A stretch of DNA of 64,000 nucleotides, taken from Enterocytospora artemiae (taxonomy: Eukaryota; Microsporidia). Below the pieces are notes generated by a model, which worked only from the letters and a program-made list of their open reading frames with translations, did not search any database and had not been told where the DNA came from. Location of the stretch: NCBI GenBank assembly GCA_038659295.1, contig JASNGC010000003.1, positions 620,001 through 684,000 of the forward strand, read 5' to 3'. Both the position numbers and the translations under genes were made by a program. This document shows positions 1 to 64,000 of this stretch, piece by piece (position 1 is the first letter of the stretch; each line of letters opens with the position of its first letter).

Positions 1-1
1 T

Positions 2-91
2 GGAAGAAGGCTGAAATATCAGCCATATTTCCCTGCATCATTCACCACCATTTGTGCAGGATTCGTTGCCAATGTTTTATATTATAGATGA
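2..91 (+). CDS. Possible 3' end of a gene truncated by the window edge
   Basis: One plus-strand frame is open from the first bases and stops with TGA at 89-91. It encodes 29 residues that end in a mildly hydrophobic stretch. It sits 154 bp upstream of the E2 gene in the same direction. The run is short enough to be open by chance, and a minus-strand frame starting with ATG near position 46 is also open to the edge. The assignment is weak and no family is recognised. Confidence 0.22.
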   Translation, partial: GRRLKYQPYFPASFTTICAGFVANVLYYR

Positions 92-245
92 TATTGTATT
101 CTACTACATTATCTATAGTTTTGCAAAGATAGGGCTTTAAACTACGAGAACGAATATCCAATCCAGACTGTGTTGGATGTATTCGTACGACAAATACTCC
201 ATTCTCCGAGCAATATGTCTTCTTTGAAAAATATTTTCCCCTTAA

Positions 246-734
246 ATGTCAACTCCAACAGCCAGAAGACTTGTGAAGGACATGAATGTAATAAATAATT
301 TGTCCAAAGACACCAGTATCTTTACCATGCCGCTTGAGAACGATCTCTTCACCTGGGTTGCTGTTCTCTATGGCCCAAAAAATACACCATTTGAAAACGG
401 CACTTTTTCGTTGGTTCTGTCGTTTACCGAGCAGTATCCGCAGAGCCCTCCAGAGGTCAGCTTTCTGTCCAAGATGTTTCATCCTAATGTGTATGAAAAC
501 GGTGATTTGTGTCTGGACATTTTAAAAAACAGGTGGTCTCCGTCATACGACGTTCTGGGGATACTTCTCAGCATCCAGAGTCTTCTCAACGACCCCAATA
601 CAGACAGCCCAGCAAACCCAGAAGCAGCAACACTTTTCAACAAAAATAAGGCAGAGTACGAGAAAAGAGTTAAGATCACTGTAGAGATGAGCTGGGATGA
701 CATAGAAAACGAATTTGCTAAAATCGGGTCTTGA
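246..734 (+). CDS. UBC2: Ubiquitin-conjugating enzyme E2, Rad6/Ubc2 type
   Basis: A complete 162-residue UBC fold. It starts MSTPTARRL, like Rad6 orthologues. The HPN motif is at residues 79-81 and the catalytic cysteine is Cys89 within NGDLCLDIL, followed by the conserved NRWSP stretch and the SPANPEAATLF block typical of Rad6. The length fits a Rad6 without the acidic tail of yeast. Known members carry ubiquitin for histone H2B and PCNA modification in post-replication repair and for N-degron turnover. A CCCC run lies at 238-241, just before the ATG. It converges on the cyclin gene downstream. Confidence 0.93.
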   Translation: MSTPTARRLVKDMNVINNLSKDTSIFTMPLENDLFTWVAVLYGPKNTPFENGTFSLVLSFTEQYPQSPPEVSFLSKMFHPNVYENGDLCLDILKNRWSPSYDVLGILLSIQSLLNDPNTDSPANPEAATLFNKNKAEYEKRVKITVEMSWDDIENEFAKIGS

Positions 735-875
735 AACATGCGACACACAATGCTCAATAAAGATATTTTATTTAATTTATCTACAAATTTTTTCTCAGTA
801 ATGCTGAACTTCAACTCAGTAAAAACAGGTTTTGCAGAGATCTCCATGGACCCGCCCCGGAAACCTATATCCAAT

Positions 876-1553
876 CTACTTTAATAGGTTGCCGAAAACC
901 TCAAAAGTACATGGGTTCTGGTCGATATAATATTTTACATCTTCACGCACGTGCTTGTCCTCTAAAATACTCATATATTCCTTTAATGCATCCAGGTAGA
1001 ACAGTAGCATGCTGCATTTCATACGGTTCGATGTGTTTATAATTCGACCTCTACCGCGCTCGACCATCCCATCCATAACACAAAACAAGAGCTCGGCTTT
1101 TGCACTCAAGGAATACTCAATATAGTTATTCTTCAAAGTTGCTAAATCAACAAACGTCTGGGGTAGTGGGAAAAGCAGGTCATAGTCCAGCAGCTCGAGA
1201 ATGTCCATTTCTCGGTCCAAAATATTCTCGATGCTACAGCTATTGTCGGTTACTAAGGAATATGTCGAAACTGGCCGGGTTGAGGTTTCTTCTATTTTGG
1301 CTGCAATAAACAGGGAGGTTATTCCGATAAGTTGATATTCGTCCAGAGAAAACCCTTGCTTATCTGTGTATGTATCTACAATGAAGGTGGCAAGTGTGAA
1401 GGTCTGGTGTGTATACCTGAACTCATTAACCACCTCATATAACCACCTGAACAATTTCATACGATGCGCGGTTTTATGTATTGTTATTCTGATGTTCTTC
1501 CGTGCAATGTTTCTCCCATGGAGGTTTGTTATATCCTGAAATGGTGTCTTCAT
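876..1553 (-). CDS. B-type (mitotic) cyclin
   Basis: A 225-residue protein with a cyclin box. The N-terminus has PFQDITN, reminiscent of the DITN element of A/B cyclins. The first cyclin fold starts near residue 31 (HRMKLFRWLYEV) and continues through the ITSLFIAAKIEE helix, which matches the canonical helix containing the Lys-Glu pair that contacts the CDK. A second, more divergent fold follows from about residue 125. It is shorter than fungal mitotic cyclins because the N-terminal regulatory region is nearly absent. I see no clear RxxL destruction box. It would activate a Cdk1-type kinase. The gene is convergent with the E2 gene, with a 141 bp gap. Confidence 0.8.
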   Translation of the reverse strand: MKTPFQDITNLHGRNIARKNIRITIHKTAHRMKLFRWLYEVVNEFRYTHQTFTLATFIVDTYTDKQGFSLDEYQLIGITSLFIAAKIEETSTRPVSTYSLVTDNSCSIENILDREMDILELLDYDLLFPLPQTFVDLATLKNNYIEYSLSAKAELLFCVMDGMVERGRGRIINTSNRMKCSMLLFYLDALKEYMSILEDKHVREDVKYYIDQNPCTFEVFGNLLK

Positions 1554-1903
1554 TGTGGCAGAAAAGTTTGTGCTATTTATAGAATTTTTGGAGGGATTAT
1601 TATAATTAAAATGACTCCATGTATTCTAGATACTCTACACATTAAATTATGTATCAACAGCTCAACAATGTAATAAGTAAAGGTAATAGATGGAAATGGT
1701 ACGATTTATACTATTCCAGTTATTCTGTGCATCTGAAACCAAGTGCTATTGTATGATATGCTGTATCTGTAAAAATTTGTTCCTCGAGTGCCTATGATCT
1801 GATGGTATTTTAAGAATGTTGTTACAGATGCACCATTTTACCAACGAAAAGCCTTTTGGGTTACAGGATTCTTTCTTCTATAACTAACTTTTTTAAGCCC
1901 AAT
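1554..1903. other. Intergenic region between divergent cyclin and cullin-like genes
   Basis: A 350 bp shared 5' region. TAACTAACTTTTTTAAG at 1881-1897 resembles a branch site followed closely by a 3' splice site, but I found no plausible GTAAGT donor or upstream coding exon to pair with it. A CCC lies at 1898-1900, 3 nt before the ATG at 1904. Otherwise nothing recognisable. Confidence 0.5.
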
Positions 1904-4900
1904 ATGAGCTCTAACGAATATGTCTTGTGTAAAACTAAAAATAGTAGTCTAGGCAGGAAGAATAAGGAGAGTACAGTGTCGCTTGAGGATAGAATGGTTC
2001 TGAAGTCGTTTCTCCTAGAATCATTCTCAGAGTCTGTGGGACGCTCCACAACAAAAAATACGCCTGACAATATGAAGGCTGCAGGCATATTTGCAAAGTC
2101 AGTGGAAAATAAAAAATACCAGGAAGTAATAAGAAAATATTTGAAGAAGAAAATCAAATTAGAGTTCTTCAAGCAGTCACAGAAAATAGAGTTAGAAGTC
2201 AGAAAATATACGGTGCTGCACAACGCACACATTTATGTCATCAAATCTATGCAGTCGGATGCTGCAGATCCACATGAATATGGCTACAAGTTCGGGTTTT
2301 TTCAGATCCAGTCCTGCTTTAATGGATTGTGCAACCTTTTGACAAGATTCTCACAATTCCTAGATATTTTTCTACCAAAAACCTCCAAGATCAACAAGTT
2401 TGTATTCTACAAGCACCAAAGAATCTTTTACTTCAAATCGGTTGTTTATAGACTGTGCAATAATTTGATCAGATCACTGAAGAAACCCATAAAGAATCTT
2501 ATTTATCTTTCATCAATATACTACAAGTACCAAATTTACTCAGATTTTATTTACTCGGTAAAATGTGGATTCAACTTGCTCGGGACTGATGATTTCCTAG
2601 GCACATTCAACTTGTTTCCGAACCTTTATGAATATGGAGACGGTAGGAATGGGCTGCTTACCTTGCTTAGCAACCATATTGACGATTCTCCAGATCCCAG
2701 TATAAAGGAGTTCGTTCGTATTCTTAAGAGTATTGATGACAAATATAAGCTCTCTGGAGATAGATCTTGTTCTATGCCATATTTCTCTATTTATCGAGAA
2801 AACAGCAGGCTGGATGGAATGTATCAGCTGTTTTCTGACATTATTGATTTAAGATTGGTTGTGGAAAACTTTACAAGCAAATTCAGGATGTTTGCGAATT
2901 TCCACAGAAAATGTCTGGTTAAGCTCGATACCAAATTAATAGGTGCTAGAAATATCGATTTTTTAAGTCAAACACGATTTATTCACCTGACTCGCTGTAA
3001 TTTTGAATGTCTATTTCCAGAATTTAAAAACATCCAACTGCAGCAATTTGCAAACATTATAGAAAAGAGTGCATTTATTAGCTGTTATTTGTCGTTTCAG
3101 AAGTCCAAGACAAATGATTCCCTTTCCGAACTGGACTGCCTATCGAGGATTTACTCCCATATTAAGGGCATAACACTGTTACGTTGCATAGACAACCTGA
3201 ACTACTCTGAGCAGTTTCTAAAGATGTATATTCGAGCAGGATTTATTGAGAATGTCAATGCTGCCTTTAACAAGCACCTATCTATCAAGAAAGTTGGTAT
3301 TCTCAAGGTTTCTGAAATGAATTCTGTGGAAATGAGAAATTTCTGCAAGCTGATCTACAATGATGAAGGCCATTTGCCGATGTTTGTGGGCACAGACTCC
3401 AAGCTTCATGTGGAGTCACTGCCCACTGTAGTCCATCCATTTGCTCAGTTTTATTCTCTGTATATTGAGATGTCCCGATTTTTCGATATTTCCACCTGTG
3501 AGGTTTGGGATAGGCAATGGAAGGAGACAATGGCCGAGATACTAATGAATGCACATTTCATTGAAGCCATGGCCAGGTGGATTGACTTATTTCTACTAGA
3601 TAAAATTGATGTGGATGTCTTTTTGTATACAACCACGGCAAGGAACCCATCCATATGCGTTAGGAATGCCAACACACATTATCAGCATATCATCGACAAT
3701 CTTTCCAAGCAGCCATGCATTTCACAGATTGAGTCCGATATTTTGATGTGTGGGCACCTAGTAGAAATAAAACCAGATGACAGGGATGTGACCCTTAGGT
3801 TTATAGACAAGCGCAACAAAGAATTTGTTCGAAATTATGTAAGGTTATATGGGGAGTTATTTTTAGAAGGAAGTAGTAAAAGCGAACTGAAGAGTGTTGA
3901 GATGAAGGCTAAAGAACTACTATATATTCCCATTGAAGAAAATGACCAAGAAACCCCCTCCTCTTCAGCATCACAGGAGATAAATGGTACATGTTGGAAG
4001 GTGATAAGCTCTTCTGACTCAGAAGAACCATCCAATAAAAGGAGGATAGAGTTTCTTCGTTATATGGCAATACAAAAACTAAGCCAATCAAGGTTTGACC
4101 TGCCTACTCTTAAAATCAAGGCCTTTGACCCCAGGTCCAAACTTAACAAGTCCACTTTCAAAGACATCAGAAACTTTACAGTCCTGGACATATTTTCTTT
4201 CATCTCGAAGTGCATCTGGATTATGAAGGACAAGGAGTCTTTTCTCGAGAGATTACGCATCCAAATGGCAAAAAGAATTTTATCCAGGCAATTTATCTAC
4301 CAAAACGAAGTATCTTTCCTGTCGTTTTTACCAGATTCATTCAGACATAAAATGCAGAAAATGCTAGAAGAATTTATTCATAAGGATTTGAACAAAAGAT
4401 TTTTCGTAAGTCTAAGTGAGGAGGAGGTCTCCCACGCCAACCACGTGCAGGCATCTTATTCAAATGATTTCGTAGAGAATCATTTTCCCAATCACAATTT
4501 ATCTGGAACTTGGAGATACCTTTTCAACAAATATTTACTAGAGAAAAGTAAAGAGAATTCTGGTTATCTGGCAGAAATGGAAGGTGGGAGCACAGAAGAA
4601 AATATTTCGTTTATAGAATCTAATTTGGGACAGGATGTACTATTTTCTGATGAAATTGATGCAGTTCCCAAGCGTGATTTTACGGTTGGAAAACAGATGG
4701 AAGAAAGTAAAATCTTTGATTTGTTTTTCAATCATCTACCAGTTGACAGGCTGAAGCAAAACTCGCTTGAGCTTGAGAATTCAAAATATAATGTCCTAAG
4801 AGATAAAAAGGCTCGGAGTATTACTGACAGCCTCTTTCTGATGAAAATGTGTAGATGGCCTAGATTCCAATGTGCAGAACTAAATATTGCGGAATTGAAT

Positions 4901-5518
4901 ACTGTCAAGAGCTCCATTACTCAGAATCTTCAACTGGATGGTGTTGTTGTGGTATTTAACGATTTGATGGGTAAGGCCTCTATCCAGTTATGCAATAGGA
5001 TAGTGAAGGTAACAATATTTCAATATGCGGTTCTAAAGACAGTGGTATCGAATGGCTGTAAGGTATCTGTGGGGGATTTGGAAAAGATGCTAGTAAGATG
5101 TAGAAAGGAGAACAAATCTTTAGTATCAAAAGACACAAGTAAAATACGTGATAATGGGACTTATACCGATAAAGTTTGTTCAGACCAGTTTAATATCCTG
5201 GTTGACAAAGGTCTTCTGATGGTGTCTGATGGAATGTGTGTACTGAATAGGCAGTGCAATGCAACATCTTTCATTCCAGAAGAAATATATTTGTATGAAG
5301 AGGCTTCCCAGCAGTCTCAAGCCCACGGTGCATTTTATAATTTGAAAATTGTTAATGAGGCAAAGGTAATGAGATTTCTTAAAATCAAAAAGGAGGTGAC
5401 ATGTGATGCATTGAGGGAGGAATTTAACGACATTGAAGATTTGAATGGCATCATTAATTCCCTATCGAGCAAGGACTTAATTGAATATCAGAAGGACAAT
5501 ATTGTCTATATTCCATAA
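1904..5518 (+). CDS. Large cullin-like protein
   Basis: A 1204-residue protein. The ATG at 1904 is chosen because CCC lies 3 nt upstream; the frame extends farther only through non-ATG codons. The last third resembles cullins. A segment near residues 785-835 (MAKRILSRQF and after) resembles the cullin AKRLL region. Around 980-1050 a strand-rich segment resembles the cullin/Rbx-binding region. The C-terminal 55 residues (about 1149-1204) look like the winged-helix neddylation domain, with RFLKIKK where cullins have RIMKxRK. The N-terminal 700 residues are helical and unassigned, and the protein is about 400 residues longer than usual. APC2, the cullin-like anaphase-promoting complex scaffold, is the main alternative. 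Cdc20 is encoded elsewhere in this window. Confidence 0.5.
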   Translation: MSSNEYVLCKTKNSSLGRKNKESTVSLEDRMVLKSFLLESFSESVGRSTTKNTPDNMKAAGIFAKSVENKKYQEVIRKYLKKKIKLEFFKQSQKIELEVRKYTVLHNAHIYVIKSMQSDAADPHEYGYKFGFFQIQSCFNGLCNLLTRFSQFLDIFLPKTSKINKFVFYKHQRIFYFKSVVYRLCNNLIRSLKKPIKNLIYLSSIYYKYQIYSDFIYSVKCGFNLLGTDDFLGTFNLFPNLYEYGDGRNGLLTLLSNHIDDSPDPSIKEFVRILKSIDDKYKLSGDRSCSMPYFSIYRENSRLDGMYQLFSDIIDLRLVVENFTSKFRMFANFHRKCLVKLDTKLIGARNIDFLSQTRFIHLTRCNFECLFPEFKNIQLQQFANIIEKSAFISCYLSFQKSKTNDSLSELDCLSRIYSHIKGITLLRCIDNLNYSEQFLKMYIRAGFIENVNAAFNKHLSIKKVGILKVSEMNSVEMRNFCKLIYNDEGHLPMFVGTDSKLHVESLPTVVHPFAQFYSLYIEMSRFFDISTCEVWDRQWKETMAEILMNAHFIEAMARWIDLFLLDKIDVDVFLYTTTARNPSICVRNANTHYQHIIDNLSKQPCISQIESDILMCGHLVEIKPDDRDVTLRFIDKRNKEFVRNYVRLYGELFLEGSSKSELKSVEMKAKELLYIPIEENDQETPSSSASQEINGTCWKVISSSDSEEPSNKRRIEFLRYMAIQKLSQSRFDLPTLKIKAFDPRSKLNKSTFKDIRNFTVLDIFSFISKCIWIMKDKESFLERLRIQMAKRILSRQFIYQNEVSFLSFLPDSFRHKMQKMLEEFIHKDLNKRFFVSLSEEEVSHANHVQASYSNDFVENHFPNHNLSGTWRYLFNKYLLEKSKENSGYLAEMEGGSTEENISFIESNLGQDVLFSDEIDAVPKRDFTVGKQMEESKIFDLFFNHLPVDRLKQNSLELENSKYNVLRDKKARSITDSLFLMKMCRWPRFQCAELNIAELNTVKSSITQNLQLDGVVVVFNDLMGKASIQLCNRIVKVTIFQYAVLKTVVSNGCKVSVGDLEKMLVRCRKENKSLVSKDTSKIRDNGTYTDKVCSDQFNILVDKGLLMVSDGMCVLNRQCNATSFIPEEIYLYEEASQQSQAHGAFYNLKIVNEAKVMRFLKIKKEVTCDALREEFNDIEDLNGIINSLSSKDLIEYQKDNIVYIP

Positions 5519-5914
5519 ATTTCATTATTTATTGTATCTTGATGAGATAATAGGGATTATGGGATATATACCCCAGATAATGACAACAACTAGTTGGTAT
5601 CAGTGAATTTTAAACTAAATTGGATATTAATGAATATAGAAATCATTATTGATTGAGTTTATCACTCTCTTGTATTTAAACACCTTCAAATTTGACTTTT
5701 ACTTCAAAGAAGTTTTACTAAGCTACCAGTGAAGTTGGTAAAAAAGATACATCTTAAAGGGAGATCTATTTTCTATCTCGTTCCTCAAACTTCGTGGAGT
5801 GATTAAATCTATGGTGTTAATTTTTGATGGCTTATTTTACTAATTTGGAAAATATAGAATCTCAACGGTTTTTCCCTCCAAAAAGTACTTAAAACAAAAA
5901 ATTGGAAGAGCCCA
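5519..5914. other. Intergenic region before the thymidine kinase gene
   Basis: A 396 bp AT-rich gap between two plus-strand genes. It ends in CCCA directly before the thymidine kinase ATG. I see no ORF, tRNA or repeat in it. Confidence 0.5.
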
Positions 5915-6529
5915 ATGATTAGTTTTACAATGGGGCCAGTTTCCTCGGGGAAGACAGTGGAGCTTGTTGTTATTGCCCATCAACTGACTACAATCTATGG
6001 TAAGAGCAGTGTGAAGGTAGTGAAGCCTGCATTTGATACTCGATTCGGCTCAGATGTAATAAAATCTGCGTCTGGGCTTGAGGTGCGAATAACAGATCTG
6101 ATAACGGAGGGTATGGATCTTAACATGCTCAACTACGATGGAGTGAGATTCATTGTGCTTGACGAGGTTCAATTCTTCACCGTTGATCAGATCTATCAGC
6201 TACGTGATATATCGTCGACAAGAGACATTGATATATACTGCTTTGGATTGCTCAAAGACTTCAGGAATGAGATGTTTGTGTCCACCAAAGCAATCCTGGA
6301 GATAGCAGACAAGATTGTTCAGAAAAATACATTTTGCATTCTATGTAAGCCAGAGGATGCAACTAGAAGTGCGAACATAAGTATGAAAATTTGTAAGGAT
6401 GAGTCAGGAAATATCATGCCCAGCTTGGAAGGTGCGTCTGCTGCAGTTGGTGGAATTGAGACATATGTGCCTGTTTGTTCAAGATGCTTTTATGGGGTTA
6501 CAAGGCCTACAGAGTTTAATGTCATTTAG
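5915..6529 (+). CDS. TK: Thymidine kinase, type II (bacterial-like)
   Basis: A complete 204-residue type II thymidine kinase, which phosphorylates thymidine to dTMP with ATP in the salvage pathway. The P-loop is GPVSSGKT at residues 7-14. The Walker B/catalytic segment is DEVQFF. The core block with CFGLLKDFRNEMF resembles the E. coli enzyme (CYGLRTDFRGELF). Two cysteine pairs, CILC and CSRC, form the structural zinc site near the C-terminus. The closeness to bacterial rather than animal TK1 suggests acquisition by transfer, as reported for thymidine kinases in some microsporidia. The start is supported by CCC immediately upstream. Confidence 0.92.
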   Translation: MISFTMGPVSSGKTVELVVIAHQLTTIYGKSSVKVVKPAFDTRFGSDVIKSASGLEVRITDLITEGMDLNMLNYDGVRFIVLDEVQFFTVDQIYQLRDISSTRDIDIYCFGLLKDFRNEMFVSTKAILEIADKIVQKNTFCILCKPEDATRSANISMKICKDESGNIMPSLEGASAAVGGIETYVPVCSRCFYGVTRPTEFNVI

Positions 6530-6682
6530 TATCGTTGGTTGGCATACGTGAAATAAATATGAAGTATACAGCGAGTTGGCAAATATGTTTGATTTTGTTT
6601 TCGGAATTGATTTTTGTGTAGCTTGTGGATGAAAATAGTTCTCGAGTCTTGGAATGAAAGTTTATTGATAATATTAGGCTTA

Positions 6683-7075
6683 TTATATTTCGGTGATATC
6701 ACTACTTATCTCTTCTGGCACATCATCTTCAGTCTTTGGTGCTACGGTCAGGGTTGTTGTCATACCTAGGCTAGAAGTAAACATAATAATTATTAAAAAT
6801 AATGGTGGACAGATGAACAACAGCAATAGAAGTGATAGACTAAGCTTATGAGAACCATCGGAGGCATTTGAATCTTCGATAATTAGCTCATGTTGCTTAT
6901 TTATGTATGAATCCTTCATTTCTTTAGTCTGATCGGGATCTTCATCTGTTTTTTCACATTCTAGATTATATTTGTTTTTGTAGCATACTGTAGGCTGTAA
7001 AGAGGATGCAGATATTGATGATTTATCACTCTCGCCAAGCACCAATTTGGTTAATAATAGTGGAATTCTCAGCAT
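6683..7075 (-). CDS. Hypothetical single-pass membrane protein
   Basis: A 130-residue protein I do not recognise. It has a short hydrophobic N-terminus (MLRIPLLLTKLVLG), a polar middle, and one strong membrane segment near residues 79-100 (LSLSLLLLLFICPP and following), then a short acidic tail rich in Glu, Asp and Thr. It could be a signal-anchored or type I membrane protein. A CCCC run lies 7 nt before the ATG, supporting expression. It is the first of three small minus-strand membrane or secretory genes between the thymidine kinase and BRCA2-like genes. Confidence 0.6.
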   Translation of the reverse strand: MLRIPLLLTKLVLGESDKSSISASSLQPTVCYKNKYNLECEKTDEDPDQTKEMKDSYINKQHELIIEDSNASDGSHKLSLSLLLLLFICPPLFLIIIMFTSSLGMTTTLTVAPKTEDDVPEEISSDITEI

Positions 7076-7408
7076 CTAACCCCTATAAAATTTGAATACT
7101 ATATATGTTTTATATTTTCCAAAAAACTAATTGATCCAGAGTAATATTTCAATACTTATGATCAGTGGGTGTGGATGATACAGTTTTAGTTTAATAAATT
7201 ATTCTCATATGACAGCTGGAGTAAGTGCAAGCATGCATTCTTAGGAGTATTTAGAATGAATAATAAAATACCAGTCGATAAACCATAAAAGGAGTTTAAG
7301 AAAGATTAATAGGATTGTATAATCACGAAAATATTTTTAATACAAAGAGTGTTATTTAACAGCCATTTCTACAGTCCCAAAGGTGTACATAGATTGTCGA
7401 GGTCAACT

Positions 7409-7681
7409 TCATAAGATAATAAAGAATAGTACAAATAGAATCACAAGGACCATAAATGAACCCAAGTAATACTTCCATACACTAAATCTGTTTAAATTTG
7501 CACTTCCCAGTTTTCTCAAATTTCGTCTTAAAGTGAAAAAGGAGCTGCTAATAGTCGGTTCTGTTCCTCTCAACCGCTGGTTCTGATTTTTAATCAATTC
7601 AGTCAAGTCGATTGATACATCCTTGAGAGTTCTAATTTTACTTGTGAACTTCTCAGACTCACTTTCTTCTTCGTCGAACAT
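7409..7681 (-). CDS. BET1: Qc-SNARE, Bet1/Sft1-like
   Basis: A 90-residue tail-anchored SNARE. Residues 11-65 form an amphipathic heptad helix with Gln33 in the KNQNQ segment at the expected zero-layer position of Bet1-type Qc-SNAREs. Residues 71-90 form the C-terminal membrane anchor. Length and architecture fit Bet1 or Sft1, which act in ER-Golgi and intra-Golgi fusion. The ATG at 7681 is chosen because CCC abuts it; the frame before it begins with a TTG codon. Bet1 versus Sft1 cannot be settled by eye. Confidence 0.75.
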   Translation of the reverse strand: MFDEEESESEKFTSKIRTLKDVSIDLTELIKNQNQRLRGTEPTISSSFFTLRRNLRKLGSANLNRFSVWKYYLGSFMVLVILFVLFFIIL

Positions 7682-7821
7682 GGGCAAAAACGTGAGAGTA
7701 AATAAAAGCAGAATGCCCGATAATAGATAAAGAATACTCTGTAATTGACAGTGTGCTGCAAAGAAACCAAGAATTTAAATATTTTATTGATACTAATTTA
7801 ATTTTGTAACAGTATTCGGCT

Positions 7822-8226
7822 TTATATCATTACATGTGCATTTCCACTGCCACTCTTATCCCCAGTTTTAGGATTAGGACTGTCTGCTGGTGAAACACTT
7901 GGTTTTTTGTTTGCAGATTTATTTTCTGATATGCTTTTCTTTGGTTGTGGTGTAGAATGGTCTGATTCTTGATCTTTTGAAGGTATTTTTTTCTTATCTG
8001 TAAACTGCCCATCACTTTCCGGTGATATCTTATTGCCATCTGTAGGCTGTTCACTTCCTGTTTCATTATTGGAATTGTCCTCATCAAAATTCCCAGGATC
8101 ATCATCTTTGGTGTTGTCAACCGTGTTGCCATGCTGAGTCTCCTTTGCAATAACCATCTTCGAAAGTGTCACAAGGGAGTAGAAGAATAGAAAGTATATT
8201 GTAAGCATTGTCCAACTAATCTTCAT
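7822..8226 (-). CDS. Putative secreted low-complexity protein
   Basis: A 134-residue protein starting with a typical signal sequence or signal anchor (residues 1-27, MKISWTMLTIYFLFFYSLVT then a hydrophobic end), followed by a hydrophilic tail of about 105 residues rich in Asp, Asn, Ser, Pro and Lys with no fold signature. The ATG at 8226 is used because the upstream extension of the frame has only a TTG. No homologue is recognised. Rapidly evolving secreted proteins of this kind are common in microsporidia, but a host-facing role is only inference. Confidence 0.6.
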   Translation of the reverse strand: MKISWTMLTIYFLFFYSLVTLSKMVIAKETQHGNTVDNTKDDDPGNFDEDNSNNETGSEQPTDGNKISPESDGQFTDKKKIPSKDQESDHSTPQPKKSISENKSANKKPSVSPADSPNPKTGDKSGSGNAHVMI

Positions 8227-8568
8227 ATCTCTTAGTGAAACTATACAGAAAAAGAGTGAATGAAACGGTTTCAAAAACTAGTGGTTAAGTCGAGCAATAT
8301 GTTATTTTGAAACGTATTGATTAAATAAAACTGACATACTGTACTGGTGGTTTTGAAACTCAGGAAGCTGAATATAGCAATTTACTATCGTTATTCAACT
8401 CAGAATATCATAATTTGCAGGGATACATCTCTAGAAAATTGAATCTATGAATTTGCCGTCATAAAATAGTTGTTTCGTAAGATATGCTATAATAAGATTC
8501 TCCAGCTCAGATAGATTTTATTTTCCCTCCAATTAACACTAAATCTTCAGATTTTTCAACCATATTCT
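8227..8568. other. Divergent promoter region
   Basis: A 342 bp gap between the secreted-protein gene (minus) and the BRCA2-like gene (plus). A CCC lies near 8525, about 40 nt before the plus-strand ATG. No other feature is seen. Confidence 0.4.
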
Positions 8569-10332
8569 ATGGTGGATTCCATTGAGGATGATGTCTTCTT
8601 TACGGATTCCTGTGCAGATTCTTTTGTAAACTTGGAATCGGAGCTCTTTGATAGCAAAATGGAAGTAAATGATACATCCAATAATCTTTTCCAACACTAT
8701 GACAGACCAGATGCTAATCTAAAGGATAATGAGAAGAAAATCAGTAATCTCAGTAGTAGTTTTACAGACACACTCTGTAGTTATTCTTTTTCAGATGAAA
8801 AGTCCGATCTGCTAATTAGCTGTTCCCTAGATGAAGATTGTGCTATTTTTGATGATTCATCGGATCGTAATCTACTAGTTTCGGCACAGCCAGGAAGAAA
8901 TCAAACCACAATATCAGTAGAAATGAATAAAAAAGAAGAAATTACTGAGAATATTGATAAAAAAACATCTTCGCACGGCTATGAATTGTTTGAAGGATAT
9001 TCAAGTGGAGTTTGTAGTTCTTTAGAGATGAAAAAGAAAAATCTATCCGAGAATGGGTTGGTTAAGGATAATCAGCCATCTATTGATCTCGATCAATTAA
9101 ATTATGGCAGTTCATATGGTGCACAGAATGATTTTTTTACAGGGTTTAAGACTGGCAGTAACAAACCTGTTAAGGTACAGGAAAGGACCATACAATCTGT
9201 TCTAGAAAAAGCCCAGATTGAGGATGGTATGCTTGGCCAAAGTGCTTTCTTTGTGAGTGAAGAAGATGCCAGAGATAATTTGAGAAAAAATATATTGATA
9301 TCAAAAGAATCAACCCTGTGTGATCGCAAAGTGAGGAAAAAGTGTATTTTGGCTGAGGTGGATATTAATTCAAAGAGAATGAAGTACCAGCAACAGGGTT
9401 TTAGAAGGGTTGACCCACTTGAAGCAGTGATATCTGATATGACTTCACAAAAAAGTTGTTCGGAGTTGAATGTGGGAATGCCCCAAACAACCATGAATTC
9501 CCTTTCAAAGAATACTGTTGGCAATAGATCGCATGCTTATAATGGTGAGAAGTCCTTTAAATCAGAGTTTGAAGTGCATGCATTGCTTCATGGTAGAGAA
9601 TCCGCAGTATCAGAAGTTATTGGTGTCCAGGATAATAAGAGTCAAGCTTCCATACCCACAGACATGAGCCATGAAATTCCAAGACACTATTCGGCTAATC
9701 ATAATTATCCTCAGAATGGATGTATTTATTCGGAAATAGCAAAGGAGGCTTCCATGAAAATTATTTTCACGAACATTTGTAAAATATATAAGAATGAATC
9801 CAAAGAATGGGTTTTGAATCATTTTAAGTGGTGTTGGATGCATTTTGTTTTGAACCCCGTCCAAAACGAGCCCAACTATTCCTTGCTCTGGAATGAGAAA
9901 TTGAAAGGCCATAATGTAAATGGCGATTTATCTAAAGCCCCTGAATGCTCAAAAGTGAAGGAAACTCATCTGAATAGTGCACGTTATGAACCATCAAATC
10001 TAATTCCCCCTGAAAACTCGCTGGAATATGGCATACAGGTATTGATGAGATATAGATATATGAATGAAAGATCAGTTCTGAAAAATATTGTAGAGTTTGA
10101 TGACATTGCATACAGATTTATGGTTCTGGGAATTTTAGAAATACATCGAGAGCACATCGTTGTCTATGACGGGTATTATAGCCTAAAGGTGAAGATTGAT
10201 CAGTTTATCTTCGAGCTTTTGAAAGACAAGCACATGGGACAAAAGATATACGTGTTCGGATCGGAACTACTAATTGATAAGCCTATGGGAATTCTAGAAG
10301 CCAAAGATCAAGTTGTCTTGGGACTTAACTAA
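8569..10332 (+). CDS. BRCA2: BRCA2-family recombination mediator, N-terminal part (ends at in-frame TAA)
   Basis: 587 residues up to TAA at 10330-10332. A single BRC-type repeat lies at about residues 190-216 (FFTGFKTGSNKPVKVQ then a helix ending LEKAQ), matching the Rad51-binding consensus with phenylalanine, GK-like turn, V-x-V and a following amphipathic helix. From residue 412 the BRCA2 helical domain begins (EWVLNHFKW), continuing through the RYRYMNERSVLKNI block into OB fold 1, whose end (GQKIYVFGSELL) matches BRCA2. The stop falls where family members continue from OB1 to OB2, and the same frame carries on downstream. The family loads Rad51 on RPA-coated ssDNA. The remaining N-terminal region is acidic and disordered. 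Confidence 0.85.
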   Translation: MVDSIEDDVFFTDSCADSFVNLESELFDSKMEVNDTSNNLFQHYDRPDANLKDNEKKISNLSSSFTDTLCSYSFSDEKSDLLISCSLDEDCAIFDDSSDRNLLVSAQPGRNQTTISVEMNKKEEITENIDKKTSSHGYELFEGYSSGVCSSLEMKKKNLSENGLVKDNQPSIDLDQLNYGSSYGAQNDFFTGFKTGSNKPVKVQERTIQSVLEKAQIEDGMLGQSAFFVSEEDARDNLRKNILISKESTLCDRKVRKKCILAEVDINSKRMKYQQQGFRRVDPLEAVISDMTSQKSCSELNVGMPQTTMNSLSKNTVGNRSHAYNGEKSFKSEFEVHALLHGRESAVSEVIGVQDNKSQASIPTDMSHEIPRHYSANHNYPQNGCIYSEIAKEASMKIIFTNICKIYKNESKEWVLNHFKWCWMHFVLNPVQNEPNYSLLWNEKLKGHNVNGDLSKAPECSKVKETHLNSARYEPSNLIPPENSLEYGIQVLMRYRYMNERSVLKNIVEFDDIAYRFMVLGILEIHREHIVVYDGYYSLKVKIDQFIFELLKDKHMGQKIYVFGSELLIDKPMGILEAKDQVVLGLN

Positions 10333-10782
10333 AATGGAGTTCGTCTATGCCATGAAAATGGCACGAAGTTAGGATATCGAAAAAAGGTATCCTTTCTGAA
10401 TAAAATTCGAAATGTCAGGATTGATGGGTCAACTGTAAGCTGCTTGATTTTTACAGTTGATAAAATTATTGAGGACCAATATCTTGTTAGAGTTGGGAAT
10501 TACAGTAAGCAAGTAAAAGATGTCGAGTTGGAGATTGAAAACATTTATGCGATGGCTAGTGACAGAACCACACCGATAAAACCTGAAGATTTTACCATCA
10601 GGAGGTATTTGAAAGTATTGATTTCGGATGATTCTGGTGAGTGTTTATTGACTTGGTGGGATCATCCAGAACATGTAAAGTGTGGAGAGTGCTATAAGAT
10701 GATTTATTTAACTCCAATTAGATCACACAAGGGGCTTTATCTTACCACAAGCAAAAAAACATACTTTGAGATTGTTAAATAA
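10333..10782 (+). CDS. BRCA2: BRCA2-family protein, in-frame continuation (OB2/OB3 region)
   Basis: This is the same reading frame as the preceding 587-residue ORF, resumed directly after its TAA and closed by TAA at 10780-10782. It encodes 149 residues. It starts with a segment ending GTKLGY, the equivalent of the KLGF that precedes OB2 in BRCA2, and finishes with an OB fold (LKVLISDDSGECLLTWW and a final YLTTSKKTYFE) that matches OB3. The tower insertion appears to be missing. The first in-frame ATG is only at 10552, so it is unlikely to be an independent gene. Readthrough, a sequencing error, an allelic nonsense change or decay are all possible. Confidence 0.75.
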   Translation, partial: NGVRLCHENGTKLGYRKKVSFLNKIRNVRIDGSTVSCLIFTVDKIIEDQYLVRVGNYSKQVKDVELEIENIYAMASDRTTPIKPEDFTIRRYLKVLISDDSGECLLTWWDHPEHVKCGECYKMIYLTPIRSHKGLYLTTSKKTYFEIVK

Positions 10783-11169
10783 ATTCTGTTTTGATGTAGC
10801 AAGAACCATTCATGTTACGCTCCTCAATAAAATATTCTGGAATCGACTTGCACAAATAATATGATCCATCTGCTTTTCTGGTTACACACTACAGTCTGTT
10901 GTGGTAGATGGCATATCTGTAAATTTTGAACTCAAAGCCCCCAAGGCTATGTATTCTGGAACCCATCGAAAAACAATATCACAGTGTAATTTTGGATTAA
11001 ATTTCAGATTTTTTGAAACCCTATCCCTTGCGGTCCATATTCCTACTTATTCAATATTGCTACACAACTTTTGAAGATGTTGTGGTGTGTATCGTATTTG
11101 TGTATGTTGTTCGGTTCTGTGCCCAGAAGAATAAAAGTTGACATTTTACACATATTCTCTTAGTTAGGT
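10783..11169. other. Intergenic region between convergent genes, with protein-like shards
   Basis: A 387 bp gap at the 3' ends of the BRCA2-like (plus) and CAF40 (minus) genes. On the minus strand several frames are open for 25-45 codons and read like protein, but none is intact. One begins at an ATG near 11144 and stops after 33 codons, and another continues in a different frame. It may be a decayed or spliced small gene, or chance. See the findings. Confidence 0.3.
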
Positions 11170-12054
11170 TTATTGATTCGTTTTAAGTGTTGTAATTAAA
11201 CGGTCATATTCATTGTTGTTCAAATGATATTCACAGATAGCTTTCATTTGGCCATTAAAGATATCCTCGGAGTACTTCTCCACAATTTTTGCTCTTGCAT
11301 GTGGTTGATCACAGAGACGCAGGAATATCTTTACTAAAACAGCCAGCAGGGGCCCATTTCTCTGACTCATGCCCTGGGAAATCAGGGGAGATAGAACAAC
11401 CTCAATAGCCAAGAATCGATCTATTGTCTGTACGGCATACTCTAGCCCATGCCCCTGAAGAAGAAGTAGAAGTAGTTCGCATCCCCTGAATTTTAAACTA
11501 TCGGAATCATTCCCAATGATTTGCAGCGTAAATGGAAGAATTTCAGACTCAACATCAGAACCCACTGCCATATCAGAAGAGGGTCTGGGATTGGGATCTT
11601 CACCACTGTACAGTGAATAAAATACATCGAGTGCAGCTAGCTTCACATTCTCTTCAACACTCAGGTGCAAAAACGGAAATACAAAATACTCTATTTTGGC
11701 AGATAATAGCTCCTTCTTGGCATTGGGATCAGATACAATGAGTACAATGGTATTTAATGTGGATATCACAGCATCTTTACGCTCCTTTGAAAACTCATTC
11801 GTATTTATAAAGTAGAAGGCCTCAGTGAGGTTTTCTAGAATGAGAAGTGGGAGATGTGGAGTGGACCAAAGTATATAAGTAGCTGTTTTATTGTTACTAA
11901 TAAATTCTTCGACTTCCTTTATTCTCAAGAATGGATCAGATATTCTCTCTAGCTTTTCAACAAACAAATTGCAATGCTCTTTACCACTCTCTTTAACCAA
12001 TGCAGGGTTGTCTTTGGATGCATAGTCAGATCGAAATTCTGAATTGGATTCCAT
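11170..12054 (-). CDS. CAF40: CCR4-NOT subunit Caf40/CNOT9 (Rcd1)
   Basis: A 294-residue armadillo-like protein matching the Rcd1/Caf40 core: LWSTPHLPLLILENL-type first repeat, a block with PFLHLSVEENVKLAALDVF resembling the CNOT9 [22 protein letters not shown] region, and a late block with VKIFLRLCDQPHARAKI resembling the CNOT9 VRCYLRLSDNPRAREAL. Length fits the family core. Caf40 is a structural subunit of the CCR4-NOT deadenylase that binds mRNA-decay adaptors. An ATG at 12060 lies two codons upstream, but CCC directly abuts the ATG at 12054, which I prefer. Confidence 0.85.
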   Translation of the reverse strand: MESNSEFRSDYASKDNPALVKESGKEHCNLFVEKLERISDPFLRIKEVEEFISNNKTATYILWSTPHLPLLILENLTEAFYFINTNEFSKERKDAVISTLNTIVLIVSDPNAKKELLSAKIEYFVFPFLHLSVEENVKLAALDVFYSLYSGEDPNPRPSSDMAVGSDVESEILPFTLQIIGNDSDSLKFRGCELLLLLLQGHGLEYAVQTIDRFLAIEVVLSPLISQGMSQRNGPLLAVLVKIFLRLCDQPHARAKIVEKYSEDIFNGQMKAICEYHLNNNEYDRLITTLKTNQ

Positions 12055-12328
12055 GGGCATATTAGTTTGACAAATATATAAGGAAATGCAATTTTTCGAA
12101 TGGAATATGTCATGATAGAAGGATCTTCATCCAACGGTCATTTGCAGTAACTAGATCTGTTGTTCAACATTCTGGAAATTTAAATAAGGTGTTTCTATCT
12201 GATTGGCACAGCGGTTATGGATTGTGTGGAATAAATTTTGATTTTCAAAAACCAACGAGAATTTTAGTGTGTCCAGGTTTAAGTTTTGAAGTTAAATTTC
12301 CAGATTTTATTTCACCCTTCTTCTAAAA

Positions 12329-13255
12329 ATGCCGATCTGCAGATATTTTCTTGACTCAGAATGTTTAAATCCAAATTGCCGATTTATACATCCCTTTCAG
12401 TATCCTGTTTATATGCTTACCAGTGAGGAGATGGATATCCATCCGGATGAATTGCGTATTGCAGTAATGCTCGATAGTGCAAATACTTTGGAGGCAGATA
12501 AGCAGTGGGTTTCCAACTATGTCCAGCTGCATGAGCTGAATGGACTTACGGCCCCCATAGAATTTACAGAATTTAGTCTTCCGTTTAATATAGAGGCGGT
12601 GTATGCAGAAACAGATGCAATTATGCAGGAGAGAAATCGACAGTACGAGGCCAATGGACTGTCAAGTGGTAATAGGGGCAGGCCAGATGAGAAGCGGATG
12701 TTCAATGACGGTAGAAAGCCGTACTATAACAGGCCATCATATGACGACAGACCCCCCATGCACAACAATGTGGAGGGTTCCTATGGGGGATTTAAGTACA
12801 ATTCTTACAGAAGCAATTTGAACACAGCAAACTACAACAAATCAGCAGGCTATCAGCCCCAAAATTCCAGCGGGCCATCCAGATATTCAGCTCCAGGCTA
12901 TTCCAAAGGCCAGAATAGTACGAAATCTGGTTATATTAAAGCTCAAAACTACCGCAACACCAATGGCAAGGGATTTCCTTACAGTAATCAATATCGAGAG
13001 GGACATAGAAGCAACTCCCCTGGCATTCAGGGATTTAGACCCCAGGGGGGATATCAGACCACCAGGAACGATCAGCAAGGATATTCCGATCCTGGATTTA
13101 ATAGGGAATATGGGAACAGCTATGGAAAGAACTACAATAGACAGCCTAGGAGCAAGCAGACAGATCAGGGGGGTTCGTTTGACAATCGTCCAAAAAATGA
13201 TCAGCAAGAATCAAACTCTCCGGAATATGATCCATTTAATGTTCCGTACAAATGA
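12329..13255 (+). CDS. CCCH zinc-finger protein with Gly/Asn/Tyr-rich tail
   Basis: 308 residues. A single CCCH finger sits at the extreme N-terminus (Cys4, Cys12, Cys17, His21; spacing C-x7-C-x4-C-x3-H), resembling fingers of CPSF30/Yth1 or Nup42. Residues 30-105 are an unassigned globular segment. From about 110 to the end the protein is low-complexity, rich in Gly, Asn, Gln, Ser, Tyr and Arg with RGG-like and YN-rich stretches, as in RNA-granule proteins. It is probably RNA-binding. There are no FG repeats, which argues against Nup42. CCC lies upstream at 12315-12317. Confidence 0.65.
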   Translation: MPICRYFLDSECLNPNCRFIHPFQYPVYMLTSEEMDIHPDELRIAVMLDSANTLEADKQWVSNYVQLHELNGLTAPIEFTEFSLPFNIEAVYAETDAIMQERNRQYEANGLSSGNRGRPDEKRMFNDGRKPYYNRPSYDDRPPMHNNVEGSYGGFKYNSYRSNLNTANYNKSAGYQPQNSSGPSRYSAPGYSKGQNSTKSGYIKAQNYRNTNGKGFPYSNQYREGHRSNSPGIQGFRPQGGYQTTRNDQQGYSDPGFNREYGNSYGKNYNRQPRSKQTDQGGSFDNRPKNDQQESNSPEYDPFNVPYK

Positions 13256-13445
13256 ATACATCAATTTATAGAGCCACTGTTTTTTATAGAACAGGTTTTC
13301 CAGGGTTTACCAATTTCCCTGAATTTTACTGATCAATAAATTATTTTTTAAACATAAACCGAACAAATCAGTCTAAACAAGCTATTATTTCAAAAGGATT
13401 ATGGAATTTATTTAATTTAGATGCATAATGGGCATGCAGACAGAC

Positions 13446-15272
13446 TCAGGACTTATTTGACCTCACAAATTTCTCGTACGAAGTATATTCTGTCACTGCC
13501 TTCCGGGTAAAGTATAGGATTTTATCAAACTTCCTCAACAAGTCATGATTGTGCACAATGATTAGCACTGTTATTCCCCGTTTATTTAATAGCACCAAGT
13601 TATCCACCATTTCAAGTTCAGACACCTTGTCCAATGAGGCAGATGGCTCATCAAGTATTATGATCGGACAGCCTCTAAGCACTCCTCTCATGAAGTTAAC
13701 CCTCTGTCTTTGGCCCCCGCTCAAATTCATTCCTGATTCTCCAGCATTCGTCTGATACCCATCCTTCAACGATAAAAAGAACTCATGATATCCATACAGC
13801 TTGCATTGATGGTATATCTCTTCCAGATCTGGCTTGCTCTGCCCATAGGAAAGATTATTCAGAACAGTATCGTTGAATATGCTTGATTCCTGGGGAACAT
13901 AAGAAATCAAATTCCTGTAAGATCCCTCCTCCAGTTTTTCGATTGGCACTCCGTCCACTGAAAACTCACCCTCAAAACGATTTAAACCGAGTAGGGTCTT
14001 TAGAAATGTAGATTTGCCAGAACCATTTTCTCCTGTGATTGCCACTAACTCACCAGGATTGATTTGTACATTGAAATTTGCTTGGATCAAGTTTAAACCA
14101 GCATACAAATTACAGTTTCTCATAACTATATTCTTCGTAAAGGTAGCTCTAATCATATTGCATGGACGGACATCTCCCTCAGACTGGGGATGTGCTTCAT
14201 TATCCCTCTTGATGGTTTTAACAGCCTGCTCTTCAGATAGCACACGGTCGTTCTCTATTATCCACAAACCCTCAGCCTTGGCCTTTAGAACAGTATATGC
14301 AGCCTCTCTAATGGCTGTAAAGTTGGATCGGTAGTTTTCAAAGCATTCGTTGTACAAAAATACTTTCGAAACAGTAAATCCAATGGACTCGGAATTGTTA
14401 ATGATCCAATATAATGCAAAGAAATGTGGGGTGTAAATAAAAATCCTTTGAATCACCACAAGTGACTGCTTAATGATAGAATACTTTATTTCATACCAGT
14501 TGCAGGGGATCAGCGAGTCTCTATATCTTGCAATGTCCGTCTCTGACCGATTGAATGTCTTAACAACATCGAAGTTCGTTAAGATATCTGCCAATCTGAA
14601 AAGCTGGTCGTTGAACATATTAATCTTTACGGACTCCCCATCGTCTATGTAAAGTCCTAGCAGAAAGGAAAAAAACGTCCCCAAGATAGAACCACCCACC
14701 AAGACCACTACTGTTTTCTGATTGAAGAAGTCACAGATAGCATATGTACAGAAAATACCGAAAATTATCATTTCCGGAATCTGTGTCAGGAGAATTGATG
14801 CGGCCTCTCCCAGTGCTCTGGAGCCGTTTACAATGTTCTCCTGGGCTTTACCACACCCGATTTTGTGAAAATCGTAATGACTCATCTTTATTGTACTTGA
14901 AATGGAGTTGTAGAGTGTTGTTCTTGAAAAAACTATCTCGAAATAGTCCATGATCATTTTCGAAAAAGCCGACACAAAGTAATGAGTCAATACAACAGAA
15001 AGAAACTTGAACCAAAGCCTCATCTGCCCATCGCCTTGCAGTCTGATTCTGTCTATGATCTCTCCACTCGTAAGAATCATGGTTATGTCCAAATATCCAT
15101 TCAGCAATGTTAGAACTAGCGAGAACAGGAATATTAGTTTGCATCGCCGTTCCCGTCTGATGGACTTTATCATAAATTTTGTGTATGTGTTTACGGTTTT
15201 TAGTTGGGCTTCATTGAACGAAGAAAGGAATTTTTTATTGGATTGTGAAATTTGCCCGTTCGCCCCTTTCAT
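13446..15272 (-). CDS. ABC half-transporter, Atm1/ABCB-like
   Basis: 608 residues forming one transmembrane domain plus one nucleotide-binding domain. About six membrane helices lie between residues 40 and 330. The NBD has Walker A GENGSGKST from residue 414, the ABC signature LSGGQRQR from about 517, Walker B IIILDEPSASLD, and a switch histidine in IIVHNHD. The arrangement is that of an Atm1/ABCB homodimeric exporter. Microsporidia keep Atm1-type transporters linked to mitosomal Fe-S assembly and often have several paralogues, so this copy may be mitosomal or another membrane paralogue. I see no convincing targeting sequence. Confidence 0.88.
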   Translation of the reverse strand: MKGANGQISQSNKKFLSSFNEAQLKTVNTYTKFMIKSIRRERRCKLIFLFSLVLTLLNGYLDITMILTSGEIIDRIRLQGDGQMRLWFKFLSVVLTHYFVSAFSKMIMDYFEIVFSRTTLYNSISSTIKMSHYDFHKIGCGKAQENIVNGSRALGEAASILLTQIPEMIIFGIFCTYAICDFFNQKTVVVLVGGSILGTFFSFLLGLYIDDGESVKINMFNDQLFRLADILTNFDVVKTFNRSETDIARYRDSLIPCNWYEIKYSIIKQSLVVIQRIFIYTPHFFALYWIINNSESIGFTVSKVFLYNECFENYRSNFTAIREAAYTVLKAKAEGLWIIENDRVLSEEQAVKTIKRDNEAHPQSEGDVRPCNMIRATFTKNIVMRNCNLYAGLNLIQANFNVQINPGELVAITGENGSGKSTFLKTLLGLNRFEGEFSVDGVPIEKLEEGSYRNLISYVPQESSIFNDTVLNNLSYGQSKPDLEEIYHQCKLYGYHEFFLSLKDGYQTNAGESGMNLSGGQRQRVNFMRGVLRGCPIIILDEPSASLDKVSELEMVDNLVLLNKRGITVLIIVHNHDLLRKFDKILYFTRKAVTEYTSYEKFVRSNKS

Positions 15273-15687
15273 TAACAGTGAAAAAATTATAAAATTATTT
15301 TTAGAAATTAATTTAATTCTAGCGAATAAAGCTCAACAGACAGTAAATGATCTGATGTGGATGAATAAACCCCACTGCACATCCTTTGTAGGGACGAAAC
15401 GATAACTGGTATAAATCCGAAGAATCATAGGATTAAGGAGAATAATGCATATTTTTGAAGAAGGAGATTTCACAGCCAAAAAGTATTGAGCAAGCCATAT
15501 GACAGAACTCAGATAATAGAACTTCACAAGGATATAGAATTGTACTAACTATTACGGTAGGTAATAGCTTAAAACTGTGACTTCTAACAAGGAGAGATCT
15601 AAGTAGAAGATGTGTAACACTGGATATCCCATTTTAGATACATTTGGGTTTTGTCACTCATCTATTTTCCATTTTGAAATCCCTCAA
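15273..15687. other. Divergent promoter region
   Basis: A 415 bp gap between the ABC transporter (minus) and a small plus-strand gene. It is AT-rich around 15280-15320. A minus-strand open stretch at about 15333-15527 lacks an early ATG and is not called. CCC at 15681-15683 supports the downstream ATG at 15688. Confidence 0.4.
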
Positions 15688-15930
15688 ATGTACTTTGAAA
15701 AAAATCCTGATACTCTTCTAAAGAATTTATCTATTTACATGAAAAATACCGAGGCAGAGACAAAGATTGATGGATTCATTGAGAAATTGGTTTTTGACTA
15801 CAAGAATAACTCGAAAGTCATCATGGCGAAGTTGACAGACTTTTTTATGGAAGTTGTTCCTGAAGAGGTAAGGGCTCAACTGTACAAGGATATTGAGGAA
15901 GTGCTTGAGGCTGAGGAGAAGAGTGCATGA
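15688..15930 (+). CDS. Small hypothetical helical protein
   Basis: 80 residues, strongly charged and predicted helical by eye, with an acidic C-terminus (EEVLEAEEKSA). No family is recognised. An in-frame ATG exists at 15610, which would add 26 residues, but CCC lies a few bases before the ATG at 15688 (ATCCCTCAAATG). It is divergent from the ABC transporter and convergent with the WD40 gene. Confidence 0.55.
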   Translation: MYFEKNPDTLLKNLSIYMKNTEAETKIDGFIEKLVFDYKNNSKVIMAKLTDFFMEVVPEEVRAQLYKDIEEVLEAEEKSA

Positions 15931-16054
15931 CACGGTGCCAAACAAGTGTTCAACGGTAGGTGACTTTATCCAACGTCTTTTGACTTAATTAATAAATTAT
16001 AGGATTTCAAGTACTTTTACCTGCTAAACAAGTCCACTGGTCAGCATGGACATT

Positions 16055-17023
16055 TTATATTAGATAGTCTGTTTTGGGCTTCCATGTGCATTCTGCAGGT
16101 CTAATCTTCTCGATTTTAACACTCCCGTCCTTGCATAGAATAAAAATTATATTGTCTTCCACAATCTTATAGGAGATAATTTCCGAGTATGTTTTTTTGT
16201 AGAACATTCCGTCTGAAAGCGACAGAAAATTCAGTGTGTTTTTCTTATTCCAGACTGCAGTATTGAACGAATCAATCTTCTGGAGACTACCTTTCCAGGA
16301 AACGAAGTCTGAATCGGATGGATCGCAACTTTCACCAGCCGGCATGACAGGGAGAAATTCAAAATAGTTCAGGCACTCAGAGCCCCTAAAAAGTGTTGAG
16401 TTTCCAACTGCGAAGACTTCCTTCATGGAGGTTGAGATCACAGAATAGATGGAATTTGTCTGGATTGTTTTGATCTGTCTTTTTGTGTTTCTAATATCCC
16501 ACATCCAAACCCTCCCCTCAGAGGTTGCGGAGTATATATTGTTGCCCCTGATACTCACATCCATTACTAGCTGTGGCTTATTGCGAAAGCTATGATTCAA
16601 CTCAAAAAGTGGGTGTTTACTCTCCTCATCGATTCCAAATACAGAGTGGGGCACAGATATTATCATGATGCGATCCAATTGATGGACATCCATGATTTTC
16701 CCCCTTGGAGAAAGAAAAGATTGAATGTGGTTTCTGGTAAAGTCTAGGATGTATATCTTATTGTCTCCAGACAACCCTATCAACTTGAATGGATCCAGCC
16801 ATTTCAGCCTCTTCAAACCCTCGGTGGGAAAAATAATAAGGGATTCTGGCTTGGAAATCTTTTCACTGGAAATAAAATCACTCATTGTTGTGAAGTTTAT
16901 ACACCCACTCTCCTCAAACCCACAAACCAGCCCAGTCTCTGGATTGAAGTCGGCTGTGGCAACATTGCTTTGGAACATCCTGTCATCAAGAATCCTTTCG
17001 AGATGAAATTTTTTCAATGCCAT
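16055..17023 (-). CDS. WD40-repeat protein of unknown function
   Basis: 322 residues with degenerate WD40/beta-propeller blades. The clearest is ATSEGRVWMWDIRNTKRQI near residues 165-185, and weaker WD-like ends (DNKIYILDFTRN, KDGSVKIEKI) lie before and after it. The length suits a single seven-bladed propeller. I could not match it to a specific family member, and the divergent blades rule out easy assignment. It lies tail-to-tail with the small protein at 15688. Confidence 0.65.
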   Translation of the reverse strand: MALKKFHLERILDDRMFQSNVATADFNPETGLVCGFEESGCINFTTMSDFISSEKISKPESLIIFPTEGLKRLKWLDPFKLIGLSGDNKIYILDFTRNHIQSFLSPRGKIMDVHQLDRIMIISVPHSVFGIDEESKHPLFELNHSFRNKPQLVMDVSIRGNNIYSATSEGRVWMWDIRNTKRQIKTIQTNSIYSVISTSMKEVFAVGNSTLFRGSECLNYFEFLPVMPAGESCDPSDSDFVSWKGSLQKIDSFNTAVWNKKNTLNFLSLSDGMFYKKTYSEIISYKIVEDNIIFILCKDGSVKIEKIRPAECTWKPKTDYLI

Positions 17024-17302
17024 TGCGGTAATTTAAAATATTACATTTTTAAACAATAAGAAATGTACATGGATACTTGAAAGTGTTTTATGGAAATATT
17101 GTGATTCTAATTGTAAATAGGTAGACCATGGCCAGGTATTGTCTTGAGATCAAATGGGTTGTAACCCGTTAATTGTTTACTCCAAAGCTATACTTGGCCC
17201 CTGGAATCATAATTTGCAGTATACCATGTTTTCCTGGTCAGATTAGAAGAGTTGTCACTGATATTGGGCCGAAGCATGCCTAGTTTTCTGTGGTAGGCTA
17301 CT

Positions 17303-17704
17303 CTATGAGCTTGGTGCTTGCTCCATTTCTATGATGCAGAAAAGAATATTCTTCTGATCCAACTCCTGTCCATCCGACACAAAGTTACACCTATATCCTG
17401 GCACCTCGAGCCTTTCAATGAAATCAAAGAGATCTTTTTTGGGATATACTTTGTTGACAAACAGTTTTATCGTCTTGTATGTTCCCCTTCTTACAATCCT
17501 TTCGATATGGGTCGATAACGTGTGTATGTTAAAGTTCAGTTGAATAGACAGTTTATCATTTGTCCCTCTGCTTTTATTTGTTTTGGGTGTGTAGCACAGG
17601 CGCAGAATATTCCCCTGAACCTTAAAATACTTGGTGACCCTCCTCTGCTCATAAACTTTGTTTGTTCTGATCTTTTGTCTATAGAAACTATTTTTATCAA
17701 GCAT
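17303..17704 (-). CDS. Hypothetical protein
   Basis: 133 residues starting from an ATG at 17704. It has a basic N-terminal half and a mixed alpha/beta C-terminal half (IKLFVNKVYPKKDLFDFIERL). It has two cysteines in the second half and no membrane segment. No family is recognised. It is encoded between the WD40 gene and the RPL18 promoter, with about 280 bp to the former. There is no CCC near the start, so the start is uncertain. Confidence 0.5.
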   Translation of the reverse strand: MLDKNSFYRQKIRTNKVYEQRRVTKYFKVQGNILRLCYTPKTNKSRGTNDKLSIQLNFNIHTLSTHIERIVRRGTYKTIKLFVNKVYPKKDLFDFIERLEVPGYRCNFVSDGQELDQKNILFCIIEMEQAPSS

Positions 17705-17980
17705 GTATCTGTGGTGAAAAGAAATCCAATGGCTTAAGAAATTTTGGAGGGAACATCAAAAATCAGTAACTACAATGATGTAAATATTCTGCCACAAGAA
17801 CCTTGTTCAAGAGGCCCATTCTAATTCAAATTTATGGCTTATGTTTCAATTATGATTTTGTGTGGGATTTCCGGAAAATTCGTACTTTTAAGTATAGGGT
17901 AATGTGCCAAATTACATGCAAAATGAACTGTGGGCTGTACAGTGTCGCAGTTCTTTCACTTGCTGTACTCTCGCTGGTGC

Positions 17981-18018
17981 AAAATATTTTTGAAAAATTT
18001 TGGCTGGAATTTGCCCCA
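17981..18018 (+). promoter_or_regulatory. AAATTT-type element plus CCCC upstream of RPL18
   Basis: AAAATATTTTTGAAAAATTT at 17981-18000 is followed 13 nt later by CCCC at 18014-18017, with one base before the ATG. Microsporidian ribosomal protein genes are described as having AAATTT-like signals upstream of a CCC or GGG motif, and the same arrangement precedes RPS9 and RPL21 here. Confidence 0.65.
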
Positions 18019-18591
18019 ATGAAGTTTGTCCACGAAAATAGACCGACTGTCCTGAAGAACAGAACAATGAAGACCAACAACACGGTTCTCATTAGTCTGA
18101 GGGAGTTCTTCAGAAGGATTGTAACATCTTCCAAGGATTCTCCAAAGATTCTCCAGTTTATTGAGAAGAGGTTGAGCTCTACCAACCGTGTAAGGCAACC
18201 AGTTAAGATCTCAACGATTGTGGAGCAGCTTGGTGATACAGGTAAGGTGGCCCTGGTGGTGGCAAAGGTTCTTGACGACGACACCGTTTTGGAGATTCCA
18301 GCAATGAAGATTGTTGCACTCAAGTGGAGCACATCAGTTCAGAAGAAGATTGAAGCCAATGGGGGGAGTATTCATACACTTGACCAGTTTATAAAAGTGG
18401 CTGGGGAGATTGACAATCTGCAGGTGATTTACAAGGATCCTAATCAGAGGAAGTCTGCCAAGTACTGGGGTCCGGCTCCTGGAGACAAAGGATCCTCGAC
18501 CTATCCAAGAGCCTCCAACAAGATTAAGCAGAAGGAAAGAAGAAGAAATGTTAAGAAGCCACTTACATTTGTTCCCGAGTCTAAAGAATAA
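18019..18591 (+). CDS. RPL18: Ribosomal protein eL18
   Basis: 190 residues matching eukaryotic L18: the early KTNNTVLISLREFFRR segment, KISTIVEQLGDTGKVALVV and VLDDDTVLEIPAMKIVALK in the core, and the IEANGGSIHTLDQ segment. The C-terminal quarter is basic, as usual. The open frame extends 72 codons upstream of this ATG, but the AAATTT and CCCC signals lie immediately before 18019, and the homologous part begins here. The stop is followed at once by AATAAATTATTA, a likely poly(A) signal. Confidence 0.93.
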   Translation: MKFVHENRPTVLKNRTMKTNNTVLISLREFFRRIVTSSKDSPKILQFIEKRLSSTNRVRQPVKISTIVEQLGDTGKVALVVAKVLDDDTVLEIPAMKIVALKWSTSVQKKIEANGGSIHTLDQFIKVAGEIDNLQVIYKDPNQRKSAKYWGPAPGDKGSSTYPRASNKIKQKERRRNVKKPLTFVPESKE

Positions 18592-18706
18592 ATTATTAGA
18601 ATTCTAAAGGGCGGCCAGGGATGTTGTCTATTATTTCTGGGTAGGAATCGCCTCAGAATCCATCCTGTTCCATTTCTACTTTTCCAAAACAGGTATTTAT
18701 TTAACT

Positions 18707-19027
18707 CTATAATTTCTTCAGTGGCAGGTCTATGTAAATAAAGCAGGAGCAGTAGTCGCACTCCACTATGCCCAGTCTATCTTTTTCAAAAGCATATCTT
18801 CCGCCGCATCTGCATACGACTTCATCTTCTCCGGTTGTGCATATCCGAAAACAGTTCACTGTACTGTCGCCGACTAGAAATCTCTTGTATGCATCCATCA
18901 ACTCGATGAATTTCTCGGAGCTACCTCCATTTGAGGGATGGACTTCCGATAGTTTTTTGTAGTATTTCTTTTTCACAATATCGTCGGAATCTGTTGTTCT
19001 TAGACTTAATAAAGTGTAGATTTCCAT
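18707..19027 (-). CDS. DPH4: Dph4/Jjj3-like J-domain protein with CSL zinc finger
   Basis: 106 residues: an N-terminal J-like domain (residues 1-50) then a CSL-type zinc finger with CxCG and CxxC (CRCGGRYAFEK, CDYCSCFIYI), the architecture of Dph4/Jjj3, which supplies electrons and iron in diphthamide synthesis on eEF2. The J-domain HPD tripeptide reads HPS here (SEVHPSNGG), so Hsp70 stimulation may be lost. The ATG at 19027 is preferred because CCCC lies 3 nt before it; the frame also contains an ATG at 19081. Confidence 0.75.
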   Translation of the reverse strand: MEIYTLLSLRTTDSDDIVKKKYYKKLSEVHPSNGGSSEKFIELMDAYKRFLVGDSTVNCFRICTTGEDEVVCRCGGRYAFEKDRLGIVECDYCSCFIYIDLPLKKL

Positions 19028-19329
19028 TTGGGGCAGAGATTTTGCAGTATTGTAAGAGGACGTAAAAATATTCGGATGCACTATAGTTCTGGAAGCTGGT
19101 TTGTTATTAATTTATTTTGGATAGTGGAGCCATTCTGTTTTCTGGAAATGGCTGTGTACTTTAGATTATATCCTTCAGGATGGAGTGCTGTTTTAGACAT
19201 GTAGATTAAATTGTCCAATTATTGATTGTTTTTGTCTCTATCTCTGATTGCCACTACAGAAAATAGTTCGTCTATTAATTTGAAACAACGTTTCATGCTC
19301 TATATTTAAATAATAAAACATCGTACACA

Positions 19330-19887
19330 ATGGTTTGTATTGTCACGTTTGTTTCTTCAATAATGGCCAATGTTACCCCAGTTGACGAACAGCACTCTGC
19401 TGGTATGCCAACAATTATGATAACTTCCAGATCGATTTCGCCATCGTTCAATCAGCCAAACTTGCATGAGCTCTCTGACCTGCCGTTTATCTTTGCGGCT
19501 CTAGAGGGCCGACGCCACAATAAATTGAAGGGTCTCAGCCCCAAGGCCCCGGCAAGCAACCATGAAATGGGATCGACCTCAGAGAGTGAGTTTGATGATA
19601 TATTTAGGAAATCTCCATTGCCAACTCCTCAAATATTCCAACACCAAACCCCAATCAAGTTTACCCGACAGGTCTACTCTATTCCAAGGACTTCTCGTCT
19701 GCAGCAGGCGGTTAAGACAGAAAATGCTGTTGAGGATGTCAAGAAAACCCTAAAAAAGACCAGCTGCCACACATATTTGGTCGTTATGGTTGTAGTGTTG
19801 CTAGTGGTTGTGACAGCCTTCACTGGGTACCATCTGGGTAAAAGATCTGAGGCTGGAAACTATCTGAGGGTTCCGTCTAACAATTAA
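19330..19887 (+). CDS. Hypothetical protein with C-terminal membrane anchor
   Basis: 185 residues. Most is polar and probably disordered, rich in Ser, Pro and Thr, and one strong hydrophobic helix lies near residues 150-168 (YLVVMVVVLLVVVTAFTGY) followed by a short basic tail. This is a near tail-anchored or type II layout. No family is recognised. A second ATG at 19363 is possible; neither has CCC nearby. AATAAA overlaps the stop. Confidence 0.55.
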   Translation: MVCIVTFVSSIMANVTPVDEQHSAGMPTIMITSRSISPSFNQPNLHELSDLPFIFAALEGRRHNKLKGLSPKAPASNHEMGSTSESEFDDIFRKSPLPTPQIFQHQTPIKFTRQVYSIPRTSRLQQAVKTENAVEDVKKTLKKTSCHTYLVVMVVVLLVVVTAFTGYHLGKRSEAGNYLRVPSNN

Positions 19888-20063
19888 TAAACTATTAAAT
19901 ATATGGGCATAGATGAGATATTGCTTTATTCTTGTTGGTTATCCTATCCACCCCTCAGCAGTTCATGATTTATTACTATAATACTTTGCTTGTGAAATAT
20001 ATTTATTAAGCCAAAATATTTACTCCTAAATATTTGGTCGAAAACAATATTTGACCAACCCTC

Positions 20064-21047
20064 ATGTTCTATCAGCCAACCAAATACAAACTGTCTTCAT
20101 TTTCATCAATCTTTGATCAGTTTTACAGGAATTCTCCCATCCCCCCTAAAGCTATAGGACCCTATCGAAACATTCCTGTGGAGTGCTTTTCCGATGACTT
20201 CTACAGCAACCTAATAGACTGGTCGAGCAGCTTGATCTATTACTCCATCAATGATATTATTTATTCATACAATTTCCATTTTGGAGATACTAATCAGATA
20301 TTTGTCAGCTCAAACCCAATAACCTCGATCAAGTTCAATGGACAGTGTGGGGTGCTAATTATTGGGACATCCAATGGAATTATCAATTACATCGATGTGG
20401 AGACTGGGAAGTCCTCCAAGTACTTGGTCCACAAGAGTAGGATTGGTGTTATCAAAAATTTGTGCCAAAGTGTAGTTACGGGCAGTCGCGACAAGAAATG
20501 CAAGATTCTGGATGTTCGAACAAAAATAGCATCTGGAACATTTGGCCTACATACCCAGGAAGTCTGTGGCCTAAGTGTTTCGAATGATAATTTATTAGCG
20601 TCTGGAGGCAATGACAACAAAATATTTGTCTGCGATATTCGTACGGAGATGGCCCTAGCAAAGCTGAATGAGCATAAGGCAGCAGTTAAGGCTCTTTGCT
20701 GGTCGCCCAATTCGTCCATGCTGATCTCAGGAGGCGGGTCAGCAGACAAAACGATAAAGCTGTGGGATGTATCTAGGGATGGGAATTCTATCAAAACACT
20801 GAATTTTGAGAGCCAGGTATGTAATTTAAAGTGGCTAAAAAGCAACAGAATTATTAGTACGTTCGGATATTCTGACGATGACATCAAACTGCTGGAAGAT
20901 TTTAAAGTCACCAAGACATTTTGTGGGCACAAGAACCGGGTGATACATTTCTCCATAAGCGATGACGAGAAATACTTTGTGACTGGTTCAGGAGATGGGA
21001 CAATTAAATTTTGGGAGATCGAAGAAAGAAACGAATGTCTGCGATAA
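20064..21047 (+). CDS. CDC20: Cdc20/Cdh1-family APC/C activator
   Basis: 327 residues. The N-terminus is short, then the family hallmark DDFYSNLIDWSS begins the propeller. Characteristic blades follow: the TSNGIINYID-type first blade, QEVCGLSVSNDNLLASGGNDNKI, HKAAVKALCWSP, SGGGSADKTIKLWD and a final GDGTIKFWE. This order is specific to Cdc20/Fizzy proteins, which recruit D-box and KEN substrates to the anaphase-promoting complex. The protein is shorter than yeast Cdc20 because the N-terminal extension is reduced; I see no clear C-box. It ends in CLR rather than the usual Ile-Arg tail. CCC lies just upstream. Confidence 0.88.
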   Translation: MFYQPTKYKLSSFSSIFDQFYRNSPIPPKAIGPYRNIPVECFSDDFYSNLIDWSSSLIYYSINDIIYSYNFHFGDTNQIFVSSNPITSIKFNGQCGVLIIGTSNGIINYIDVETGKSSKYLVHKSRIGVIKNLCQSVVTGSRDKKCKILDVRTKIASGTFGLHTQEVCGLSVSNDNLLASGGNDNKIFVCDIRTEMALAKLNEHKAAVKALCWSPNSSMLISGGGSADKTIKLWDVSRDGNSIKTLNFESQVCNLKWLKSNRIISTFGYSDDDIKLLEDFKVTKTFCGHKNRVIHFSISDDEKYFVTGSGDGTIKFWEIEERNECLR

Positions 21048-21196
21048 CCAGTGGATTACAAGGTATTGGGTGGTTATTTTTAAATAAAGTGTACAAAAAC
21101 CGACAGATCCATATTTTTGAATACCAGGGGATTCTTTATTTTTACGATTTGATCCAGCGAAATAAGCCACACATTGTTGTTGAGTCCATTACATAA
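21035..21196 (+). CDS. Possible 53-residue protein overlapping the CDC20 end
   Basis: An ATG-started frame that overlaps the last 13 nt of CDC20 and ends at TAA 21194-21196. It encodes 53 residues with a hydrophobic, aromatic-rich sequence (GIGWLFLNKVY and ILYFYDLI). It reads like protein but has no CCC motif and no recognised relative, so it may be chance. Confidence 0.25.
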   Translation: MSAITSGLQGIGWLFLNKVYKNRQIHIFEYQGILYFYDLIQRNKPHIVVESIT

Positions 21197-21341
21197 TCAT
21201 TTTATCAATGTTAAAAATGGGACAGATGGCTCCTTCTTCACTAGCTGTACTGTTGTGTATCATTAGCCAGCATCTAGAATATTTGTATTTTGAAACACCC
21301 GTTTTGAATTCCCGACAAATATTCCTGAAATACGGTTTTCT

Positions 21342-22088
21342 ATGAACAATAAGGATGCGCTTAATTTCCAATATATGAATAATTTATTGGAGGGTGCTGC
21401 TGCCCAGGAAGATGTATTTGGAAAGCCCAATAGTTTGTACGAGAGAAGTAAAGAAGGCAAGGTCAAGAGTGGCGCCTCCATAAATAACAGATTAGGTTCC
21501 GTGTTCGAAATGAATAATATACTTGACAATAGCCCATATACTGAGCCATATCATGCTGTACCCATCAATCCACTGAGAGATCCATATGCCATTCAATATA
21601 ACAACCCCAATCAGTTCAATCAATCCCCTGTCCAGACTGTTTTCTCAAATATCATCAGCAGTAAATCAAAACAGATGCCAAATTACGGTTATAGTGGTGG
21701 GTCTGCTTCAAACGGCTGTCCTTTTGGGTTAAATTCTTCTCATGCGAATACTAGCAGCATGGCCGGACTAATTGCATCCAATGGCCCGAAGGTAGTACAT
21801 AGACACAATCCCATGAACAACAATCTTAACTTCCACAGCAGCAGGCCACACTATCGGGCTTCTCCATCTAAAGTCATTCGTTTCCAGATCAACCAGCATC
21901 AATTGTCGTGGATCCAGAAAAGAAAGGTCAGAAGGGAGTGGTTGGATAATTTTATGGAGTATAACAAGAGTAATTATGTGCATGAGAGCCGTCACAAGCA
22001 CGCAATGAAAAGATTAAGAGCACCAAGCGGCCGGTTTCTAACAAAAGAAGAGACGGAGGCATTGCATAAAAATAATCTATCGAAGTAA
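21342..22088 (+). CDS. HAP2: CCAAT-binding factor subunit NF-YA/Hap2
   Basis: 248 residues. The conserved core lies at about residues 180-240: the subunit-association helix (FQINQHQLSWIQKRKVRREW), a linker, and the DNA-binding element with HESRHKHAMKR and a final GRF. This matches the Hap2/NF-YA signature HESRHxHAMxRxRGxxGRF. The remainder is Asn/Ser-rich and disordered. NF-YA acts with NF-YB and NF-YC histone-fold partners at CCAAT boxes; those partners are not in this window. A later ATG at codon 12 is a possible alternative start. Confidence 0.88.
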   Translation: MNNKDALNFQYMNNLLEGAAAQEDVFGKPNSLYERSKEGKVKSGASINNRLGSVFEMNNILDNSPYTEPYHAVPINPLRDPYAIQYNNPNQFNQSPVQTVFSNIISSKSKQMPNYGYSGGSASNGCPFGLNSSHANTSSMAGLIASNGPKVVHRHNPMNNNLNFHSSRPHYRASPSKVIRFQINQHQLSWIQKRKVRREWLDNFMEYNKSNYVHESRHKHAMKRLRAPSGRFLTKEETEALHKNNLSK

Positions 22089-22232
22089 CAGATGCAGAAG
22101 AAAATATCAGATTGGCTATAGTACTTTTCTTGCAAACGGTTACTATCTGGGACAATGGCATTCGCCACTCACTGCATGATCAATCACATTTCACACAATA
22201 AAACAACTAACACACATACTTGTAGTTACCAT

Positions 22233-25200
22233 TTACACGAATCTTTCCAACAAATCCTTAGTATCCATCTTCTCAACCTTCGTATTCTGCTGAGTTACAA
22301 TAGAGCTGGCAACATGAACCTTGAAATTTTGGTAATTCATAACCTTTTCCTCCAAACTGTCCTTAACAACCAGTCTGAATACATTCACCACCTTTCCTTG
22401 ACCTATTCTATGGACCCTGTCCATAGCCTGTAGATCATTAAATGGATTCCAATCATGCTCGTAGAAAATGACAATATTAGCAACCGTCAGATTCAGGCCC
22501 AGACCGCCCACCGAAGTAGTTAGAAAGAGAAGTTGGGCGGGAGAGTTCGTGAAAGTAGAGACGGTGTTGTATTTATCTTTAGTATCACCGTCCAAGACAA
22601 CAATATTGCTGGTGCTCTTGTTGTCTCCAACTCCCTTAGTACCACCGCTGCTCTTGGTGTTATTGACATTGCTTTCGCCATAATACACCTTCGGATATTT
22701 CTCTTTTATCTCTTCTACAACCAGCTTAATTGTTTTTTTGTTCTGAAAGAAAACAAGAATCTTGTTATTGGCACAGCCTTCAACAATGTCAATCAATGCA
22801 TTTGTCTTGCTGCTTCTAGAATTTTCGGAAGACTCTACAAAATGGCCTGGGTGGGAAGCTGCCTTTAGCAAGTCCCTTGATTTGGAGAAGTGATGTAGGG
22901 AGTTGTATGAGAAGGAATTGCCATCATCCTTGATGCTCTCCTGATCTTCAATCCTTTCATAGATCATCTTTTGCTCCCTATTCATTTCCACCAACACATC
23001 ATTAATGATCTTGGGGGGCAAATCCTTTAGGACATCTGTTTTCAATCTCCTCAAAACAAAAGGCAGGATTTTCTTGTGCAACGTCTTCATTCTATTAGCA
23101 ATAAAGGTAGAAAACGGAATGTTGCTCTTAGTGCTGGGATTAGTGGCATTGTTGCCCGTAGCATTGTCGACATCTTCATCGTAAGCACCCTTGTTATAAT
23201 TGCTTATGGTTCTTTCGTTCACCTTAAAGTTGTATTTCTTATTAAACTCCAGCTCGCTTCCCAGGTATCCTGGCATAACTATTTCAAAGAGAGAGTATAT
23301 ATCATCCACAGAATTATGGATCGGTGTTCCCGTAAGAATGAATCGTCGGTCTGCTATGATATGGGAGCACTTTTTGTAGAGAACAGTGCTCCGGTTTCTC
23401 AAAAGATGACCCTCATCGAAGACACAAATGAAGAATGGTGTATTGGAGAGGATATCGAACTTTCTAATTGTGTCATAAGAACAGACAAGGTAGTACTTGT
23501 TGTTGGTAGTTCTGATACTGCCAACAACCTCGTCCATGTTTTTGACACCATTCATCACACTGCTGTTTAATATTATACAGTCAATGTTGTAGTATCTCTT
23601 GAACTCATCTCTCCAATGGCCACACAGGCTTGTAGGACACACGATTAAGTTCATGGACACAGAAATGCCGTTACCTTCATTTACCTGCACCATATATGTC
23701 ATTATTTCTAATGTCTTACCCAAACCCATATCGTCAGCCAATATCCCGCACAAATTAAATCGATGTAAGAACAATAACCAGTTGATGGCATCTTTCTGAT
23801 AGTCCCTCAACTGAATGTTGTCGTTAACTGTAGCCTGTCCCTGATAGATACTGGCACAGCTCGGATCCAGCAATATCTTCAGCTCCTCCCTCTCCCTCAT
23901 GATTCTTTCCAGCATATCTCCACTCACCCAACTATCCACCACAAACGAGAGTGTGGGAATGATTTTTTGTAGCAAGTCGCTGTTCCTATACTTTAATGCT
24001 GTCTTTACGAATAGCACATAAAAGAACGGGGGAATTGCAGGGAGTAGGTTGGTGAGGATAATCATATTGGTGTGGTTGATGCAGAAATATACTAGATCAG
24101 TGATAAATCCACTATTATTCTCTGCAATATTCATATACTCATTCTTGCAGATGGCTACAATAATGATGCCAATTTTACTGATGCTGGTTGTAATACTATC
24201 ATCATTAACACTACCAATGCCACCATCTGTGTCGATAATGATCTCCTTGATACATTCCTCATAAATAAGCCTTATAATGTCTGTATCACCACTCAATAGA
24301 CTGGGTGTGTTGGAGTAAAAACTGATCATATCCTGTCTTGTCTTCAGCAATGAGTGTATGAGGGATAGATCGTCCAATACAGTCAGAAATGTGATGCAGT
24401 TATTCAATCCAAATTCAAATAGTGCATTAATAACATCTTTGTCGGCTATAGCAGTCTCGTCAACCCCATTCAATATATATCGGACTATCCCCATGGCAGT
24501 GCTATTTCTACTACCCAGGTCCAGCAGGATGCACTTGGAGACTAAGGATAAAGCATTTGTCGAGGTTTCAACAATAATATAATTGGTGAAATCAATACTG
24601 TGACTATACTGAGTCGCACGGTCACGTATACTATTTATTACCTGCAATCTAGTATATTCCAATGCAATTTCATTGCAGTTAGGATATGTGGAAATATAGA
24701 ATGGGTTGGATAATGTACGGAGTAATTCTTTATTTGGGACCAAAGATAATTCACTATAGGAGGGAATATTGGTGTTAATAATGCTCGTTATGGTAATACT
24801 GCTGCTATCATTACCACTCCCAATGTTATTATCAGTGGTAGGGATACTTAGTATTCCTAAGAATGTGTTAAATAGCATGGTGTTCTTAGTATATCTCATG
24901 TCCTCGGCATATATGATCTTTATTGTTTGGAATAAGTCTATTCTATTGTTCAGTATTTTATCTCTCCCCAACACCTTTATTCCATCTCTTGTAAAAAATG
25001 ATTCCTCATAACAGGCAAAATCATCGACGGAATACGGTGTAGAGAGAGAAGAAGTAATGATCCCAAAGAAATGGTTAAAGAAGGACACAATACCCCCACT
25101 TGGCTGGACACAAGAGGCATTCTTAGCATGTATTTTCTCCTGCAGTATTCCCATTGCGAGTTTACTGTCTTCTCTATTATTCAACAGTATACTTTCTGCC

Positions 25201-26660
25201 AACAGATACAACACCTCTTCATTTTGGAAATATTTCGAAATTAGCACTACATTATTCCTAATTTCGGGATTAGACGAAGTGAAGCAAGGATGGATGGAGG
25301 ACAGATCAAAATTACTGCCACTGACAGTGTCTACATTCATCTCTTTTAGTATCTCCTTTACCAATATTATTATGCTTGCTTTAGAATGAGCTATGTCCAC
25401 TTCCACTTCTAACTGGCTCCAGCAAGAGGTCAATAAGTGATGCAACTTCACAGTCCGAATATCTCCATTGCCATCGGCAATAACAATGTTGTCTGTTAAT
25501 CTCTTGTTGTCCATTCTTAACAACTGTGTTAATATTTCTGCAGTCATATACTTTACATCTTCATCTGTCGATTGTAAGAGGGAAATTAACCTTGGAACAA
25601 GACCAAAAGCTGACGAAATAAAAAATGTTGAAACAGCACTAACTTCACATGCGCCACCATTCCTCTCCATCTCTTTTGCCAACATACTCTTCATCCCCAA
25701 TAACCCACTGAACTGTACCTGCCAGTCCTCATCATCCACCATTTTCATTACATCCTCAATTGTCCCCATGGTAAGAGGACAATACTTTAGTAACTCGGCT
25801 GCCTTTTCTCTTACCGGAGCCGATGTCTTATCATCCACATAATCATTAAACTTGTCGTTGTGCAGAATGTCTAGGACATTCCTGAGAGGATCATGGACAA
25901 AAAAAGATGAATTGATGTTACTACACCTAATACCAACAGTGCAGGATGTATGGGGTATGTCACCACTAACGGCTACATCTCCGCTACTACCCATGGTATT
26001 CACATACTCCTTGTATATTTCGATATTTCCCAATATTGCCCCATGTCTTTTGTACCATTCAGCACTCAACATCATCCGATTAATATTATCAAAAAAATCC
26101 TGGACATTCCGAATCTGCTTGTCTGCTATTGTGCTGGTGTTAAATTTCTCGCTGCTAATCTGGTCACTGTTGGAGACTAATTCTTCGGTAAAGGTGGCGT
26201 CTACGTGCTCTAACTTCAACTTCTTCTTTACTGTGGACTTCAATGAGCTCTTAGAAATGGAGGAGTTAACAATGTAGTCTGAGGAGCTGAGATAGGTAAT
26301 GTTTTTAACATTCACATGAGTTGTATCCTCATTGGCATCGTATTGCTCCGCACCAATTTTCCTATCAGCACAATACAATTCCTCATCAACACCCTGCTGT
26401 AATTGTCCATCATCGGCACCACGACACTCCTCACCCATCTTAGACTGCTTTATATAGCTCATCAATATTTCTGCACCAATCTCTCTATTTATCCCGTTAG
26501 GAGAAAGCAACAGTTGGTACGTATTCTTGAGAATATACAGGGAATAGTCACCATACTCCTTGATCTGGCTAATTAGGCCAATGGCTGCACATCTCTTAAT
26601 ATCCTCGCTGCTTGAGGAGTATATTGCTGTAAATATCTTCTCCAGAGAAACATTGTCCAT
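22233..26660 (-). CDS. MOT1: Mot1/BTAF1 TBP-displacing Snf2 ATPase
   Basis: 1475 residues. The N-terminal two thirds are HEAT repeats. The Snf2 ATPase starts near residue 955 with LRDYQKDAINWLLFLHRFNL and DDMGLGKT at about 970, DEGH as motif II near 1080, LTGTPIHN, and a C-terminal QAMDRVHRIGQGK. The end matches the Mot1 tail (EEKVMNYQNFK with a later LLERF). Mot1 removes TBP from DNA. It is shorter than yeast Mot1 (about 1870) because the HEAT part is reduced. The ATG at 26660 is preceded directly by CCCCCC; an earlier ATG at 26711 is less likely. Confidence 0.93.
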   Translation of the reverse strand: MDNVSLEKIFTAIYSSSSEDIKRCAAIGLISQIKEYGDYSLYILKNTYQLLLSPNGINREIGAEILMSYIKQSKMGEECRGADDGQLQQGVDEELYCADRKIGAEQYDANEDTTHVNVKNITYLSSSDYIVNSSISKSSLKSTVKKKLKLEHVDATFTEELVSNSDQISSEKFNTSTIADKQIRNVQDFFDNINRMMLSAEWYKRHGAILGNIEIYKEYVNTMGSSGDVAVSGDIPHTSCTVGIRCSNINSSFFVHDPLRNVLDILHNDKFNDYVDDKTSAPVREKAAELLKYCPLTMGTIEDVMKMVDDEDWQVQFSGLLGMKSMLAKEMERNGGACEVSAVSTFFISSAFGLVPRLISLLQSTDEDVKYMTAEILTQLLRMDNKRLTDNIVIADGNGDIRTVKLHHLLTSCWSQLEVEVDIAHSKASIIILVKEILKEMNVDTVSGSNFDLSSIHPCFTSSNPEIRNNVVLISKYFQNEEVLYLLAESILLNNREDSKLAMGILQEKIHAKNASCVQPSGGIVSFFNHFFGIITSSLSTPYSVDDFACYEESFFTRDGIKVLGRDKILNNRIDLFQTIKIIYAEDMRYTKNTMLFNTFLGILSIPTTDNNIGSGNDSSSITITSIINTNIPSYSELSLVPNKELLRTLSNPFYISTYPNCNEIALEYTRLQVINSIRDRATQYSHSIDFTNYIIVETSTNALSLVSKCILLDLGSRNSTAMGIVRYILNGVDETAIADKDVINALFEFGLNNCITFLTVLDDLSLIHSLLKTRQDMISFYSNTPSLLSGDTDIIRLIYEECIKEIIIDTDGGIGSVNDDSITTSISKIGIIIVAICKNEYMNIAENNSGFITDLVYFCINHTNMIILTNLLPAIPPFFYVLFVKTALKYRNSDLLQKIIPTLSFVVDSWVSGDMLERIMREREELKILLDPSCASIYQGQATVNDNIQLRDYQKDAINWLLFLHRFNLCGILADDMGLGKTLEIMTYMVQVNEGNGISVSMNLIVCPTSLCGHWRDEFKRYYNIDCIILNSSVMNGVKNMDEVVGSIRTTNNKYYLVCSYDTIRKFDILSNTPFFICVFDEGHLLRNRSTVLYKKCSHIIADRRFILTGTPIHNSVDDIYSLFEIVMPGYLGSELEFNKKYNFKVNERTISNYNKGAYDEDVDNATGNNATNPSTKSNIPFSTFIANRMKTLHKKILPFVLRRLKTDVLKDLPPKIINDVLVEMNREQKMIYERIEDQESIKDDGNSFSYNSLHHFSKSRDLLKAASHPGHFVESSENSRSSKTNALIDIVEGCANNKILVFFQNKKTIKLVVEEIKEKYPKVYYGESNVNNTKSSGGTKGVGDNKSTSNIVVLDGDTKDKYNTVSTFTNSPAQLLFLTTSVGGLGLNLTVANIVIFYEHDWNPFNDLQAMDRVHRIGQGKVVNVFRLVVKDSLEEKVMNYQNFKVHVASSIVTQQNTKVEKMDTKDLLERFV

Positions 26661-26799
26661 GGGGGGATAATAAAGGAAAAATAAAGAGCGAACATCTTGT
26701 CTGTGTGACACACCGTGAGGCTGCTTTAGGCAGAAAGACTACACATACAACCACATTAAACAAATATTCAATGGCACCTAAAATATTGTTACTTTACCT

Positions 26800-27372
26800 T
26801 TATTCAAATTCAACCGTAACTTCATAGTTTTTAGAACTGTTGAAGCCGCCCTTGATCGACTTCACCTTTCCATCAAAATGTTCTTCCTTCATGTATGTAA
26901 AATTCGACGAATACGAGCTCTTCTCTGTTTTGCTGCTGTGGCTATGCTCCACCCTAAGAATAAACCCGTCCTCCAGTTGATTCAGCGAGATATTGCTCTC
27001 TGGAATTGATGTGTTCAAAGATGTCTCCACAACTATGGGCGAGTGTGCAGTAATGGATATGCCCTTACCTCTTTTGGGACTGTCTGTCGATGATTGGATG
27101 GGACATGATATGTCGCACTTTTTATTTCCACATTTTTCACTTTTACATCTTCCCTTATCACACTCCCTCTCACATTCCTTGTTCTTACACTTTTCACTCT
27201 TACACTCTCCTTTATTATACTTTCCTCCGCATTCCTTCTTACACTTTCCATTATCACCTTCTATCTCACATTCTTTATTTCTACACTTTTCATTATTACA
27301 CTTTCTTCCACATTCCTTCTTACACTTTTCATTATTACATGGCTCAGTATTCTTTGTATTAGCAGAAGCCAT
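26800..27372 (-). CDS. Cys/Lys/Glu-rich repeat protein
   Basis: 190 residues I cannot assign. Residues 12-90 hold 16 cysteines in a quasi-regular C-x4-C-x3/4-C pattern built from repeats such as NNEKCKKEC and KSEKCKNKEC, with Lys and Glu between. The spacing suggests metal binding or disulfide-rich packing. There is no signal peptide, so a reducing compartment and a metallothionein-like or zinc role are more likely than disulfides. Residues 100-190 form a separate Cys-free, strand-rich segment with Ser-rich stretches. It is the next minus-strand gene upstream of MOT1. Confidence 0.6.
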   Translation of the reverse strand: MASANTKNTEPCNNEKCKKECGRKCNNEKCRNKECEIEGDNGKCKKECGGKYNKGECKSEKCKNKECERECDKGRCKSEKCGNKKCDISCPIQSSTDSPKRGKGISITAHSPIVVETSLNTSIPESNISLNQLEDGFILRVEHSHSSKTEKSSYSSNFTYMKEEHFDGKVKSIKGGFNSSKNYEVTVEFE

Positions 27373-27752
27373 GGAGACCTAACTTGGAACAAATTTATAG
27401 CTTTAAGAACCAGTCAAAATTAAGGAGAAAAGATTAATATAGTGTAAAAGATAATCAATTGGAAATCTACCAATAGTTAAATTACCATCTGACGGAATAT
27501 TACATTGGTATTGCTTTGCTCAAGCATTATGGAACTTACGGCTTTAAAATTAGTTTTAGAGTGTGTGAGAATCGAATAACTCAATGCTTTTCTGAGTAAT
27601 TGCCCCTCCATACAGTAAAAAGCTTTATTATTGAGAAACAACCTTCTACTTCCTGGATGTGGCTCATTCTATATGTATTACATCGGCCCATTTTGTTTGA
27701 TTATCTTCTATTTGTTCCAACAAGTAAATATTATTTCCCCCTTTTCTTCGAA
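27373..27752. other. Divergent promoter region
   Basis: A 380 bp gap between the Cys-rich gene (minus) and the RING protein gene (plus). CCCCC at 27737-27741 precedes the plus-strand ATG by 11 nt. The plus frame is open from 27600 but has no ATG before 27753. Confidence 0.4.
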
Positions 27753-28727
27753 ATGCCAAACAACAGTTCTGAAGAAGGAGTCAACTTTGACAATGGCTCT
27801 AGTTTCTACAACGACAACCTTGACACGGGGAAACACAATGTAAATATGTCGCACAGCAGTCCTCCAGTAGTGTATGTGTATAAATATGTCGTGCTGCAGA
27901 ATCCAGTCACCCTCCAGGATGTCATCCCCTTTATAGCCGTCTTTGCCATATATTGTGTGGTGATACACACCTTCTTTACCATTCTCAAGAAAATTCATAG
28001 ACAATCATACAACTTCCTTATATTTACTTTTGTGGCGATATTTCCCCCACTCACCATGCTGATCCTGTCAGACTACCCGTTTCTCATTCTGTGGGGATTT
28101 CTATTTGCTTTTATGCTGTATTGTCTGAGAATTTGTTTTTCGACCTCCTTGCTTGCAAAAGAGAAGCCTAAAACAATATATCAACTGTTCAGGTCGATCT
28201 TCATGCTCACGAACGCAGGAATCTGCCTGGGCCAGGTGTCTGTGGTGTTCTCAACACTGGTGTACCCCAAGAGCATCAAGATGTCTCTAAGGATTCTGAT
28301 CTACTTTTTATACTTTGCCGTGTTCTGTAGAGAGGTTATGATTAATTTAAGCAAGATCATGGCCCATACAACCGGATTCTACAATAAGGATGGGATCCCT
28401 GGCAGACAGGAGGACACATCCAAGTGCATGATATGCATAGAGGCTCTTGGGGATAGTGACGGTCACAGCAACAGCCCTTTCGAATCGAAAGTTATTACCC
28501 TTTCCTGTGGACACTCTTTCCATAACGGGTGCCTGAAGGGTTGGACGCTCATAGGGAATAACAAGCACTGTATTTACTGTAAGCGAGGAATCGACATGTC
28601 CATTATAGAGCCCGACATGTGGATGAAGGCAGAGTTGGCAGTCAAGCCCTTGATGAATGGGCTGAGATCCTCGATATCGTTCTTGGTTGTTCTATACTTG
28701 TATATGGTTGTGAGGTTAAGATCCTAA
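27753..28727 (+). CDS. RNF121/RNF175-like membrane RING E3 ligase
   Basis: 324 residues. Several membrane helices lie between residues 50 and 210, then a RING of the C-H2 type from about residue 225 (CMICIEAL, then LSCGHSFHNGCLKGW, then CIYCK), and one more hydrophobic helix at the C-terminus. The order of membrane region, RING with HxxH then GW, and a WMK segment after it matches RNF121/RNF175, ER/Golgi ubiquitin ligases of membrane-protein quality control. The ATG at 27753 follows a CCCCC run; upstream in-frame codons offer no ATG. Confidence 0.78.
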   Translation: MPNNSSEEGVNFDNGSSFYNDNLDTGKHNVNMSHSSPPVVYVYKYVVLQNPVTLQDVIPFIAVFAIYCVVIHTFFTILKKIHRQSYNFLIFTFVAIFPPLTMLILSDYPFLILWGFLFAFMLYCLRICFSTSLLAKEKPKTIYQLFRSIFMLTNAGICLGQVSVVFSTLVYPKSIKMSLRILIYFLYFAVFCREVMINLSKIMAHTTGFYNKDGIPGRQEDTSKCMICIEALGDSDGHSNSPFESKVITLSCGHSFHNGCLKGWTLIGNNKHCIYCKRGIDMSIIEPDMWMKAELAVKPLMNGLRSSISFLVVLYLYMVVRLRS

Positions 28728-29031
28728 GAATCAATAAAATGAATTTAAAAGACAATGATTTTAGCTCCGTAGAAGTAAAGAAGTAACTTTCAGCACGAGG
28801 TATTGTTTTACATAGTAACACCGATATGTCTGCATTTTATTGACTCTCTATGCAGTCATGCATACAAACTAACTTCCAAATCATAGATATGTGATATATT
28901 TGCTTGGTTCTGTCTGAATACACACAGAATGCCTAGTTGTCTTGCTCTGCTGTTGAAATCTTTATATTTTTTAATTATCTACTTTTGGAAATTTTGCATA
29001 AGAATAAAAGTTGGTTTTTATGGGCCCATAT
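28728..29031. other. Intergenic gap, no feature seen
   Basis: About 300 bp of AT-rich sequence between two plus-strand membrane-protein genes. AATAAAATG follows the first stop as a likely poly(A) signal, and GGGCCC at 29022-29027 lies between two candidate ATGs of the next gene. Confidence 0.4.
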
Positions 29032-29682
29032 ATGGCAGAAAGTCATACCGAAAGTTATACTGATTCCTTGTACAAGAAGATAGCTCCTACTTTGGTAGAT
29101 CTTATGCTTGAAAGGCTGATAAACATCTTTAAAAGTTTTATTCCGGATATTGTGCATGATTCCAGTTTTCAAATATGCTTTATTATGAGCATGGTTTCTA
29201 TTATACTTTTTTTGTATCTGATCAACCAATTTGTGATTCGACAGTTCACCAAAATATTCGACAACGTTTACAAGTGTGTGCTGATTATAACTATAATACA
29301 ATGCATTTTGTTTTGGACAGGTGGGTTATACAAGATCATGCAACTTTTTGGATATAAGATCCTTACCTCTGAATCACCCTATTATGATATATTCAAATAC
29401 TCCTGTGAGTCTACTCTTATTTGTCTTGCTTGCACAACAACTTTCGTGTGTCTCCATTGGATTTTCTTTGCTATGAAACCCAGTGCCACTTCCTCTGTAA
29501 ATGATGAAAACCTACCAGAGGGTTTAGATTGTGATATGGAAGAAGAAGATGAGTATGTCCACCCTTCCCCCTTTCGATATGTTCCGGAGCTGTGGGAATC
29601 ACTATCAAAACTATTTAGCTATCATATAGATCACAACAACTACAATGTGGATAATGATGGACTGAAGGCACTTTGCATATAA
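29032..29682 (+). CDS. Hypothetical three-pass membrane protein
   Basis: 216 residues. Three hydrophobic segments are visible, at about 46-66 (ICFIMSMVSIILFLYLI), 82-98 (VLIITIIQCILFW) and 127-148 (STLICLACTTTFVCLHWIFF), followed by an acidic cytosolic-type tail. No family is recognised. An ATG at 29020 would add four residues; the ATG at 29032 has CCC 4 nt upstream and is preferred. It follows the RING protein gene in the same direction. Confidence 0.6.
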   Translation: MAESHTESYTDSLYKKIAPTLVDLMLERLINIFKSFIPDIVHDSSFQICFIMSMVSIILFLYLINQFVIRQFTKIFDNVYKCVLIITIIQCILFWTGGLYKIMQLFGYKILTSESPYYDIFKYSCESTLICLACTTTFVCLHWIFFAMKPSATSSVNDENLPEGLDCDMEEEDEYVHPSPFRYVPELWESLSKLFSYHIDHNNYNVDNDGLKALCI

Positions 29683-29913
29683 CAGCAAATTTCTGATATG
29701 AAATAGATGAACCCATGCCAATAGATATATATGCATTACTGCTCATATTCAAGAACTTATCCATGTGTTTGCCCGACCTTTGCCTGCTAAATAACTCAAA
29801 TGGAAGTTTATCGACTATTGCTAGTCTAAAATATCATTTATACTCTAAATATTAACCCAATCTTTTAGACGGCCAGCATCAATAAAACACTTCAATTATA
29901 TATATTTTTACAT

Positions 29914-31152
29914 TTATTTAGTTTCGAAAATCCTCTTCAGAATTTCTCTGAGCTCCTCCAAAATACCCTCAAGTAGGTTGTGATTTACTTTTAGGGGCAC
30001 GTTGAGTAGCCTCTGCAAGTCCCGCACAAAGTACGAGCTTGTCTGCCCAGAATGCTTTAACTTACACATACAATCAAATATGGCTATTACTGTGTCATAT
30101 TTAGCAGCTAAAGAATCTTCCTCAAAGGGTTCCCGAGAGTTTCCTGTCTGTCTTGAAGTTGATAATTTATCCGCTTCAAGTGGAGACCTGAACGAAGTAG
30201 CTGCAGAATGCACACCTGAACTAAACGGTAGGTCCATCCCATCCTTGGGCTTAGAAGATCCATCGATATTTCCTGGAGAAACAGGTTTTAAACATCTAAG
30301 CCCATCATCTCCCACCCTGTCATTCAGCATTTGCGTCTCGTTCATTATATGCTTGCTTAGAAATACCAAGAGGGAGAAAAGTAGTTTGTCGTACTCTGCA
30401 ATACCGCTCTTTAGTTCCTCCAATTCCTTTTCTGCAATCTTACGCTGCTTCTCTAGTTCCTTTATATGGAGTGCCTTCTTTTCCCGCGACTTCTTGGCTG
30501 CCAGGCGATTTTTCTCTTTCTTCCAAAGAGTCCTCATCTCGTTTATATCTCCATTGTTGTTGTTATATGCCAGCATGTTCATTAGCTCATCATCATCGAA
30601 TTTCTCGGACAAATTAAAATTGTAGTTTGGATCAATCCTGTGGAGCAATGGTTTAGAATCGCTGGGACCCATGGCGTTCTGGGTGATATAGTCTTTCTCC
30701 TGCAAACTCAAATCATTTGAATGATATTCTGATTTGGCTGGGTTGTATTGAATGGAGTTTTGGGCGTATGGATCAGCTTGAACACCTGCTATCTTTTGCT
30801 CTGCAAGCAATGTCTTATCGGCAAAGCCGGGAATATACTGAGTGGGCCCAGCATTCGTGTCTTCAAATCCTTCGGGACGATACGAAAATTGGTTTGGAAG
30901 TGGAGACACCTGATCATAGCTACCGTTCTTAATAACCTGGTTTAGGCACTGAATGCCCTCTAGCTTTGGTGTTTTCACTCCCTGATCGTAAACAATACGG
31001 TGATTCTTATCAACATTACCTAGGTCGTCATAGGATACCGGCATCCCCCAGGCATCATCCAAATTCGAGAATACCTTTGTGCTGTGACCTGCAGTTCTAG
31101 AACCATTTATTGTGCTTTGCTGAATCCGGTATTGGTCCTTTTTATTTTCCAT
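29914..31152 (-). CDS. bZIP transcription factor
   Basis: 412 residues with a basic-leucine zipper near residues 200-260. The basic region reads KKEKNRLAAKKSREKK, containing the invariant Asn and Arg (N-x-x-AA-x-x-S-R), and is followed by a leucine-heptad coiled coil (IKELEKQRKIAEKELEELK). The flanks are Asn/Ser-rich and disordered. It probably binds AP-1/CRE-type sites as a dimer. CCC with one base spacing precedes the ATG. Confidence 0.85.
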   Translation of the reverse strand: MENKKDQYRIQQSTINGSRTAGHSTKVFSNLDDAWGMPVSYDDLGNVDKNHRIVYDQGVKTPKLEGIQCLNQVIKNGSYDQVSPLPNQFSYRPEGFEDTNAGPTQYIPGFADKTLLAEQKIAGVQADPYAQNSIQYNPAKSEYHSNDLSLQEKDYITQNAMGPSDSKPLLHRIDPNYNFNLSEKFDDDELMNMLAYNNNNGDINEMRTLWKKEKNRLAAKKSREKKALHIKELEKQRKIAEKELEELKSGIAEYDKLLFSLLVFLSKHIMNETQMLNDRVGDDGLRCLKPVSPGNIDGSSKPKDGMDLPFSSGVHSAATSFRSPLEADKLSTSRQTGNSREPFEEDSLAAKYDTVIAIFDCMCKLKHSGQTSSYFVRDLQRLLNVPLKVNHNLLEGILEELREILKRIFETK

Positions 31153-31811
31153 TGGGTGTCAGTATAATATTTTGTTGTTAAATATGAAGTGACGCAACTG
31201 TTTCTATTTAGGGAAATCAAAATATTAATTATTTAATTTTCCTGCAAAATTAATCTGTATGGACAAGCACATATAAACAACAACACCACCCTGTACCCAG
31301 ATATTTTTTATGTTTCAGAAAGGTTTTAGAATAAAGCATGATCCATACTTCCCAATATGGATATTAACAAATTAATTGCATTAAGTAGAATCAAACAAAT
31401 GCGGAATTCTCTGGACTAGAATTGTTCTCGAGGATTTCAATGCATTACTAAGATTCGAGGTAATTATGTAGCCGTGTTCAGCATCTCAATAATGTACCAA
31501 GGTTTTATTGTTTTGTGATTTTATCAGTACTTTTAAATATCATCAGCCTGGTGTTATGCAGTGCCTTAAAAAATACATTCCATAGCTTAAAATGAAAAAT
31601 TGTTTTTCAAGAACCTGATGGTACCTTGGGTGTTGCTCTGAGTTTTGAGCTGGTGTTTTTACTAACTCGAACCTCAAGAATATTCAAGCTGTCTGAATCT
31701 GTATCCAATACCTTTATCTACATTTGTATTGTTTTTATTGGCTATATTAATTTTGGTTGAAACACAAATATTTATCAATATTTTAGCATAAAGTTTAGTT
31801 TTGTTCCCTGG
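31153..31811. other. Long divergent intergenic region
   Basis: 659 bp between the bZIP gene (minus) and the Rho-like GTPase (plus), the second longest gene-free stretch in the window. A perfect TACTAAC lies near 31664 but no donor or exon pairs with it. CCC at 31806-31808 precedes the GTPase ATG. I see no tRNA or ORF. Confidence 0.4.
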
Positions 31812-32540
31812 ATGACACAGTTTGGAAGAGGAGTTCTTGATGATGAAATTACAGGACAGGAACCTGACATTAAGATTGTATTTGTTGGTGACCATGGAAG
31901 TGGGAAGACCGAGATAATTACTTCGTTCCTACACATTTCGTCCCGTAACAAGCCTACTCTTTTTGACAACTATGTGTACAAAATGAAGATCAAGGGAAGG
32001 CTGGATGGGAATAAAAATGACGAGTCAGAGAGCTCGACAATAATCGATTCCTCAATTACACAGGCTGACGATTCGAATGTGTATAGGTGCATAACCTTGC
32101 ATATTTGCGATACCTCTGGCAAGGATGATTTTCAGAGATTGAAGCAACTGGGGTATCTATCTGCAGATGTGTTTGTTCTCTGCATTGACTCCACAAGGCT
32201 AATTCCAAATGAGAAACTGATGAAGGAATATGTTGCTAAGATAAAAGAGGCACAGATTCCGATATTATTGTGCATTACAAAGTGTGATAAGATAGAGGGC
32301 AGACCAAAGAAAAGATTTTCGCATAAGAAAGGACAGGCTGAGGAGCAAAAAAAGCAGGACAAATACTCTGATGTGAAGGAAGCAGCATGCAGGTTTGTTG
32401 CTGAGTGTTCTTTAAGTGGACTGTGTATGGTGACATCAAGAAAGAGGGGAAGCCTGAAGGAGCTATTTTTCAATGCCGTGAAGATTGTAGAGCATGTAAG
32501 GCAGGAAGAAGAGACAGTTAGATGCTGCAGCTGCTGCTAG
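31812..32540 (+). CDS. Rho-like small GTPase with atypical G1 and G3 motifs
   Basis: 242 residues with a Ras-superfamily fold from about residue 18. G1 is GDHGSGKT (26-33), G3 is DTSGKDD (100-106), and G4 is TKCD (157-160). The LKQLGYLSADVFVLCID segment after G3 resembles Rho proteins. The residue equal to Ras Gly12 is His28 and that equal to Gln61 is Lys104, both expected to weaken GTP hydrolysis. An acidic insertion lies at 65-90 before G3 and a basic one follows G4. It ends CCSCC, suitable for prenylation and palmitoylation. CCC lies 3 nt upstream of the ATG. Confidence 0.8.
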   Translation: MTQFGRGVLDDEITGQEPDIKIVFVGDHGSGKTEIITSFLHISSRNKPTLFDNYVYKMKIKGRLDGNKNDESESSTIIDSSITQADDSNVYRCITLHICDTSGKDDFQRLKQLGYLSADVFVLCIDSTRLIPNEKLMKEYVAKIKEAQIPILLCITKCDKIEGRPKKRFSHKKGQAEEQKKQDKYSDVKEAACRFVAECSLSGLCMVTSRKRGSLKELFFNAVKIVEHVRQEEETVRCCSCC

Positions 32541-32798
32541 GATGGAATAAATCTACCATTAAAGGCAGTGATTTACTTGGCCAAGAATTTTTAAACAGCT
32601 TCTCACAGCACTTTCCAGGGGGCCAATCAAAATGGAGTTTTAAACTGCATGTCAGACGGGTGGATACCTCTAGCTAATGTCTTCTGGAGCAACTTAAAGC
32701 ATTTAAATTCAATTCTCAACAATTTATTTTGGAAATCCAACTAAATATGGACGGTATTATGGAGATCTTACATAGCCATGTATTCCACTGAGTGTGAT

Positions 32799-33149
32799 CT
32801 AATAACCTGAAACCCCCCACGGATAGATGTATATTTCTGTTCTGTTCTTAAATAGGCTATACTCAGTTGTAGGATCTGTAGCCTTAAAGGAAAAGCCAAA
32901 TTTGTTTCTTTTAGAATCAATTATGCTCAAATAAAACGTTGATCCTGTTTCGCTCTTTGTATCATCTGTATAATTGCCAGAAGCTGTTCTGGACCATTTT
33001 CTTAAATCGGCTGTTTGTTCATATTCGTGGAGTATCCTGTACTCTACCTGATCCATAATTTCCACCTTCCAGCCCTTAAGGCCCGCCAATTTAGAAATAT
33101 AATATTTTGGAATTTGAGTGAGGACATGCAATTCTACAGGGCTTTCCAT
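32799..33149 (-). CDS. Hypothetical protein
   Basis: 116 residues from an ATG at 33149. It is polar with a strand-rich second half (STFYLSIIDSKRNKFGFSFK) and an aromatic end (YIYPWGVSGY). It has no cysteine, membrane segment or signal peptide. No family is recognised. It converges with the Rho-like GTPase gene and lies 200 bp downstream of the next minus-strand gene. Confidence 0.55.
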   Translation of the reverse strand: MESPVELHVLTQIPKYYISKLAGLKGWKVEIMDQVEYRILHEYEQTADLRKWSRTASGNYTDDTKSETGSTFYLSIIDSKRNKFGFSFKATDPTTEYSLFKNRTEIYIYPWGVSGY

Positions 33150-33353
33150 CTATGGTAGAGGGTTACCTAAACAATTAATTCTTAAGGGATCTCAGGGATG
33201 GAAAACAAAAGCCACAGATCAAAATCCAATAACACATTGGTCTAACATTCTATAACAATTTTTCGAATTAATTTAATATATAAAAAATCTTCTATTTGTG
33301 TAACATGGAAACTCGTCCAAGCAAGACATATAAATATACAATAATACAGATGT

Positions 33354-33914
33354 TTAGATAGTGCACTCATCAACCTCGCCAACTACGATTACTTTCACTT
33401 CTTTTGGCTGGTTTCTTTTGTCCTCAAAGTAATAGTGTACCATAACACACACGATATTCACCACCAATATTACTATACTAAGCCACTTGCTAATAATCAT
33501 CAGAAGGCTCATCAAGCTCTTCAAGTTGTTCCAGCTCATCAAGCTCCCCAAGTTGCTCCAGCCCATCGAACCAGTAAAACCGGCAAATGGGGGAAAAAAC
33601 TGCCCAGTAACAAAGAAAAGGACAATATTCATCAACAAGCTTAGAAATGCTGATTTGGATATCTCCACACAGGTATTATTGTCGATGTTTGATCTGCCTT
33701 CAACGACCTCCAAGTAAATCAGCTTGACAAGCTTGAATGTCATTGGAATTGAGAATCTGACATGTCTAATCAATGATTTGATACACTGATAGCATGAAAA
33801 GTAGTACAGCAATGACCAAAGCCCATAGGTCATGTAGCTATAGCAAGTCTTGATGCCGTTGAACACTGGCCCATCAAAGAACGAGGTTGATACTTTTTGC
33901 TCCACACCACTCAT
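33354..33914 (-). CDS. Hypothetical multi-pass membrane protein with a short tandem repeat
   Basis: 186 residues with about four hydrophobic segments (near 25-45, 87-106, 132-160) and short polar ends. Two imperfect 27-bp tandem copies at 33509-33562 encode a nine-residue repeat of the form M-S/G-W-N/S-N-L-K/G-S-L just before the last membrane segment. No family is recognised. CCCCC lies 4 nt before the ATG, which supports the start. Confidence 0.6.
   Translation of the reverse strand: MSGVEQKVSTSFFDGPVFNGIKTCYSYMTYGLWSLLYYFSCYQCIKSLIRHVRFSIPMTFKLVKLIYLEVVEGRSNIDNNTCVEISKSAFLSLLMNIVLFFVTGQFFPPFAGFTGSMGWSNLGSLMSWNNLKSLMSLLMIISKWLSIVILVVNIVCVMVHYYFEDKRNQPKEVKVIVVGEVDECTI
33509..33562. repeat. 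27-bp tandem repeat, two copies
   Basis: Copies at 33509-33535 and 33536-33562 differ at three positions. They lie inside the membrane-protein gene on the minus strand and keep the frame. A degenerate third unit may begin at 33563. Confidence 0.7.
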
Positions 33915-34148
33915 TTTTGGGGGAGGAAGTAATTTTTTCGTAAATAGATATTTTGATCAAAAAGTGAATTTTTTACTATTACACGATATGTTGTGCCATA
34001 TGTCTATACTGTGTCTTGGCAAGCACAAATCCATTCTTCTTCGACTTATTTCTTATTTCGGAATATTAACTTTTTAGAAAATTTTTGCAATCTATTAAAT
34101 ATCTGTAAATTGAAAATCATATCGGCAGTTGATTTGATCGTGATCAGA

Positions 34149-34454
34149 TTATTGATGGCTATATTGATTATCATATAATTCCCCATTACCCACAAAGCTG
34201 CGTGGTTTGAAAATCCCACATTTTGATGTTTTTGACATCCGGTTGAGCACATATGAATCAATTTGGAGACCTACAGCATCTTTGGCACCGAGGATCTGCC
34301 TGTTTATGTGGTTGATATACCATCCTGATTCATACTGAACATCGTCAACCACTTCTATGCCTAGCGACATGCATTCTCTTTTCCAGTTATTTTTCTGCCA
34401 TTTTCTAGCCCATGGAAAACTATGCTTCTCTCCTAAATAATCTTCTACTTTCAT
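34149..34454 (-). CDS. Possible small protein overlapping the NUP54-like start
   Basis: A minus-strand frame of 101 residues from an ATG at 34454, overlapping the first 43 bp of the divergent Nup54-like gene. A shorter start at 34370 would avoid the overlap and give 73 residues. The composition is protein-like (GIEVVDDVQYESGWYINHIN) and no other gene fills this 500 bp gap. No CCC precedes either start and no family is recognised, so it remains doubtful. Confidence 0.35.
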   Translation of the reverse strand: MKVEDYLGEKHSFPWARKWQKNNWKRECMSLGIEVVDDVQYESGWYINHINRQILGAKDAVGLQIDSYVLNRMSKTSKCGIFKPRSFVGNGELYDNQYSHQ

Positions 34455-34963
34455 ATCACTCCGATTCCCCAAGCTATAAGTTCACCTATGTTTTCTACAA
34501 TATAGTGAACACCCCGGTTTCAAAGCCAGATTATCTTACGGACGAGCAGTGGAGGAATCTGTACAGGGGAGAATACCTTCTACCTGTAGTTCTGAACAGG
34601 GATGGTGTGCTGAAGAGGAAGCAGATGCAGAACGAGTTGATACTGAAGCTAAATGCCAGCAAATACTCTCTGCTGAAGCGAATTGATGGTTTGAAGCTGC
34701 TAAAGGAGAAGATCCGCATTAGATTCCAGCAAATACGTGTTCTATATCGTAAGGTGGTAAGAATGTATGTGGATACGAGTGCCACAATGAATATCACACT
34801 AAATATGGCGAATATTGTGCTAAGAGATCCTTTTGTAGTTTCCACAGAGTGCATTCCATATCTGATTTCCCAGAAAAGGACACTGAAGGACTTGGAGGTG
34901 GAAGTAGCAGAAGAGTTAAGGAAGGTTGAATCAAAAGCAAGAAATGATTTATTAAATATGTAG
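34412..34963 (+). CDS. NUP54: Nucleoporin, Nup54/Nup57 C-terminal domain
   Basis: 183 residues. Residues 22-60 match the Nup54/Nup57 conserved block (YKFTYVFYNIVN, a DEQW motif, then LLPVVL and a basic KRKQMQNE stretch); the rest is coiled coil from about 65 to 110 and 145 to 183, as in the domain that assembles the central-channel Nup62 complex. The FG-repeat region is absent, so the protein is far shorter than fungal Nup57 (about 540). CCC abuts the ATG, so the start looks real rather than truncated. Confidence 0.7.
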   Translation: MENYASLLNNLLLSYHSDSPSYKFTYVFYNIVNTPVSKPDYLTDEQWRNLYRGEYLLPVVLNRDGVLKRKQMQNELILKLNASKYSLLKRIDGLKLLKEKIRIRFQQIRVLYRKVVRMYVDTSATMNITLNMANIVLRDPFVVSTECIPYLISQKRTLKDLEVEVAEELRKVESKARNDLLNM

Positions 34964-35177
34964 GTTGAAAGCTCACCTTTTACTTTGTCCGATGGTATGT
35001 GTTTAAATATTATTGTTTTTCTGGATGGCCCCTTTGTGTATTGCCACATCTTAAATGTAGTGTATATTTAGATATATGCCATGATCTTGCAGAGTGATCA
35101 GACCTATATTAATATATGTAAGTAATCTACAAAAATTTAAAATCGTACTGATTTTGGTAGATTCTTCTGCCCTCCTT

Positions 35178-35381
35178 ATGATTATTCCGGTTCGTTGCTT
35201 CTCGTGCTCAAAGGAAATTTCATCTCGCCATTCAGACTACTTGAAGTTATTAAAAGAAGGCATGGAGACATCTGCTGCTTTGGATAGTGTCGGGATGAAG
35301 CGTATCTGCTGCAGAAGGATGTTTTTGACTCATGTGGAAATTGCAGATCAGTTGTTGCAGTTTGAAAAGAGAGAGATATAG
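35178..35381 (+). CDS. RPB10: RNA polymerase subunit RPB10 (RPABC5)
   Basis: 67 residues, the usual size. It starts MIIPVRCFSC, the invariant N-terminus of RPB10, and has the CCRRMFLTHVE block with the second zinc ligand pair. RPB10 is a zinc-bound subunit shared by RNA polymerases I, II and III. The open frame extends 28 codons upstream, but the family start is at this ATG, with CCC upstream at 35170-35172. Confidence 0.93.
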   Translation: MIIPVRCFSCSKEISSRHSDYLKLLKEGMETSAALDSVGMKRICCRRMFLTHVEIADQLLQFEKREI

Positions 35382-35499
35382 GAAATAAATTACTAGTGCT
35401 TGGATAATTTCTGTATACAAACAAACCAGTTTTACTGGCCGAACCACCCAGTGCAATATACTTGTTTTCCACAGTTTATTTATTTTTCCTCGACCCCCA

Positions 35500-35997
35500 A
35501 TGGTGGAGAGAAGACGTGTTAGACAGAACTCTAATGTGTTTCATACTCTCAGCAAGACACAGATAGTCTCCCTGCGCGATGCATTCAACTTGTTTGACAG
35601 CAACAATGACGGGATCCTGAGTGAAGATGACTTTTCGACCTTTCTGAACTCCATTGGTAATCCACTGGACGGAGCGTCTATAAAGAAGATGATAGAGGAA
35701 ATAAGCCCCAATAAGAACTTTATGACATTTGTTACGATTTTGGGAGAGAAGATGTCCCAGATCAGTGATCTGAGATTAATTGAAGAGAACCTGAAGATTC
35801 TATCAAATGATAGGGGTGGCAGAATAAGGGAATCGGAATTGAGAAAATACCTCGTCACCGGCAATGAATCATCCCCAGGGGATGAGATTTCGGAGGTTGA
35901 TTTTCAACTGCTGATCAAGGGCACGAAGCTGGATGATGAAATGATCGATTGCATGAAGTTGGCAAAGAAGATAAAGCATGGCGAAGTAATTGAATAA
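35500..35997 (+). CDS. Myosin regulatory light chain (EF-hand)
   Basis: 165 residues. After a basic N-terminus (RRRVRQNSNVF, like the segment preceding the phosphorylated serine in regulatory light chains) the first EF hand is intact (DSNNDGILSEDD, residues 33-44). The NFMTFVTILGEKM segment matches the NFTMFLTMFGEKL hallmark of the family. The remaining hands have lost ligands, as is normal for light chains. Calmodulin is excluded by that pattern and by the family motif. It would bind a myosin heavy-chain IQ motif. CCCCC lies immediately upstream of the ATG. Confidence 0.8.
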   Translation: MVERRRVRQNSNVFHTLSKTQIVSLRDAFNLFDSNNDGILSEDDFSTFLNSIGNPLDGASIKKMIEEISPNKNFMTFVTILGEKMSQISDLRLIEENLKILSNDRGGRIRESELRKYLVTGNESSPGDEISEVDFQLLIKGTKLDDEMIDCMKLAKKIKHGEVIE

Positions 35998-36358
35998 AGG
36001 ATGAGAAATATGCAAATTGTGGTTTTGTTTGTTGAAGGAAAAGCCCCATAAGTAAAAGGTTCTCACCAATATACAGATTTTTGAACCATCGTTAATGTGT
36101 AAAGTTGGAAGCACATACTGAAAACACTGGAGTGATGAGGAACACTTAGTTGTGGATTCGACGAACAGAAACACAACAGACTTAGGCTTATTTGATCAGA
36201 GGTTCCTGCACATTTGACCCTGGGATATTCTAACATCAGGCAAAACAAGTTTAATCTCCTGTTCTTGAAAGAGTATTTTTGAGCGGAGCAGGAAATTTGA
36301 TGTGCACTCGAAACGAAACCAGATACATATTGCTTTATTTCAAGTAGAGTAGATTTAT
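35998..36358. other. Intergenic region between convergent genes
   Basis: A 361 bp gap between the 3' ends of the light chain and MCM5 genes. It is not notably AT-rich. An open minus-strand frame here overlaps the light-chain gene and is not called. No other feature is seen. Confidence 0.4.
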
Positions 36359-38380
36359 TTATGGCAATCTCGTCAGCATTCTTCCATAATCCCTTGAAAC
36401 CATCTTGTTTTGCTTGACCAGGTAGTCAACTGCTCTTTTCATCACTGTCTCCTCCACACCAACCACCGCTGCCAGTTCCACGAACCTCTTTGAACCACCA
36501 ATGGGCATAACATCCTTGATTTTTTGAATAACATCATTAACCTGCTCGAAGTAATCGGAACGGTACATCCCCTCTATTTGATGGCCTTGGCTCACTGCAT
36601 TCATTGTGGATAACTGGAACAGCCGAATCGCTTCATCCACATGTCTTACTGAAACAGTATTGTTTAGTTCAATCTTGGCCAGACTCTCACTCAGTCTTAT
36701 GATCGCCTCCAACTGCCTTATTGTAATCGGCACAGAGCTCTTATTGGACGTTTCATTTTCATATTCATTCACCTGTTGTCTGATATTTACATAGAATTTG
36801 TTTAGTTTTTGAGAAGCCCCCTCATTCATTGTTGGAAACACCTTGGCCCTTGCATATTGAATATAGTTCCTCAGTGTGTCGACATCGATAACATCCTCCT
36901 CTTTGTATCTTTTTTGGTTGGTATGCAGTTGCAGAACGTGCTCGGCCATGATCTGATCCTCACTGGAGAATTTATCCTTCAGAATAAAAATACAGTCAAA
37001 ACGCGACAATATGGTTGAGCCAAACTCAATATTCTCTGCGGGTGTCTTAAAATCGTCATATCTGCCGAATACTGGATTGGCTGCCGCTAGTATGCTTGTT
37101 CTGGTATTGAGAACCGTGGTGATTCCTGCTTTTGCTATGGAAATGGTTTGCTGCTCCATTGCCTCGTGGATGGCCACCCTGTCGTGCTCATTCATTTTGT
37201 CAAATTCGTCAATACAGCAGACCCCATTGTCTGCCAGGACAAGCGCTCCGCCCTCCAGGTAGAACTCATTATTTCTGTCCTTAATCACAGAGGCTGTTAG
37301 GCCTGCAGCAGAAGAACCCTTGCCGGAAGTGTAGACACTTATTGGACTTACCATCTCTACAAACTTGAGAAACTGGGACTTGGCGATACCTGGATCTCCC
37401 AAAAGCAGGATATTGATATCGCCCCTGAGATTAATTCCATCATCCATGGTTCTTCTAGTGCCTCCAAACAGCATACAAGCCAGAGCCTTTTTCACGTCGT
37501 CCTTTCCAAAAATACTCGGAGCAATCGACCTGGAGACCCTTTCATAAATATCTCGCTTACTCAAGTCCCTAAAGAAGCATTCCTCTTCCTCACTGAAGCT
37601 CTTCTTCACCTTATTCTTGTTGCTCTCCAATCCCAGGGCCCGGATAAAAGGAAAGCTCTTCTCACCCGTATTCTTAACACAGTAAACCCCAGAAATTTTC
37701 ACCTGGCATCCCGGACTGATCTTATTGGTCAGAACACCCGAAAGAGAAATGTTGAAGTGTCTCGGTGTTTCGCCCATCGGAATATCCTCAAAGAACTCCT
37801 GGATTTTGATGTACTGAATATCTTCAACTATGGACTTTTCCGGGACAATAAAGTATGGGTCCAGGGGACACTCTGAGTTGTCACAATTTCTGGGAATCCC
37901 ATCCCTAACCCTCTTCACATTCTGACAGTTTTTGCACTGCAGGTACAGTTCCCTGGGCTTTGCGATGATCGAGCTTGCTGACACCACAATTCCCTGGATC
38001 TTAATGATTCTATTGCTCTTGTTGGAGTTAATATCCCTAATCTTACTGACGTTTGAGTTGGCAACAATCTGCACTTGAAAACTTTGGAGGCTGTGAAGCC
38101 TACAAACTCCTCTTTCGAAGGCCTCCAACACTGCCAGTGGATTTCTGATCAGATGCGAGTACATTTCAGACGAATACGAGTTGATGTGGTCCAGCTGTAC
38201 AACGATTGTGTAGAGGTTTAAAGTGATATTTGTATGGAATTGGTGGAAGTAAGTTTCCGAGTCTCCTGTTTTGAAATTGTTTATGAAGGATTCAAACATG
38301 TTCCCAAGAATCTCATCTGAAATGACCTTTTCATTGCTCAACAGATCAATCGAAGAAACTTCATTCTTGTGAAAATCCAT
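36359..38380 (-). CDS. MCM5: Replicative helicase subunit MCM5
   Basis: 673 residues. A four-cysteine zinc ribbon lies at about 148-170 (CKNC then CDNSEC), followed by the MCM5-specific PLDPYFIVPEKS stretch and the GETPRHFNIS block. The AAA+ core has Walker A GDPGIAKS near 327, Walker B CCIDEFDKM near 390, and the arginine finger in LSRFD. A winged helix closes the C-terminus. MCM5 is a subunit of the MCM2-7 ring. An AAATTTT element and CCC precede the ATG. Confidence 0.95.
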   Translation of the reverse strand: MDFHKNEVSSIDLLSNEKVISDEILGNMFESFINNFKTGDSETYFHQFHTNITLNLYTIVVQLDHINSYSSEMYSHLIRNPLAVLEAFERGVCRLHSLQSFQVQIVANSNVSKIRDINSNKSNRIIKIQGIVVSASSIIAKPRELYLQCKNCQNVKRVRDGIPRNCDNSECPLDPYFIVPEKSIVEDIQYIKIQEFFEDIPMGETPRHFNISLSGVLTNKISPGCQVKISGVYCVKNTGEKSFPFIRALGLESNKNKVKKSFSEEEECFFRDLSKRDIYERVSRSIAPSIFGKDDVKKALACMLFGGTRRTMDDGINLRGDINILLLGDPGIAKSQFLKFVEMVSPISVYTSGKGSSAAGLTASVIKDRNNEFYLEGGALVLADNGVCCIDEFDKMNEHDRVAIHEAMEQQTISIAKAGITTVLNTRTSILAAANPVFGRYDDFKTPAENIEFGSTILSRFDCIFILKDKFSSEDQIMAEHVLQLHTNQKRYKEEDVIDVDTLRNYIQYARAKVFPTMNEGASQKLNKFYVNIRQQVNEYENETSNKSSVPITIRQLEAIIRLSESLAKIELNNTVSVRHVDEAIRLFQLSTMNAVSQGHQIEGMYRSDYFEQVNDVIQKIKDVMPIGGSKRFVELAAVVGVEETVMKRAVDYLVKQNKMVSRDYGRMLTRLP

Positions 38381-38491
38381 TTGGGTGAAAATTTTGTATT
38401 AAATATATAAAAAGAAGGACAATGGAATTTCAAAGGCAGATACGCATTAGTATGTCCTCTTATCTACAGTGTCAAGCCACACTACTTTTAT

Positions 38492-39187
38492 TTATGTGGT
38501 AGTTTTATAATTAGTCCCATCAACTGAGTAGAGATGGCAATCAGTCAGTAAATTCTCCACGCCCTTCTTTACCTCTTGGGCAGAATATGTACTCTGCAAT
38601 ATGCTCAGAACAACTTCTAAATCCAAACCATTGTCATCTTGGTTATTTCTATAGACCTCCAAAATATCATTCTCGATTTTAGATGTGGCTGCAGTGGACA
38701 TTGATGTTGACAGCTTCTGTGGAGGCACTTCCATGGGAATCATATGGCTGTTGACTAGGGACTGATACAGGGAGCTTATAAGATGAAAAATAAGGCTGTT
38801 GGCAGTGGTCAGGGACAGGTGGCTTACATTCAGGCTCTTCTTCTCATTGAATATTTTTACAGAACCGACCACCTTCAGTAATGCATTTTCACCAATTTTG
38901 TCGCAAGCAGTCTCGTCATATGCACCATTTGGCCAGAATGCACAGTCTAAAATGCCAGTGGTATCATTCATTTCAAAAATTACTCCTGTTGACGTCTTCT
39001 TCACAGAGACAACATATCCCACAATCTGTACTGTCGTCACCTCCACCCCATCTATCTTCTGGACCGACGATCCCTCTTCCAGCACAAAGTCTCTAATTTG
39101 CTTGATTGAGAAGCATCTTACTGTCCGAATGCCCGTAAAATCCTGCTTGTTTTGGATGTCAAAACCACCATATTCAAAATCTTCCAT
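38492..39187 (-). CDS. RFA2: Replication protein A 32-kDa subunit
   Basis: 231 residues in RPA32 layout: a short N-terminus (MEDFEYGGFDIQN), the OB fold from about 25 to 150 (VQIVGYVVSVKKTSTGVIFE and the DTTGILDCAFWPNG block), a linker, and a C-terminal winged helix (VLSILQSTYSAQEVKKGVEN) which in other organisms recruits repair factors such as SMARCAL1. It is part of the ssDNA-binding trimer that hands over to BRCA2/Rad51. CCC lies shortly before the ATG. It sits immediately upstream of MCM5, same strand. Confidence 0.9.
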   Translation of the reverse strand: MEDFEYGGFDIQNKQDFTGIRTVRCFSIKQIRDFVLEEGSSVQKIDGVEVTTVQIVGYVVSVKKTSTGVIFEMNDTTGILDCAFWPNGAYDETACDKIGENALLKVVGSVKIFNEKKSLNVSHLSLTTANSLIFHLISSLYQSLVNSHMIPMEVPPQKLSTSMSTAATSKIENDILEVYRNNQDDNGLDLEVVLSILQSTYSAQEVKKGVENLLTDCHLYSVDGTNYKTTT

Positions 39188-39342
39188 AGGGGCTCAGGAA
39201 TTCACGCACTGAAATCGCATATGGCCTAAAGTTTGATCTGTCACAAAGAGATCGGTATGGTCGTGTGCGATATTGATTAATTACATATCAGACTAAATAG
39301 AAGGATGCCATTAAAATAGATACACCACCTGAGAAAAGGCAT

Positions 39343-41091
39343 TTATTTAAGCTCTTTGAGTCTTTTACTCATCTCCTCAAGCCTGGGCAAGAATGAGGAA
39401 GCTTCCTCTACCTTACAGACCAGCTTGTCATAAAAGTTGCTTTCCAAACCAGTCTTCTGAGAATCAGGAAGCTCAAGAAATAGCCTCGGAACTCTTTTGA
39501 TAGATTCAATCTCATTGATCAGATCATCAACTTCCCAGAGATATGGAAGGTCAGAGTATGCTGGACCATCGGCAGAGTCATCCACTGATATATCTCCAGA
39601 CATTCTAACTAACTCTTCAGCATTTCCAATAGCCTTGGCGCATTTTTCACTCTCTAGCAAGCCAGTAATGTACCCAAGAAAATGATCCATCTTGTACACT
39701 ATCCTCACTGCCTTATCACCTGTAGATTTATTCTGCTGGACAATCTGGGCTTCAAACTCAATTGGTGTATGTGCAAGCGCACACATCTGCCTGAATATGT
39801 TGTAAAATTCCCCATTGGATTCATTAATCGAATAAAAAAAGGCTTTTATGCAGCTTTCATGGGTATCTTTGTAACTATTTCCATTTTCATCAAAAGGTTC
39901 AAGTATATTGCCATTCTGATGAATAGACAACTTGAAAATCCTTCCCACGACATCTTCAGTGTTATTTGCTGTTGCCACACAGTATATTCTATCATTTTCT
40001 CCAACTTTGTCACATTCATACAAGATTCTCTGATCCTCCATTAAAATTGCCAGTTCTATGCCATCAGCCATGAACGTATCCTCCATTGGAAGTGCATACC
40101 TTAAGAACATTCTGTGCTTCAGTTCCATTATCGGATTATTCAGAGGATAGCATAGGAAGAACCCGTAGAAAGAGTTCAGTGTATCTAGAGTCAAATCAAT
40201 CTCCTCAAACCTGGGCTCTACACTTGGATCAATCAACCAAGAATCCTCACTGCGGGCATATTTCACCACCCCATATTTATCATCCTGTACTGATAGGAAA
40301 TCAAGGCCATTGTTAGCTGAGTCTCTAACTAAACAAAAAAATCTGTAGTTGTGTCCTCTGACAAATCCCAATAGACTCATGTTTGGATTCTCCATGTTAT
40401 TTACTCGGACAGTATACCCTGATTCCAGATTGTTCTTGATCAAATCAAGAAACATATCACCACGAATCAATCCATGTATCTCCGATAGCCTGAACATGTC
40501 AATTTCCTCAAAACATTGAAGTTGGTGGATTAGTTCGTTTCGAGCGAATGTGTGGATCTCCTTAACTTCGGTTGGACTACTTCTGCGAATCTCTCTAATC
40601 GAAAAACCACCATCACTGTTACCTGCCAAGAACTCCAGCCTGTCATGTTTCTGGTTGATAAAGACGTATTGATCAAGCAATAAAATACTCCAGGGTGATT
40701 CCGTCATATTAGATCCTTCCTCAAATCTCCCCAACTGGTTGAATCGGTATGTTAGTGATATCTCACAAGAGTCACATATTGGAATGCTTTTACTCTTGAG
40801 ATCAATATTTTTTTCATGGCTGTTGTTGGATAATATGGATGTATCTGCAGATACGACCGATACAAACCTGTCGTTATTGTCAGTCAACTGTCCATCAGTT
40901 TGTAGTTCATTCGAAATACTGTTTTCCTGTAAAATTAGTTGGTGTTGCCGATAATCCAGCTTGAATGGATTCTCATATGCTGTTGATTGCTCAATAAATC
41001 TGCGCATACAACAGTTCCCATACTCAACCGAACACTCTGGATTCCGTAAGGTGCTTCTTATCTGTAGTAGAAGGCTAAGTAATTTTATCAT
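39343..41091 (-). CDS. Large putative secreted or ER-lumenal protein
   Basis: 582 residues of unknown family. It starts with a short hydrophobic stretch (MIKLLSLLLQIRST) that could be a weak signal peptide. Cysteines cluster at the N-terminus (NPEC, GNCC) and at CDSC near residue 105. The middle is strand-rich and acidic, and the last 35 residues form a coiled coil (LPRLEEMSKRLKELK). CCC abuts the ATG at 41091; the frame extends upstream only to a TTG. Secretion is inferred from the N-terminus alone. Confidence 0.6.
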   Translation of the reverse strand: MIKLLSLLLQIRSTLRNPECSVEYGNCCMRRFIEQSTAYENPFKLDYRQHQLILQENSISNELQTDGQLTDNNDRFVSVVSADTSILSNNSHEKNIDLKSKSIPICDSCEISLTYRFNQLGRFEEGSNMTESPWSILLLDQYVFINQKHDRLEFLAGNSDGGFSIREIRRSSPTEVKEIHTFARNELIHQLQCFEEIDMFRLSEIHGLIRGDMFLDLIKNNLESGYTVRVNNMENPNMSLLGFVRGHNYRFFCLVRDSANNGLDFLSVQDDKYGVVKYARSEDSWLIDPSVEPRFEEIDLTLDTLNSFYGFFLCYPLNNPIMELKHRMFLRYALPMEDTFMADGIELAILMEDQRILYECDKVGENDRIYCVATANNTEDVVGRIFKLSIHQNGNILEPFDENGNSYKDTHESCIKAFFYSINESNGEFYNIFRQMCALAHTPIEFEAQIVQQNKSTGDKAVRIVYKMDHFLGYITGLLESEKCAKAIGNAEELVRMSGDISVDDSADGPAYSDLPYLWEVDDLINEIESIKRVPRLFLELPDSQKTGLESNFYDKLVCKVEEASSFLPRLEEMSKRLKELK

Positions 41092-41418
41092 GGGTGCTGG
41101 AAAACCATCAAAACATTTACCAAGTGCTTGCCTGCGATATCTATAAGGCAAATGTAGTATTCACTTTCTTGAAAATAACAGATCTAAAAATAGAGACTTT
41201 TCACCTTGCATTTTGATTTCCCAACTAAAAAGTTCACAACAGAATATATACTGCACAGAGCATATTACGTAAATATAACACAAATCCAAATTAAAAAAAT
41301 CATTACCAAGGCCGATTTTGTTAACTGAAGTAAAGTATTTAAAAAGAGATATCCAATGTGTCATTGAGCGTACAAATCAAACCCATATATTTATTGAAAA
41401 TTTCTTGTTAAGAAGATA
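41092..41418. other. Intergenic gap between two minus-strand genes
   Basis: 327 bp, AT-rich in the middle. A 67-codon minus-strand frame with an ATG at 41364 fits the gap exactly but has no CCC motif and an AT-driven composition, so I leave it uncalled. Confidence 0.35.
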
Positions 41419-44400
41419 CTAGGCATAGATTGCCTTGAATTTTGTATCAAAAACTGAGTATGTTACTCTGATGGCCTTCAGGTCTCTTTCGATTCCTGAC
41501 ACCTTCTCCGAATTTTGTTTTTCTGAGTAATACTCCAATTGCTTTTCAAGCACCTGCATCACACCCTTCATTAGCGAATCAATCTTGTAAAGCCTTTGCC
41601 ACAACTCCCCTCCATCAATTCCATTGTTGTGTTTTATCTTTACATTGCTTCCATGGCGATAGAAGTCATAAATATACGAATTCTTTGGGTAGTCTGGAAA
41701 ATACAGCAGTGAGTTGATTTGGAACAGCGGAGTAGTACTCTTGTTCTGGATGTTCTTTACATGGGTGGGCAGGAAGCAGTTCAGATCGAAAATATACTCC
41801 GAGTTGATGCCATCCAGGAAAATCTTAATCTTAGGATCCAGTTCTCCCAGCTGGATAGAGGATTTGGAGCACTTCACAGCACTGTACAGAGGAATGACCT
41901 CGAACAAATGCGCAATGGTCACAATAAAGCTTTCTCCAGAATAGTCCACCAGTCCCTTATCCATAAGCAGGCCAAAAATAAATACTCCAGGGTCAGAATC
42001 TCTATTTGATACATACAGGTCCCACAGATAGGTGTCGTGGTGGATGCTCTTGTATTTTTCTATTTGATACTCGAGGATTTTCTTTCTTTGCAAATGGCTC
42101 CTCATAAAAATGTCTCCCACCGAATACGAGCATAAAATATTTCCATCTATTTTTAATCTAGAAATCCTTTCTCTGACAGAATCAATCGAAGACCCATGGC
42201 CAGAGGTCTTCTCCGGGTTGTTATCGAGAACATCCACGGACAACTTACTTTCTCCATCGCCTTTTATGGTTATTCCCAGCAATGGATTGTTCAAGATGCT
42301 CTGACCAATGTTAAAGCCAACAAAGGATGTGTTGCTGTATATGTACGATCCCCTCACCTGCGGTAGCATACTGACCAGGAGATTCTGCACCCTATACCTG
42401 GAGATATTCATAAACACAACATGTCCCAATGTATCATAGCCCCTTCTGCCTGCACGACCGCTCATCTGCTTGTAGTTCATAGGATCCAATGCAAGAGAAT
42501 CTCCACAGAAAACAACTGTTCGACAGGGCATATTTATCCCCAAGGCAAGTGTTTCTGTCGCAAACAAGACCCTAATGTGCTTTTTTCGAAACAGTATCTC
42601 TGTTGCAGACTTGATTCTTCTATTCAGTGCATCATGATGCAGCCCAATCCCCCTTTTGGCCATGCTCAATATCATCCCCACATTGCTTGAGTTGATATTT
42701 CTGAACTCATCCTCCACCTCATAGTCAGTCAGCTTCGTTATTCTATCAAGATAATTGAATTGAATGTCGCCTTCTTCCACGATCACATTGTCCTCCTCCT
42801 CCATCCACGCATCCTTGCTCTGTTTCGCATCCCTGATCCTCTTCTGCTCCTTTTTCAGTCGTTCAATGGACTTGTCCTTCTGTCTGATTTTGTCGAGTCT
42901 CGTAATCTTGGAAAACAGCGATTTTGCCAGCTTGTTGACAACATCCCTATCCGTATTGAATATTATCACAGGCAGCAGATTGTCATTGGACAGGTTATTT
43001 AGCAAATCAAACAGGTTATTGGTAATCTTATCAATATCATATGTCACAAAGGATTGGTTTGGAGAAGCGGATGGTGTTTGACCAGAGCCATCATCTGCAG
43101 CCTCTGAACTGGAACCTCTTTTCTCCTCCATGCTTGTTGTGTGATCGAAGCTATCAAATGCATGGTTTGCCTCTTCTGTTAACAGTCGATAAACTTCCTT
43201 GACTTGGCCCTCATCAAGCACATTCATTTGAACCCACTTCTCAAACGTATTCAGAATATGCTTCTCATATAACTTCACATCGCTTTTACAGATAATATTC
43301 GACTTAAAGAACTTCCTCGGTGCCAGATGCTTAATTAGTGCCTTTTGGTCATCTCGCAGAACCATGTATATATAATAATAGATGTTCAAAAGCTCTTCAG
43401 GTAGGAAGTTCAGATCATTTCCAAATCCAAAATTCTTCAGATGGGAATGGGTATAGGCAAACATACAGTTGAGTGGCGTTATCTTGCCTGTAATTGGAAC
43501 ATCTCCAAAGTGACAGGAGTTTAATAGCCTAGTCTCTGAATTACTGCTGTCGGCCCCACCATTATTGGTGTAAACATATGTCTTCAGTTCACAAAACCTC
43601 TCTCCATGCTTGACCAGCTTACACACCCTGCCCTTTTCGTTCTCAATTCTCTTGAACCAAGCATAGAACTCATCGATATTTCCAATTGTTGCTGAAAGAA
43701 GCAGTATCGGGCAGCTTGCTTGGTGAATCACCCTCTCCATCTTAACTCCCAGATCCCTGTCATTGATTTTATGAACCTCATCAATGATAATGTACTTGAT
43801 CCAGTTTGTCGTGATGTCGTTGTTGATGCGTCTGACCTCAGAGAGGACCGTCTCCAGCATACTGGGGATCGTAATCAAAACCTGGCTGTTGAACGGCTCA
43901 TTACACTTGTCATTCATCAAGGTCCCTTGAAGATTGTGCTTCTGAGGCTTGAAACGAGCATATACATCTGCTGACACCTGATTGACAAGAGCTTTTGTTG
44001 GCAGACAGAATATGACAATTGAGCAGTTGGGTCTAAATGGATAAGTTGGTGACTTTTCCGTGACAGTAAAACAGAAAGAATCTCCCAAGGCATCATTCTC
44101 TGGCATGCCAGAGATCTTCTTCTTGCTTCTCTTTGTTTTTGAAGAATGCACCTGTGAATTTTCCAGCAGAACGGCCTCCACAACATAGAAACAAATAAAT
44201 GTCTTTCCTGAGCTTGTCGGTGCCGAAATTACAACAGACGATCTTTCATCGACAGCATCAAGCAACTCAATTTGCCAGCCATCCGGATCGAATGGAACCC
44301 TCTTGTCCTTTCTGGACCTAAGGGTTCTCTTCAGGTGCTCTCCAGCATACTTCAGCTGAAAGTACAGATCGACATCAGAAGGCTTTGCCGAATAGCCTTC

Positions 44401-45876
44401 ATACTTCTCCAACATGGCCGAGTCCCCCGAAAAAATATCAAACTTGTTGATAAGTTCCTTGGCTGTGGCCGCAAATCCAGACTCAACCAAATTCGTCAGG
44501 ACAAAGTCAACCTCTGCAGGATCGAATGCTGATGCGTCTTTCTTGTTAAAATACTGCAGGCAGTGAAGATACAATGGAACCAGCTTGGACTCATCACACT
44601 CTTCTTTCTTCAGCTCCACATTCCAAATGTCTGCATACACCTCGATTTTCAATAACAGAAGCTTGCCATTGATGTAGTCGTTGTTTATGGCGATCGACTC
44701 AACCATAGACTTCTTTGACTTGAGATCCCTTAGTTTTGAAAAGCTCTTGAAAAAGTTGCTCAGCCACAGATCGTCCTTCTGCTTCTTTTCATTTTTCAAT
44801 CTTTTTTCATTTTCTTCCTTTATGAGACTCGACTTCGTGCCGCTTCTGTTCGATTTCTTCTCTGAAGCTGGCGAGATCGTTGCATATTGAAACTTCCCAT
44901 CATACATACTTTTTGCTGATTTTGTAATATTCTGCAGATGCTTCACCGAAAGCTTTTCCGGAATAGGAGGCATCAACAGCTCCAGAATATTGGAGGTGTG
45001 TGGAATCTGGTTGCTCAGATCAAAGGAGATGGGGTGTTTGGGCCTCTCCGGTGCTTTCCCCTTGGCTTCCTGAAAAATCACCTTCTTATGCAAGATAAAT
45101 CCATCAACAAAGTAGTTTGTTTGTTTAAAGCTACAAACCTCTTCCCTGGTGAACTTAAAGCTTGCATTTTCATACATAAACTCCGTGGAACTATCGAGGA
45201 ACAGCCTGCTATTTATCTCCATGCATTCCGGTGAATACTTCTCAGTCATTTCCTCCACTGATTCCGTATCATCCGCCTTGCTAATGGAGAGGGAATAATC
45301 TCCGACATTTTCTAAAGCAAACAGCATTTCGGTGTCGACAGTATCCTTGTGGAAAACATGCGACGACACATGTGGATAATTGAAAACTAAAGTATCCAGC
45401 ATACATACATACAGATCGTTTCTCAAGCAGAAGACCATAAACGAGGCACGTCCATGTGTTGTTACGACAGCTGCTATTCTATCCGATAGGTTGACGCTTC
45501 TCAAAATAACAATATCCTTTCTCAACCTCCTCAGATACTGATTGACAATGTCCTCGTGCTCATTTCTATACTCGTAGAAGTATCGTACGTCTGAAAATTC
45601 CTCGACCAAGTTGTCGTGATAAAACAAGAAATGCTGGACAAGCACCTTTGTAGGTAGCTGGGCCAGGTCTAGTGAGAAGAGCTTGATTGTATTCTCAAAC
45701 ATGGCATTCATATCGACCAAAATATACCCGATTCCTGAAAATGCCAGAGAGAGATTCACAAATGGGGGTGGAAATCTCAATATCCTGTTCAGGTGGTTTG
45801 GCTGCTGGCCACAATCGCTACTGCGAAAGTTACTGTCATGGGTTCCTACACCCATGTCATCAATATTTGGAACCAT
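41419..45876 (-). CDS. DDX60-like Ski2-family RNA helicase
   Basis: 1485 residues. The helicase core begins near residue 535 (PDGWQIELLDAVDERSSVV) with APTSSGKT at about 550, the LPTKALVNQ motif, DEVH near 700, LLSATIG, and motif VI QMSGRAGRRGYDT near 1140, after which a long helical C-terminus follows. The FDPDGWQ start and the LPTKALVNQV pattern match the DDX60 branch of Ski2-like helicases, rather than Mtr4 or Ski2 itself. The N-terminal 500 residues are divergent. The frame has an earlier ATG at 45957, but CCC and AAATTT elements lie right before 45876. Confidence 0.8.
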   Translation of the reverse strand: MVPNIDDMGVGTHDSNFRSSDCGQQPNHLNRILRFPPPFVNLSLAFSGIGYILVDMNAMFENTIKLFSLDLAQLPTKVLVQHFLFYHDNLVEEFSDVRYFYEYRNEHEDIVNQYLRRLRKDIVILRSVNLSDRIAAVVTTHGRASFMVFCLRNDLYVCMLDTLVFNYPHVSSHVFHKDTVDTEMLFALENVGDYSLSISKADDTESVEEMTEKYSPECMEINSRLFLDSSTEFMYENASFKFTREEVCSFKQTNYFVDGFILHKKVIFQEAKGKAPERPKHPISFDLSNQIPHTSNILELLMPPIPEKLSVKHLQNITKSAKSMYDGKFQYATISPASEKKSNRSGTKSSLIKEENEKRLKNEKKQKDDLWLSNFFKSFSKLRDLKSKKSMVESIAINNDYINGKLLLLKIEVYADIWNVELKKEECDESKLVPLYLHCLQYFNKKDASAFDPAEVDFVLTNLVESGFAATAKELINKFDIFSGDSAMLEKYEGYSAKPSDVDLYFQLKYAGEHLKRTLRSRKDKRVPFDPDGWQIELLDAVDERSSVVISAPTSSGKTFICFYVVEAVLLENSQVHSSKTKRSKKKISGMPENDALGDSFCFTVTEKSPTYPFRPNCSIVIFCLPTKALVNQVSADVYARFKPQKHNLQGTLMNDKCNEPFNSQVLITIPSMLETVLSEVRRINNDITTNWIKYIIIDEVHKINDRDLGVKMERVIHQASCPILLLSATIGNIDEFYAWFKRIENEKGRVCKLVKHGERFCELKTYVYTNNGGADSSNSETRLLNSCHFGDVPITGKITPLNCMFAYTHSHLKNFGFGNDLNFLPEELLNIYYYIYMVLRDDQKALIKHLAPRKFFKSNIICKSDVKLYEKHILNTFEKWVQMNVLDEGQVKEVYRLLTEEANHAFDSFDHTTSMEEKRGSSSEAADDGSGQTPSASPNQSFVTYDIDKITNNLFDLLNNLSNDNLLPVIIFNTDRDVVNKLAKSLFSKITRLDKIRQKDKSIERLKKEQKRIRDAKQSKDAWMEEEDNVIVEEGDIQFNYLDRITKLTDYEVEDEFRNINSSNVGMILSMAKRGIGLHHDALNRRIKSATEILFRKKHIRVLFATETLALGINMPCRTVVFCGDSLALDPMNYKQMSGRAGRRGYDTLGHVVFMNISRYRVQNLLVSMLPQVRGSYIYSNTSFVGFNIGQSILNNPLLGITIKGDGESKLSVDVLDNNPEKTSGHGSSIDSVRERISRLKIDGNILCSYSVGDIFMRSHLQRKKILEYQIEKYKSIHHDTYLWDLYVSNRDSDPGVFIFGLLMDKGLVDYSGESFIVTIAHLFEVIPLYSAVKCSKSSIQLGELDPKIKIFLDGINSEYIFDLNCFLPTHVKNIQNKSTTPLFQINSLLYFPDYPKNSYIYDFYRHGSNVKIKHNNGIDGGELWQRLYKIDSLMKGVMQVLEKQLEYYSEKQNSEKVSGIERDLKAIRVTYSVFDTKFKAIYA

Positions 45877-45915
45877 AGGGATAAAAATTCCCGAAAATTT
45901 TTTAGAAAATTTCAA
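45877..45915 (-). promoter_or_regulatory. AAATTT-type and CCC signals before the DDX60-like gene
   Basis: Read on the minus strand, two AAAATTTT-like blocks and an ATTTTTA lead into CCCT directly before ATG 45876. This is the arrangement otherwise seen before the ribosomal protein genes. If the earlier ATG at 45957 is used, this element would be coding. Confidence 0.5.
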
Positions 45916-46031
45916 AAATATGCTTCCATCGGTTGCTCTACACATTGCTTGAAGCATCGATATAACATTGATGGAATTCCTGTTTTATTGGCAATACCCA
46001 AGACAGGGAAAATAAATGGACACTATACAAT

Positions 46032-46991
46032 TTATTGATCTTTTTTCATGAACGCATCAACAGTCTTTCTTTCCATTTCTGCAATCTCCTCGTCTGTCAA
46101 TCCCACCCACTCATCATATGTGCTTACAATGGTTTGCTGCACTTCTACAAGCAAGTCTTTCAAAACTCGGTCAATTTCCTTCGCAATCCACCCCAAAACC
46201 ATGCTCTTGACATCCACATTGATGGTTTTATAGCAGTATATGACTGGCGAGTATTCCCCAGAGTAGTCTCTACTTCCAACCTTCACAAGGTTTGTGCCCT
46301 TATATGTCCTGAAGTCAATGTCGGTGACCTTCTCATTAGACTTATAGCTCTCGTCCATGGTTATCTTTGTGTCTATGGACATTCTGAATGTATTTTCATC
46401 AAAATACCGATTCTTGTATGTGGTGAGGCAATCGTGTGAGCAGTTTATTAGAATGTTGGATGCTGTTTTACCGCCAGAAGAGTTGCTGTGGATGGGAGGT
46501 CTGTCAACAGATTTGGTCCCACTCCCCTCATCGCTGCCACTCTCAGTATTGTCCTTTACAGTCTGGACCCTCATCATCTCTGCATAACCTTTTCCTTTCT
46601 CATTAGTGACTTGATCAACCAACAGCTCCTGATCAATGGAATATCCATCGTCATTCCGCGTTCCCTCTTGAGCCACATGCTCCACATCGTGAATTCTCTT
46701 CCCGCATAGCCCCTCGTCCATAACCAATAATGTGTCAATGTTTCTGCTATATTCCTCCACAATGCATGCGTCCGTCGGAATAACCTTTTTGACCAGGTAC
46801 GGCATCTTTTTTGTCAGGTTGAGAACCTTGTGAGTCTCTGTAATCAGCTTGTCCTCGCTCTGCTGCCTAACGTGCTTCAGAAACTCGACCTCATCGGTTG
46901 TCATCTGACACAAAACATATCTTTGCCCCCTCCTGTATTCTTCGAGGGACAATGGGAGTTTGATTCTGTATGTCTTCACCGAATGTGTCAT
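46032..46991 (-). CDS. Phosphatidylinositol transfer protein, class I PITP-like
   Basis: 319 residues. The N-terminus (YRIKLPLSLEEYRRGQRYVL) matches the PITP VILPVSVDEYQVGQLY block, followed by THKVLNLTKKMPYLVKKVIP. After an acidic, Ser-rich insertion of about 80 residues (roughly 95-175), the C-terminal half matches again (VIYCYKTINVDVK and DEWVGLTDEEIAEME, like DKWVDLTMDDIRRMEEE). PITPs exchange phosphatidylinositol and phosphatidylcholine between membranes. The insertion replaces the usual loop and makes the protein longer than 270. CCCC precedes the ATG. Confidence 0.88.
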   Translation of the reverse strand: MTHSVKTYRIKLPLSLEEYRRGQRYVLCQMTTDEVEFLKHVRQQSEDKLITETHKVLNLTKKMPYLVKKVIPTDACIVEEYSRNIDTLLVMDEGLCGKRIHDVEHVAQEGTRNDDGYSIDQELLVDQVTNEKGKGYAEMMRVQTVKDNTESGSDEGSGTKSVDRPPIHSNSSGGKTASNILINCSHDCLTTYKNRYFDENTFRMSIDTKITMDESYKSNEKVTDIDFRTYKGTNLVKVGSRDYSGEYSPVIYCYKTINVDVKSMVLGWIAKEIDRVLKDLLVEVQQTIVSTYDEWVGLTDEEIAEMERKTVDAFMKKDQ

Positions 46992-47443
46992 AAAATGGGG
47001 TACTTTAGGAGAATATTGTTAATAGGAAAAATTCACCCATCGATAACACAAGTAAATACACTCTGAAAGCACAGGACATTACACAATCGCCTGGATTTGG
47101 TATGAAAATAATTTGGCCAATATTATTTGGATGTGATATGGATTTTCTCCTTTATAGCTGGCAATTTATTATTTTGGAAATAAATATTAAACAATTTGAT
47201 ATCCTCAGTGGAACTGCTTTATTTAATTTCATGAGGATATTGCCCAGTTGCCAATAAATATCCTTGGTCATCTGATATACCGGCTGGAGTATGTTCACAC
47301 ACTATCCCCAGAAACAAAACATCAGATGGATTGATGGTGAACTTCTCCAAAGGTATATTAATCTCCACACACAAAATTAAGGAGTTTTATTCTGTTCAGG
47401 GGAAAAGGAGGAAGATATAAATGAATTTTCTTGTAGTGCCCCA
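46992..47443. other. Divergent intergenic region, possible 51-codon ORF
   Basis: 452 bp between the PITP gene (minus) and a secreted-protein gene (plus). A plus-strand ATG at 47102 opens 51 codons to 47257 with a hydrophobic start, but it is AT-rich, lacks a CCC motif and is not called. CCCC at 47439-47442 supports the next gene's ATG. Confidence 0.35.
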
Positions 47444-48220
47444 ATGAAAAGTTATATTGTCACGGCACTTGTGGTATTTGGTGGCATAAAGGGAGGAGGT
47501 TATGATAGCTCTCTTGGATCCCCAGAGAATGTAGGTGATGTCATCAGTCCCAGTATTACATCCCAGCCAGATTATGAACCTGACAAGTCTATCGTCAATC
47601 CAGATTCTGCATCGATAATCGACGATGAACATGATGAATCTAACATTGTATCTGATGCATCCATTACCGACTCCAATTCCACACCCAAGATCGACGATGA
47701 AGCTTCAGGCTTTTTAAAATCAGTCGAGGAATCCATTAACACATTCAAAGAAGTTAAGAATAAGGGAGAAGATACTACTGAGTCTATCGTAAAGCTTCAG
47801 GAACTAAAAACAAAAGCAGCACATAATGTTTTGGAACTGTATGGTGAGCTAAAGACTCAGATTGAAGGTATGGGAGATGGTAATGACACGAAAGGTTTGA
47901 CAGAAGAGGTGGAAAAGATCAATCAATACATCATAGATTGGAATGAAAAGGCCAAAAGTAGTGATGATGTGACAAGTATAATAGATGTCACCACTGGTTT
48001 TGTTAAGAAAGATTACACTACAAAGGTCGGGGAACATATTTGCACAATATTAGCTGAGAGTGCACTAGAAAGTGTTGATCCTAAAGAAAACAAGGTCTTA
48101 ATCCAATTGACTGAACAATGTAAGCTATTTAGAGAAACTTTTTGCCAAGCACATGCTTATCTAGAATGCATATACAAGATTGAGAGAGCACTTACCGATG
48201 AAGTCCTTAGTAATAAATAA
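47444..48220 (+). CDS. Putative secreted acidic protein
   Basis: 258 residues. A signal peptide is likely at 1-17 (MKSYIVTALVVFGGIKG). Residues 20-85 are an acidic Ser/Asp-rich spacer (IIDDEHDESN), then residues 90-258 are a helical domain with a coiled-coil segment and two pairs of cysteines near the end (CTIL, CKLF, CQAH, CIYK). No family is recognised. It may be exported, and thus host- or spore-facing, but only the N-terminus supports this. CCCCA precedes the ATG. Confidence 0.65.
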   Translation: MKSYIVTALVVFGGIKGGGYDSSLGSPENVGDVISPSITSQPDYEPDKSIVNPDSASIIDDEHDESNIVSDASITDSNSTPKIDDEASGFLKSVEESINTFKEVKNKGEDTTESIVKLQELKTKAAHNVLELYGELKTQIEGMGDGNDTKGLTEEVEKINQYIIDWNEKAKSSDDVTSIIDVTTGFVKKDYTTKVGEHICTILAESALESVDPKENKVLIQLTEQCKLFRETFCQAHAYLECIYKIERALTDEVLSNK

Positions 48221-48430
48221 AAAAGACCATGCATGCCCATTTATAATTAAATTTGTTTGTAATGGCAGAACCTTTGTATTTAACCAGATGAACCCTTGAG
48301 GAAGAGAGTACACATCTGCTTCTGCTGAATTTTCAGTGCTTAAGCGAGGAGATCCTGGTGTTGTGAAGAACTTCTTCATTTTCAAAGAAATCACAAAACA
48401 TGTTTATTCCAACAAATAGCTCAAACTAAT

Positions 48431-48997
48431 TTATTCTTCGGCTTCGCCTTCTTCTCTCTTTGCATTCCTGCCCTTCTTCGCACCACCTGCACAACTATTT
48501 GGATTAATTTCAATATGTCCTTCCATCTCACTCCTAACCAACATGCTTGGCTTGTCAACAACACGTCCCATTACAGTAATCTGCTTCTGCACAATTAGGC
48601 ACCTCGCATGATGGATGCTCGTTGCAAGTCCTGCCTTGAACACAAGCGACTGCAGGCGTCTGTTGAGATAGTGGCTCAGGTCGAGATTCAGAACCTCCTT
48701 CAGACATCTTGAGATGTCTGCCTCGTCATTATAATCGACACCCGAGATGATTCCCATCCTGTAGAGACGGTTCAGCAGGGCCCTTCCCTCCGTCATGAAC
48801 TCCTCCTTGTTGGTGGTAATCAGCAGCTTCTTGGCCTGGGACTTGTCCGACTTCACCATCGTTAGATGCGTCCACAGCTCCGTCTTGTTCCGAAGACCAA
48901 ACTCCCCAACAAGCTGCAGCTCCTTAACTATCCTGACACCCTCCCAGGGATTTCTCGGCGTAGTTGCGATCCTTCTACGTCTGATGACACCGCCCAT
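48431..48997 (-). CDS. RPS9: Ribosomal protein uS4 (eukaryotic S9)
   Basis: 188 residues matching S9: KELQLVGEFGLRNKTELW near the start, the AKKLL and ALLNRLYRMG stretch, and the S4 RNA-binding domain with LDLSHYLNRRLQSLVFKAGLA, SIHHARCLIVQKQITV and the GRVVDKPSMLVR end. The tail is basic and Glu-rich. The ATG at 48997 follows ATTTTGTCCCTA; frame upstream is open but has no homology. Confidence 0.94.
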   Translation of the reverse strand: MGGVIRRRRIATTPRNPWEGVRIVKELQLVGEFGLRNKTELWTHLTMVKSDKSQAKKLLITTNKEEFMTEGRALLNRLYRMGIISGVDYNDEADISRCLKEVLNLDLSHYLNRRLQSLVFKAGLATSIHHARCLIVQKQITVMGRVVDKPSMLVRSEMEGHIEINPNSCAGGAKKGRNAKREEGEAEE

Positions 48998-49023
48998 TAG
49001 GGACAAAATTTTGTAAAAAATTT
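48998..49023 (-). promoter_or_regulatory. AAATTT palindromes and CCC before RPS9
   Basis: On the minus strand, GAAATTTTTT is followed by CAAAATTTTG (a perfect palindrome at 49004-49013) and CCC, all within 26 nt of the ATG. It matches the arrangement upstream of RPL18 and RPL21. Confidence 0.65.
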
Positions 49024-49133
49024 CAAGAAAATATTTTGTAATTCCAGCCGAATCTGCAAGACAGGTGAAAACCAACTCAAAAAACACAGGGTTTATTCCT
49101 CTGGACCCACCTCTGGACAAACGAAAGTTTAAT

Positions 49134-49496
49134 TCATACTCTAATTGTTTCTATGGAATCCTTTCTTATGATACCCTCAAGAACACATCCACCGCGATTC
49201 TTCTCGAAAGCATCCATATTTTCAATCTTTCCCTCGACAATGCTTATATTCCCCTGTTTATCCTTGCAAACAATCTTGCATAGAACAGTTATCCCGTTCT
49301 TCAAATATACCCTTACAAAATTGCCTTTTTCTAGCTCCATAACCCAGTTCAGGGCACAGATCATATACTTATTTATAGTACAGGCCAAGGTTTGCAGAAC
49401 ATCAGTCTGATTCGTTATGGTGGCACTGAGGATGTCAACACTGGAAGAGTCTTGGGACAGTTGTAACAGATGCCTGAGACACTCACTCATTTCCAT
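49134..49496 (-). CDS. Sm/LSm-like protein
   Basis: 120 residues. The C-terminal 65 residues resemble an Sm fold: GNFVRVYLKNGITVLCK as Sm1 (hydrophobic-x-V-x-L-x-x-G) and GGCVLEGIIRKDSIETIRV as Sm2, ending in the usual I-x-x-I/V strands. A helical N-terminal part of about 55 residues is unusual. It might be LSm-type or a divergent core Sm. The start is uncertain: ATG at 49511 is followed by CCCC and then ATG 49496, which is preferred. Confidence 0.5.
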   Translation of the reverse strand: MEMSECLRHLLQLSQDSSSVDILSATITNQTDVLQTLACTINKYMICALNWVMELEKGNFVRVYLKNGITVLCKIVCKDKQGNISIVEGKIENMDAFEKNRGGCVLEGIIRKDSIETIRV

Positions 49497-49518
49497 AATT
49501 TTGAGGGGCATTCTGCAG

Positions 49519-50757
49519 TTACTGGCCTATCCTGCCTAATGCCTTAATCAAAAACATTGAGTCTATCTCACTACTTCCCGTAATTCCAAACACCTTCTTC
49601 AACAGGTTATCTGCCTTCACTTTTGCTCTGTTTAATGAAAAGTTGAGTCTATTCTCTAGTTTGTTCATCTGATCAACCTTTGTGGCAAACATTTCCCTCA
49701 CCATCCTCAATCTATCCGACTGTTGTCCGTTAGAATCATCCGATGGTTCAAGACGGTTCTGTTTGGACAGAGAATCACAACCCACAAGTCCATGCGAGCT
49801 GTCTGTTAGTCTGCCATCATTAACCATATCGTTTCCTATCTCTGTTAGTGGACTGTCCCCAATGCCATTGCGTGAGGTGACACATTGAGGAAAGACATAA
49901 GCATTCGTTGACATGCCATTTTCCATTCTAACCTCCTGCTCAACATCCCTCCACTTATCTATCTCACACAATATCTCCTTATGCTCCCTCTGCAACTTTT
50001 CAATTTCCATTCTATAGTTTATGTCGGTAAACACCCTCATATTGCAGTACTTGATGATCTTATCGCTGTACTCGTTCTTCACCTTTAGAAACTCGATGCA
50101 ATGCTTCAGAAGGGTGTTTATGTCCTTGTCAGAAACTACTTTGTAAATTTCATACGATTTCAGCTGGGGCACCGGCTTCGGAACAACTAACTTGAGAGTG
50201 GATTCGAAGGTATTCTCTCCATTGATATTGGAGATTAAACTGGAGTGCGAGGAGGATGGGTCACTTGCAACAGCCTTGGCTTCTGTCTTGAGCTCCTTAA
50301 TAGCACCTCCACCACTCATTCCAGTATCTCCAACACACAAATCATCCATAATTTCAGTGGTTAAATCCAGGTCATCATTTATGATGAGAGTATTCCTTCT
50401 TCTCACTGTTGTAAACTTGAATTCTATGGGATCTCCACCGGGGTTGGATACAAGCTTGTCATTGGCTGTCTTTCCACGAAAATTCCTAGCTTTCTTCAGT
50501 TTCAGGCTCATACCTTTGCCATTAGATTTGTTGTCAGCACTATCGACATAGATCTCTCCACCCCATTTCCTATTCAAATCCGGCACACTTGTCTGAAAGC
50601 CTGTCGTGTCTGTGCTTCTCATCTCCAAGGTCCTCGCCTCTTTGTTTGTCTGTTTCCTAGGCAGGTTAGTTCTCTTTCCATCTTGAATATCACCCGATTT
50701 GGCACTCTTTTTTGCTTCCTTTATCCTTTTAAAGGTAAATCCGTCGTTTGTTTCCAT
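49519..50757 (-). CDS. Hypothetical coiled-coil protein, possibly kinetochore-like
   Basis: 412 residues. The N-terminal half is basic, disordered and Ser-rich; around residues 200-290 a helical segment follows (IYKVVSDKDINTLLKHC onward with a coiled coil to about 275), then a Ser/Asp-rich linker and a C-terminal coiled coil (KVDQMNKLENRLNFSLNRAKVK). The layout loosely recalls Dsn1 of the Mis12 kinetochore complex, but I see no diagnostic signature. The ATG at 50757 is used since CCC abuts it. Confidence 0.5.
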   Translation of the reverse strand: METNDGFTFKRIKEAKKSAKSGDIQDGKRTNLPRKQTNKEARTLEMRSTDTTGFQTSVPDLNRKWGGEIYVDSADNKSNGKGMSLKLKKARNFRGKTANDKLVSNPGGDPIEFKFTTVRRRNTLIINDDLDLTTEIMDDLCVGDTGMSGGGAIKELKTEAKAVASDPSSSHSSLISNINGENTFESTLKLVVPKPVPQLKSYEIYKVVSDKDINTLLKHCIEFLKVKNEYSDKIIKYCNMRVFTDINYRMEIEKLQREHKEILCEIDKWRDVEQEVRMENGMSTNAYVFPQCVTSRNGIGDSPLTEIGNDMVNDGRLTDSSHGLVGCDSLSKQNRLEPSDDSNGQQSDRLRMVREMFATKVDQMNKLENRLNFSLNRAKVKADNLLKKVFGITGSSEIDSMFLIKALGRIGQ

Positions 50758-50949
50758 GGGCAAAAAACATAAAAAACAAAATCAGCAGGAAAAGACAATC
50801 CAGCTGTTGAGGCCTCTCCTGTCGAGTACTAATCGATACTGCTGGGAATACCACTCCGGCCTTCTATGGCAGTATTCTATATAGAGAGACGATTAATAAG
50901 ATTAATAAAACAAACACAATCTCACTATGTAGCATTGATTTAATCAAAT

Positions 50950-52428
50950 TTATTCCCACTCTACATTTATTCCCTCCTTTCCATCGATTTCTACACCATG
51001 CTTTCCAAAGAAGTCTCTCATGGCCTGGATTACATTTCCATTCCTTTTGTTCATCCTCAGGCCATTCAAATAGATCAGAGAGCCGGAAAATACCGGCACA
51101 TACAAGTTGTTCTTTACAGAATACTCCACAACATTCCTCAAAGAGTCGAAATTTTCCGAGTAAACCCTACAAAACAGATCGGATATCTCCAAAAAAGAAC
51201 AATTGTGTGACTTCCCAACATCCTCATGGCCACTTCTGCTTTTACATGCTTCAATACTCATCTTGGATATCTCAGACAGTATTTTACTTCTTATGATGCA
51301 TCCACCGCTCCATATTCTGCAGATGCTTTCGATGGTGTAGTCCCACCTGTACTCGTTTTTGGCCATCAGAAGCAAATTTGATCCCTGAACAAACGATACA
51401 ATTTTGGACAAATAGAAGGCTGACTCCAGATCAGAAATAGAAACCTTACCGGTAGTTCCATCTGCAATATGGCCGTGTGTCTGCAGTTTCTCCACAAACA
51501 ACTCTCTTTTCTGCTTTTCTGCCGATAAAAATCGTCCGAGAACCGACTCCGCCATCAGGTTAGTGCATACATTCAGCTCGACGGCTGTGTTTATACAGAA
51601 CTTACCCGTCCCCTTCTGCATTGCCCTATCATTGATCCTATCCACAACCAATGTGCCGTCCCCATAGGCCTTACGGAATATTTTGGAGCATGCTTCCACC
51701 AAATAACTAGAACTCCTGCCGGTGTTCCATTCACAAAACATATCTGCAACATCTGTGTCCCCACACATGCTACGAGCTATTGTCACAACCTCCTGAAGAA
51801 GCTGCATCTCACAGTACTCTATTCCATTGTGAACTGTTTTTACAAAATGTCCTGCACCATTAGAACCCAACCATCCACAACATCTAAAGGTCCTTTGACC
51901 AGAATCGTCTACTGTTGTGGCACTTATGCTCTCCAATACTTCCCTTATCCTTCCATACACTCCCTCTTCACAGCCAACCATCATTGACGGTCCGTTTCTT
52001 GCTCCAACCTCTCCACCTGAAATCCCACACCCCACAAAATTCCTGTATTCCGTGCTTCTCCTGATGGTGTCTTTGAAATTGCTGTTTCCCCCATCAATGA
52101 CAATATCAGAATCAGTTAGAAAGGGGCGGATGCTGGAAAGTATATGGTCAACAACAGACTCTGGAACCATTACAAAAATACACGTGTAGAAAGAGTCACC
52201 GGATTCTGTAGCACCAGACATTTCAGTGGATTTCTCTCTGCTGTGCTGTTGGAACAACGATTCAAAGGTACGATGTGCCACTATTCCATATTGTTCCAGG
52301 TTCTCGGCTTTGCTGAAAGTCCTATTCTGGACATGGACAGCATATCCTTTGTCATGCAAGTTCAGTGCCAAGGCTGAGCCCATAACTCCCATTCCAATCA
52401 CAGCGACATTGTGAGAGGTTCTATTCAT
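50950..52428 (-). CDS. GND1: 6-phosphogluconate dehydrogenase
   Basis: 492 residues, the normal length. The Rossmann NADP motif is GMGVMGSALALN near residues 12-23, then the VIDGGNSNF block, the active-site signature GISGGEVGARNGPSMM near 135, the catalytic HFVKTVHNGIEYCEMQ near 192, and the QKGTGKFCIN block near 275. It converts 6-phosphogluconate to ribulose 5-phosphate with NADPH in the pentose phosphate pathway. The ATG at 52428 is directly preceded by CCC; the upstream open frame shows no homology. Confidence 0.95.
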   Translation of the reverse strand: MNRTSHNVAVIGMGVMGSALALNLHDKGYAVHVQNRTFSKAENLEQYGIVAHRTFESLFQQHSREKSTEMSGATESGDSFYTCIFVMVPESVVDHILSSIRPFLTDSDIVIDGGNSNFKDTIRRSTEYRNFVGCGISGGEVGARNGPSMMVGCEEGVYGRIREVLESISATTVDDSGQRTFRCCGWLGSNGAGHFVKTVHNGIEYCEMQLLQEVVTIARSMCGDTDVADMFCEWNTGRSSSYLVEACSKIFRKAYGDGTLVVDRINDRAMQKGTGKFCINTAVELNVCTNLMAESVLGRFLSAEKQKRELFVEKLQTHGHIADGTTGKVSISDLESAFYLSKIVSFVQGSNLLLMAKNEYRWDYTIESICRIWSGGCIIRSKILSEISKMSIEACKSRSGHEDVGKSHNCSFLEISDLFCRVYSENFDSLRNVVEYSVKNNLYVPVFSGSLIYLNGLRMNKRNGNVIQAMRDFFGKHGVEIDGKEGINVEWE

Positions 52429-52734
52429 GGGTTGGAAAAAACAAATAAAATAACTAGTCGTAGGAATACACAAAATTTCCCACCACCATACTAGTAGCTC
52501 CAATGACAGGTAGATATTGAGCAAGGAGGTTCTCTTCATCACTCTGTGAATTCTCCCCAACACGGGTTTAGTGGGTTGCCCGATGCTGCTGTATATTTGT
52601 GTCACACAATATTTGCTTTCAGCCTGCCATTTACTTCCGAAGACTTCACTCGTATTATCTACAAAATCCAGTGAGTAATGTTTAAATTTTTGAAAAATTT
52701 TTATCTTGTGTTTGAAGTTTTGTGAGCCCCAAGA
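52429..52734. other. Divergent promoter of 6PGD and RPL21
   Basis: 306 bp shared 5' region. The plus-strand side carries the AAATTT and CCCC signals of RPL21, and the minus-strand side has CCC abutting the 6PGD ATG. Confidence 0.4.
52684..52734 (+). promoter_or_regulatory. AAATTT-type element plus CCCC upstream of RPL21
   Basis: AAATTTTTGAAAAATTTTTA at 52684-52703, then CCCC at 52727-52730, four bases before the ATG. The element is nearly palindromic and matches the RPL18 and RPS9 upstream regions. Confidence 0.65.
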
Positions 52735-53217
52735 ATGCGCTCGAATGGTTACAGAAGAGGCACTCGTACGCTTTTCAGAAAGGACTTCAAGAAGAGGGGG
52801 ATGCCAAACCCCACGAAGGTGCTGCAGCCATTCAAGATGGGAGATCTGGTAGATTGTAAGGTTGATCCGAGTGTTGTCAAGGGGATGCCCCACAAGTACT
52901 ATCACGGCCAGACCGGTAAGGTATTCAATCTGAATCCAAGATCTGTTGGGGTTATATTCTACAGGAAGGTTGGGCACAAATACATCGAGAGGACAGTGCA
53001 TGCCAGGATTGAGCATCTGCATCTTTCGAAGAGTGATTTGGACACCAAAACAAGATATGCAGAACATCAGAGGAGGGTGTCTGAGGCCAGAGAGGCAGGC
53101 GACAAGGCGACTGTTGTGAAAAGACAGCCTGCTGGACCCAGAGCAAGTTTTACTATTAGTAAGAGCAACAATATACCAGTAGAGGTTGGATTTAAGGCGT
53201 ACAATCCAGTATTTTAA
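52735..53217 (+). CDS. RPL21: Ribosomal protein eL21
   Basis: 160 residues. It starts MRSNGYRRGTRTLFRKDF and has the diagnostic KGMPHKYYHGQTGKVFN block, IERTVHARIEHLHLSKS near residue 85, and a basic C-terminal third. Size fits eukaryotic L21. TAATAAAATAATTT follows the stop as a poly(A) signal. Confidence 0.95.
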   Translation: MRSNGYRRGTRTLFRKDFKKRGMPNPTKVLQPFKMGDLVDCKVDPSVVKGMPHKYYHGQTGKVFNLNPRSVGVIFYRKVGHKYIERTVHARIEHLHLSKSDLDTKTRYAEHQRRVSEAREAGDKATVVKRQPAGPRASFTISKSNNIPVEVGFKAYNPVF

Positions 53218-53392
53218 TAAAATAATTTAGAAAATGTTGTCTGTCGTCACTATATCCCGTTAACTAACAATATACATGGCATTCATAAAGGGTCTTATGC
53301 CGGCGTAGCTTGTTTCTATACTTGTGGTGTAGTTCACTCCATAAAATAGCAACAGTCTTGAGAATATTTATTTTTCCAATTAAATGTATCCC

Positions 53393-54115
53393 ATGCCATT
53401 TGAGTTTGTGGAAATTGAGCCGAACTTCCGATGGAAAAACACCAGGAGGAGGCAGACAGACAGAGGATGCACGTATCTGAGCAAGAGATTGGCATTGCCA
53501 TCACCTCATCCAGCCGTTGCCAGCAAAAGTGAGATCAATGGAAATTCGGGCTGTCACAATATGGATATAGAGACATCAAATGTCTTGGAGGATTCTTGTG
53601 GTCAAATACTTAAAAAAACTCGTGCCAGCAGTGAAGACTCTATGAAATCGACCGATCCTGTTGCTGGGGACAAGTTGATTGCCACAGACAGACGGCAGAG
53701 AGTCTTGCCAAAGTCTTTTGACCCTGCTTTAATCATTGGTACCATCCATGTTGTTCTGAATATGCTTGTAGGAGGTGCGTTTCTATATGTTGTTATGTAT
53801 TCGCTGTACTTTGTTCATATCGATGTTATGTATAAGATCCGTGCTCGCCGGAGTTCCCTTGCAGTTGAAATAGCTGAGGCATCCAAACTGTATGCTGTGA
53901 ACCGATGTGATCCGTCAACACGTGTGCCTGCTCTGGAGTTGCAGTGCAGTGAATGGGAGTCGAAGGTGCAGAACGGATTTCGGGCTATAAATTACACGAG
54001 GTTGATTGTAGAGCACCTCGCCGATATTGTTGATGCATTTTTGTGCCGATTCAGCTGTAAGAGCATCGCTTGCAGCATGCTTTTCATGGTGTTTTATCTA
54101 AAATTCAGAAGATAA
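53393..54115 (+). CDS. BRR6: Brr6/Brl1 nuclear envelope membrane protein
   Basis: 240 residues: a disordered N-terminal half, a membrane segment near residues 113-139, a lumenal segment with conserved cysteines (Cys in YAVNRCDPSTRVPALELQC), and a second membrane segment near 210. The pattern DVMYKIR, then Y-x(n)-C, then PALE-QC-WE matches the Brr6/Brl1 domain, whose disulfide-linked perinuclear loop acts in nuclear pore assembly at the inner nuclear membrane. An ATG at 53384 lies three codons earlier; CCC abuts the ATG used. Confidence 0.8.
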   Translation: MPFEFVEIEPNFRWKNTRRRQTDRGCTYLSKRLALPSPHPAVASKSEINGNSGCHNMDIETSNVLEDSCGQILKKTRASSEDSMKSTDPVAGDKLIATDRRQRVLPKSFDPALIIGTIHVVLNMLVGGAFLYVVMYSLYFVHIDVMYKIRARRSSLAVEIAEASKLYAVNRCDPSTRVPALELQCSEWESKVQNGFRAINYTRLIVEHLADIVDAFLCRFSCKSIACSMLFMVFYLKFRR

Positions 54116-54221
54116 AATAAATTGGTTTGACATTACTGGCGATACAGTGGAATCTTGTGGCCAACTGTCGAGCCTACTAACAAGTGGGGTAGTAAAATTA
54201 CTTTGAGACTTTATTTATTGA

Positions 54222-54500
54222 TCACGGCTTTCCTACAATGATATTGTTGATGGGAATGTGAATCACCTTAACAATGTAGCAGAAGAACCCAATAATGCAA
54301 ACTCCCGCCACATGGATCCTGAGAATCGACTTGAATTCGGACATCTTGGGGCGAGTTGTCTCCCTGACAAATTTCCGGATATTCCTTGCATAGGTGGAGC
54401 AGACTTTTCCAAGCTTCCCACAAGAAGACGGCTTCCTCAGCTTCGAACTTGCATCGCTCTTTTGTTGAGAACTCTTAGCTGTGCTGGTGGTCGAGCTCAT
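54222..54500 (-). CDS. SSS1: Sec61-gamma translocon subunit (Sss1)
   Basis: 92 residues. After an extra basic, Ser-rich N-terminal stretch of about 40 residues, the FVRETTRPKMSEFKSI helix and the VKVIHIPINNIIVG membrane segment match Sec61-gamma almost exactly. It is the single-span subunit of the ER translocon. The extension is longer than in yeast Sss1. CCC lies 4 nt before the ATG. Confidence 0.92.
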   Translation of the reverse strand: MSSTTSTAKSSQQKSDASSKLRKPSSCGKLGKVCSTYARNIRKFVRETTRPKMSEFKSILRIHVAGVCIIGFFCYIVKVIHIPINNIIVGKP

Positions 54501-54658
54501 TGAAGGGCAAAAAGTTGACTAACAAACCAAATTTTTGTGGAGTAATACACAAGAAAACAAGGCCAGAGCGAGATTACCTACACCCAATTCTGTGGAAAAA
54601 TACAATTTGCCTATGACCGGTGGATTTATTTAGTGAGGGTGAAGAAGCTTGGTGGTGG

Positions 54659-54952
54659 TCAGCATGGGAAGGACACATGTCCGTCTGTTTTGAATGATTT
54701 CGGACATTTGATGCTAGTGACAGGCTTTGTGGATGTCTTGATGGTTCCCTTTGTAAAATTTGGAAATTGCTTCTGGGCGGATTCCAACTTTTGGAGAATT
54801 TCCTCCGGACGCATGGGTTTCTCAAGACTGTCCCGAATTTCTACAAAATACGGGCTACGCGGTCGGTCCACCCAAACATCAAGTTTCTGTACATCTATGC
54901 CTGAAATATTCAGCCCGATGTGTCCCATGGAATAAATACCAGAGAACGCCAT
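54659..54952 (-). CDS. Small hypothetical protein
   Basis: 97 residues from an ATG at 54952, or 89 from an alternative ATG at 54928. It is polar with mixed helical character (EKPMRPEEILQKLESAQKQF) and no membrane segment. An antisense plus-strand frame of similar length exists but reads less like protein. No family is recognised. Only 20 bp separate it from the divergent gene at 54972. Confidence 0.45.
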   Translation of the reverse strand: MAFSGIYSMGHIGLNISGIDVQKLDVWVDRPRSPYFVEIRDSLEKPMRPEEILQKLESAQKQFPNFTKGTIKTSTKPVTSIKCPKSFKTDGHVSFPC

Positions 54953-54971
54953 TTATCAATTATCGATTGTA

Positions 54972-57350
54972 ATGTCCTCCGTAAAAAATATTTTCTTCAA
55001 AGATTTGCTCTTATTCCTTAAAATGGCTAATAATGAAATAACTGTGATCGTTTGCAAAAACGAATTTAATGGCCAGTATGTTCCTAGCATGTCGAAAGTT
55101 GACAAAAACACCATCAACTGCAACAGCAGCGAGTACACTCTGGTTCCATTCCACGAAATCCGTCAATGGATCATCAACAACAGAAATAAATCCCAAATTA
55201 TTTTACAACTATTGAAATTTTGCAACTTGAGCAATATTGGGTTTGTTCTAAAGATGTTTCCACCACACAAATATGTGAAATCTACTGGAGGCCAATCCTC
55301 GAGAGATGATACCGACAGTATGTACAAAGGTTTGGAACACATCAGCTTATCAGATGGACAAAACAGAGAGGAAATCTCCATGATCATTTCAGAGTCATAC
55401 TCATTCCTTCCTGAAGTTTCCAGGTTATTGCATGGAACTGGTACAGTGCCACGAAAGAGACATAAAGATAATGCAACCAGTTTATCGTCTGCAGAAACAA
55501 GAAGACACAAACTGTTTAGGAATACGTTTCTGAAGATGTTAAATGAAAATGAGGCAAATACTGGTGCAACCATGGATTTAAACACCTCCCAAAAACTTGT
55601 TGGTACTATTTCTGAATTTATCTGTCGTAATCAATTTATAGAGAACCACTATAACATAGAAGTAGTACTCGATTTGATTAAAAAATTGAAAAAACTGGTG
55701 TCGCCAGGTGTTTCAATACTCAGCCCGGATGTTATTCGTCGAATGTGCAGCAGTACAAATGAGGCACGAAGATATTATGGATTGAGGTTGTCTATTGTGC
55801 TTGGAGAGGATATTCCATGCAGTATGGTTTTTGATCAGAGTAAAGCCATTAGAGACACTGTCATCAGTTATAATGGGAAGCTGGACAATACGGAGTTGAA
55901 GGACAGAGCAAATCCAATAGAGTACATAAAGAGCCTGTGCAACTCATCTCTGGAGACCTTGACATTCACCAATGGTTTTAGTGAATTGCTTGCTGAGATT
56001 GTGAAGGTAGATCAATATTCCTATAAATACTTGACAGTCCTTGTCAACACTATAATTGCCAGCAACAATCTGTATGAATGCAGGGAGATTCTTTATGATC
56101 TGTTGTGCCAAGATGACTGGCGACTTCAGAAGCAGTGTGTAAGGTACTTTGCCTTTACGGGAGAATATCTGCTGATCTTCGACATATTGCTTAAATCAGA
56201 GAATTTGGGGTTTATCCAATACATAAAACAGGTCTTACAGCAAATAAGGCCAGACTTCCCATCCATTGATACTTTCTACCAGCAGGGATTTGACTTCTTA
56301 ATCAAAAGCAATACAAACTGTAGACAAAGTGGTGGGATTTGTGAATATTTCTTATTGGCTACAGACCACCTGAGAGTATTCAAACAAGCAGTACAAATCT
56401 TGCTGGGCTGTGGCAACACTTATACACAGTTTCATTGTCTGAATTTGTTGAAGCGGCTGATTCAAAAACTTGATTTGTTGGAAAAGATAGACTTTGAATT
56501 GAACAGACTAGGAGACTATGTGGGTTCTAGTACCAACGGGCATAACCTGTCCTATGATCTAAAAGGCTCTCCTTTGGTTAACTCCGAAAATAAAAGACAG
56601 CTATTCAGATGGGCATTGGTAGAGTGTGCGATCAACAAAAGCAATTTGAATAATCCCACAGACATCATGGTTATTCCACTGGTCCCTCTGGTCATCTTAA
56701 TATCGTTCAATTTTATTCTTTCAGACTCATTTTCTGTGAAAAACTGTGGAATATCACTTTTCACAGAAATCATTGGGAGAATCGAGAGGAAAGGCAAAGG
56801 GGATTCTAAGGAAGAGGCCACAACATTCGAGAAAATATTGTTTTTGGACAGTAATCTCCGGAGTGTGATATATGAATACAGACAGCTGCTGCCATTTTAT
56901 GTACTAATGATCTACCAGAGAATAAAGATCAACCAGAGGGAAATGGATTTTACGAATGGAAAGTTGGATGGGTTGATGAGAATTAAAGCTGCGAGTGTGA
57001 TTCTGTCTCAGAATGGAGAATATTCGGAAGAAAACACTGTCTATAAGAGAAAAATCACATTTCACAACAAAAGTGAGAAGCATATTTTGCTGCATCTAAT
57101 TGAAATGCTGAACGGAAATGAGTATCAGATGGAGGCCATTGAATATATAAGGGCCAACCTTGGAATGGATGCATCGAATAGCTATCTAGAGCAGATTTAT
57201 CCAGAACAAGCAAGAGTCTTTATCAGCGAGATTATCAAGCGCAAGGGTTATGTGGGATTTATACAAGAAGAACTATCCAAAAGAATTGGAAGCTGGGATA
57301 TATTTTGTGGTTGGGATTTCCAGTATGATATTGATTTATTAATTAAATGA
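54972..57350 (+). CDS. Large helical protein of unknown function
   Basis: 792 residues, mostly helical with repeated short hydrophobic-rich helices from about 190 to 600 that suggest a HEAT or ARM-type solenoid. It has no membrane segment, no catalytic motif and no cysteine clusters. The N-terminus is hydrophobic enough (FKDLLLFLKM) to be buried rather than exported. No family is recognised. An ATG at 55023 is an alternative start. Confidence 0.6.
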   Translation: MSSVKNIFFKDLLLFLKMANNEITVIVCKNEFNGQYVPSMSKVDKNTINCNSSEYTLVPFHEIRQWIINNRNKSQIILQLLKFCNLSNIGFVLKMFPPHKYVKSTGGQSSRDDTDSMYKGLEHISLSDGQNREEISMIISESYSFLPEVSRLLHGTGTVPRKRHKDNATSLSSAETRRHKLFRNTFLKMLNENEANTGATMDLNTSQKLVGTISEFICRNQFIENHYNIEVVLDLIKKLKKLVSPGVSILSPDVIRRMCSSTNEARRYYGLRLSIVLGEDIPCSMVFDQSKAIRDTVISYNGKLDNTELKDRANPIEYIKSLCNSSLETLTFTNGFSELLAEIVKVDQYSYKYLTVLVNTIIASNNLYECREILYDLLCQDDWRLQKQCVRYFAFTGEYLLIFDILLKSENLGFIQYIKQVLQQIRPDFPSIDTFYQQGFDFLIKSNTNCRQSGGICEYFLLATDHLRVFKQAVQILLGCGNTYTQFHCLNLLKRLIQKLDLLEKIDFELNRLGDYVGSSTNGHNLSYDLKGSPLVNSENKRQLFRWALVECAINKSNLNNPTDIMVIPLVPLVILISFNFILSDSFSVKNCGISLFTEIIGRIERKGKGDSKEEATTFEKILFLDSNLRSVIYEYRQLLPFYVLMIYQRIKINQREMDFTNGKLDGLMRIKAASVILSQNGEYSEENTVYKRKITFHNKSEKHILLHLIEMLNGNEYQMEAIEYIRANLGMDASNSYLEQIYPEQARVFISEIIKRKGYVGFIQEELSKRIGSWDIFCGWDFQYDIDLLIK

Positions 57351-60345
57351 TTTTAAAAATTTTTGTATTCTGGCATACATTATTAGTTGTGATGTATATT
57401 GTAAAGCCTAATAATATATTGGTGTGTATTGTGTATTAAAAGCATACTGATTAGTTTTCCAAGACCATGGTTTGTGATGATTAACTCTTTCTAGATATCA
57501 AACTTTGTATGTTGTAGATTTGGAGATGATTAAAGATAGTTGAATCGGTCTGATATACCCTGTGAACCTTACGTCCTGATCTGACATCTGAAGAATTATA
57601 CATTAGCTTAGTATACCACACAACAAGATAGAATTCTCAACATTTGTTATACACTGTTGACCTAGACAATCAATATTATACATAAGTTCCATGTTTGCTG
57701 GTATGTTCTCAAAAAATCACTGTATGAAAATCTAAAGTTTTCAAGTGTATTGGTCAATATCAAGTATATATTCAGAAAATATTTAACAAGTAACTTTCTT
57801 GATAACCAATTGGAAACAGTGTATGTCTATCAATATAAATAAATACATTAAAATATTTGCAATAGTATTGAATAATACGTCTAGCAAAGATTCAGATATC
57901 CTTCAAAATTTAACAGCAATAAATTATAGAAATTATAGAATATGTTACATCAATTAGTATCCTCATATTTCAAACCCAATCATTTTATCAAGTCATTTAT
58001 TATATAAGATTCACACACAGCATATATCAGGTACATATCATGGTAAAGTTATCTGTCACATACATAACAAATCATGTGTGAGAAATATATTAATCAATTT
58101 CAATCAATACAGCCATATGATGATAATTCAACAGACATCACTGATAGATGAATTTCTGTGTGAGGATCACAATATAAAGTTTGACTCAAACATAAATCAA
58201 TTGGCAAGAGAAAAATCAATTGTTACCATATCAATTATAGTAACCTAACAATAAAATAAACAATTAATTGATTCAATTGCCTACAGTCAATTAAAAGCAT
58301 ACATAAGTTGTTTCTATGTATAGCCACAATATTTTGTTCTATGGGATCTTACACATTCTGTACATATTACTATTTACAAATGTTGTTAAATATATCATTA
58401 CATATTTTTCAAATATATACATGCAAATCAACATATAGAAGATTTTCATTGTTGTTGGACTATACTTGTATTCTTTATTGAATTCAAACAAGATATCAGA
58501 TTGTGTGTTTAGTGATTACAAGAGCAATGTGGTTTTTAATTAACATATCACATATTAATTCGGATTCAATGAATGACACATCAATATCGATTGTACGCAC
58601 CAAATATTTTAACTGAATGGTTCAATTAATATGCATGAAATACAGCATCCACTGTGTGAATTTTGATGATTGGCTATACCGACAAAACTATTAAAGTTCA
58701 AATCACATAATAATCTTGATTCCATAAATGGATTTATTAACTATTTAGATGACTCTATAAAAATTCAGCCGGAATACTTCAACTCACAAGTGTTTGGTCT
58801 ATAAATGATTTACAAAAAGGTCGAGCTTTTAACTTACATTTCATTATATATATTTGAAATGTAAAAATGTTTTGAATCTATTCACATAAATAAAACCATC
58901 AATATTTATTAAAGTGAGGATGATACTTGTTTTTTAAAATAGTTGTATAATTAAATTAAAACTACATTGATATATGTCATTATATAAGAATTGTAGTAAT
59001 TACATAGTTGAATCTTCTTAGCTTGAAATGTATAACGGTTATTTTTGGGATGATAGCTTCTAATCAGATGCAATATTTCCATTTAACAGCCAATTGTAAA
59101 GAGCTGAAGCTTCCTGATTATTCACTACATCAATAATTTTGTACAATTGATATATATTGCTTAGCTATCAGTATATAAGAATTAAACTGTAACGTTTATG
59201 ATTGTACAAAATACATTTTATTAATAAGTTAATATTGTCTCTCTACAACTTGTACAATATTATTCTTATATAGTGGATTCGATATTCAACTATATTGGTT
59301 ATGAGAAATACTCTATTGCATGATCAAATATATCATGGAGATTTAATAGATCAAGATGCTCATGGTTTTAATATAGAGTTAGTTGTGCATGCAATATATG
59401 CTGATATCGATGAAAATGGTTTGTTCTTATCTAAATTGGTAGTATTTACTTGAGAAATGAATAAATAATCACAGCATCCTTGTATTAAAATATCGGAAGT
59501 GGATTGCTAAGGATAACTACATCAGAGAATAATATGACGGTAATGTTTTATTAACTTCTCATGCAGGATGGTTTGATGTAAAATCAAAAGAAACCTCAAA
59601 TTTTGTTGAATTGCGTTGTTTGATTTATGGCTGGAACAGATATTTCCATAGCTAAGTCTTAAAACATTTGAATATTTTGCAACGATGGTGCATAAATATT
59701 TATTTAAAATACGAAAACCCTATTCCATGGCAATATCAGTGATGATAAATTTGTAATGAAAAAATCCAGGTCAACTATTTACAATCCAATTTGACGACAA
59801 CCCTTCACATCATATGGTTGGAATTGTTAAAGCGTTGCATTAAGATATAATTGAAATCTATCAACTGCTTTTCCAAGGTCATAAATCCAAGATCGCATAT
59901 TGTTCAATTTCAACTACACTCATCTAATATCATGGGACTATATATATATCAAAGATAAAACCTACAACAATTACACTCAAAAATATATTCACAAAAATGA
60001 TGTATTTGTGTCCTTTCTCATTTGTTTATGATCAACGCTATTGGGTTGTCCTAATGCTTTATCAAAAAGCTCAAGTTGAGATACTGTGGTCAAAATAAAT
60101 TTATTGATCATAAGTTATGCCAAATTATAGTATATACTCTTTATTTTTGTGTATGGTTGTATTTGGTAATATGATTGTACAAATAATTCCACCCCATCAA
60201 CTATATTAACACCTGGGCATCTGACAAGAACTTTCGTCAAAACCACATATACCGAAATGATGATTCTATTTCAGAGAGTACTTAATAAGATCAAAAATAA
60301 AACAAAATAGTTGTAAATTGTCCGGGATTTATTAATCAAACAGAA
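57351..60345. other. AT-rich gene-free island
   Basis: 2,995 bp with no ORF of 60 codons on either strand, in a window where other gaps are below 700 bp. Four 60-nt lines I counted contain 14-17 G+C, against 27-28 in two nearby coding lines. It holds dispersed short repeats (TATATAAGAATT twice and its reverse complement, TTGTACAA four times, ATTAAAAGCATAC twice) and a nested inverted repeat at 59172-59272. No tRNA, rRNA or snoRNA signature is visible. It could be a centromere-like region, an untranslated or noncoding RNA locus, or decayed sequence. Confidence 0.75.
59172..59272. repeat. Nested inverted repeat within the AT-rich island
   Basis: TATATAAGAAT at 59172-59182 is complementary to ATTCTTATATA at 59262-59272. 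Inside this pair, TTGTACAA at 59202-59209 can pair with TTGTACAA at 59250-59257, and between the outer and inner left arms TAAAC (59183-59187) can pair with GTTTA (59194-59198). The stems are AT-rich and could arise by chance. Confidence 0.4.
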
Positions 60346-60660
60346 TCATTCCTTCCAATCAAATAAACACTTTGTACATTTATAGAATATGGTCATTGGC
60401 TCATCAGCAGATCTTGTCTGGATTTCCTTGTATAATGCCTCCCCGTTGGAACATTTTGGACATTTTGTTTTACACTTCTGACCATATTTCATCTCATCTT
60501 CCTGTCCCAGTATTTTTTCGATGTTTTTTACAGAGTTGTGCATAACGTGCGATAAAATGCTCGATAGCTTGTATGTGAATGGGCAGGAGGCACAGCTCAG
60601 ATTCATAGACTGTAATTGCTCACACCTCAGCATGTTCTTACAAAACGGGCAGAAGTGCAT
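60346..60660 (-). CDS. RPC11: RNA polymerase III subunit RPC11 (POLR3K)
   Basis: 104 residues with two zinc ribbons: CPFC/CASC at the N-terminus and CPKC/CTKC at the C-terminus. The QTRSADEPMTIFYKC block is the TFIIS-like motif specific to this subunit, which stimulates RNA cleavage by Pol III. The ATG at 60660 is the first in the frame; the frame before it starts with TTG. Confidence 0.93.
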   Translation of the reverse strand: MHFCPFCKNMLRCEQLQSMNLSCASCPFTYKLSSILSHVMHNSVKNIEKILGQEDEMKYGQKCKTKCPKCSNGEALYKEIQTRSADEPMTIFYKCTKCLFDWKE

Positions 60661-60780
60661 TAGGCCCAAAAAATAGAGTAAATTTTAGAACTTCCAGTCA
60701 TCTCGGTAATTTAGAGCCGGAGATTAATCAAATCGATTATTTCTCCGAAAATTCAAGCAATAATTTTAACAATAGAATAT

Positions 60781-62586
60781 TTATTTTGTTTTCGACGAGC
60801 ATCTATCAAGTCGTAGTTGTGCTTGGCCTTTAATTTCGCCTTTCACTAGCTTCAGTTCGTTGGTGGAAATGCCCAAACTTTCCAGGACATTCAGTTTTTT
60901 CAATAGTTTTGGCCAGACCACTTCATCAATAGTATCTTTGCAGACCAAGTAATGAATGTCAACACTGTCCTTCTGACCGATTCTGTGGATTCTGTCCTCA
61001 GCCTGCATCATGGTTCCTGGGTTCCAGTACAGCTCTGCAAATACAACCGCCTTACCCGCAGTAAGGGTGAGACCGGTCGAGCATGCCGTTATACTCAAAA
61101 GTGCTATTTTTATACTACTATCGTTCTGATAGCCTTCAACCAATGAGTGTCTTTTCGATTTGGTTGTGCTGCCATCCAGTCTGATATAGCTACACTTCAT
61201 AGAAATTAGAAACTCCTCGACTTCATTCATCATTTCCTGGTGATGTGCAAACACCAAAAATTTCATGTTCTTTTCCGATAGTCCTTTAATATAGTCAAGG
61301 ACTGCATCCTTCTTCAGGGAGACAGCATCCCGATATTGTTGCATGATATCGAATGAGACTTGATCACCGACGATATTTTCCGAGTTCTTTACTGTTGTTT
61401 TTTTGGAGGACTCTATCAGCACACATCTTCTGAACTTCTTGGGCAGCTGGCCCAGGACTTTATCCTTGCACCGTCTGATCATAATTTCCTTTTCCAAAAT
61501 CATTCCTAATTCCTCTGCATTGGAGCATCCAGAATAATCCATTCTGTTCCATACTTTCCGACCGTTGCAATATCTCATTCCATACTCTGGAAATGAGGGG
61601 AAAATTGTCTTGTCCAGGGCCTGGATCGTCGTGTACAGTTCTAGTGGTCTACTAACCGCAGGTGTGCCTGAAATCAGGACAAGTCTGGAGCATCTCTGCA
61701 AAATGGGCAGGAGCACTCTGGTTCTCTTAGTTGTGGTGGATTTCAATGAATGGCACTCGTCACAGATAATGACCCCATAGTTGTTGTTTCTGATAATCTC
61801 TTCAAATTTAGAGGCCTGGTTGTAGCTGATTATGGAGATAGTGTCGCCAAAATGCATTTTTTCTGTGACTATTGTAGATTCCATACCTAGGAACTGTGAA
61901 ACCGCATCCGACCAGTTGTGTAGAAGTGAAGCTGGAGCTATTATAAGAAGCGGAAACTCTAGGGAATAGTACTTTGCAATTGCAAGTGCCTGGACGGTCT
62001 TTCCAAGGCCCATGTCATCTGCAAGCAGTATCCTACCATTTTTGCTCAGTGCAAAAAGAACTGCTTCCCTTTGGAAATCCATCAGACACTCATAAATCTT
62101 ACCTGTCAAAACGAAATCTTCGCATGTCTTCGGCTTTTTTAACAATCTTATCACTCCTGCAGGTATTTTTTCGAATGGAATCTGATTTTTGGCCAACTCT
62201 GAGATCACAATATTATAATGCTCCTCTCTCACCAACCATTGATTCTGGGACAGGCAATAGATTGCCCCTGGCTGTGCAGCTAGGGCACACGCAATAACCT
62301 TGTTAGAAGGCCTGATCTGGATCAGCCCATCTTTTGTGAGAGATATCTTGATCCTTTCTGATTTGGCTGGTACCGCCGTCCTGTTTGCTTCAGGCCTTTT
62401 TTCTGAAGTATTTTCTGCTTGCTCACCAGAATTTGGCTTGATTTTCTTTGGTGTGGAGGAAGCACTGCTAGATTGGCTTAGATTACCAATGGGGTTGGTG
62501 TTATCTATTTTATTGGCTGCTTCTCTGGTACTCTTGCTTAAGTAGTTGTCAAATATTCTCTGGAAGTTTGGTTTCTTCCCAGTCAT
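60781..62586 (-). CDS. SMARCAL1/HARP-like annealing helicase
   Basis: 601 residues. A basic Ser-rich N-terminus of about 75 residues is followed by a HARP-like segment near 80-130 (LTKDGLIQIRPSNKVIA). The Snf2 core has Walker A DDMGLGKT near residue 190, DECH near 275, ISGTPAVSRP, and the C-terminal QAEDRIHRIGQKDSVD near 530. This layout matches SMARCAL1, which reanneals DNA behind stalled forks and binds RPA. CCCC lies 10 nt before the ATG. It is adjacent to RPC11. Confidence 0.85.
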   Translation of the reverse strand: MTGKKPNFQRIFDNYLSKSTREAANKIDNTNPIGNLSQSSSASSTPKKIKPNSGEQAENTSEKRPEANRTAVPAKSERIKISLTKDGLIQIRPSNKVIACALAAQPGAIYCLSQNQWLVREEHYNIVISELAKNQIPFEKIPAGVIRLLKKPKTCEDFVLTGKIYECLMDFQREAVLFALSKNGRILLADDMGLGKTVQALAIAKYYSLEFPLLIIAPASLLHNWSDAVSQFLGMESTIVTEKMHFGDTISIISYNQASKFEEIIRNNNYGVIICDECHSLKSTTTKRTRVLLPILQRCSRLVLISGTPAVSRPLELYTTIQALDKTIFPSFPEYGMRYCNGRKVWNRMDYSGCSNAEELGMILEKEIMIRRCKDKVLGQLPKKFRRCVLIESSKKTTVKNSENIVGDQVSFDIMQQYRDAVSLKKDAVLDYIKGLSEKNMKFLVFAHHQEMMNEVEEFLISMKCSYIRLDGSTTKSKRHSLVEGYQNDSSIKIALLSITACSTGLTLTAGKAVVFAELYWNPGTMMQAEDRIHRIGQKDSVDIHYLVCKDTIDEVVWPKLLKKLNVLESLGISTNELKLVKGEIKGQAQLRLDRCSSKTK

Positions 62587-62716
62587 GAATATTGGGGTGT
62601 CGAATGGAAACAAGAGAATAGTAGAAATTAAAGTTTTAGAATATTTGGAAAACCAAAACATAGCAATGTATAGTGTGAGATTAATGAATATCAATTTATT
62701 TCCTGTAAATACCTTT

Positions 62717-63556
62717 CTACTTCTTGGGGCTCCTAAAAAACACCATATTTGATACAAATCCAATAGAAGCCATAATCAGGAATATGACAATACACTCCTC
62801 CGTTTCAGCACTGGTCATGCCTTCGATTGCCAGGTTCAGATTACCATCTTTGATGGTCTCATTTGCAAAAAGGATATACTTCGAAGGCTTGTTGAAAACA
62901 ATGGAGGTGTATTGCAGGAGAATATGGGACCCAGAGATGGAAAACAGACTGGCCAGCAAGATGGTCTCTACTAACGAAATAACTGTATGGACAATATAGG
63001 CACTAATCAGAGCAATTGCAACAGCAGATCCCTTTCTATGTATTTCATTTTCAATTTGTAGTTGCTCTCTGCTCAGATAATATACCACGAATCCCACCAG
63101 AATCATTAAAAAAGTCTTTGCCGAGTTGACAGACATTATGATGAATATAGAAACAGCTAGGCTGAATATTAAGCTGAAGATATACAGGTCATTTGTAGGA
63201 ATGGGATCAAGGGCTAGCTGTATCCCAAGCTTTGCAGCAATTGTGATGGCTGTCTCCACAATTTTTTGGTACAGGACTGTGAAAGACAATGCAGTGTTTA
63301 GGAGGGCAGCAAGGTAGACAGTCATGAGTGTCTTTCTGCACCAGAGACCTCCAAAAGCTATCACCGCTACTCCTAGGAACGAAAGAAACAGGACCATAAA
63401 ATCATAGCTGATAAATTTGGACTCCAATGGTAAGCCCGAGAATGAACTGTGAGCTATTGTCCACTGTTCTGTGATGTATTTGACTTGAGAATAGCTGAAT
63501 CTCCAAATGTTCGCCACAAAAATAACTGCATATCTCAGAATGCTTTGTGGTATCAT
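62717..63556 (-). CDS. Polytopic membrane protein of unknown function
   Basis: 279 residues with about six to seven hydrophobic segments (for example VIFVANIWRF, FISYDFMVLFLSFLGVAV, IFSLIFSLAVSIFIIM, FLMILVGFVVYYL, ALISAYIVHTVISLVETILL, CIVIFLIMASIGFVSNMVFF) and short loops. The C-terminal end is basic (RSPKK). No family is recognised. It is the next minus-strand gene upstream of SMARCAL1. Confidence 0.65.
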   Translation of the reverse strand: MIPQSILRYAVIFVANIWRFSYSQVKYITEQWTIAHSSFSGLPLESKFISYDFMVLFLSFLGVAVIAFGGLWCRKTLMTVYLAALLNTALSFTVLYQKIVETAITIAAKLGIQLALDPIPTNDLYIFSLIFSLAVSIFIIMSVNSAKTFLMILVGFVVYYLSREQLQIENEIHRKGSAVAIALISAYIVHTVISLVETILLASLFSISGSHILLQYTSIVFNKPSKYILFANETIKDGNLNLAIEGMTSAETEECIVIFLIMASIGFVSNMVFFRSPKK

Positions 63557-63963
63557 AAGGATTTGAGCGGTGCAAGATATCTATCCAAAACCTCTGATAA
63601 TAGGGAACAAATAATAATATTTATTATTTGGGAAGTGTGATTGCTCTATCAAACAAGAGGTTGAATTGTGGTTTTTACAACCTTTGCTGGACAATTAAAT
63701 GTTATTCCCGGAATCAAAAATACTCTTGTTAATTTCAGAGTAATTTTCAAATTTGCCTCTACATCTCTGAAGAGCAGATATCCCCTTAGAATTATGGTGT
63801 ATGTGTATTTCTGACCCACTCAGTTGCAATTGTCGCTGTCAATGTCACGTCCTGGTAGAAATTCCTATTAATACCTAGCTCTGATAGTCAAATAATAAAT
63901 GTTGGAGAAATTTATTTTTTAGAAAAATTTTTCATAAAAAAATAACCAGAAATTTCAAGAGGA
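63557..63963. other. Divergent intergenic region near the window edge
   Basis: 407 bp. AAATTT-type elements appear three times between 63908 and 63957, close to the ATG at 63964, as before the ribosomal protein genes. Nothing else is seen. Confidence 0.4.
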
Positions 63964-64000
63964 ATGATAAACAAATGCATGGACTACATAAATAAGGAAA
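63964..64000 (+). CDS. Possible start of a gene truncated by the window end
   Basis: An ATG at 63964 opens 12 codons to the window end with no stop. The AAATTT-type elements just upstream are those seen before ribosomal protein genes, so a ribosomal protein gene may begin here, but the stretch is too short to identify. Confidence 0.3.
   Translation, partial: MINKCMDYINKE

Follow-up and report, generated by a model that had tools for sequence, protein, structure and literature searches.

A single in-frame stop codon near the end of OB1 in the BRCA2-family gene of the microsporidian Enterocytospora artemiae

The window analyzed here, a stretch of 64,000 nucleotides from Enterocytospora artemiae (positions 620001 to 684000 of contig C3), carries a BRCA2-family gene that is split in two by one in-frame TAA. 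The best explanation, to which we give a probability of about 0.85, is a constrained BRCA2 gene with one nonsense codon near the end of its OB1 domain, caused by a single-base change, whether a young nonsense allele or a consensus error. Such a change would have turned a sense codon of a constrained gene into TAA; this single-base origin is something that we infer and do not see directly. Judged from the sequence, a young nonsense allele in the sequenced isolate would be close to an even bet, and an error of the consensus at the stop is a serious, if tentative, possibility.

The first part of the gene starts at ATG 8569 and ends after 587 codons at TAA 10330-10332. The same frame is open for 149 further codons past this stop, to TAA 10780-10782, and the first in-frame ATG beyond the internal stop is at 10552 (Table 1). 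A preliminary description of this DNA had given the same coordinates, lengths, and frame, all of which proved correct on re-reading. The split is real and confirmed not to be due to chance. Among 119 gene-like open reading frames (ORFs) in 264 kb of the chromosome, the open run after the stop has a median of 10 codons; the 149 codons of the window gene are the longest, followed by 125 and 115. Seven ORFs have post-stop runs of at least 65 codons, and only that of the window gene scores as coding (15.2 versus -0.1 to -28.5). Run length and coding score among the 119 ORFs thus rule out a chance open run. A scan of the same 264 kb (~9% of the genome, 119 gene-like ORFs) for same-frame splits with at least 60 codons and a coding score on both sides, frameshifts lying outside its scope, passes the window gene as the sole split pair.

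Table 1. Features of the interrupted BRCA2-family gene (positions within the window)
Feature	Position	Strand	Basis
BRCA2-family gene, first part: 587 codons and in-frame TAA	8569..10332	+	Frame reading; Pfam BRCA-2_OB1, 40.9 bits
BRC-repeat-like motif, residues 189-203, presumed RAD51-binding site	9133..9177	+	PF00634, E 0.02, 14.8 bits, cut-off 20.3
48-residue insertion, residues 434-481, in helical region; without counterpart in 6 of 6 relatives compared	9868..10011	+	Alignment
OB1 domain, stop near its end	10072..10380	+	PF09103 positions 1-122 of 123, 57.6 bits, one TAA inside
In-frame TAA, next base A	10330..10332	+	Frame reading; sample of long-ORF terminators
Continuation, 149 codons: OB1 tail and OB2-like region; C-terminal end as in relatives	10333..10779	+	Alignments with relatives
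Predicted RNA hairpin core, GAAA loop, 15 nt after stop	10348..10363	+	Extends to 10340-10367 in 40-nt fold
Second predicted RNA hairpin	10371..10393	+	RNA folding
TAA matching the C-terminal end of the family	10780..10782	+	Frame reading; alignment with relatives

The BRCA2 OB1 domain is present in the genome (PF09103, 57.6 bits in a genome search, cut-off 25.6). In Pfam searches of the protein, OB1 before the stop alone (residues 502-586) covers profile positions 1 to 105 of 123 with 40.9 bits; with the stop read as X, the match covers positions 1 to 122 with 54.5 bits, the continuation raising it by 13.6 bits. Since the match extends to profile position 122 across the stop, the stop lies inside OB1 and not between two domains. 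The earlier proposal of a single BRCA2-family protein broken by one stop is borne out by this match and by 16 of 16 relatives that are continuous at the site, and its placing of the domains needs revision: the stop sits within OB1 near its end, not between OB1 and OB2, and the 149 residues comprise the OB1 tail and what reads as OB2 with a short tower, not OB2/OB3. Solved BRCA2-DSS1 structures (1MJE, 1MIU, and 1IYJ) are matched at E ~1e-6 by a profile built from six intact relatives, and the match extends past the stop column but only into the beginning of OB2; what follows, up to the end of the protein, is probably the remainder of OB2 plus a short tower. Compared with these structures, the window protein is far shorter, and OB3 and the long tower seem to be missing from it. 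In passages of a paper on Naganishia (PMC10684384), OB3 is reported missing in fungal BRCA2, which fits an OB2-like end as the last part of the protein.

The separate pieces are less informative. Taken alone, the 149-residue piece has no Pfam match at E 0.01, no PDB match at E 1, and no protein match in a search with only 4 candidates, and the 587-residue piece has no BRCA2 match in PDB, with four chance matches to another protein at E 0.25-0.27. The helical (DSS1-binding) domain has no Pfam match at E 1; the region itself is conserved in relatives. A model of the relative P0002 has 1IYJ and 1MIU as best Foldseek matches with TM-scores of only 0.14-0.17, and it lends weak support because its confidence is low (mean pLDDT 48). 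In the N-terminal part, the BRC repeat profile PF00634 scores 14.8 bits in the joined protein, under its cut-off of 20.3, and G192, F193, and T195 of the motif are invariant in the window protein and six relatives. By eye, the 48-residue insertion at 9868-10011 has no clear intron borders.

No second intact copy was found in the 3.0-Mb assembly (3,015,070 bases, 5 contigs) with either of two queries: the OB1 profile has one match, with one TAA inside, and an intact relative retrieves only the window gene, in two pieces. The gene is one ordinary BRCA2-family gene, single-copy as far as found. Elsewhere in the window, a long minus-strand ORF at 50950-53067, 6-phosphogluconate dehydrogenase-like, overlaps a plus-strand ORF at 52735-53217, ribosomal protein L21-like (both names were read off the sequence); the minus-strand ORF probably has a noncoding 5' extension.

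Two protein searches (6 hits, then 10 more, with only the 7995 candidates sharing most words scored in the second) yielded 16 distinct relatives, including proteins named from Pancytospora philotis, Nucleospora cyclopteri, and Nematocida. At the stop column, all 16 have a sense residue, aromatic in 12 and Gln or Glu in none, with no alignment gap there, and 145 to 167 residues follow it, compared to 149 in the window. The absence of Gln and Glu from this column leaves the earlier guess of CAA or GAA as the original codon unsupported. The preliminary description had also proposed looking for an uninterrupted copy in relatives, and all 16 found in the predicted-protein database run through the site; a homolog ending at the same codon, which it had named as the contrary case, is seen in 0 of the 16, nor does a piece ending there occur among the search matches. 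Because predicted proteins have no internal stops by construction, an interrupted relative could appear in this database only as a shorter piece, and because P0004 and P0005 are near-identical, the 16 relatives are not 16 independent tests. P. philotis PAPHI01_1796 and N. cyclopteri NUSPORA_01666 ("hypothetical protein" at source) share with the window gene the OB1 domain, the register through the stop column, and the C-terminal end. The window gene differs from its microsporidian BRCA2-family relatives in the TAA near the end of OB1 and in the 48-residue insertion before OB1, the latter judged against six of them.

In a tree of the DNA-binding region, the window protein groups with the Nucleospora protein (ultrafast bootstrap 99). 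This nearest relative (P0010 from N. cyclopteri, 314 aa) has its predicted start at the DNA-binding region and lacks the BRC part; this may reflect how the start codon was called, a contig that is incomplete, or loss of N-terminal sequence. A microsporidian small-subunit (SSU) rRNA model has a full-length match five times in the genome and also matches 9 of 14 prokaryote controls, making the protein relatives the better evidence for the microsporidian group. By these relatives, the host appears to be a related microsporidian, kin to Nucleospora. Four of the SSU rRNA matches (C1:9500, C2:8039, C3:9425, and C4:27291) lie on the minus strand less than 28 kb from the contig start, and the fifth (C1:783561) is on the plus strand. 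Their placement hints at subtelomeric rDNA and near-complete chromosomes; C3, at 814,690, is the sole contig whose length was checked.

Sequence conservation is equal on the two sides of the stop. In the comparison with six relatives, the window protein has the shared residue at 34 of 39 invariant columns ahead of the stop and at 30 of 34 beyond it, with mean identities of 0.43 and 0.45. With 15 relatives, the counts are 24 of 26 and 14 of 15; this comparison covers 143 of the 192 residues at 396-587 and 147 of the 149 after the stop, counts columns filled in at least 14 of 17 rows, and leaves out the Nematocida protein, which was kept in the tree. The terminal branch of the window protein measures 0.61 before the stop and 0.49 after. 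The continuation has a coding score of 0.10 bits per codon (median of training slices, 0.13), and the five other frames over it have negative scores and 6 to 18 stops each. There is no second stop in its 447 nt. Approximately 4.8% of neutral changes in the continuation would create a stop (transition bias of 2), and the lack of a further one bounds the neutral period to ~0.03 (P 0.5) or 0.14 (P 0.05) substitutions per site. With conservation equal on both sides, no decay can be seen, and the stop, if real, must have arisen very recently. These comparisons suggest that, until very recently, the gene was under normal protein constraint over the whole DNA-binding region.

Long-standing decay of the gene is accordingly very improbable. 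Certain microsporidian lineages have repair repertoires among the smallest, according to parts of one source (PMC12134460), and such reduction would suit decay; in those same parts, recombination is held likely conserved and BRCA2 goes unmentioned. The 48-residue insertion and two one-residue insertions also distinguish the window protein from six relatives; the one-residue insertion at residue 598 is unique among the 17 proteins, and the other is common to at least two relatives. Against decay stand the single in-frame stop, the retained coding score, and the equal constraint. Neither further lesions nor relaxed constraint, the marks of a decayed pseudogene, was found when looked for. Early decay, attractive in the preliminary description, is therefore not visible: there is neither a second stop nor extra divergence after the first, and RAD51 and RAD52 are open. 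The only form of decay that fits is a stop too young to have left a trace. Among the recombination partners, the RAD51 family has one match in the genome (an open frame of 356 aa without a stop), and RAD52 has one, also without a stop. The Spo11-type profile PF04406 (TP6A_N) has no match in the genome, 4 of 14 controls being matched, and DSS1 has none in the genome or anywhere else searched, making that search uninformative.

A further possibility is that the 587-residue product is a working truncated BRCA2, fixed in the lineage, that consists of the RAD51-binding part, the helical region, and an incomplete OB1. There is some precedent: as described in sections of one study (PMC3240595), human BRCA2 fusions without the DNA-binding domain can function when they bind PALB2. 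The same sections describe fusions without the PALB2 site as needing an intact DNA-binding domain, the stop of the window gene cuts into OB1, and all 16 relatives have the part that would be lost, which shows no faster divergence in the window. We consider a fixed truncation improbable.

Another reading would place the TAA in a short intron removed by splicing. Prp8 is present, with an open frame of 1562 codons, and splicing may therefore exist. However, all 10 in-frame GT-AG intervals of 18 to 200 nt around the stop would also remove the conserved L586, N589, and more; none of them has a donor resembling GTAAGT, the intron donor consensus; and the relatives align without a gap at the stop column. 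Removing the stop would delete conserved OB1 residues, and the intron reading, very improbable on this evidence, is rejected.

The stop could instead be subject to programmed readthrough, whereby ribosomes sometimes decode TAA, aided by RNA hairpins after the stop, and make both a short and a full-length protein. The conserved, coding continuation suits this reading, and its sole special support is RNA structure just after the stop. Two predicted hairpins, 10348-10363 and 10371-10393, account for most of the post-stop folding. None of the 16 relatives has a residue aligned with residue 598, whose codon belongs to the right arm of the first hairpin, and the palindrome may therefore have arisen by a small templated insertion. 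Over 60 to 80 nt after the stop, folding is stronger than in synonymous permutations (z of -3.4 to -3.5; 0 to 0.3% of 300 reach the value) and in codon-usage resamples (z of -3.0 to -3.7; 0 to 0.7%). The 70-nt fold is matched by 0.4% of 3000 internal coding windows, and its value is reached at 1 of 119 ORF ends, the window ORF included. Stem-loops after the stop raise readthrough in Drosophila, as given in portions of one source (PMC13170385). The window gene shares with Drosophila headcase, a readthrough gene, a coding frame conserved after the stop and predicted RNA structure just behind it.

Several observations weigh against readthrough. The fold lengths were picked after a first fold had been seen. 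At 50 nt (p 0.10, 0.08) and at 120 nt (p 0.05, 0.09) the signal is weak, at 150 nt it is strong again, and at 130 nt it is unremarkable (z of -1.87; matched by 12% of 1500 internal windows and 3 of 119 ORF ends). The first hairpin pairs differently at different fold lengths, and a stretch at 10615 in the same gene folds equally strongly. TAA is the least leaky stop codon, as stated in portions of the source on Drosophila (PMC13170385). In contrast to headcase, the window stop has no counterpart in relatives (0 of 16), has the usual terminator context, and is known here from sequence alone. Of 76 long ORFs, 50 terminate in TAA, and the next base is A in 32 of these, the window ORF included, making TAA-A the usual terminator. 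Two eRF1-type genes were found, one of which (L010) carries NIKS, YxCxxxF, and GGQ, the stop-recognition and release motifs of eRF1, so that TAA should be recognized. A reassigned genetic code is ruled out by the use of TAA in those 50 ORFs and by the ordinary motifs of this eRF1-like protein. Readthrough, raised in the preliminary description, is not shown: stop, context, and release factor appear ordinary, and no relative found ends at the codon. We regard readthrough as unlikely. In its fullest form, a shade less probable, the TAA would be real, fixed, and regularly read through, stimulated by RNA structure at ~10340-10393, as a lineage-specific recoding that arose after the split from Nucleospora; in that case, two forms would come from the gene, a short one that binds RAD51 and a full-length one that binds DNA. 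The preferred single-base change leaves the structured RNA behind the stop to be put down to chance. Among the papers listed on microsporidian BRCA2/RAD51, microsporidian stop-codon readthrough, and BRCA2 readthrough, no title or abstract opening describes such a case.

Within the single-base reading, the two origins can be set against the expected number of errors. A consensus of QV 50 would be expected to contain 0.07 error-made stops within the scanned ORFs and ~0.8 genome-wide, and one of QV 40 would contain 0.7 and 7.8. With ~0.8 to 7.8 such stops expected per genome at these two qualities, a consensus error and a natural nonsense allele are both plausible. Genome-wide, no stop occurs inside the 70 family matches listed (25 kinase, 25 DEAD, and 20 AAA); these sweeps see stops only within the matched stretch, several of the entries are pieces of a single gene, and 19 of 34 AAA candidates were scored. 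The low interruption rate elsewhere argues mildly against a poor consensus, and the absence of any second lesion makes a fixed null slightly less likely. Just past the window, two of the kinase matches (C3:684171 and C3:685865) have near-equal scores over the same profile range and lie 1.7 kb apart, which looks like a tandem duplication.

Overall, the exciting readings of this gene are not supported, and it is an ordinary gene. A consensus error at the stop would be a caution for anyone counting gene losses, and only the unlikely readthrough case would interest widely. If the stop is real, the product ends at 587 residues and lacks OB2 as well as the end of OB1; the DNA- and DSS1-binding module would probably be lost, and RAD52 would presumably be left as the other mediator. 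As a real allele, the stop would show BRCA2 loss at its very beginning, in a group whose repair repertoires are small and while RAD51 and RAD52 are still open, and would provide a natural test of how far a microsporidian manages without a BRCA2 mediator.
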